A stretch of DNA of 25,732 bases, taken from positions 16,311-42,042 of the IMG/VR virus record IMGVR_UViG_3300030107_004969; one strand, written 5' to 3'. Under the pieces are notes generated by a model, which ran no database searches, was not told the origin of the DNA, and saw nothing but the letters and a program-made list of their open reading frames with translations. Positions within the stretch are counted from its first letter, which is position 1. The number at the start of each line of letters is the position of its first letter. The translations under genes were made by a program, and so were the position numbers. Positions 1-25,732 of the stretch are shown here, one piece after another. The DNA is from a virus.

Positions 1-3000
1 TCTAATGCAATATTGTCAGTACAAGAAGTAGTTGCTGATATATTAAACCGAGAAGGAAGAGCTAAAAGAGAATTTCAGAGCATGACAAATAAGATCATTA
101 ACATGACCATTCTTGGTAGAAGTGGTGGTGGATTGAAGTCAATTCAAGCAAGAGAAGCAGTTGAAGATCTAAGTGCTAAATTGAGAGAGCTTAGACCAGA
201 TGTTATGAACAGGGAAAAACCATTTTCAGAATTAGTAATGGAGTACAATGAAACAGGTAGTTGGACAAAAGCATTGGATGTTGTCAGGTCAGTAAATGAA
301 GGTATTGTAGGTCAAGTTTTAAGTAATAGTAGAAATCCTATTATAGCAGAAACGGCTAAACAATTATGGAATAAGACATTAAATAAAAACACTATACAAC
401 ACGACCAAAGAACTCTTCAAGATATTGCAAAGGATTATGGAATAGTAGATAGGGCAAATCCTAATGAGATAGATCCTGCTTTTGTAAAAAAGATACGTGA
501 TCGTACTAATCTTAATAGTGTTGAAGATTCATTTATGGAGATAAGAAAAAGGATCTTTGATAATAATCCTACAGCTGAAGCCTACGATCTTTGGAGTAAG
601 TTTATAAAAGAGGATAGTAATATACTTGCAAATGCTTTGATAAATGGTAGAGTTAGGCAAGAAGCTAGAATAAAGGCTGGTGTATTAGAATTTAATTCAG
701 ATGGTAAATTTAGATCAAATATTAATGATGATTTTTATGACCGGTTGCATGTAACTGGTGATAGAAACGAACCTTATGAACTATGGCACCTTGATGATAC
801 TATAACAACAAGGACATTTAAAAAGAATAGAACGTTCTCTATTGATTTTTATAAAAGTGGTGATCCTTTAGAGATACAACAATTGATCAATGGTCAGTTA
901 CGTTTGGGAAAAATGACAGACCTTGTGAAAGAATTGAAAGATTCTGGATTTATGTTTGATCCCAATGGAAAGTATATGGAAAGCCTAACAAATGTTCCTA
1001 TATCTCCCTTGATCTACATGAGACCTTCCCCTGGTTCAAGAATAATATTTGTAGCCACTGATAGTAATGTTAAAAAATTGAATTCAGATTTTGAACTTTG
1101 GTTTGCCAATAAAGCAGATAGATTACGAGATAGAAGTGAGGTAGAAGCAAATAAATTTATTGAAATGTTTGGAGATCTTCTTACTGATGGAAATACAAAT
1201 GCATCTCTTAGATTGAAGATGTTAATGCAACATATAGATTATACTAGAGCAGGTCAATTCGATACATGGATGGCAGAACATTCAAAAGCAACTCCTGATT
1301 GGAATAACCTTGCTAAGATAGAATCAGATATGTTTAAACGTGGATACTTATCTGATGGTGGTACTACTCAAAGGTTTAATGAAAAAACACTTAGATGGAA
1401 CGCTCAACGCCATCCAGATCAAACTGTAAGGGATTTTTCAGAACTATTATTAAATAATAATATGCAGTACACAGTAGGTGTGATCGCAGATGAAGTATTC
1501 AATAGACATGCAGATTATACTGTAAGCCAAGCACGAACTGGAACTCCATTTGATAATAGGAGAATATCTTTTGAAAAATTAACTGAAGTTCAGGGCGATT
1601 ATGTAAATAATAGTGTTGTAAATGAAATTGTTGGAAAACAAATATATGATGTTTCTACTGATTCTTATAAAAGTCTTAAATCGTCTATGCTGGATGGTGC
1701 GAAAATAGTAGATGAAAGTTTGGCTAAATTATTATGGGCACAGAAAGGTGGATCAGGTGAATGGAATGGAGCAAAGACCATTATGTTCTCTACTGGTGAC
1801 AATTCTATGCTTGGTAAAGGTTTTGCTGTGTATATGCCTTCAATCTCTAGGAGAATGACAAATCGTGGTATTAACTTATTACTAGGAGAGTCATCTGCTA
1901 AGTCGTTTACTGGAAACAATTTAAATGGTAATCCAATTATACCTTTTGAACATTCACAAACAGGACAAGCTCGAAATTGGACAAGAGATATATTTCAAAA
2001 TATGGGGGCTGATAACATAATGAGTTTGAATGTTGATGGTCTTGGTGTTCAATTCACATCAAAGAATGTTGAGGGCGTTAATATATCATCATCTATGTTT
2101 GACTGGCAAAGTCCTGGTCATGTAAAACGGGCAACAGAATGGATGGGGCTTACAGAAATATTAAAAGATAGAAATAACTTAAAATCAATGATAGGTGATG
2201 GGCCTGATTTTATAAGAGCTGTCTTCGCTGAAAGAGAATCTAAAGGTTTAGTGTATACTGAAGGTGCAATGGGATTAACCAGGGAATTGATAGACATGGG
2301 TATATCCTCTAATAATCCATTGGTCAGGGCTCAGTTAGATAAGATATTAAGAAATGAAGATTATAAAATGCTTACAAAAGTACCTACTACTTATGGAGAA
2401 GATAACTTTATTGTTCCTGATGTTAGAGGCAATCTTTCTAATCCAGTTTTTGCGGAGTTAAGATCTAAAATAGTAGAAAATGGAATACCAGCTTTAGGAG
2501 ATAAGTTGCACAATAAAGCTATACAATTTGGAGGAATTGCATTACCAGATAACACAGCAAGAAAGAAAATGAAAGATCTCAATGAAAAGATATTTGTTTT
2601 CAGAGATGAAAATGGTGTTGATCATGTAGTACAATATGATACACATAAAGATCTCAAGGGGCCTAATCGTTCAGAAGGATTTAATTTTTTTAGTTCTTTC
2701 TATGAAACATATGATTCAGCACAGCACTATATAACCAGAAGAAATAGAAGTGGTCAAAATGATATCACATCTGTAGAGAATACTGCATTTGCCGATAAAA
2801 TGAGTACTAGCGAGTCTTTCAAAACAAATGTAAAAACAGCATTGAATGAGCTTGGTGGGTTAATAAGAGATCACAATCTTGATTTTGTTCATGCACATAG
2901 ATTGCTTTCTGGCGGTGAAATAACTATAGAAGGGAATAGGCTTCGCTTACAAAAACTTGCTCCAGATGTTTTACAAGCAATGAAACCAGCATTGGGAGCA

Positions 3001-5622
3001 TCTGTTAATGCTATTCCTAAGATAGCAAAAGATCAGCCAGTCATGCGTATAGATAGAATAAATAGCGATGAAATGAATGGAGTAATACAAGTAAATGCAC
3101 ATGATCTTAGAACAACATTGCAACGTGATAATGATGGTGATCATTTATATAGTTATTTGAAAATGCCCCATGAACTTGTTAGAGACTATGCAAGAGATAT
3201 GGGTCATAAGTCAGATTATAATATGCTAGAAAAAGGTATAACACCTGGGGATATTAATATATTTGGTATAAAAGAGATCAAAAACAAATTTAAAGCTGGA
3301 CAAAATGAATCAGCTATAGGCTTCTCTGAATATTCCAATCATTTATCTACAGCAAAAAAAGCAATTGGCAGTATTATATCATCAAGGCGTGCTTTATCGT
3401 GGATGGAAAATGCCGGATTAGAATATAATAACGAGCCTTTCTTAAAGGATATTGGAAAAAAGGGTGAATTAAATTCAAATGATATGCTTGTCCTTGATAG
3501 GATGATGGATATATTTCAAAATAGCGTAGATATACATGGTGGATATAATAGATTAATGGCTAAGGATGCTTTAAGAAATTACTTTTTATGGGGAGATGTA
3601 CCTGCGGATCATACCCTTCCAGCTGGATCTATTGAAGCAAGGCATTCAAAAGATAGTATTGTAAGAGACGATGCTCCATTTGGTACTCAAAAAGGAGCTT
3701 ATGGACAAGGTCAGAATAAAGATGTGCAAAGATTGGGTTTTGAAATAATATTAAGAACAATGAATGAAGCTAATAAAATGGCTAATGATACTTGGGATAA
3801 TGCAGGTAGCAGATCACCCGAAACATGGGAATTAAAAACAAGCCATAGAAAGATAAAAGCATTGTTAGATAACCCTACTGATTTTATTGCCAGAGAAATA
3901 ATGTCTGAAATATCTATGTTAAGATATATAAACCAAACTGAAAAAGCAAACAACCTTCAAAGACAATTTATTAATGAATATTTTCAAGATCGCATTAATG
4001 ATGTTGGTTCAAGTACTCAAGTAGGTAAATTCCTAAAAAATCTTAGAGAAGGGAGAGTAAAGCCAAGTAAAGAAATATGGAATTTTAAAGAAAAGTCTGA
4101 TACTGCGTTCGAGTATAGTATTGGAGGAAAAGTTTTAGATGAGGTAATGACAAAGGGATTGTATAATAGCCCTGATATGCCTGATCTTGCTGTATCTAAA
4201 CATACATCTGCGGGATATCTTGTTAATGGACTGGTTGATAGAGTAGCAATGCACAAAGCATTCAATATGAATCCATTAAATAACTGGCAAGAGTTTAAGA
4301 TACCTAATTTGGTTGCAGAAACAGACGCAACAAGCAATCCAAATACTGTTAAAAACGCTTTGACAAGAGGACACGTTAGAACAATATTACAAAAAGAACA
4401 TAGGAATATTGCTGATTCCTTAAGATTTTTTAGTGAAGAAAGGTTTGTAAATCCAACAAAGCTACAAAAGTTAGAGAGTAGACTGGCAGATGTTTCAGAT
4501 GCAATTAGAATAATTGATAAACAAGCTGCTCAAGATATGGTAATAGATAAAAAGAATCTTCAACTTATAAAAGCATCTAAGGGTTCTACAAAAAGTTATC
4601 CAAAAGAATTAAAAGTAGATGCTCTTGTCTATGAGATAAATGGTAGAATAAAAAAGAAGGCAGGTACTAAAGAAGGGAATCCTAGGTTAATAGATCATGA
4701 AATAGAAAGTATTGATGTAGATTATGGTAGCTTAAAGCCTATTGGGTGGTTTAAGGCTGGTGATAAATTTGAAGTAAGAAATAATAAAAGCTACTTAATA
4801 GATAAAAGACCAATGGTAAGAGAGAGTTCTTCAACTGTTGAAGCTAGATACTCAGAGGCGTGGAAAGAAGTTACTGGTGTTGGAAGGGTAAGCTCTAGGA
4901 ATCTAATATCAGATCCAGTAGATAGAGAAATGTTTATGTATGATGTGGATCAATTAAGAATGCGTTTGGATAATTCTTATAGCAATACTATCAAATCACT
5001 AAAGAATGATAGAACATTTGCTAATGATGTATGGGATTATTCATCTGGTAGAGAACAAAATATGATAGATGCATTCATGGGACAATGGAGACATAAAATA
5101 GTTGGAGGTGGAACTGAAATGGATCAAGCTGCTCTTCTAATGCGTTATGTATTGCAACCACAGGTTATGACTGGTAAATATCTATCAGATGGTACAACAG
5201 AAATGCCTTATTACAGAGTAAATAAAAGATTGATGAATCAAATGTTCAATTGGGGATTGGATAATAAGCAGATCAATATGCAACCTGCTATAAAAAGAAT
5301 GATACAACATGTTGAAAAACAATATCGTGGTGAAAGATATGAAGAAGATCTAATGTCTGAAGGATATAAATACATGAATGCTGATGGATATAGATGGGAA
5401 AACCTTGGAGCTTTTTCTGATGCTGTTAAGTCACTATCAAATGGATGGTTTGCAAGTCCATATTTTGCACAAATAGAAGCAAGTCATAACTTGCTGAACA
5501 GACAGTTTGCGGATCCGATCACAGTCAGAACTGCAGCAGGAGATAAGCTTAGGATAAAACAAAGGATACCTGACAATGTATTTGATAAGGAAAGTGCAAA
5601 CGGTAAAGGTTGTCTATATTAG
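1..5622 (+). CDS. Giant virion-type protein with DxDGD motif, 5' end outside window
   Basis: The reading frame is open from the first base, so this is the C-terminal 1,873 residues or so of a larger protein; the TTG at 13 is probably not the true start. It is hydrophilic, rich in K, N and D, with no signal peptide or clear membrane segment. Counting from the TTG, residues 1039-1043 read D-N-D-G-D (QRDNDGDHLY), preceded by an IQVNAHDL stretch. This resembles the NADFDGD metal-binding loop of double-psi-beta-barrel RNA polymerases, also reported in the giant virion polymerases of crAss-like phages. It is not an EF-hand: the sixth loop position is H, not G, and the twelfth is K, not E. Size and position beside another large late protein suggest an internal or ejected virion protein. 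The polymerase reading is an inference from one motif; the coding call itself is secure. Confidence 0.9.
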   Translation, partial: SNAILSVQEVVADILNREGRAKREFQSMTNKIINMTILGRSGGGLKSIQAREAVEDLSAKLRELRPDVMNREKPFSELVMEYNETGSWTKALDVVRSVNEGIVGQVLSNSRNPIIAETAKQLWNKTLNKNTIQHDQRTLQDIAKDYGIVDRANPNEIDPAFVKKIRDRTNLNSVEDSFMEIRKRIFDNNPTAEAYDLWSKFIKEDSNILANALINGRVRQEARIKAGVLEFNSDGKFRSNINDDFYDRLHVTGDRNEPYELWHLDDTITTRTFKKNRTFSIDFYKSGDPLEIQQLINGQLRLGKMTDLVKELKDSGFMFDPNGKYMESLTNVPISPLIYMRPSPGSRIIFVATDSNVKKLNSDFELWFANKADRLRDRSEVEANKFIEMFGDLLTDGNTNASLRLKMLMQHIDYTRAGQFDTWMAEHSKATPDWNNLAKIESDMFKRGYLSDGGTTQRFNEKTLRWNAQRHPDQTVRDFSELLLNNNMQYTVGVIADEVFNRHADYTVSQARTGTPFDNRRISFEKLTEVQGDYVNNSVVNEIVGKQIYDVSTDSYKSLKSSMLDGAKIVDESLAKLLWAQKGGSGEWNGAKTIMFSTGDNSMLGKGFAVYMPSISRRMTNRGINLLLGESSAKSFTGNNLNGNPIIPFEHSQTGQARNWTRDIFQNMGADNIMSLNVDGLGVQFTSKNVEGVNISSSMFDWQSPGHVKRATEWMGLTEILKDRNNLKSMIGDGPDFIRAVFAERESKGLVYTEGAMGLTRELIDMGISSNNPLVRAQLDKILRNEDYKMLTKVPTTYGEDNFIVPDVRGNLSNPVFAELRSKIVENGIPALGDKLHNKAIQFGGIALPDNTARKKMKDLNEKIFVFRDENGVDHVVQYDTHKDLKGPNRSEGFNFFSSFYETYDSAQHYITRRNRSGQNDITSVENTAFADKMSTSESFKTNVKTALNELGGLIRDHNLDFVHAHRLLSGGEITIEGNRLRLQKLAPDVLQAMKPALGASVNAIPKIAKDQPVMRIDRINSDEMNGVIQVNAHDLRTTLQRDNDGDHLYSYLKMPHELVRDYARDMGHKSDYNMLEKGITPGDINIFGIKEIKNKFKAGQNESAIGFSEYSNHLSTAKKAIGSIISSRRALSWMENAGLEYNNEPFLKDIGKKGELNSNDMLVLDRMMDIFQNSVDIHGGYNRLMAKDALRNYFLWGDVPADHTLPAGSIEARHSKDSIVRDDAPFGTQKGAYGQGQNKDVQRLGFEIILRTMNEANKMANDTWDNAGSRSPETWELKTSHRKIKALLDNPTDFIAREIMSEISMLRYINQTEKANNLQRQFINEYFQDRINDVGSSTQVGKFLKNLREGRVKPSKEIWNFKEKSDTAFEYSIGGKVLDEVMTKGLYNSPDMPDLAVSKHTSAGYLVNGLVDRVAMHKAFNMNPLNNWQEFKIPNLVAETDATSNPNTVKNALTRGHVRTILQKEHRNIADSLRFFSEERFVNPTKLQKLESRLADVSDAIRIIDKQAAQDMVIDKKNLQLIKASKGSTKSYPKELKVDALVYEINGRIKKKAGTKEGNPRLIDHEIESIDVDYGSLKPIGWFKAGDKFEVRNNKSYLIDKRPMVRESSSTVEARYSEAWKEVTGVGRVSSRNLISDPVDREMFMYDVDQLRMRLDNSYSNTIKSLKNDRTFANDVWDYSSGREQNMIDAFMGQWRHKIVGGGTEMDQAALLMRYVLQPQVMTGKYLSDGTTEMPYYRVNKRLMNQMFNWGLDNKQINMQPAIKRMIQHVEKQYRGERYEEDLMSEGYKYMNADGYRWENLGAFSDAVKSLSNGWFASPYFAQIEASHNLLNRQFADPITVRTAAGDKLRIKQRIPDNVFDKESANGKGCLY

Positions 5623-5623
5623 A

Positions 5624-5638
5624 AAATGAAAAATAACG
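5624..5638 (+). repeat. 15-nt repeat, copy 1, ahead of a rightward gene
   Basis: The 15-mer AAATGAAAAATAACG begins just after the stop codon of the giant protein. An identical copy lies at 21560-21574 in the divergent control region. Both copies have the same orientation and precede rightward genes, so a phage-specific promoter or regulator site is possible. It is AT-rich, so chance recurrence is not fully excluded. Confidence 0.5.
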
Positions 5639-5689
5639 AAAATTATTATGCATATATACAAAAATTTGAAATTCGATATTAGAAACGGC

Positions 5690-5711
5690 ACCCCCCAGCG
5701 GGTTAATTTTT
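5690..5711 (+). terminator. Weak hairpin with T-run between two late genes
   Basis: An ACCC/GGGT pairing (5690-5693 with 5700-5703) is followed by a T-run at 5707-5711. The C-rich block stands out in very AT-rich surroundings. The stem is short, so this could be a weak or partial terminator, or a GC island similar to the one at 22130-22145. Confidence 0.3.
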
Positions 5712-5729
5712 CAAACCTTAGGTGATATA

Positions 5730-8612
5730 ATGGGATGTAATTATAGTACTAAAACCAAAAATGAACATATTGATAATATGGGAGAAGTTTGGAAAAAATG
5801 GACAAGCCATAAGAGTATAAAAGATAGATATAGAAATTCAGATGGTACTTTAAATATTGATCTTGCTAGAGAAAGACTTGTTGATTTTGCTCAATATAAG
5901 CTAAAACTCCCATTTGACCAGGATTATGTATTGTCTAAAGGGGAAATAAGCAGGTTAAATGTTGAAATAGATGCATATTCCAAAGATCTTAAAGGTAAAT
6001 TTTCTCAAATAGCTGGTATAGTTCCTGAGGGAATATCAAAACAAGATCCAACTTCTAGAAAATTTTACTTAGATCTAAATAATATATTGAATATGACTCG
6101 TGTTAATACGGGTAAAAAAGAAAATGCAATGGCATCTATTACTTCACATTTTCTTGATGCTTATACAAATGCTGGTATGAATAGGAAATATTTTAAGGTA
6201 GGGATTGATGCTGTAAATGAGCTAAGAAATCTAAGGCAACAAGCAATGGAAGCCCCAAGTCCAGAAATAAAAAGAAAATTTGAACAGCAAATAGAAAAAT
6301 TTGTAAATGGAGATGAAGGTTTTTTTCTTAGACAGTTTAAAATATTAAATGAAATGTCTAGTAGCGATCTTAAAAGAGTTAGAAAAGAAGGAAAATATGT
6401 TGATCCGATAACTAAAAAAGAATCATTATTTGATCCAAATATTGTAAGTGCTGCTGAAAAAAGTAGGAATTATTTAGATAATATGGGTAATGTTTTTGTT
6501 AGGGGGCTTGAAAAATTAAAAGATGTAGTTGATCAAAAGTATAAATATGATACTTCTACCGCTAAAAGATTAAAAGGGGATATAGACACTTCAATTGCTT
6601 CTATAAATGCATCTATAGATAGAGGTGGGTATTGGCCTGGTGTTTTCCTTCAAAATCTCGTAGATGTTAAGATCGGGATGGAAAAAATGATCAAATCTAA
6701 AAATAGAGAAGGTGTTATATCAGATGCACAAAATCTATCAAATATATTAAGAAATATTCCAGACCTTCCAGATCAGGCAAAAGCAAGAAATCCAAATTTA
6801 AAACATGTATATGACCAAGATCCATTATTTGTATTAAATCAATATGGCAAGGATGCTGTAGCGTTTAATAAACTTGTATTTGCTCAAGACTCTTTATTAA
6901 AAGCTATGAGTCAAATACCAAAAACAAATAACACTCAATTTTTAAATGGATTGAAAAAATTCTTAGTAGAGGAATATACTGTATTTACAGAAGGTACTCG
7001 TTCAAGACCTGATTGGGTAAATAATATGGTATATTATGTTAATGCTTTTCAAACAGCAAGAACTATGGGATTTAATATAACAGGAGCGGCTAAAAATGCT
7101 GCAAGTGCTGTACATTACTTTTCTCATGTAGGTCTTGGTGCTGTTAATAGAACAGGGAAATCATATAGACATAATGAGGATGGAGTACGAGATATATTAG
7201 ATAATCTTGAAAAAAGAGCAGGATATAAATTCGTAGATCCAGCATCTGAATTGTTTTCTGAAGGTTTGATAAAGAGGTCTGACTTTGATCAAGGTAGGAT
7301 AGAGTTTGATCCAATAAAAGGTACTATAAAATATAATGGAAGCCAGTTAAAAGATCAGATAGGAGAAGTTGGAGAATGGTCAATGGGTAAGCTCCTTACT
7401 TTTCATCGAATGACAGAGAATTGGCAACGTAGATGGATGTTTAGAACTGCTTTTATACAAAAATATCAACAGTTATTAAAGAATTCTACAACCCTTCCTA
7501 AAGATCAGATAGAAAGATTTGCAGAAAATCATGCATTGGAAATGGTAAATGCATTCGCTTATGAATATGCACCTCATGCTAAGGCTAAACCTTTACGTGG
7601 CACAGGTCATGAGGTAAAGGTAGATGAATTCGGTGAGCATATAATAATGAAACGTCCTATTATTGGCGGAATGAGTGAAGTTGCATTTCATTTATTGCAT
7701 TATCCAATGTCTCTTGCTGAAACACATTTAAGTGCATTGAAGGGAGCTGGCAAAGCAATTCAAGCTGGTCAATGGAATGCAGATGAATTAATGTACGCTG
7801 CTAGATATGCAGGTGTATTTGGTGTATTGCAGGCAGGTTCAATTCTGTTAAATGTAGATCTTAATAATTTATTTGAAAATGAAACTGTTAGTAGAATGAG
7901 AAGAGTTCATGACGATCTAACAGTAGGTGGTAAATATGAAATATCAGATCTTTTAAATCCTGATTATACTTCAATGGGTGAGTTATCATTTGATGAAATG
8001 GATGCAGGTGGAGTAGACACATTGAAAGTATCTGCTGTAGCAAGAGATCGTGGGGATAGAGAAACTGCAAGAACTGATGAAACAGGAGTTACTGTATCAG
8101 GTACAACACAAAGACCAGTATCTGGAGCTAAGCAATTCTTTCCTCAAGATTTTATTCAATCTGGAAGGAAAAAAAGTACCTTTGGTCTTTCAGCAGAAAT
8201 ATTTGGCCCAACTGTAGGACATATGAAATACGGTCTCATAGCAAGTGGATTAATGGATCTTGAGCATAGTTTATTTAATCAAATAGTATTTGGTAATGTT
8301 GATTATAGCAAGGATGATGAAGAAACTGCTAGATATGAAGCATATCAATACAGTACTGAATATGGTAGGTTTGTTAATAAAACATGGCCTGCAGTTAGAG
8401 ATGGACGTGGTATGGATCTTGTAAGACATTGGTTAGGTTTATATCCAAGAAAATGGACTAAACAGTATCATGAAAGTATTTTTGGGCTATCTGAATCAAA
8501 GCAACAGGCACAGGCTAGAAAAAGAATAAGGGGGTTGGAGCCTGAAGCTGCATCTGCTGTTGGTGTTTTAGATCAAATGTTAGAAATGGAATATAAAGGG
8601 ACAGGGTATTAA
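5730..8612 (+). CDS. 960-aa putative internal/ejection virion protein
   Basis: A complete 960-residue frame starts at ATG 5730 with AGGTGAT upstream as ribosome binding site, and ends inside the left arm of the terminator-like hairpin at 8598-8632. It is hydrophilic and largely helical in appearance for the first 430 residues or so, followed by a segment with TARTMGFNITGAAKNAAS. That style of alanine- and asparagine-rich stretch is seen in large polyvalent-type phage proteins thought to enter the cell with DNA. A mildly hydrophobic stretch lies around residues 690-710. No catalytic motif was recognised. Its position directly after the giant protein and at the end of the rightward operon suggests a structural or internal virion role, which is inferred. 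Confidence 0.85.
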   Translation: MGCNYSTKTKNEHIDNMGEVWKKWTSHKSIKDRYRNSDGTLNIDLARERLVDFAQYKLKLPFDQDYVLSKGEISRLNVEIDAYSKDLKGKFSQIAGIVPEGISKQDPTSRKFYLDLNNILNMTRVNTGKKENAMASITSHFLDAYTNAGMNRKYFKVGIDAVNELRNLRQQAMEAPSPEIKRKFEQQIEKFVNGDEGFFLRQFKILNEMSSSDLKRVRKEGKYVDPITKKESLFDPNIVSAAEKSRNYLDNMGNVFVRGLEKLKDVVDQKYKYDTSTAKRLKGDIDTSIASINASIDRGGYWPGVFLQNLVDVKIGMEKMIKSKNREGVISDAQNLSNILRNIPDLPDQAKARNPNLKHVYDQDPLFVLNQYGKDAVAFNKLVFAQDSLLKAMSQIPKTNNTQFLNGLKKFLVEEYTVFTEGTRSRPDWVNNMVYYVNAFQTARTMGFNITGAAKNAASAVHYFSHVGLGAVNRTGKSYRHNEDGVRDILDNLEKRAGYKFVDPASELFSEGLIKRSDFDQGRIEFDPIKGTIKYNGSQLKDQIGEVGEWSMGKLLTFHRMTENWQRRWMFRTAFIQKYQQLLKNSTTLPKDQIERFAENHALEMVNAFAYEYAPHAKAKPLRGTGHEVKVDEFGEHIIMKRPIIGGMSEVAFHLLHYPMSLAETHLSALKGAGKAIQAGQWNADELMYAARYAGVFGVLQAGSILLNVDLNNLFENETVSRMRRVHDDLTVGGKYEISDLLNPDYTSMGELSFDEMDAGGVDTLKVSAVARDRGDRETARTDETGVTVSGTTQRPVSGAKQFFPQDFIQSGRKKSTFGLSAEIFGPTVGHMKYGLIASGLMDLEHSLFNQIVFGNVDYSKDDEETARYEAYQYSTEYGRFVNKTWPAVRDGRGMDLVRHWLGLYPRKWTKQYHESIFGLSESKQQAQARKRIRGLEPEAASAVGVLDQMLEMEYKGTGY

Positions 8613-8640
8613 TAGGAGTTAATCCCCGTCCCTTCTTTTT
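8598..8640 (+). terminator. Rho-independent terminator between convergent operons
   Basis: GGGACAGGG (8598-8606) pairs with CCCCGTCCC (8624-8632) with one A/C mismatch and is followed by TTCTTTTT. It ends the rightward late operon. On the opposite strand the mismatch becomes a G-U pair and the hairpin is followed by a short T-rich stretch, so it may work in both directions; the leftward operon also ends here. Confidence 0.85.
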
Positions 8641-8812
8641 AGTCGAAAAATGTATTATCTATTGTGAATGTTAATCTTGTTGTAAGTGACAGTATATGTA
8701 TCGATATGCATACCATATTTGTTATCAATATTTCAAAACAAAAAGGAAATAATTGAAAACATATATAGTCGGTTTCTAATGTGATTCTTGCAATATTGTT
8801 TCCTACACTCAT
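8639..8812 (-). CDS. Small hydrophobic protein, last gene of leftward operon
   Basis: A 57-residue frame starts at ATG 8812, 8 nt after the stop of the resolvase-like gene, with TAGGAG at good spacing. An upstream in-frame start inside the previous gene was not chosen because only this one has a ribosome binding site. Residues of about 16-45 (from YICFQLFPFCFEIL on) are hydrophobic and may form one or two membrane segments. Its stop codon lies in the T-run of the shared terminator. No family was recognised. Confidence 0.5.
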   Translation of the reverse strand: MSVGNNIARITLETDYICFQLFPFCFEILITNMVCISIHILSLTTRLTFTIDNTFFD

Positions 8813-8820
8813 ACAAACTC

Positions 8821-9138
8821 CTACATTTCTAGATATAGTTCTGCTCTTTTGATAAGATCTAGCCATTCATCGTATTCCATGATGACATAAGCTTCTCCCC
8901 TATCTTCACGTACTAATGCAATATCACAGCAATCTGGTGGCTTTATCCATTTTGCTATTCTTTTTCTTCTTTTACATTGTACTTTATATTGTCCAATAAC
9001 AGCGTCAACTTCTTCTTCTAGTCCAAGTGACATTCCATTAGACCCGTAGGCTCTTTTGGCCTCTATGCCCTTGTTTTTCGCTTTATTCACGCATTCTCTT
9101 TCAAATGTATTACCTTTTACTTTGCTTGGGTGTGTCAT
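8821..9138 (-). CDS. Hjc-like Holliday junction resolvase/nuclease
   Basis: 105 residues. The start is ATG 9138, preceded by GGAGGACGAAA; a longer frame exists but lacks a ribosome binding site. The N-terminus reads KGNTFERE, followed by YGSNG, a candidate metal ligand D45, and VQCKRRK (Q54-C55-K56). This matches the archaeal-type Holliday junction resolvase pattern (E...D...[EQ]xK) of PD-(D/E)XK nucleases, with Gln in place of the usual Glu. Such enzymes cut branched DNA before packaging or during recombination. The gene overlaps the preceding one by 29 nt. It lies at the end of the replication arm, consistent with a DNA-processing role. The fold assignment rests on motifs only. Confidence 0.75.
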   Translation of the reverse strand: MTHPSKVKGNTFERECVNKAKNKGIEAKRAYGSNGMSLGLEEEVDAVIGQYKVQCKRRKRIAKWIKPPDCCDIALVREDRGEAYVIMEYDEWLDLIKRAELYLEM

Positions 9139-9316
9139 TTTCGTCCTCCATATTAAATTCATCAGCAGTTGTAGGCTCTCCATCCAATGCTGAAAGGGCT
9201 AATGCTCTTAGTATCTCAGGGTCTTTGATATTCTTTGCATTTACTATTTGTTCTAATGCATTTCTATATCTTTCCATGTAGTTTTCTACGTCCAAGAGCA
9301 ATTCATTCCAGGTCAT
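9110..9316 (-). CDS. 68-aa hypothetical acidic protein
   Basis: 68 residues from ATG 9316, which overlaps the stop of the 50-aa gene as ATGA; GGGA nearby is a weak ribosome binding site, so translation is probably coupled. The sequence is mostly helical, with an acidic, low-complexity tail ending DTPKQSKR. No family was recognised. Its 3' end overlaps the resolvase-like gene by 29 nt. Confidence 0.65.
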   Translation of the reverse strand: MTWNELLLDVENYMERYRNALEQIVNAKNIKDPEILRALALSALDGEPTTADEFNMEDENDTPKQSKR

Positions 9317-9465
9317 AATCCCAAACGGGATTTTATAATATTTATATTTGATTGCATTTCTTTGATCGACTGCTCAACCAATCTTATTCTTTTTGATAGT
9401 TTACCTTCTGTTTTTTCTTTTGGCTTTGGTGCTTCTTCTTCTGATCTATTTTTTCTTTGAAACAT
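9313..9465 (-). CDS. 50-aa charged coiled-coil-like protein
   Basis: ATG 9465 follows TAAGGAG at ideal spacing; the frame encodes MFQRKNRSEEEAPKPKEK onward and ends RLGL with an ATGA overlap to the next gene. The N-half is strongly charged and the C-half has heptad-like spacing (IRLVEQSIKEM...), suggesting a short coiled coil. Function unknown. Confidence 0.6.
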   Translation of the reverse strand: MFQRKNRSEEEAPKPKEKTEGKLSKRIRLVEQSIKEMQSNINIIKSRLGL

Positions 9466-9474
9466 ATTAACTCC

Positions 9475-9594
9475 TTATTTAAATGGTGATTCTAGAAATT
9501 TTATTAAACCATCTTTAACTTTTTTCCAGAAAGTATCTTCTTTACCTCTAAAGTTTCCTACTATGTTTTTCTTGGTTTTCTTTTTTCTTGGCAT
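9475..9594 (-). CDS. 39-aa basic protein
   Basis: ATG 9594 is preceded by TAAGGAGTTATT. The product begins MPRKKKTKKN and is Lys-rich, ending FLESPFK; a possible amphipathic helix covers the last 18 residues. Its stop codon TAA merges with the ribosome binding site of the next gene (TAAGGAG), arguing for a real, tightly packed cistron. Function unknown. Confidence 0.55.
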   Translation of the reverse strand: MPRKKKTKKNIVGNFRGKEDTFWKKVKDGLIKFLESPFK

Positions 9595-9603
9595 AATAAC
9601 TCC

Positions 9604-10044
9604 TTAATCGTTTAATTTGCCTAATGCAATGTACATTAGTTCCGGTGTAAGTCTTTTAACATTTCCTTGTTTACATCTTATTGCCATTCTTTTTACTAAC
9701 ATTTTAGCTTCATGGTCTATAAACTCTACTGAACCCTTTCCAAGCTGTACATCATTTTCTTTAAATATATCTTTTATTTCTTTTTTTGTCATTTTCGCAT
9801 CCTTTTCTTTTTTATATGTTACATTACTTCCTTTTTTACATATATCGCAACTTTTTCTTAAAAGACCATATGTAGGAAGATGATCATATAATGCTATTGT
9901 ACCAGTACATGTTCTTTCCCATGTTTTTTTACAGTTTTCACAGAACTTTAATTTTGTGAATTCTGCATGATGGTAATTTTTAGCACCTTTCCTTATTTTG
10001 GTCATATTTTTTTTTATATTTAATGACCTTATTACCCATTCCAT
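9604..10044 (-). CDS. Zinc-ribbon plus histone-fold-like DNA-binding protein
   Basis: 146 residues from ATG 10044, which has AAGGAG upstream. The N-half carries a four-cysteine zinc site, CENC (35-38) and CDIC (66-69), around a YDHLPTYG stretch, like small phage zinc-ribbon proteins. The C-half (about 86-144) reads like a histone fold: a short helix (KEIKDIFKEN), a long helix from VEFIDHEAK through VKRMAIRC, then NVKRLTPE and a last helix LMYIALGKL. The loop-plus-helix KRLTPE...AL is typical of archaeal histones and CBF/NF-Y-type folds. A role in coating or bending DNA or in transcription control is inferred. The histone-like call is by eye and needs structure comparison. Confidence 0.7.
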   Translation of the reverse strand: MEWVIRSLNIKKNMTKIRKGAKNYHHAEFTKLKFCENCKKTWERTCTGTIALYDHLPTYGLLRKSCDICKKGSNVTYKKEKDAKMTKKEIKDIFKENDVQLGKGSVEFIDHEAKMLVKRMAIRCKQGNVKRLTPELMYIALGKLND

Positions 10045-10062
10045 ATTAACTCCTTATATTTA

Positions 10063-10267
10063 TGGCAGTATATATTTTCCTATAGATGAAGTCCCCATAT
10101 TTCTATAAGTCCGACTTACACAGTCCCGTATTCCGAGGATTACTGCCAATTGATAGTCAGTTGAACTTAATCAACCCGGTTATCAGCCAAATATAGGGAA
10201 ACTCTTTAGTAGCCAACTAAAGCACTTGTCATCACAATTTCATATGATATTGTATATAGTTTCCCTA
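10063..10267 (-). promoter_or_regulatory. Structured intercistronic element (10 kb)
   Basis: The gap between the 60-aa and zinc/histone-like genes folds into linked helices: TGGCAGTA (10063-10070) with TACTGCCA (10141-10148), TAGGGAAACT (10194-10203) with AGTTTCCCTA (10258-10267), and the hairpin CTTTAGT/ACTAAAG (10204-10222). GTTGA/TCAAC and TGATA/TATCA pairings fill the middle. The last helix includes the stop codon of the upstream gene. A role in RNA processing, stability or regulation is possible. Confidence 0.55.
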
Positions 10268-10447
10268 GTTTTTATTTGTCATTCTTAATGTTGAATTGAT
10301 CTTAGTTATTTCGTCAATAAGATTTCCTGTCAGAAATTTCTTATGAGAACCACCTTCTGATGGTACTAATTTCAAACCTTCTAATAATATTTCAGTTTCT
10401 TGTATACTTTCGATTACTAGAACAGGTACTTTCATTGATTTAGCCAT
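10265..10447 (-). CDS. 60-aa hypothetical protein
   Basis: ATG 10447 overlaps the stop of the Gp157-like gene (TAATG), with GGAGGA 7 nt upstream. The product is MAKSMKVPVLVIESI onward, alternating strand- and helix-like stretches with a GGSHKKF turn. No family was recognised. Its stop codon is embedded in the closing helix of the structured element that follows. Confidence 0.6.
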   Translation of the reverse strand: MAKSMKVPVLVIESIQETEILLEGLKLVPSEGGSHKKFLTGNLIDEITKINSTLRMTNKN

Positions 10448-10941
10448 TATCTGAATCCTCCAACGAAGTCTTTTCTTAAAAGTCTAACTCCTGGTATTTT
10501 AGTCCCATCTTTTAATTGCTCTAATATTCTTTTTTTATCAAGTTTCTTTGTTTGAACGGTTATCCAGTATTCATCAGGTATATCATTTTCATCTATTACT
10601 TCAACTGCACCAGCGGATTTTCTTATCTTAAGAGGATTGAAAACAGAATTCTTGGGTAGTGTTTTCAACTCTGCATGTGATTCGATAACAAGCTGCTTAA
10701 CCCGTTCATTTGTATTGTGCAGCATTTTCTTTATTTTCTTACATTTATCTAGATGTTCATCTATCATTTGCATTTTTGACTCATTATCACGATAGAACCA
10801 GTATATACCATCTTCTTTTTGGTATAATTCTGTAAACAATTCTTGTATTTGCACATTAAATTGTTCTGGATCTAACGCCATGTCCATATTCATTTGTTGA
10901 GTCATTATATCAGTGGTTATTTCATTCATCGTTCTTCTCAT
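10447..10941 (-). CDS. Gp157-like phage protein
   Basis: 164 residues, starting at ATG 10941 with GGAGGA at ideal spacing. The first 100 residues form long helices likely to make a coiled coil (ESKMQMIDEHLDKCKKIKKM). The C-terminal part, LKIRKSAGAVEVIDENDIPD then YWITVQ, followed by KKLDKKRILEQLKDG and IPGVRL, closely follows the conserved end of the Siphovirus Gp157 family. These proteins lie in phage recombination and replication clusters next to SSB and Sak genes; a link to resistance against host nucleases has been proposed. Location here fits. It overlaps the zinc-binding 66-aa gene by 20 nt. Family assignment is from remembered sequence pattern. Confidence 0.75.
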   Translation of the reverse strand: MRRTMNEITTDIMTQQMNMDMALDPEQFNVQIQELFTELYQKEDGIYWFYRDNESKMQMIDEHLDKCKKIKKMLHNTNERVKQLVIESHAELKTLPKNSVFNPLKIRKSAGAVEVIDENDIPDEYWITVQTKKLDKKRILEQLKDGTKIPGVRLLRKDFVGGFR

Positions 10942-11122
10942 AATTGTCCTCCTTTGCTATTGCATCCCAATCTGGTTCTAATATATCAGGATCTAAATCC
11001 TTTCCACACATTCCACAATTAAGACTTTCAGGTACATTTGTATCTTTTTCTTCAGCTTGATATTCCATTTCATCTCTAGGATGTTGGCATTCAAGTTCTT
11101 TTGTTGTTATTATTGCTATCAT
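10922..11122 (-). CDS. 66-aa acidic zinc-binding-like protein
   Basis: ATG 11122 overlaps the stop of the primase-helicase gene (ATGA), so translation is probably coupled. The product contains CQH (12-14) and CGMCGK (36-41), a possible single zinc site, followed by a very acidic tail (DPDILEPDWD). Function unknown; small proteins of this kind are common in phage replication arms. Confidence 0.6.
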   Translation of the reverse strand: MIAIITTKELECQHPRDEMEYQAEEKDTNVPESLNCGMCGKDLDPDILEPDWDAIAKEDNYEKNDE

Positions 11123-12861
11123 CCGATTAATCTCAATCCATTAAGTGAAAGATCAACATGTAATGTTTCTTTTTCACGATTAGCTGTGCTATCAAGTTTT
11201 AATCCCTTTATTAAACTCTTTTCTTTTACATCAAATAAAGGTTCTAAGGATAATACTTTATTAACATTGTATGCTACTCTAAATGAACCCTTAGAAGATG
11301 CTATGTTCATTCCTTCATGAAATGCACTTTTAGTAATTTCACTAATAACAAATACTATAAGATCATACTGTACAGCAATCTCTGTTAATACTTGTGATGC
11401 TTCTTCAACTTTCATATTATTATCTTTCATTCTACTTCTTAGAAGACCTAAATGATCGACTACTAATATTTCTGGTTTTTCTGGTAACATTTGAATTCGT
11501 TTTTCTATTTCATATGGATAACATGAATTATAATCAACTTGTAACCAACTAAAATCAACATCAAGTCCATTTTTGTTCTTACTATAATGTGTGGTTAGAT
11601 CATTTTCATCCCATCCTTTTTCTATCATAATGAATCTTGACATCATTTGTCTTGGGGACATTTCAAGTTCCATCATATAAGTATTCTTTTTAAAGAAATT
11701 TATCCAATTCATAAGTAACATTGTTTTCATGCTTTTGGGAGGTGCTTGTAACAATACTACTTCTCCAGGATAGATGGGAAAACTATCTACTTGTTCATAC
11801 ATATTATTAAAGTTAATTGGTACAATATCACTTGTATAAAAGTCTATTAGTACATTTTCCATATCAGTTGCTGTCATTACTGATTGATTATTCTTTGATT
11901 TATATAGAAAACAAGTAGATTGACATAAAGAATCTTTTATAGAATCACTACATCCATAGTTATAACCACTGCCTTCATTAGCAATGTAACAAGATGTTAT
12001 AATCTTATCTAACTCTTCTTTTGTAAATGGAACATCATGTTTATCTACACGTTGTCTCCAATCTTCCATTATCAATCTAACTACTTTTTCAGGATATCTC
12101 CATCTTAAGTGAGAACCTAGTCTTAAAGCTGTCATATGTCTACTTCCTTGACTAACACCTTTTAACATAAGTTGTATACATGTATAATTAGTTGGATCTG
12201 GGTCTCTTCCTAATTCTGCATCTACCTTAAGTGGTTTTGATTCTTTTTCTCTTGTTCTGTCTAATACATCAAATACTGGTTCACATATCATTTGTGGATA
12301 TTTGAATTCTCTTCTAGGTTGATTCCTAAAATCCAGATCAAAAGCTTTAAATTCGCTTTCAGTTAAAGGTATTTTCCATCTCTTAGATTTTGTATTAAGA
12401 GTATTAGGTACTCTTATTATTCTTGTTTTATCAGTAACAGATGGATCAGCATATTTATATATACCTATAGCTGATAATCTATCTTTTACCTTGAGATGTA
12501 GATCTTTGCACGGTTCCCATTTAAATGCAGATGAGGGTATATTCACATGAAATCCACGACCACTAAAGTATATTTGATAAGGTATTTGTTTCTTATACAA
12601 TATTTCCATCAATATTAATGTTTTATGTTGTGCTTCTTTAGTGTCTTTTCCATCAACATCTAATATTAATTCATCAGGCATATAGATAAGACCATCGAAA
12701 CCAGCAAGTTTTTTCTTTTTATTGAAATACTCTATTACATATTCATCATAGTCCCATAAGGACATGAAGGTATCTTGGGGTGTACCTTCGAGCTGTGACA
12801 TTTTATTACTTTCATGAAAATGATGTCTATTAGATAATGATAATGCAAACTCTTTAATCAT
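11119..12861 (-). CDS. Primase-helicase fusion (AEP primase plus DnaB/RecA-like ATPase)
   Basis: 580 residues; ATG 12861 overlaps the preceding stop (ATGA) and follows AAGGAG. Residues 1-200 look like an archaeo-eukaryotic primase: catalytic-type LDVDGKD (67-73), SGRGFHVNIP (100-109), and DPSVTDKTRIIRVPNTLN (139-156). A linker with GVSQGSRHMTALRLG and a Cys cluster (C304, C313, C317) resembles the C-terminal region of phage AEP primases. Residues 360-545 form a RecA/DnaB-type ATPase with P-loop APPKSMKT (373-380), Walker B ILVVDH (465-470) and VISEIT. The final Gly of the P-loop (GKT) is replaced by Met. The protein should unwind and prime the phage replication fork. It sits downstream of the SSB and 100-aa genes. 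Confidence 0.88.
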   Translation of the reverse strand: MIKEFALSLSNRHHFHESNKMSQLEGTPQDTFMSLWDYDEYVIEYFNKKKKLAGFDGLIYMPDELILDVDGKDTKEAQHKTLILMEILYKKQIPYQIYFSGRGFHVNIPSSAFKWEPCKDLHLKVKDRLSAIGIYKYADPSVTDKTRIIRVPNTLNTKSKRWKIPLTESEFKAFDLDFRNQPRREFKYPQMICEPVFDVLDRTREKESKPLKVDAELGRDPDPTNYTCIQLMLKGVSQGSRHMTALRLGSHLRWRYPEKVVRLIMEDWRQRVDKHDVPFTKEELDKIITSCYIANEGSGYNYGCSDSIKDSLCQSTCFLYKSKNNQSVMTATDMENVLIDFYTSDIVPINFNNMYEQVDSFPIYPGEVVLLQAPPKSMKTMLLMNWINFFKKNTYMMELEMSPRQMMSRFIMIEKGWDENDLTTHYSKNKNGLDVDFSWLQVDYNSCYPYEIEKRIQMLPEKPEILVVDHLGLLRSRMKDNNMKVEEASQVLTEIAVQYDLIVFVISEITKSAFHEGMNIASSKGSFRVAYNVNKVLSLEPLFDVKEKSLIKGLKLDSTANREKETLHVDLSLNGLRLIG

Positions 12862-13160
12862 TCCATCTCCTTTAACTCTTTTTTTACCTGATCTTGCATT
12901 TGATGTCTTTTATTCCAAAGCTGACCACGCAATTGAGGATTCAATTCTTGCAATTTTTGCCTACATCTTCTTATTGACTCTGATGATGGTAATTCACCAT
13001 TAGCTAATACATGTAGAAAATCCATTACAGGTTCTTCAATTTTATCCATTTTATGATACCATACTGTAGCAAGTAACTTATTGTCATCATCTCTTAAATG
13101 AGGATGGTTCATAAGTAGATTGCTTACAATATTTATAGTTTTTTCTTTTATATATTTCAT
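12858..13160 (-). CDS. 100-aa phage replication-associated hypothetical
   Basis: ATG 13160 follows AAAAGGATATAC, itself just after a terminator-like hairpin. Features are NHPHLRDDDNKLLATVWY (19-36) and LPSSESIRRCRQKLQELNP, ending in a Lys/Glu-rich helix. This layout is familiar from small uncharacterised phage proteins next to replication genes, but no function is known to me. The stop overlaps the primase-helicase start by four bases, so the two are probably translationally coupled. Confidence 0.75.
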   Translation of the reverse strand: MKYIKEKTINIVSNLLMNHPHLRDDDNKLLATVWYHKMDKIEEPVMDFLHVLANGELPSSESIRRCRQKLQELNPQLRGQLWNKRHQMQDQVKKELKEME

Positions 13161-13180
13161 GTATATCCTTTTAAAAGAGA

Positions 13181-13217
13181 GGGGCTTTCCAATAGAGAAA
13201 AGGAGATAGAAAGCCCC
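13181..13217 (-). terminator. Hairpin downstream of SSB gene
   Basis: GGGGCTTTC (13181-13189) pairs perfectly with GAAAGCCCC (13209-13217). Read leftward, the stem is followed by TCTCTTTT. It lies between the SSB stop and the next gene's ribosome binding site, so it likely terminates or attenuates, giving more SSB than primase-helicase mRNA. Confidence 0.75.
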
Positions 13218-13231
13218 TTGGCGTACTCTAA

Positions 13232-13828
13232 TTAGAAAGGAGGTTCATCAGTAGTTGTTGTTTGCGTTGTTGTTTCAATAACATTAGCAACTTCAGCAAC
13301 TTTTTCCTTTATTTCCTCTGTTGACATTTCCAATAATCCATTTGTTGAGCTTGAATCAGAAGGTTTTTTGTATTGTTCATAATACTTCATACCTTGACCC
13401 ATCCAATATTCAACATCTTTTTCAGCGAATGATAATACATCACCTTCTTGAATAACTGGAGCAACACGATTTAATACTCTAAAGTATCCTTCTTCATTCT
13501 TATAGAAGAAAACATGAAGTTTTTTTCCATTAAGATTGACTGCTTCATCATCATATTGCAAACTCTTTTTACCAGAAGAATCCTGAACTTCACCAAGAAT
13601 ACCAGCATTTGCTAATCTGAATAGTCTTGCTATTGCAAATTCTTCACCAGTATCTTTTGACTTAGCTTCATATAAACGAAGATTTATTGTTTCAGGATAT
13701 TCTTCAAACCAAGCATCAACATAACGTATATCGTTATACATTCCATACTTAGCGTCTTTCAAAGTAACTTCTTTCCAGCCGACAGACCAATCTCCGCCAC
13801 CTGAGTTACTCATTGTTTTTATAGCCAT
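13232..13828 (-). CDS. Single-stranded DNA-binding protein (SSB-like)
   Basis: 198 residues; ATG 13828 overlaps the previous stop (TAATG) and its ribosome binding site (AAGGAG) lies in the last codons of the ATPase gene. The first 150 residues are strand-rich and suit an OB-like fold (INLRLYEAKSK, KLHVFFYKNEEGYFRVLN). A flexible Ser/Thr-rich stretch then leads to the terminal residues DEPPF, which mimic the acidic tip of bacterial SSB (DDDIPF) used to recruit partner proteins. Pairing with a Sak4-type ATPase directly upstream is typical of phage recombination modules. The SSB role is inferred from tail and context; the N-terminal domain is divergent from E. coli SSB. Confidence 0.75.
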   Translation of the reverse strand: MAIKTMSNSGGGDWSVGWKEVTLKDAKYGMYNDIRYVDAWFEEYPETINLRLYEAKSKDTGEEFAIARLFRLANAGILGEVQDSSGKKSLQYDDEAVNLNGKKLHVFFYKNEEGYFRVLNRVAPVIQEGDVLSFAEKDVEYWMGQGMKYYEQYKKPSDSSSTNGLLEMSTEEIKEKVAEVANVIETTTQTTTTDEPPF

Positions 13829-14574
13829 TATGACTCCTTATTTACTAAGGTTTGTAAACTCCATGTCTTACCAGATCCTGGACTCCCTATAATAAGAATC
13901 TTTGCAGATGTGAAGTTCTTTTGTTTTACAGCATCTAATACCAATTGAAAATCTTGGGGAATCTCAGAAGGTAATAGATTTGTTCTGTCTTTAGCATGAT
14001 CATACTTTTCAGTATGTTTTGTTTGCCAAACATATTTAGTTTCACCATTAGGAGCTTCAATAGTTCTTGTATAAAATACAAAATCAAACCATTTACTTAT
14101 ATCTTCTTTGGTGCTACCATCTATATATGGCAATACTTTTGTAGTTCCATCATCAAGGTCTCTTAATTTACCATGAACAGTCATAACTAAAACACCTGGT
14201 ATTCTTGTGATGAATTCTAATAACATATCAAGTGTATTCTTTAGTTTACCCCAATCTTGCATTTTCATTCTTCCTGTTTTATCAACAAGACTTCTTTGAT
14301 ACTTCTTTGATAACTCACTGAATGTATCGAGTATTAATGCATCTATTTGAGTTCCATTCTTGGGTATGGTCTCTAAAACCTCTTGATCTATTTCAATACC
14401 ACCTATCTTTGTTTTATGTACTGCTTTTTGAACAGTATAAAGATCAGATATTATCTTTTTGAATTGATCGAATGTAGTAGGTGCAAGTACAGGATATCCA
14501 AATAACTCTTGTATTTCATCTGGGCCTCCAAGTGTTTGCGAACCACGTTCAAGATCAAACATTAAACATTTCAT
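13828..14574 (-). CDS. Circularly permuted RecA/Sak4-like ATPase
   Basis: 248 residues from ATG 14574 (AAAGGA upstream, ATGA overlap with previous gene). The motif order is inverted. The protein begins MKCLMFDLERGS, which in Sak4/AAA_24 proteins follows the P-loop helix. Walker B is ALILDTFSE (79-87), followed by VMTVHGK (130-136), the sensor-like strand. The Walker A motif GSPGSGKT is at residues 230-237, only 11 residues from the C-terminus, preceded by NFTSAKILII, the usual N-terminus of the family. Joining the C-terminal helix (TLVNKES) to the N-terminus restores the normal order. Both ends are fixed by clean overlaps with neighbouring genes, so a broken frame is unlikely. The likely role is annealing or strand exchange with the adjacent SSB. 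Confidence 0.85.
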   Translation of the reverse strand: MKCLMFDLERGSQTLGGPDEIQELFGYPVLAPTTFDQFKKIISDLYTVQKAVHKTKIGGIEIDQEVLETIPKNGTQIDALILDTFSELSKKYQRSLVDKTGRMKMQDWGKLKNTLDMLLEFITRIPGVLVMTVHGKLRDLDDGTTKVLPYIDGSTKEDISKWFDFVFYTRTIEAPNGETKYVWQTKHTEKYDHAKDRTNLLPSEIPQDFQLVLDAVKQKNFTSAKILIIGSPGSGKTWSLQTLVNKES

Positions 14575-14723
14575 TTATTGTCCTTTATTATGTTTGTTTT
14601 TATAAATTTGTTAATTACTGATACTATTATTGCAAATAAAAATATACCTATCCCCCATATGACAACAGCTATACCTAGTATAAACATATTAGCTATCCAT
14701 TCTGCTATATTCATGACAATCAT
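14571..14723 (-). CDS. 50-aa single-pass membrane protein
   Basis: ATG 14723 has TAAGGAG upstream; the stop overlaps the ATPase start (ATGA). After MIVMNIAEWIANM, a strongly hydrophobic segment (residues about 14-38, with VVIWGIGIFLFAIIV) forms one transmembrane helix and is followed by a short Lys-rich tail, suggesting the N-terminus faces outward. No family was recognised. Confidence 0.65.
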   Translation of the reverse strand: MIVMNIAEWIANMFILGIAVVIWGIGIFLFAIIVSVINKFIKTNIIKDNK

Positions 14724-14737
14724 TTAATCTCCTTATG

Positions 14738-15208
14738 TTATCTTGGCAAGTGTAAATGATCAGATACCCATCTACGAACATTTTGATTTTGAAAATTCTT
14801 CCTATCTCTTATTTTATCAAGATCAGGAAAGGCAAAATCTCTTGCATATGCTTTTCCTTTCATGCTTTCTGCTTGTTGGAAAAATATTACTCTATCATTA
14901 TCAACAGGTGTTGCTATAAAATCACAATGATTTGGTGTTATTTTCACCATTAATGAATGACCATAAGTAGTTTCTGCAACTCTAGAATGATATTTAACTT
15001 GTATTGATATCCACCTTTTTATTAAGGTTCTTTTACCCCATTTTCTAGGTTTACACACTACCATATCAACACCAAGATCACAATCAGGTCTTGATACGAT
15101 ATAACCATTCTCTAATAAAAGATTGGATACCATATTTTCACCTATTGTTCCCTGAACCATTGTACCAACATCTAGCACACATGTTTTTTTGTATCGTTGT
15201 TTCTTCAT
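14738..15208 (-). CDS. PD-(D/E)XK-like nuclease of unknown specificity
   Basis: 156 residues; ATG 15208 overlaps the previous stop (ATGA). The signature is GTIGENMVSNLLLENGY (20-36, E24 as helix acid), RPDCDLGVDMVV (40-51, D48) and ISIQVK (67-72, Q70 and K72). This is the E...D...QxK arrangement of restriction-like folds, as in small PD-(D/E)XK proteins of phages and in Hjc relatives. It may trim recombination intermediates or attack host DNA. It sits upstream of the Sak4-like/SSB genes and downstream of the ubiquitin-like cassette. The exact substrate cannot be told from sequence. Confidence 0.7.
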   Translation of the reverse strand: MKKQRYKKTCVLDVGTMVQGTIGENMVSNLLLENGYIVSRPDCDLGVDMVVCKPRKWGKRTLIKRWISIQVKYHSRVAETTYGHSLMVKITPNHCDFIATPVDNDRVIFFQQAESMKGKAYARDFAFPDLDKIRDRKNFQNQNVRRWVSDHLHLPR

Positions 15209-15474
15209 GCTTCTGGCATATCATTAAACTCTTCAGCAAATGAATCATACTCGTCTTCTACCATTTTCAAATATCTTTCCCAATCTTTTTTAGGATTTTT
15301 GTAGATAGATATACATCCATGAGCTAATAAAGCTCCTACAGTATCTTTATACCATTCTACATCCATACCTTTAGATTCCATTTTCCAAAACATCATGCCA
15401 ATTAATCTATGAAGCAATGGAAGAATGTATTTTATTCCATGCCTACCAGTTAGTTTATCTCTTAAATCGCTCAT
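15205..15474 (-). CDS. 89-aa hypothetical helical protein
   Basis: ATG 15474 is preceded by AAAGGAAATTAA. The product looks wholly helical, with MSDLRDKLTGRHGIKY, a Met-rich stretch (IGMMFWKMESKGMD), HGCISIYKNPKKDW and an acidic tail. The last codons overlap the nuclease start. Function unknown; translational coupling hints at a partner role with the nuclease. Confidence 0.7.
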   Translation of the reverse strand: MSDLRDKLTGRHGIKYILPLLHRLIGMMFWKMESKGMDVEWYKDTVGALLAHGCISIYKNPKKDWERYLKMVEDEYDSFAEEFNDMPEA

Positions 15475-15492
15475 TTAATTTCCTTTTATTAA

Positions 15493-15591
15493 AGAGAGAG
15501 ACCACGCTTACTGCTCGCTTACGGAGTTGAATCGCATATGCTTAACTGACAGTATTAACGAATGGTGGTTTTTAGCCGTAACTCTCTCTCT
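15493..15591 (-). promoter_or_regulatory. Structured intercistronic element after E1 gene
   Basis: The gap is closed by AGAGAGAGA (15493-15501) with TCTCTCTCT (15583-15591). Inside, ACCAC (15501-15505) can pair with GTGGT (15565-15569) and TTACGG (15519-15524) with CCGTAA (15576-15581); the last pair crosses the ACCAC helix, so it would form a pseudoknot or an alternative fold. The core ATCGCATATG (15531-15540) is shared with the element at 18634. No gene fits this gap. Confidence 0.6.
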
Positions 15592-15594
15592 AAA

Positions 15595-16254
15595 TTATTT
15601 TGCCATTAATGTCATAGATGGGAAGTGAAATAGTATTTCTTTTTCGTATGATTGTTTAGTTGCTATCTTGGAAATAGCATTTGTAATGAATGAACCAGCC
15701 ATATTACTACAATAACTTGTAGCTTTTGCTGTACATGGTTCTTCATCCGCACTATGATCATCATACCAACAATCTTTGTAATTTTCAAGACTTGGTTTCT
15801 TGAATACATACTGTTGATATGTTTGTGCACCCATACGTCCATCTACCAGTATCACTGGCTTCAATCTTTTAACACTACATGCTATCTCAACAGCCTGTAG
15901 CCTACTTGACATATTATCAAATCCTAAGACAATAACATCATTTCCATGAGGTATATACTGAGAATTATCCATGAATTTTTCTTTGACCTCTATAATTACA
16001 GGATCTTCGCATATATCATATAAATAATCTCTTAATACATCTACTTTGTGTTTTCCAATAGAAGAATGGGTGTACTGACTGACTCCAATATTTGCATTGG
16101 ATACTTTGTCATTATCGTAAAGAGTAAACTTTTCGCCACCCGATCTGGCTATTTGAGTGGCTGCGGAACTGCCAATAGCTCCGCAACCAAGTATGTGAAA
16201 ATGAAAATTATCAAAGTTGTTGAAAATATCTTCAAACCTCGATGTTCTGTCCAT
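15595..16254 (-). CDS. E1/ThiF-like ubiquitin-activating enzyme
   Basis: 219 residues; ATG 16254 follows GGGAGAGAAAA and overlaps the JAB gene by 23 nt. A Rossmann nucleotide-binding loop HILGCGAIGSS (20-30) is followed by LYDNDKVSNANIG (45-57), where E1 enzymes have DxDxVxxxNLNR, and GKHK (67-70). GFDNMSSR (111-118) matches the D-x-x-x-x-R region. C174 in EEPCTAKATSYC is the candidate catalytic cysteine, like the PCT context of E1s. E1 enzymes adenylate the C-terminal Gly of a ubiquitin-like protein and may pass it to Cys. The two zinc CxxC pairs of MoeB/ThiF are missing, and the usual NxxR arginine is not evident, so it is a divergent member. Confidence 0.85.
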   Translation of the reverse strand: MDRTSRFEDIFNNFDNFHFHILGCGAIGSSAATQIARSGGEKFTLYDNDKVSNANIGVSQYTHSSIGKHKVDVLRDYLYDICEDPVIIEVKEKFMDNSQYIPHGNDVIVLGFDNMSSRLQAVEIACSVKRLKPVILVDGRMGAQTYQQYVFKKPSLENYKDCWYDDHSADEEPCTAKATSYCSNMAGSFITNAISKIATKQSYEKEILFHFPSMTLMAK

Positions 16255-17143
16255 TTTTCTCTCCCAAATTTAGTAATTTTAGAGCACTATATCCAGCATA
16301 AACACCGCATTGCTCCAAGAGTTCATCTTCTGTAAGTTCTTTTATATCAAAGGTTTTGTCCATTCCTTTAAGCATTTTGTTCCATTCTTTAACAGACTTC
16401 AACCAATCCTTGAAGATCATAGTTCCTTCTAGGAATTCATCATTCCAATCATCTAACATATCAACAGTTTTTTGTAATAATGGATCATTATTTTCTCTTC
16501 CGTATCCATTATAACTATACCCACCATAATTACCATAATCATAATCATATATTGATGTTTGTCTTGAATCTGGTAATGTATATTTATTACCTGTATTCCA
16601 TGTTCTACCTTTGAATGTTTTGTAGTTTGCTATGTTTGTTTTAGGTTCCTTACATAGTTTAGATACAGAATCTGTTATAGCTTTTGGTACTTTCTTAGCT
16701 TTTGCACCTAGTATATTTAATTCTATATCTTTATGTGCTTCAATAGGATTCCATACACATACTCTGAATTTGTATTCTGAACGAATATTGACAACAAGAA
16801 ATGCTGCCCAATCTCCACTATTATACTCTTCCATAGTACTTGTATCTGTACCAGACCAGAATGCACTCATATTAGCATGTGAATGCCACCAAACAAATCT
16901 TACATCATTACCATGTTTTTCTGCACACTTTACATAATAATCTGCAACTGCTTCTTTATCCATCGTTGTCGTACCGCCAGTTACTTCCTGTTTTAATATC
17001 TCAGGTTCAGATATTATCATATTTCCATCTTTATCTGGTTTAGCAACCATAAAACCACCTATTTCTGCACTGAATTTGTCATAGGATGCTTGGGCAAAAT
17101 CTATAACTTTTTTCCAGTCCTTTTGTGAAATGTAAAACTCCAT
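16232..17143 (-). CDS. JAMM/JAB metalloprotease (Ubl-processing isopeptidase)
   Basis: 303 residues; ATG 17143 is preceded by TAGGAGTT. The catalytic JAMM signature is complete: E27 (SAEIGGFM) and HSHANMSAFWSGTD (87-100), giving H87, H89, S97 and D100 with exact HxH-x7-S-x2-D spacing. JAMM enzymes use zinc to cut isopeptide or peptide bonds after the diglycine of ubiquitin-like proteins. The domain covers roughly residues 1-150. A Tyr/Gly-rich linker (YDYDYGNYGGYSYNGYG, about 200-216) leads to a helical tail rich in acidic residues. Position between the E2-like and E1 genes and in the same operon as the GGK-ending Ubl indicates Ubl maturation or deconjugation. Enzymatic motif is seen; the substrate is inferred. 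Confidence 0.9.
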   Translation of the reverse strand: MEFYISQKDWKKVIDFAQASYDKFSAEIGGFMVAKPDKDGNMIISEPEILKQEVTGGTTTMDKEAVADYYVKCAEKHGNDVRFVWWHSHANMSAFWSGTDTSTMEEYNSGDWAAFLVVNIRSEYKFRVCVWNPIEAHKDIELNILGAKAKKVPKAITDSVSKLCKEPKTNIANYKTFKGRTWNTGNKYTLPDSRQTSIYDYDYGNYGGYSYNGYGRENNDPLLQKTVDMLDDWNDEFLEGTMIFKDWLKSVKEWNKMLKGMDKTFDIKELTEDELLEQCGVYAGYSALKLLNLGEKNGQNIEV

Positions 17144-17158
17144 TTTAACTCCTATTAT

Positions 17159-18613
17159 TTACTGTTGTGATACCCATTCCAACATACTTCTTTCTAAGCT
17201 TTCTTCATCTGAGATAGTTATTTCACGTCTTGGATAATTATCATCAGATCCTTCATAACTCCAATTAAAGTTTCCTGGATATGTGTCTTCTACATTTAAA
17301 CATTCCATGAATTGATGCTTCTTTCGTTGCCATCCTCTTAATCTTGTTCTTTTCAATTCATCAATATCATGTTGAAATCCACTACAATCTTGTCTTACTT
17401 CATTAATACAGTATTTCATGCAAAGAGATTGTCTATCTTCTACATTAGCAATATGATTTGACATTCTATTTGTACAATCAGTTGTATTCATACCTATTCT
17501 ATCTAAATATTCACTATTTAATACGTCATCATGTTTACTTGGATGTCCATAATAACCCATAGTTATATTATTTAATGGATGAGTTACACCCATTCTAAAT
17601 GTTGATAGCCATGTAAAAACTGTTTCAGACCATTTTACAAAATTTATATCTTCCATTCTTCCAAATAGATAGTTAAAATTTCCATAGCATTGACTACTTG
17701 GTCTATTGTAATAAATTTTCCATTTACTAGGATCACTTTTTTCATCAATTGAATGATCTGGATCATAGCTAGAACCAGGATACTGAAGAAATGGATGTTT
17801 CACTCCTTGTATCAATGGTTTAAACCAGAAAGATGAAGCTACATTCATATCATGAGCAAATCTACCTCTTGGTCTAACTTTTACTGCCCAATACATTAAT
17901 GCTTTTAAACTTACTTGATGTAATGCAAGAACATGTCCAGTATTGTATCTGTATACAGGTATTGTATCATCACCATCATATACATTCATTGGAATATCTT
18001 TAAGTGGTTGAATTAAGTATATTCTTTCACTAACTTCATCTAAGATTATACTTACTTGTTCACTTTCAAATTTCCACATTTCATTCAATACATCATCAAG
18101 AAAAGATACAATATTTTCATTTCTATCTTTATGCACATAGTATCGAACAACATCTTTATTATCGTTTGAATACATACTAAGATATTCTTCATATACATGA
18201 AATAGATCAATTGCATCATTTATAGCACTTTCTTTTATAGTGTCTATTATATTCGGATCATCTGTCCAAATAGCTCCAGCAGATCTTTTTCTTGCTAAAT
18301 GATTATCAATTTCAGCAAGCTTACGTTTAAATCTATTTAAATAATAATTACCTCTATTTCTATCAGGTTTATCAAATATTTCTAGTACGCTTGAGTATCT
18401 TGTCTGGTGTGTTCCAAGATAATATGACCTTAACCTTTCAACTTTATTATAAGTACCAGGTTTCCAGTTAAATTTCTTTGTGACTTCAAGATCATCTATA
18501 TTTAGATAATCAGGGGTATAACGATTTATATCATGTAATAATGAGAGAAGATCAGCTTGTGGGCCAATAGGAATATCTTCAAAATTAGCAAGTTCAATAA
18601 ATTCTTTTAACAT
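17159..18613 (-). CDS. 484-aa protein with E2-like signature
   Basis: The start is ATG 18613, which has AAGGAG five bases upstream; an earlier GTG sits on the ribosome binding site and was rejected. The N-terminal 250 residues are helical with no recognised motif. Around 255-345 comes SSFWFKPLIQGVKHPFLQY (HPF at 273-275) and, 33 residues on, SSQCYGNF with C309. The HPx...CxG pattern is what prokaryotic E2-like (UBC-fold) proteins show around the catalytic Cys, though the spacing here is longer than the usual 5-10. A later cluster (C380, H387, C398, C402, C410) may bind zinc. Between Ubl and JAB, it is the only candidate E2 or ligase. Assignment is tentative; it could be an unrelated partner. 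Confidence 0.5.
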   Translation of the reverse strand: MLKEFIELANFEDIPIGPQADLLSLLHDINRYTPDYLNIDDLEVTKKFNWKPGTYNKVERLRSYYLGTHQTRYSSVLEIFDKPDRNRGNYYLNRFKRKLAEIDNHLARKRSAGAIWTDDPNIIDTIKESAINDAIDLFHVYEEYLSMYSNDNKDVVRYYVHKDRNENIVSFLDDVLNEMWKFESEQVSIILDEVSERIYLIQPLKDIPMNVYDGDDTIPVYRYNTGHVLALHQVSLKALMYWAVKVRPRGRFAHDMNVASSFWFKPLIQGVKHPFLQYPGSSYDPDHSIDEKSDPSKWKIYYNRPSSQCYGNFNYLFGRMEDINFVKWSETVFTWLSTFRMGVTHPLNNITMGYYGHPSKHDDVLNSEYLDRIGMNTTDCTNRMSNHIANVEDRQSLCMKYCINEVRQDCSGFQHDIDELKRTRLRGWQRKKHQFMECLNVEDTYPGNFNWSYEGSDDNYPRREITISDEESLERSMLEWVSQQ

Positions 18614-18633
18614 TTGCACTCCTTTTTAGCTTC

Positions 18634-18690
18634 GGAAGGAGCAATACAGAGATGTCATCGCATATGATGAACAGAGCCGTTACTCCTTCC
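18634..18690 (-). promoter_or_regulatory. Structured intercistronic element between Ubl and E2-like genes
   Basis: GGAAGGAG (18634-18641) pairs with CTCCTTCC (18683-18690), flanked by AGC/GCT. The core TCATCGCATATGATGA (18655-18670) is a hairpin; ATCGCATATG (18657-18666) is identical to the element at 15531-15540, and both cores continue to AAC (CTTAAC and ATGAAC). Read leftward, GGAAGGAG could also pair with Shine-Dalgarno-like sequence. Function unknown. Confidence 0.6.
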
Positions 18691-18725
18691 TACGCTAATT
18701 CAATTAACGAAATCGATTCCGATGA

Positions 18726-18929
18726 TTATTTTCCGCCTTTCTTGTTGGTCTTTACAGCTGCGACCCTATCATTATCACGCAGTTGATGATCATCGTTTAC
18801 TACAGCTCGATTTACGTTAATAGCTTCAGTTGTGAGACCTCTTTCAACACGAAGTTCACCAACAGTTTCGGCATCAACTGTTTGTTCTTCGAATCTACTT
18901 GATCCTTCACATAGATATATATCTGGCAT
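18726..18929 (-). CDS. Ubiquitin-like (ThiS/MoaD-type) protein ending GGK
   Basis: 67 residues; ATG 18929 follows AAGGAGGCAAT. The C-half, INVNRAVVNDDHQL then RDNDRVAAVKTNKKGGK, follows the beta-grasp sulfur-carrier pattern of ThiS/MoaD (VNG...DD..L..GD.V...GG). The diglycine is at residues 65-66 and is followed by one Lys. ThiS and MoaD normally end in free GG, so this protein looks like a precursor needing cleavage. The operon supplies a JAMM protease with complete catalytic residues and an E1. Conjugation to proteins, rather than sulfur transfer, is the more likely use because no thiamin or molybdopterin genes are nearby. The length is close to that of ThiS. Confidence 0.85.
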   Translation of the reverse strand: MPDIYLCEGSSRFEEQTVDAETVGELRVERGLTTEAINVNRAVVNDDHQLRDNDRVAAVKTNKKGGK

Positions 18930-18957
18930 ATTGCCTCCTTATATTAGCTTGTTAACA

Positions 18958-19091
18958 AAAACTTTCTGTCAGTGACCGCTCGACAGTGATCCTTAATGCC
19001 AAACTTAAGCAGCTCAGTTCGGGGATCAGCGTGCAGGAGTTTCACCTACATATTACGTCCATTTTAAAGTGTGGTTACACTCCCAAGTTTT
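18958..19091 (-). promoter_or_regulatory. Structured intercistronic element upstream of Ubl
   Basis: Outer helix AAAACTT (18958-18964) with AAGTTTT (19085-19091), which overlaps the stop codon of the upstream 209-aa gene. Inner helices: CTGTC/GACAG (18966-18986), GATCC (18988-18992) with GGATC (19023-19027), CTTAA/TTAAG (18992-19009) and GGAGT (19036-19040) with ACTCC (19079-19083). The nested multi-helix layout argues for a folded RNA between the two genes. Confidence 0.6.
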
Positions 19092-19719
19092 AATCTTCTT
19101 TAGGTTCCGCCTTATATCTTTTCCATATACCCATTGGATTGAAGAAATTAAAGATAGGTTTTATTCTATTTAAATAATCTCCCTTACCATCCATAGTATC
19201 TGGTTCTAATCCATTTGCTTCCAGTACTTCAGGTTTATAGAATGGAGTTTTATCCATTGTACGAGTATAAAACTTAAATAGATCACTATTTTCTTCGTCT
19301 TCAAGTCTTTTTAATCGCTTACCTGCTTCTACTGGTGGTAAACCTTTTGAATCCCATGTAATGTGTAATGGATATCCTTCTTTACCTTTATGTCTTTGAT
19401 GTGTAATAATATCTTCATTGTTAGTAGCATCATACACTATTGCTTCAGTGTCATCTATTACTGACTGTCTTAGTAGAAATACTCTTGAGGCTAGTATTTC
19501 ACCATCATCATAAAGACCATGATGTATTATCTGTGTCCAATCACCATCACTTACTTCACTAGGAAATATTGGATTACCAGGTTCATAATCATATGTTATA
19601 TGAAAAGGACTAATTGCAAATACAGCTCTACCTGTATCTTCATTTAATACAGGACTGACAAGATGGCATGCTGTATAAATAGGTATTTTACCATCTTCTT
19701 GTACTTCTATATCACTCAT
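19090..19719 (-). CDS. 209-aa hypothetical, first gene of the Ubl cassette
   Basis: ATG 19719 is preceded by AAAGGAGATGTT. No signal peptide or membrane segment. The N-half has mixed strand-like stretches (IPIYTACHLVSPVLN, AVFAISPFHITYDYE, EILASRVFLLRQS); the C-half is charged (LKRLEDEENSDLFKFY) and ends PMGIWKRYKAEPKED. Three His residues (CHLV, PFHI, IIHHG) and two acidic stretches could bind metal but no motif is clear. It lies just upstream of the Ubl gene and may be a target, partner or ligase; no function is claimed. Confidence 0.7.
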   Translation of the reverse strand: MSDIEVQEDGKIPIYTACHLVSPVLNEDTGRAVFAISPFHITYDYEPGNPIFPSEVSDGDWTQIIHHGLYDDGEILASRVFLLRQSVIDDTEAIVYDATNNEDIITHQRHKGKEGYPLHITWDSKGLPPVEAGKRLKRLEDEENSDLFKFYTRTMDKTPFYKPEVLEANGLEPDTMDGKGDYLNRIKPIFNFFNPMGIWKRYKAEPKED

Positions 19720-19811
19720 AACATCTCCTTTAAGTTAAGCTGGTGATCAAACCGCTTGGGTTGGAGCAAACAGATGCAAAACATGCGGAGTTTCACATAA
19801 AGATCACCAGC

Positions 19812-19826
19812 AAGTATAAATCTTTG
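19812..19826 (-). repeat. 15-nt direct repeat in ncRNA region, copy 1
   Basis: AAGTATAAATCTTTG lies between the 73-nt hairpin-closed domain (19739-19811) and the 250-nt helix-closed domain (19823-20073). The identical copy is at 20438-20452, 626 nt away, again at a junction between two helices. It may be a linker of fixed sequence or a protein-binding site. Confidence 0.7.
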
Positions 19827-20437
19827 GGTATAAGTCCTGGTAGGATTCAGCGTGAAGTAATCATCTCTGCATTGATAATTACAACCTACATAACAATGAT
19901 GACAGGTTAGACTGCTGTTTTTTAGTCATTGCTCTACTATCATAATATCATCACGATAAGCATCAGACATTTGTCCATACTCTTATCTCTCCACTGGTCA
20001 TACAGCAGAGGACGACTAAGTAGGCACTTGCTTCCGTCTATGAAGTATTAGTGCTTACATTATTATACCCAAATTGTGCGAGTACACACGATTATTAGAC
20101 TTATCATCAATCTTTAAATAATGTGTGCCAAATAAAATTAATGCAATAAACTGGTTTGCTGTTGTCCACAGATCTCCAGCGGTCGACTATGTCAATTCAC
20201 TCAAGTTAAGTAATCCCTCACGACTCATCACCACACTCTGTCTAACCAACAGTAATTATTTAATGTGGCTACTAAACCATCAGGTTACGTGTCCGAAGAA
20301 TATCTTCATATCCTCTTCCTTTACAGACGAACTTAATCTCTGCCATGCAGGTGTTGTTTATTGCAAATTTTAGGCAGACTATAGTTGCGAGCTATTCTTC
20401 TACAACATGACCAAATGGATAGAAGGGATGTCTGCCT

Positions 20438-20452
20438 AAGTATAAATCTTTG
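20438..20452 (-). repeat. 15-nt direct repeat in ncRNA region, copy 2
   Basis: Second exact copy of AAGTATAAATCTTTG, placed between the helix ending at 20439 and the pseudoknot beginning at 20453. Confidence 0.7.
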
Positions 20453-20487
20453 CCTGGTATGATTGTAGGAGCACCAGGCTATCTCCT
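20453..20487 (-). promoter_or_regulatory. H-type pseudoknot at 5' edge of ncRNA region
   Basis: Read leftward the order is AGGAG, ATAG, CCTGGT, G, CTCCT, ACAATCAT, ACCAGG. AGGAG pairs with CTCCT and CCTGGT with ACCAGG, interleaved, with loops of 4, 1 and 8 nt. This is a compact textbook H-type geometry, and the loop lengths fit the leftward strand better than the rightward one. It hides a Shine-Dalgarno-like AGGAG. Confidence 0.6.
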
Positions 20488-20516
20488 GTTATAAGTTATT
20501 CCATCAAGTAAGCCTC

Positions 20517-20705
20517 CTATCTAAATTGTCTTGTTTTAGTTAAGGGACAAGTAATATCATGTTGTGCTTTTTGATTGTAGAGAGCATTATACTCACTATT
20601 TAATAAAGACAGTTCATCTTTTAAATGTTTAATATCTTTATTCTTTATGTAATTGATCAAAAGCATCATAATAAATAAGATGGCTATTGCAATGTTATAA
20701 ATCAC
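20517..20705 (-). CDS. 62-aa membrane-anchored coiled-coil protein
   Basis: A GTG start at 20705 overlaps the end of the basic 44-aa gene. The first 18 residues (MIYNIAIAILFIMMLLIN) form a transmembrane or signal-anchor helix, followed by a heptad-like stretch (IKHLKDELSLLNSEYNALYN). The layout resembles small phage inner-membrane spanins (Rz-like), but so do many unrelated proteins. Ribosome binding site is weak (GAGAAAAAG). Confidence 0.5.
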   Translation of the reverse strand: MIYNIAIAILFIMMLLINYIKNKDIKHLKDELSLLNSEYNALYNQKAQHDITCPLTKTRQFR

Positions 20706-20829
20706 GACTTTTTCTCGCTTTCTTACGCTTGATGCGTTCTATTTGATTGCGAGTACGACCATTAGTGCTAAGAGATGCATTGGTCTTCCTCTTAACACGT
20801 TTACGATCTTTAGCTTTTCTGTTTGGCAT
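20695..20829 (-). CDS. 44-aa very basic protein
   Basis: ATG 20829 follows AAGGAGTGAAC. The product, MPNRKAKDRKRVKRKTNASL onward, is dominated by Lys and Arg and ends RKSRDL. Such composition suggests nucleic-acid binding. It overlaps the ribbon-helix-helix gene by 20 nt and the membrane protein gene by 11 nt. Confidence 0.6.
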   Translation of the reverse strand: MPNRKAKDRKRVKRKTNASLSTNGRTRNQIERIKRKKARKSRDL

Positions 20830-20968
20830 GTTCACTCCTTATACATTCTCTAATAACAGCACTATAAGACGATAGTTTCATATTCTTTTTTAAATCTCTT
20901 AATTTATAAAAATCATCTTCTAGTATTTTAAGAGATATTGAAACTTTACCAAAGTTTACTTGTGGCAT
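20810..20968 (-). CDS. Ribbon-helix-helix regulator-like protein
   Basis: 52 residues from ATG 20968 (TAGGAGTAAAC upstream). The strand VSISLKI (9-15), a first helix EDDFYKLRDLKKNM (17-30) and a second helix starting SSYSAVIRECIRSEH (33-47) are the Arc/MetJ-type ribbon-helix-helix pattern, which dimerises and binds DNA through the strand. It is the second gene of the leftward operon, a natural spot for an early regulator. Its target is unknown; the repeats in 21578-21708 are one possibility. Confidence 0.65.
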   Translation of the reverse strand: MPQVNFGKVSISLKILEDDFYKLRDLKKNMKLSSYSAVIRECIRSEHAKQKS

Positions 20969-20991
20969 GTTTACTCCTATTGTTTAAATAT

Positions 20992-21032
20992 TAAGTGACA
21001 GACAGAACTCGACATGAACTATCTGCCACTTA
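20992..21032 (-). promoter_or_regulatory. Small structured intercistronic element
   Basis: TAAGTGACAGA (20992-21002) pairs with TCTGCCACTTA (21022-21032) with one mismatch that becomes a G-U pair on the leftward transcript. The loop contains CTCGACATGAAC, similar to the cores at 15531 and 18657. It lies just upstream of the ribbon-helix-helix gene. Confidence 0.5.
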
Positions 21033-21166
21033 TGCTACGACGCACACCCATTGAACAAACACAAAGGTATGACTATTATAATCAAATGAAAGTTTGGTAG
21101 GAGTTTATAATATATATACCACAGTCTACTTGGGTAAGACAGGGTAAAAGATGTATGAAGGGATGA

Positions 21167-21192
21167 AAGGGGCATTGTACAAACTACCCCTT
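21167..21192 (-). terminator. Hairpin after first leftward gene
   Basis: AAGGGG (21167-21172) pairs with CCCCTT (21187-21192), 16 nt past the stop of the 103-aa gene. Read leftward the stem is followed by TCATCCC rather than a clean T-run, so it may attenuate or protect the RNA 3' end. Confidence 0.4.
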
Positions 21193-21207
21193 AATGTTAA
21201 AGATTAA

Positions 21208-21519
21208 TTACCACACACCATCTTGATCCATAAGATGATCCTTGACTCTGACTAGAGATTTCTTCTCTTCAGCCATATTATCTCTAAGAGTTACCCATTC
21301 GTCTGCATCACTTGGATAACGTCTAGCCATTGAGTTGCATATAGCTTGAAATTCATCAGCGTAAGCATTCAGCTTAGTTCTAGTCTTTCTTCTAGCTGAA
21401 TTACTACGACCTTCATCACGGCCACTGTATTGCATATGTATCAATGCATCAATGATAGATGTCAGTGCTTCACGAGCACTTGTAAGGTCAAAGATTCTAG
21501 GCATTTCAAATAAACCCAT
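21208..21519 (-). CDS. 103-aa hypothetical, first gene of leftward arm
   Basis: ATG 21519 follows TAATAGGAGTTAAGA. The protein appears all-helical: LTSAREALTSIIDALIHM (12-29), then an Arg-rich stretch (GRDEGRSNSARRKTRTK), then LNAYADEFQAICNSMARRYP and a charged tail ending DQDGVW. The Arg-rich middle could touch nucleic acid. Being first after the divergent region, it should be expressed early. No family was recognised. Confidence 0.75.
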   Translation of the reverse strand: MGLFEMPRIFDLTSAREALTSIIDALIHMQYSGRDEGRSNSARRKTRTKLNAYADEFQAICNSMARRYPSDADEWVTLRDNMAEEKKSLVRVKDHLMDQDGVW

Positions 21520-21559
21520 TCTTAACTCCTATTAATTAATTAAATAACATATATAATAC

Positions 21560-21574
21560 AAATGAAAAATAACG
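21560..21574 (+). repeat. 15-nt repeat, copy 2, in divergent region
   Basis: Exact second copy of AAATGAAAAATAACG (first at 5624-5638), same orientation, upstream of the rightward packaging genes. A TATAAT hexamer (21552-21557) lies just before it. Confidence 0.5.
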
Positions 21575-21577
21575 TAA

Positions 21578-21708
21578 TCGTAGAATTAAAAACCCTTGTT
21601 AAAGGGGGTACGTCCGTATGAAACACCGCATACCAAAATGTCACAATTTTTAAACCTTTTTGTAATTCTGATATATTTTATATATTCGCTACCGTAGATT
21701 CGTAGAAT
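21578..21708 (+). repeat. CGTAGA-type short repeats
   Basis: TCGTAGAAT occurs at 21578-21586 and 21700-21708, with a degenerate CCGTAGATT directly before the second (21692-21700). Three spaced copies of a short word in a control region may be an operator or iteron-like site. Confidence 0.4.
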
Positions 21709-21855
21709 ATCACCCTTTAAGTACCCCTGCAATGGTTCTGCTTCGAGGGTCAGAAGTCGGGTTGTAGGTTATCAAAATAGTTAACTGAGTTCCCCGATAC
21801 TACAGAAAACTGCTAAGATATAAGTCTTGAGTAAGGGAGAAATAACTGGCTTTGG

Positions 21856-22122
21856 ATGAAATTCTTGGTTAAAGATCAGAATGCTCAGGGGAAAAGTCTA
21901 TCTAATTATATTCATTTATGCTTATCTTATAGTATGAAGATATATACTCTTACTATTAGTATTGATGAAGAGAATGAGCAGGTAGAGTTTATTCGAGAAG
22001 AGCAATATAATACTGAACCCGTTACCACAGAGGATGTTAAGATGGTATCAGAGATAAATGCGGAAGAAAGTTTTGAAAGTTTATTAGAGAAGCTAAAGCT
22101 AAGTATTGTTGGATATGCATAA
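21856..22122 (+). CDS. 88-aa (or 62-aa) acidic hypothetical protein
   Basis: The frame starts at ATG 21856; GGGAG lies 16 nt upstream, too far for a good site. An internal ATG at 21934 gives MKIYTLTISIDEENEQ, which looks like a more natural N-terminus but has no ribosome binding site, so the start is unsure. The C-half is acidic and helical (VSEINAEESFESLLEKLK). It precedes the terminase small-subunit gene and may be the first gene of the packaging operon. Confidence 0.5.
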   Translation: MKFLVKDQNAQGKSLSNYIHLCLSYSMKIYTLTISIDEENEQVEFIREEQYNTEPVTTEDVKMVSEINAEESFESLLEKLKLSIVGYA

Positions 22123-22129
22123 GATTTAC

Positions 22130-22145
22130 GCCCCCTGGCGGGGGC
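22130..22145 (+). promoter_or_regulatory. GC-rich hairpin just before terminase small-subunit gene
   Basis: GCCCCC (22130-22135) and GGGGGC (22140-22145) form a perfect 6-bp GC stem with loop TGGC, ending three bases before ATG 22149. There is no T-run, so it is not a standard terminator. It hides the only purine-rich G-stretch before the start codon, so it could block or time translation. A similar C-rich block precedes the gene at 5730. Confidence 0.55.
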
Positions 22146-22148
22146 TAT

Positions 22149-22883
22149 ATGATGAGACATTATAGGGTAAATAAAGCAGAACATACAGTATTTGAATCTA
22201 TGGATGAAGTCCCGTCCAGTATAGAGATAAGACCGAATTGGCGTGATGCCGATATTGGTGACTGGGTCAAAGCTGATGATAATTGTATCATTCAGATCCT
22301 TAGAAAAGGTAATATGATCCGTAATAAGGGTAAAGACAAGATACGTAGTTATATAGGTACTTGCACAGGAACGTTTGTATGCCTTCCACGTACCAAGATG
22401 GATACATCCAGGAGAAGGAATATATACTCAATTGGTGGGGAATTATTAGCGGAAGAGAGAGTCACATCCCGAACTACGCTCTCAAAGAACGAGGTACTGT
22501 TTGTTCAGTATCTTTCCTCCGGACTCTCGGCACAGAACGCATATCTCAAGGCATTCCCCACCAATAACCCGTATTATGCAAATACTAAATCTTCGAGTCT
22601 TATAAAAACAGAAAGGATAGTTAAAGCTATGAAAAGAGAATTAGAACCAATAGTAAAAGAATTGGGTATTAGCCCTAAGTATATCCTTGATAGGATAAAA
22701 GCAGAAGCCGATAATGGAGATAAGGCAGATGTGCGTTTAAAAGCATTGTTCAAACTTTCTGATATACTAGATCTAGAGGATAAATCTAGTACTAAGGTCA
22801 CACAAGTAACTGGGGCTTTGTTTCAAGGATTTTCAGAAGATCAACTTGAGGCAGCAGAGCGTCCAAAGGAGATAGAGGGATGA
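22149..22883 (+). CDS. Terminase small subunit with extra N-terminal domain
   Basis: 244 residues from ATG 22149 (a second ATG follows directly). The C-terminal half has the terminase small-subunit pattern: LSKNEVLFVQYLSSGLSAQN (111-130) then AYLKAFPTN, a helix-turn-helix that binds the packaging site, then SSSLIKTERIVKAMKREL and LKALFKLSDILDL, an oligomerisation helix. The first 100 residues are a strand-rich extension (GDWVKADDNCIIQILRKG, IGTCTGTFVCL) not found in the usual small subunits of about 150-180 residues. Its place two genes before the large subunit supports the call. The stop overlaps the next start (ATGA). Confidence 0.85.
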   Translation: MMRHYRVNKAEHTVFESMDEVPSSIEIRPNWRDADIGDWVKADDNCIIQILRKGNMIRNKGKDKIRSYIGTCTGTFVCLPRTKMDTSRRRNIYSIGGELLAEERVTSRTTLSKNEVLFVQYLSSGLSAQNAYLKAFPTNNPYYANTKSSSLIKTERIVKAMKRELEPIVKELGISPKYILDRIKAEADNGDKADVRLKALFKLSDILDLEDKSSTKVTQVTGALFQGFSEDQLEAAERPKEIEG

Positions 22884-23017
22884 GATATTACTGGGAAGCA
22901 TTATTTAGCGTAGAGTATTTCCCGTATTGGGAGTTTTCTATGCTAATGATACTAGCATTACAACTAAGTATGTTGTTTAGATTGCATAGAATAGAAAAAA
23001 AGATAGATAAGTTATAG
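22880..23017 (+). CDS. 45-aa single-pass membrane protein
   Basis: ATG 22880 overlaps the terminase small-subunit stop and is preceded by GGAGATAGAG. The product starts MRYYWEALFSVEYFPYWEFS and has one hydrophobic helix (MLMILALQLSMLF) followed by a basic tail RLHRIEKKIDKL. Between the two terminase genes it might be a holin-like or anchor protein, but nothing specific supports that. Confidence 0.55.
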   Translation: MRYYWEALFSVEYFPYWEFSMLMILALQLSMLFRLHRIEKKIDKL

Positions 23018-23020
23018 TTT

Positions 23021-23050
23021 TTGCTTTGTAATCGCTATTTTTTGTATAAT
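23021..23050 (+). promoter_or_regulatory. Sigma70-like promoter for terminase large subunit
   Basis: TTGCTT (23021-23026), an 18-bp spacer, and a consensus TATAAT (23045-23050). The expected start site is near 23057, only about six bases before ATG 23063, and no Shine-Dalgarno is present, so the transcript would be nearly leaderless. Confidence 0.55.
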
Positions 23051-23062
23051 AAGATACAATAA

Positions 23063-24619
23063 ATGGCAAATATTAATACAAAAGTTGTATCAAAGGCTGA
23101 AGAACAGCTAGAATTAGCCAGAAAAGACCTTATTGCTTTTGGAAAGTTATTTCTTCCAGAGGATTTTATGCGTTCTGAGACACCCTTCTTTCATTATGAG
23201 GTTACGGATGCATTAATGGATAAGGATCATAGGCAATTAGCTATCATACTTCCAAGGGGGCATGGAAAGACAGTACTTACAAAGTGCAATATTATGCATG
23301 ATTTCTGCTTTGCTACCGATCCGTTATTCTATGGATGGGTTGCTGCTAGTTCAAAGATATCAGTACCAAACCTTGATTATATTAAATATCATATTGAGTA
23401 TAATGATAAAGTAAAATACTATTTCGGGGATCTAAAGGGGAGAAAATGGACAGAAGACGACATCGAGTTATCAAATGGCTGTAAGCTTATATCTAAATCT
23501 AACCTTTCAGGCATTCGTGGGGGTGCTAAGTTGCACAAAAGATACGATCTTATTGTATTGGATGATTTTGAAGATGAGAATAACACCATCACTCCAGAAT
23601 CGAGATCGAAAATATCAAATCTTGTCACAGCTGTTGTCTTTCCAGCTTTGGAACCTGCGGATGGCAGGCTTAGAATTAATGGAACACCTGTACACTTTGA
23701 TTCTTTTATCCAAAATATACTTGTTGGACATGATAAAGCAGCGAAAGAGAAAGAAAAATTTAGTTGGAAAGTAATAACGTATAAAGCTATCATGGATGAT
23801 GGTAATCCTTTGTGGCCTAGTTGGTTTGGACATAAGGAGATGAAACGTAAGAAAAAATTCTATGCTGATTCTGGGCAGCCACAAAAATTCTATCAAGAAT
23901 ATATGATGGAAGTTCAGAGTGCAGACGACGCAATATTCACAAGAGAGCATATAAAGCATTGGGATGGGATATTTACCCATGATGATGAAACAGGATTATC
24001 ATTCATTACGCCTAATGGGCAGGATACTCAGCCTTGCAATGTCTTTTGTGGGGTTGATCCTGCCACCGATAGTCAAAGACGGGATAGTGATTTCTCAGTT
24101 CTTATAGTAGTAGCAGTAACACCTGAGAATAATATTTATGTATTGGACTATATACGAAAAAGGTCTATACCTGTCTTATCTATACTTGGTGAGGAAAGAA
24201 AAGGTATTGTAGATTATATGTTCGACTATGCAAGAACTTATCATCCATCACTTTTTACTGTAGAAGACACTAGTATGAGTAAACCTATCTTTCAATCATT
24301 ACAGTCAGAGATGCGTAGGAGAAATGATTTCAGTATAGGTTGTAGACCAGAGCATCCTGGTACTCGTATGAGTAAACGAGACAGGATACAGGAAGTATTA
24401 GCACAAAGATTTGCAGTAGGTCAGATACATTTAAAGAAAGAGATGTACGATCTACATAGAGAAATAATAACATTTGGGCCTCGTATGGCACATGACGATA
24501 CTATTGATGCACTTGCATATGCTTGTAAGTATGCACATCCACCCATGAACTCTAAGAAAAATAAGGATGGAGATTGGTATAAGCGTAAACCTAAGGTAAA
24601 AGATTGGGTGGTAGCTTGA
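23063..24619 (+). CDS. Terminase large subunit
   Basis: 518 residues, starting at ATG 23063. N-terminal packaging ATPase: Walker A LPRGHGKT (63-70), Walker B LIVLDDFED (163-171). The C-terminal RNase H-like nuclease has CGVDPATD (329-336, D332), TVEDTSMSKP (399-408, E401) and AHDDTIDALAYA (476-487, D478/D479), the metal ligands that cut concatemeric DNA. Length is normal for headful-packaging terminases. The motor docks on the portal and pumps DNA into the procapsid. It follows the small subunit and precedes the nuclease and portal genes, the normal packaging order. No ribosome binding site is seen upstream; see the promoter at 23021. Confidence 0.95.
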   Translation: MANINTKVVSKAEEQLELARKDLIAFGKLFLPEDFMRSETPFFHYEVTDALMDKDHRQLAIILPRGHGKTVLTKCNIMHDFCFATDPLFYGWVAASSKISVPNLDYIKYHIEYNDKVKYYFGDLKGRKWTEDDIELSNGCKLISKSNLSGIRGGAKLHKRYDLIVLDDFEDENNTITPESRSKISNLVTAVVFPALEPADGRLRINGTPVHFDSFIQNILVGHDKAAKEKEKFSWKVITYKAIMDDGNPLWPSWFGHKEMKRKKKFYADSGQPQKFYQEYMMEVQSADDAIFTREHIKHWDGIFTHDDETGLSFITPNGQDTQPCNVFCGVDPATDSQRRDSDFSVLIVVAVTPENNIYVLDYIRKRSIPVLSILGEERKGIVDYMFDYARTYHPSLFTVEDTSMSKPIFQSLQSEMRRRNDFSIGCRPEHPGTRMSKRDRIQEVLAQRFAVGQIHLKKEMYDLHREIITFGPRMAHDDTIDALAYACKYAHPPMNSKKNKDGDWYKRKPKVKDWVVA

Positions 24620-24993
24620 AAGTATACAAACATGGATATTCTGCAAAGCTTGTAAGAGTTGTTGATGGAGATACTTGTGATGCTATGATAGATTTAGGTT
24701 TTGATACCTGGGTAAAGAAAAGAATACGCTTTATGGGTGTAGATACTTGGGAAAGTAGGACTAGAGACCTCGAAGAAAAAGCTAAAGGATTAGAAGCAAA
24801 GGCTTTTACAAAAGAATTATTAGAGTCTAATGAAGGTAAATTTGATGTCATATCACACGGTGTTGGTAAATATGGCAGAGTATTAGGTGAGTTATTTATT
24901 GAAGGGCATGAAAAGTCTGTTAATGAATTATTAAAAGATAATGGTCATGCATATGAATATGACGGTGGTAAAAAGAAGGAATTCGATGGGTGA
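24616..24993 (+). CDS. Staphylococcal-nuclease-like (SNase) endonuclease
   Basis: 125 residues from TTG 24616, which overlaps the terminase stop (TTGA) and has GGGTGG upstream; a TTG four codons earlier is also open. The catalytic set is intact: VVDGDT (15-20, D17/D19 ligands), RFMGVDTWES (38-47; R38, D43, T44, E46, matching Arg35, Asp40, Thr41, Glu43 of staphylococcal nuclease) and GKYGRVLG (84-91; R88, matching Arg87). No signal peptide, so it should act inside the cell or virion. Calcium-dependent cleavage of DNA or RNA is the family activity. Its place between terminase and portal suggests a role in packaging or host DNA breakdown. Confidence 0.85.
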   Translation: MKVYKHGYSAKLVRVVDGDTCDAMIDLGFDTWVKKRIRFMGVDTWESRTRDLEEKAKGLEAKAFTKELLESNEGKFDVISHGVGKYGRVLGELFIEGHEKSVNELLKDNGHAYEYDGGKKKEFDG

Positions 24994-25609
24994 TACAGTA
25001 AAAGAAGCAAAACATCCAAAATTAGCAGAATTTATATATGAGAATGTTGAACTTCCAGGATATTCAAGAACCTATGTACCAGGTGAATCTGAATTAACAG
25101 CAAGGCTTCTAGGTCTCCCACCTAAATATACTTATGAAAATAAGTTAAGCGTTGTTCCTGAGCAATTTCAAGAAGATGAATTAAAAAATCCTACATTATG
25201 GAAAACATATATTGATAAAGTTTGGGAAAGTGTTGCTGAAAGTGCTTATGATCCAAAAGAAAGTCCAATAATGGAAGTTGAGCCAAATGTATTTGAAATA
25301 AATCCTAATACAAAAGCAGGTAAAGCATTACAAGGAAGAGTTAATCTAGCTTTTTCAAGAGGAAAACATCAGAGAAAAGATGCAAACCCCGATAATGAAT
25401 ATGAGCCAATGTATAAAGGAGAAGAGCCATTATTGGGTGATGTATATTTTGATGAAGAAGGTAATTTTAAAGATATATGGAATATTTCATTAGATCCACA
25501 TGAACCCATACTAACACCTACGAATATGATGAGAAGAATAGGGGCACCCTTATTAGAAGTAAATAAACCAGTAGTTAGAGGAAAAGCTATGTATAAAGGA
25601 TATAAGTAA
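24986..25609 (+). CDS. 207-aa hypothetical between nuclease and portal
   Basis: The start is ATG 24986, which has AAGGAATTCG upstream and overlaps the nuclease end by 8 nt; a longer frame reaching 24941 lies inside the nuclease gene and lacks a ribosome binding site. Features: LPGYSRTYVPGESELTARLL near the N-terminus, an acidic middle, and RVNLAFSRGKHQRKD. The C-terminus ends KAMYKGYK. Mostly hydrophilic, no membrane segment. It could be a head-completion or packaging accessory, by position only. Confidence 0.75.
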   Translation: MGDTVKEAKHPKLAEFIYENVELPGYSRTYVPGESELTARLLGLPPKYTYENKLSVVPEQFQEDELKNPTLWKTYIDKVWESVAESAYDPKESPIMEVEPNVFEINPNTKAGKALQGRVNLAFSRGKHQRKDANPDNEYEPMYKGEEPLLGDVYFDEEGNFKDIWNISLDPHEPILTPTNMMRRIGAPLLEVNKPVVRGKAMYKGYK

Positions 25610-25732
25610 TGGCTAAAAAGAAAAAAGCTGATCAAGTTCGACAACTATTTCATTATAGTAATAATTTTATAAGAGAACAATGGCAAAATGTTAATCAAGA
25701 AGGATATGACTTTGCACATGATGATCAGTTGA
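25609..25732 (+). CDS. Putative portal protein, 5' end only
   Basis: ATG 25609 overlaps the previous stop (TAATG) and the frame stays open to the window end: MAKKKKADQVRQLF, then NNFIREQWQNVNQEGYDF and AHDDQL. A Lys-rich start followed by a W-Q-N helix and a D-D-Q-L/W turn is how several phage portals begin, where the last stretch is usually DQW. Position after the terminase large subunit supports this. Only about 41 residues are visible. Confidence 0.6.
   Translation, partial: MAKKKKADQVRQLFHYSNNFIREQWQNVNQEGYDFAHDDQL

Follow-up and report, generated by a model that had tools for sequence, protein, structure and literature searches.

Four consecutive genes of a viral genome probably form a dedicated cassette for the conjugation and deconjugation of a ubiquitin-like protein (Ubl), the likeliest targets of which belong to the virus's own DNA recombination and replication machinery. 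They lie in a stretch of 25,732 nucleotides from the IMG/VR record IMGVR_UViG_3300030107_004969 (the window), where an ORF check places the Ubl, E2-like, JAMM and E1 genes leftward and one after another.

Gene layout and recurrence among viruses

The four genes of the cassette are as follows.

18726..18929, minus strand: Ubl, 67 aa, predicted ThiS/MoaD-type beta-grasp, C-terminus NKKGG-K, candidate processed C-terminus G66
17159..18613, minus strand: putative E2-like protein, 484 aa (ATG start)
16232..17143, minus strand: predicted JAMM/MPN+ metalloprotease, 303 aa, Prok-JAB match above cut-off
15595..16254, minus strand: predicted E1-like adenylyltransferase of the ThiF/MoeB fold, 219 aa, ThiF match 3.1e-21

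An AGGAG site stands immediately upstream of the ATG at 18613, and a longer version of this ORF with a GTG start (486 aa) overlaps it. The end of the E2-like gene is separated by 15 nt from the JAMM start, and the JAMM and E1 genes overlap by 23 nt. No Rfam family was matched in the window, and the cassette comes without an E3.

A viral Ubl/E2-like/JAMM/E1 cassette had been proposed in a first-pass annotation made from the letters alone, together with a search for the set in viral databases. Its coordinates, consecutive leftward arrangement and named residues all hold, and the predicted folds agree with it; neither outcome that it named as counting against the proposal came up, since the 67-aa protein is predicted as beta-grasp and the 219-aa protein matches the ThiF/E1 family. 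Relatives were found via the JAMM and E1 genes, the E2-like alignment being too divergent for scanning. The complete four-gene set is present in 51 of 83 non-redundant JAMM-bearing loci, and 50 of the 83 share the identical order on a single strand. The cassette is virus-borne, with 377 viral loci versus 11 weak matches in 84,980 species genomes. Given this recurrence and the Pfam matches above cut-off, the grouping of the four genes is not due to chance.

The four encoded proteins

By its predicted fold and its C-terminal Gly-Gly, the 67-aa protein belongs to the beta-grasp Ubls (ThiS/MoaD/SAMP), as had been suggested. Its AF2 model is a beta-grasp (pLDDT 89) that superimposes on ThiS (2lek) with a VIA Z of 8.9 and 1.5 A over 61 aa, and the nearest folds are ThiS, Mth1743, TtuB and MoaD. 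The Ubl profile matches MoaD (5e-4) and SAMP2 (0.009). The Pfam ThiS model gives a sub-threshold hit to the window protein (0.0099) and matches 14 of 47 relatives (best 1.9e-5), and it scores 4.8e-9 against a tandem di-Ubl relative (KGGG..KGGR). The window sequence ends in KKGGK. Among 60 Ubls, Gly-Gly is present in 58, as it is in the window, and absent from two (L002 and L026); it is trailed by 0–126 unconserved residues, which amount to one Lys in the window and to a fusion with a DUF7303-like domain in some relatives. Such a variable tail behind a conserved Gly-Gly is expected if the JAMM protein trims the Ubl precursor, consistent with the processing step proposed earlier.

The 303-aa protein is assigned by motif and profile to the JAMM/MPN+ isopeptidase family, confirming the previous call. 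Its residues E27, H87-S88-H89, S97 and D100 follow the motif E-x(n)-HSH-x7-S-x2-D, which is satisfied in 76/76 sequences with all six catalytic residues invariant. Prok-JAB (PF14464) is matched above its cut-off (2.6e-6), and the best PDB match of the JAMM profile is a Caldiarchaeum Rpn11-like deubiquitinase (1e-12). The C-terminal region is variable.

The 219-aa protein belongs by profile to the ThiF/MoeB/E1 superfamily, with an altered active site. Pfam ThiF (PF00899) matches it at 3.1e-21 (76.1 bits against a cut-off of 28.1), its PDB profile matches are UBA5, ThiF and MoeB, and its top NCBIfam scores come from sulfur-carrier ThiF models; PADLOC E1-E2 models also match, and the nearest plasmid relatives include CBASS Cap2 proteins. 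The GxG, DxD, N, K and D elements of the ATP site are conserved; G23/G25, D47, D49, N55, K70, D113 and DGR138-140 are each kept in 78–79 of 79 sequences, and the candidate catalytic C174, already singled out in the first-pass annotation, is Cys in 78. The canonical E1 Arg, three residues after the conserved Asn, is missing throughout the family (R in 0/79, V in 69/79), whereas Arg occupies this position in all five PRTRC/Cap2 E1s compared, and the viral E1 has gained the invariant DGR. The dN/dS values are 0.07–0.15 for the E1 and 0.17–0.33 for the Ubl.

The 484-aa protein probably attaches the Ubl, as its predicted topology, motif and gene context suggest. It consists of an N-terminal helical domain, an E2-like core at about 129–363 and a Cys cluster (C380/C398/C402/C410), and the core carries H273-P274-F275, a candidate catalytic C309-Y-G311, W335 and P346-L347-N348. 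Across 63 sequences, the Cys and Pro346 are kept in all, and Pro274 and Trp335 in 62 each. In place of the classical HPN, 62 of the 63 sequences carry [HF]P[YF], 40 of the 63 having the H, so that HP[YF] stands for HPN and the Asn is missing; the classical His is also absent from PRTRC-type E2s (PMC1779556). The predicted model (pLDDT 86.7) runs through a helix, a four-strand meander, the HP..C loop and a helix, and aligns over 127 residues with the E2 UBE2L3 (7b5l_D), a weak match (VIA Z 4.5) ranked under unrelated kinases that match the N-terminal helices. Foldseek of the whole model against the PDB returned kinase helices only (E > 0.06); there was no Pfam, NCBIfam, PHROG or PDB profile match, and a single-protein scan of viral contigs gave no relative. 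Comparison by hhalign with PRTRC_B and Cap2 was not significant, and neither was the control of PRTRC_B against Cap2. A PRTRC_F-like N-terminus was considered and found unsupported by hhalign. The protein evolves fast, at 34–46% identity versus 78–82% for the E1. The motif and the predicted topology support the earlier reading of this protein as the conjugating component, which no profile or fold comparison confirmed at a significant level.

Operon context, proposed mechanism and rival readings

Downstream of the E1 gene, the same leftward operon contains two further genes.

13828..14574, minus strand: Sak4-like ssDNA-annealing ATPase (phrog_124, 1e-24)
11119..12861, minus strand: DnaB-type helicase/primase (phrog_19, 5e-19; phrog_16345, 4e-15)

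Within 2 kb downstream of E1, a Sak4-like (28), ERF-like (13) or phrog_11717 (10) gene is found in 51 of 60 loci, and a helicase/primase homolog lies on the same strand in 48 of 60. The terminase homologs found are on the strand opposite to the cassette. A 2H-like gene is located upstream of the cassette. From the annealase or phrog_11717 genes near E1 we infer that recombination and replication proteins are likelier substrates than the host defence or virion proteins suggested by the first-pass annotation, since the cassette sits in a replication/recombination operon, usually just before the annealase gene.

We likewise infer the E2 activity, the transfer chemistry and the substrate class of the following scheme. 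The JAMM protein would cut the Ubl precursor behind Gly-Gly, removing one Lys in the window case; the E1 would adenylate the C-terminal Gly and pass it to a Cys, either its own C174 or directly onward; and C309 of the E2-like protein would accept the Ubl and deliver it to a target amine, from which the JAMM protein could also remove it. By operon context, the likeliest targets would be phage recombination/replication proteins or host factors recruited there, and the modification could regulate annealing or replication in the manner of SUMO.

A different role of the 484-aa protein, as a scaffold or substrate receptor next to an E1 that transfers the Ubl directly, would agree with its lack of a significant E2 profile or fold match and with archaeal SAMP conjugation, which proceeds without an E2; we consider this rather unlikely, because the invariant Cys, the CxG after HP[YF] and the W and PLN occur in E2 order within an E2-like predicted topology. 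An unlikely use of the whole set is counter-defence, in which it would modify immune proteins of the host or sequester them; it might, for instance, mimic Ubl systems such as CBASS Cap2/Cap3 or the Bil type, or overload them. The Cap2 proteins among the plasmid E1 relatives, the PADLOC matches and the 2H-like gene would fit this reading, and a changing target would fit the fast evolution of the E2-like protein; however, the tight linkage is to annealase and helicase genes rather than to a defence island, and the cassette is kept across diverse viruses instead of being patchy within this clade.

It is similarly improbable that the Ubl is a sulfur carrier of the ThiS/MoaD/TtuB type, activated by the E1 to form a thiocarboxylate for the thiolation of tRNA or metabolites, with the JAMM protein serving only in its maturation. 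The nearest Ubl folds and the best NCBIfam scores of the E1 point that way, and bacterial operons are described in which a ThiS/MoaD-like Ubl, JAB and E1 stand beside genes of sulfur metabolism (PMC1779556). Yet the scanned window proteins showed neither a sulfurtransferase or rhodanese nor a cysteine desulfurase or tRNA thiolase, the JAMM protein is nearest to Rpn11-type deubiquitinases, and the conserved E2-like gene, with its invariant Cys, would be superfluous in a sulfur-carrier pathway. That the phage modifies its own virion proteins is very improbable: the TapI/TapK Ubl-JAB pairs of lambdoid phages do adjoin tail genes (PMC1779556), but the present cassette occupies a leftward replication module, not a structural one, and nothing in the sequences points to the virion as a target.

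Relation to known systems and significance

The layout is known from plasmid PRTRC operons, type 6d of Iyer, Burroughs and Aravind 2006, which comprise a Ubl, an E2-like protein, JAB, E1, a helical protein and often ParB (PMC1779556). Both have separate genes in the same order (C-Ubl, B-E2, A-JAMM, ThiF-E1), CxG at the E2 Cys and C-S/T at that of the E1. Also shared are genes with a ParB_N domain, which lie upstream in two viral relatives (L014 and L017); no ParB-related gene was recognised in the window, and homologs occur in 4/60 loci. The components of the viral set differ: it has a Gly-Gly Ubl, a new E2-like family and an E1 with Arg replaced by Val and DGR gained. The PRTRC C proteins examined lack a terminal GG, whereas the viral Ubl has GG and a variable tail; the viral E2-like protein has roughly double the length and escapes profile detection; the PRTRC ThiF model scores 28.2 bits on the viral E1 against a cut-off of 144.75, and PRTRC models did not match the window JAMM, E2-like or Ubl proteins. 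The cassette shares E1 core similarity and a JAB peptidase with type II CBASS (Cap2, an E1-E2 fusion, and Cap3), but its E1 is a separate, unfused 219-aa protein with a dedicated Ubl, and no CD-NTase or effector was seen among the scanned window proteins. Bil/Bub defence operons of bacteria have the same four-part logic of Ubl, E1, E2 and DUB, whereas here a phage encodes the cassette within its replication module, the Ubl is of ThiS type and no model searched matches the E2-like family. TapI-TapK of phage lambda/T1, a Ubl-like protein plus JAB/NlpC (PMC1779556), is also a phage-encoded Ubl with a JAB peptidase, but has a tail context and no E1 or E2.

Phage crAss001 (gp79-gp76) and Flavobacterium phage FpV4 (gp53-gp50) probably carry a related, unrecognised cassette, annotated as 'thiamine biosynthesis protein', 'metalloprotease' and 'hypothetical'. 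Their gene order is the same, their JAMM and E1 are homologous, gp78-type proteins have MHSH...PCxG, and gp79/gp53 are beta-grasp-like with SGA or SGG, whereas profile similarity of their Ubl and E2-like proteins to the window is not significant. Two crAss001 papers do not mention these genes. Literature searches, with preprints and most subscription papers outside their scope, returned no paper linking crAss-like phages, ThiF and ubiquitin, and none that treats CBASS and ubiquitin-like conjugation in tailed phages.

What is known of Ubl conjugation in bacteria concerns chiefly antiphage defence or orphan plasmid operons. Dozens of viruses keep the four genes in one order, which suggests that phages may use protein tagging while their DNA replicates. 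More tentatively, tailed phages could possess a complete virus-specific SUMO-like pathway, in which the E1 (Arg lost, DGR gained) forms a new class and the E2 a new family; it would be dedicated to controlling viral annealing or replication and be common, unrecognised, to the IMG/VR phages analysed here, crAss-like phages and Flavobacterium phages. With a conserved cassette of their own, tied to recombination genes, viruses would possess a reversible protein-tagging system, and a simple model for the evolution of E1-E2-DUB cascades would be at hand. If the crAss001 genes, whose E1 now carries the label 'thiamine biosynthesis protein', are as they appear, the question would be testable at once in a culturable phage.

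Gene layout and occurrence in viruses

The window comes from a 42-kb virus record with genes for terminase subunits, RusA, a Gam-like protein, a Sak4-like annealase and a DnaB/primase protein, which indicates a tailed dsDNA phage as its source. The four leftward ORFs read by the first-pass annotation as a ubiquitin-like conjugation cassette (Ubl, E2-like protein, JAMM and E1) were confirmed in the window, together with all residues it had cited. The 484-aa length of the E2-like protein is also correct, as its ATG at 18613 is preceded by AGGAG, which the upstream GTG overlaps. The JAMM and E1 genes overlap by 23 nt in the window and overlap or lie at most 3 nt apart in 57 of 60 loci, the layout of a putative translationally coupled unit. 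Several further elements lie around the cassette:

19090-19719, minus strand, 209-aa gene directly upstream of Ubl, carrying an invariant HxT[YW] motif twice (H40/T42, H119/T121)
19720-19819, minus strand, intergenic hairpin, strong folding (z -3.0)
18614-18725, minus strand, intergenic hairpin, strong folding (z -3.4)
15475-15594, minus strand, intergenic hairpin, strong folding (z -2.6)
14738-15208, minus strand, 156-aa protein with a GE..V / D.GVD / IQVK pattern and a weak phrog_5018 match

The motif pair of the 209-aa protein is reminiscent of 2H phosphoesterases; homologs occur in 6/60 loci, and searches of Pfam, PHROGs, NCBIfam and PDB sequences gave no match. An Rfam search of the window returned no family. 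The pattern in the 156-aa protein is like that of PD-(D/E)XK nucleases.

Related loci were collected by scanning viral contigs with JAMM and E1, and 377 IMG/VR stretches encode a JAMM relative. When profiles of the four proteins were run over all ORFs of 83 non-redundant JAMM loci, the genes proved to recur in viruses as a set: all four are present in 51 loci, 50 of which have them on one strand in the order Ubl, E2-like, JAMM, E1, and many of the remaining loci lie on short or truncated contigs. A similar JAMM pattern yielded only 11 weak matches (25–31% identity, all in metagenome-assembled genomes) among 84,980 species genomes, and the cassette therefore appears to be virus-borne.

Ubl, JAMM and E1 components

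The ThiS/MoaD-like nature proposed for the 67-aa protein was borne out by its AlphaFold2 model (pLDDT 89), which has a beta-beta-alpha-beta-beta order and aligns with a ThiS structure over 61 residues (Z 8.9, 1.5 A). By sequence, the ThiS family is sub-threshold for the window protein and was found in 14 of 47 relatives, while the Ubl profile matches MoaD and SAMP2. Gly-Gly is present in 58/60 distinct Ubls, followed by 0 (12 cases), 1–4 (30), 5–21 (11), 60 (2) or 117–126 (3) residues with no evident conservation. Among Ubls of at most 100 aa, GG falls within the final 12 residues in 47/51, against 5 in shuffles, a comparison of related sequences that does not give a probability. In two loci (L022 and L025) the GG precedes a domain weakly like DUF7303, and a third (L027) encodes two Ubl units, ending in KGGG and KGGR, respectively. 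Such variable tails and fusions after GG are what is predicted for a protease that frees the GG, of which the single post-GG Lys of the window Ubl would be the mildest case.

The JAMM protein exceeds the cut-off for Prok-JAB, and its profile matches the Caldiarchaeum Rpn11-like deubiquitinase (1e-12), Rpn11 and CSN5; E27, H87, S88, H89, S97 and D100 are invariant in 76/76 sequences. The E1-type core of the 219-aa protein is likewise upheld by a ThiF match (3.1e-21) and by profile matches to UBA5, ThiF, TcdA and MoeB in PDB. Residues G23, G25, D47, N55, K70, D113, R118, D138 and R140 are present in 79/79 E1s, and the candidate catalytic C174 in 78/79. Position N55+3 is occupied by Val in 69/79 and by Arg in none (0/79), whereas its equivalent is Arg in 5/5 compared E1s from the plasmid PRTRC system and Cap2, the CBASS E1-E2 fusion. 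The invariant DGR at 138–140, absent from these five proteins, may compensate for the missing Arg.

The E2-like protein

The 484-aa protein is conserved at Cys309 (63/63), Pro274 (62/63), Trp335 (62/63), Pro346 (63/63) and Asn348 (57/63), within the motif [HF]P[YF]...CxG...W...T-x-P-L-N. The order HP, Cys, helix, PLN resembles that of E2s, with Tyr/Phe where HPN has Asn. Beyond this core, Cys residues 380 (61/63), 398 (46/63), 402 and 410 (52/63), arranged in some relatives as C-x2-C-x5-C, possibly form a metal (zinc or Fe-S) site. The AlphaFold2 model (pLDDT 86.7, pTM 0.80) comprises helix 168–179, strands 187–192, 197–213, 221–235 and 258–266, the HP/Cys loop and helix 325–337; a comparison with BFVD returned six viral proteins that share the complete fold (E 3e-17 to 3e-15). 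In the VIA comparison, UBE2L3 (chain 7b5l_D, identity checked) aligned over 127 residues spanning 129–363 (Z 4.5, 4.2 A), and a 383-residue BRISC complex chain, presumably BABAM2, which has UEV domains, over 131–338 (Z 3.9). Both alignments fall on the E2-like core of the model, and their scores are low, so they support an E2 assignment rather than prove it. The proposed conjugating role gains from motif order and structural alignment, but the protein has no match in the Pfam, NCBIfam, PHROG or PDB profile libraries and its model none of significance in Foldseek.

Compared with three close relatives, E1 is 78–82% identical with a dN/dS of 0.07–0.15 (dS near saturation), Ubl 64–67%, JAMM 62–68% and the E2-like protein 34–46%. 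By these identities, the fastest-changing member is the E2-like protein, the enzyme predicted to meet the substrates.

Related systems and genomic neighbourhood

The order of the cassette genes is that of the plasmid PRTRC operon (ParB, E, C, F, B, A, ThiF), operon type 6d of Iyer et al. 2006 (PMC1779556). However, PRTRC's own models did not reach membership in the window, and the phage set differs in its GG-bearing Ubl, altered E1 site and large E2-like protein; we therefore class it as a new variant of the prokaryotic Ubl-E2-JAB-E1 cassettes.

The same gene order occurs in crAss001 (gp79, gp78, gp77, gp76) and FpV4 (gp53–gp50). Their E1s were recovered by tblastn with the window E1, as was the JAMM of the crAss-like Kolpuevirus from the window, and the Kolpuevirus and FpV4 JAMM and E1 align with the window's at catalytic residues. 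crAss001 gp78 carries GYMHSH...QTPCTG, and gp79 has a beta-grasp-like start with TTLGELK. Profile scores of the crAss001/FpV4 Ubl and E2-like proteins against the window families were, however, not significant. A link between the cassette and these gene sets is rated as probable. Three database records label the E1 of the set 'thiamine biosynthesis protein':

L128, 1226-5636, crAss001
L003, 2595-6606, Flavobacterium FpV4
L001, 3947-8195, Kolpuevirus

Their likely Ubl and E2-like genes are entered as hypothetical; these entries are probably misannotated.

In gut phage MT835544 (L002, 6954-8291), a reverse-transcriptase-like ORF with a YADD motif immediately follows the cassette on its downstream side. 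On the strand of E1 and no more than 2 kb downstream of it, 28/60 loci encode a Sak4-like protein, 13/60 an ERF-like protein and 10/60 a phrog_11717 protein. Sak4 and ERF are distinct annealase families at the same position beside E1, and phrog_11717 proteins, which take the annealase's place there, may represent an additional family of ssDNA-annealing or ssDNA-binding proteins. Examples from the 10 loci are:

L070, 7617-8225, phrog_11717 protein
L084, 7744-8355, phrog_11717 protein
L054, 6972-7592, phrog_11717 protein

A DnaB/primase homolog is present in 48/60 loci; in crAss-like phages the gene set is flanked by primase and uracil-DNA glycosylase, and in FpV4 it adjoins the same kinds of genes. 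Based on guilt by association with these neighbours, DNA recombination or replication is the likeliest field in which the cassette would act.
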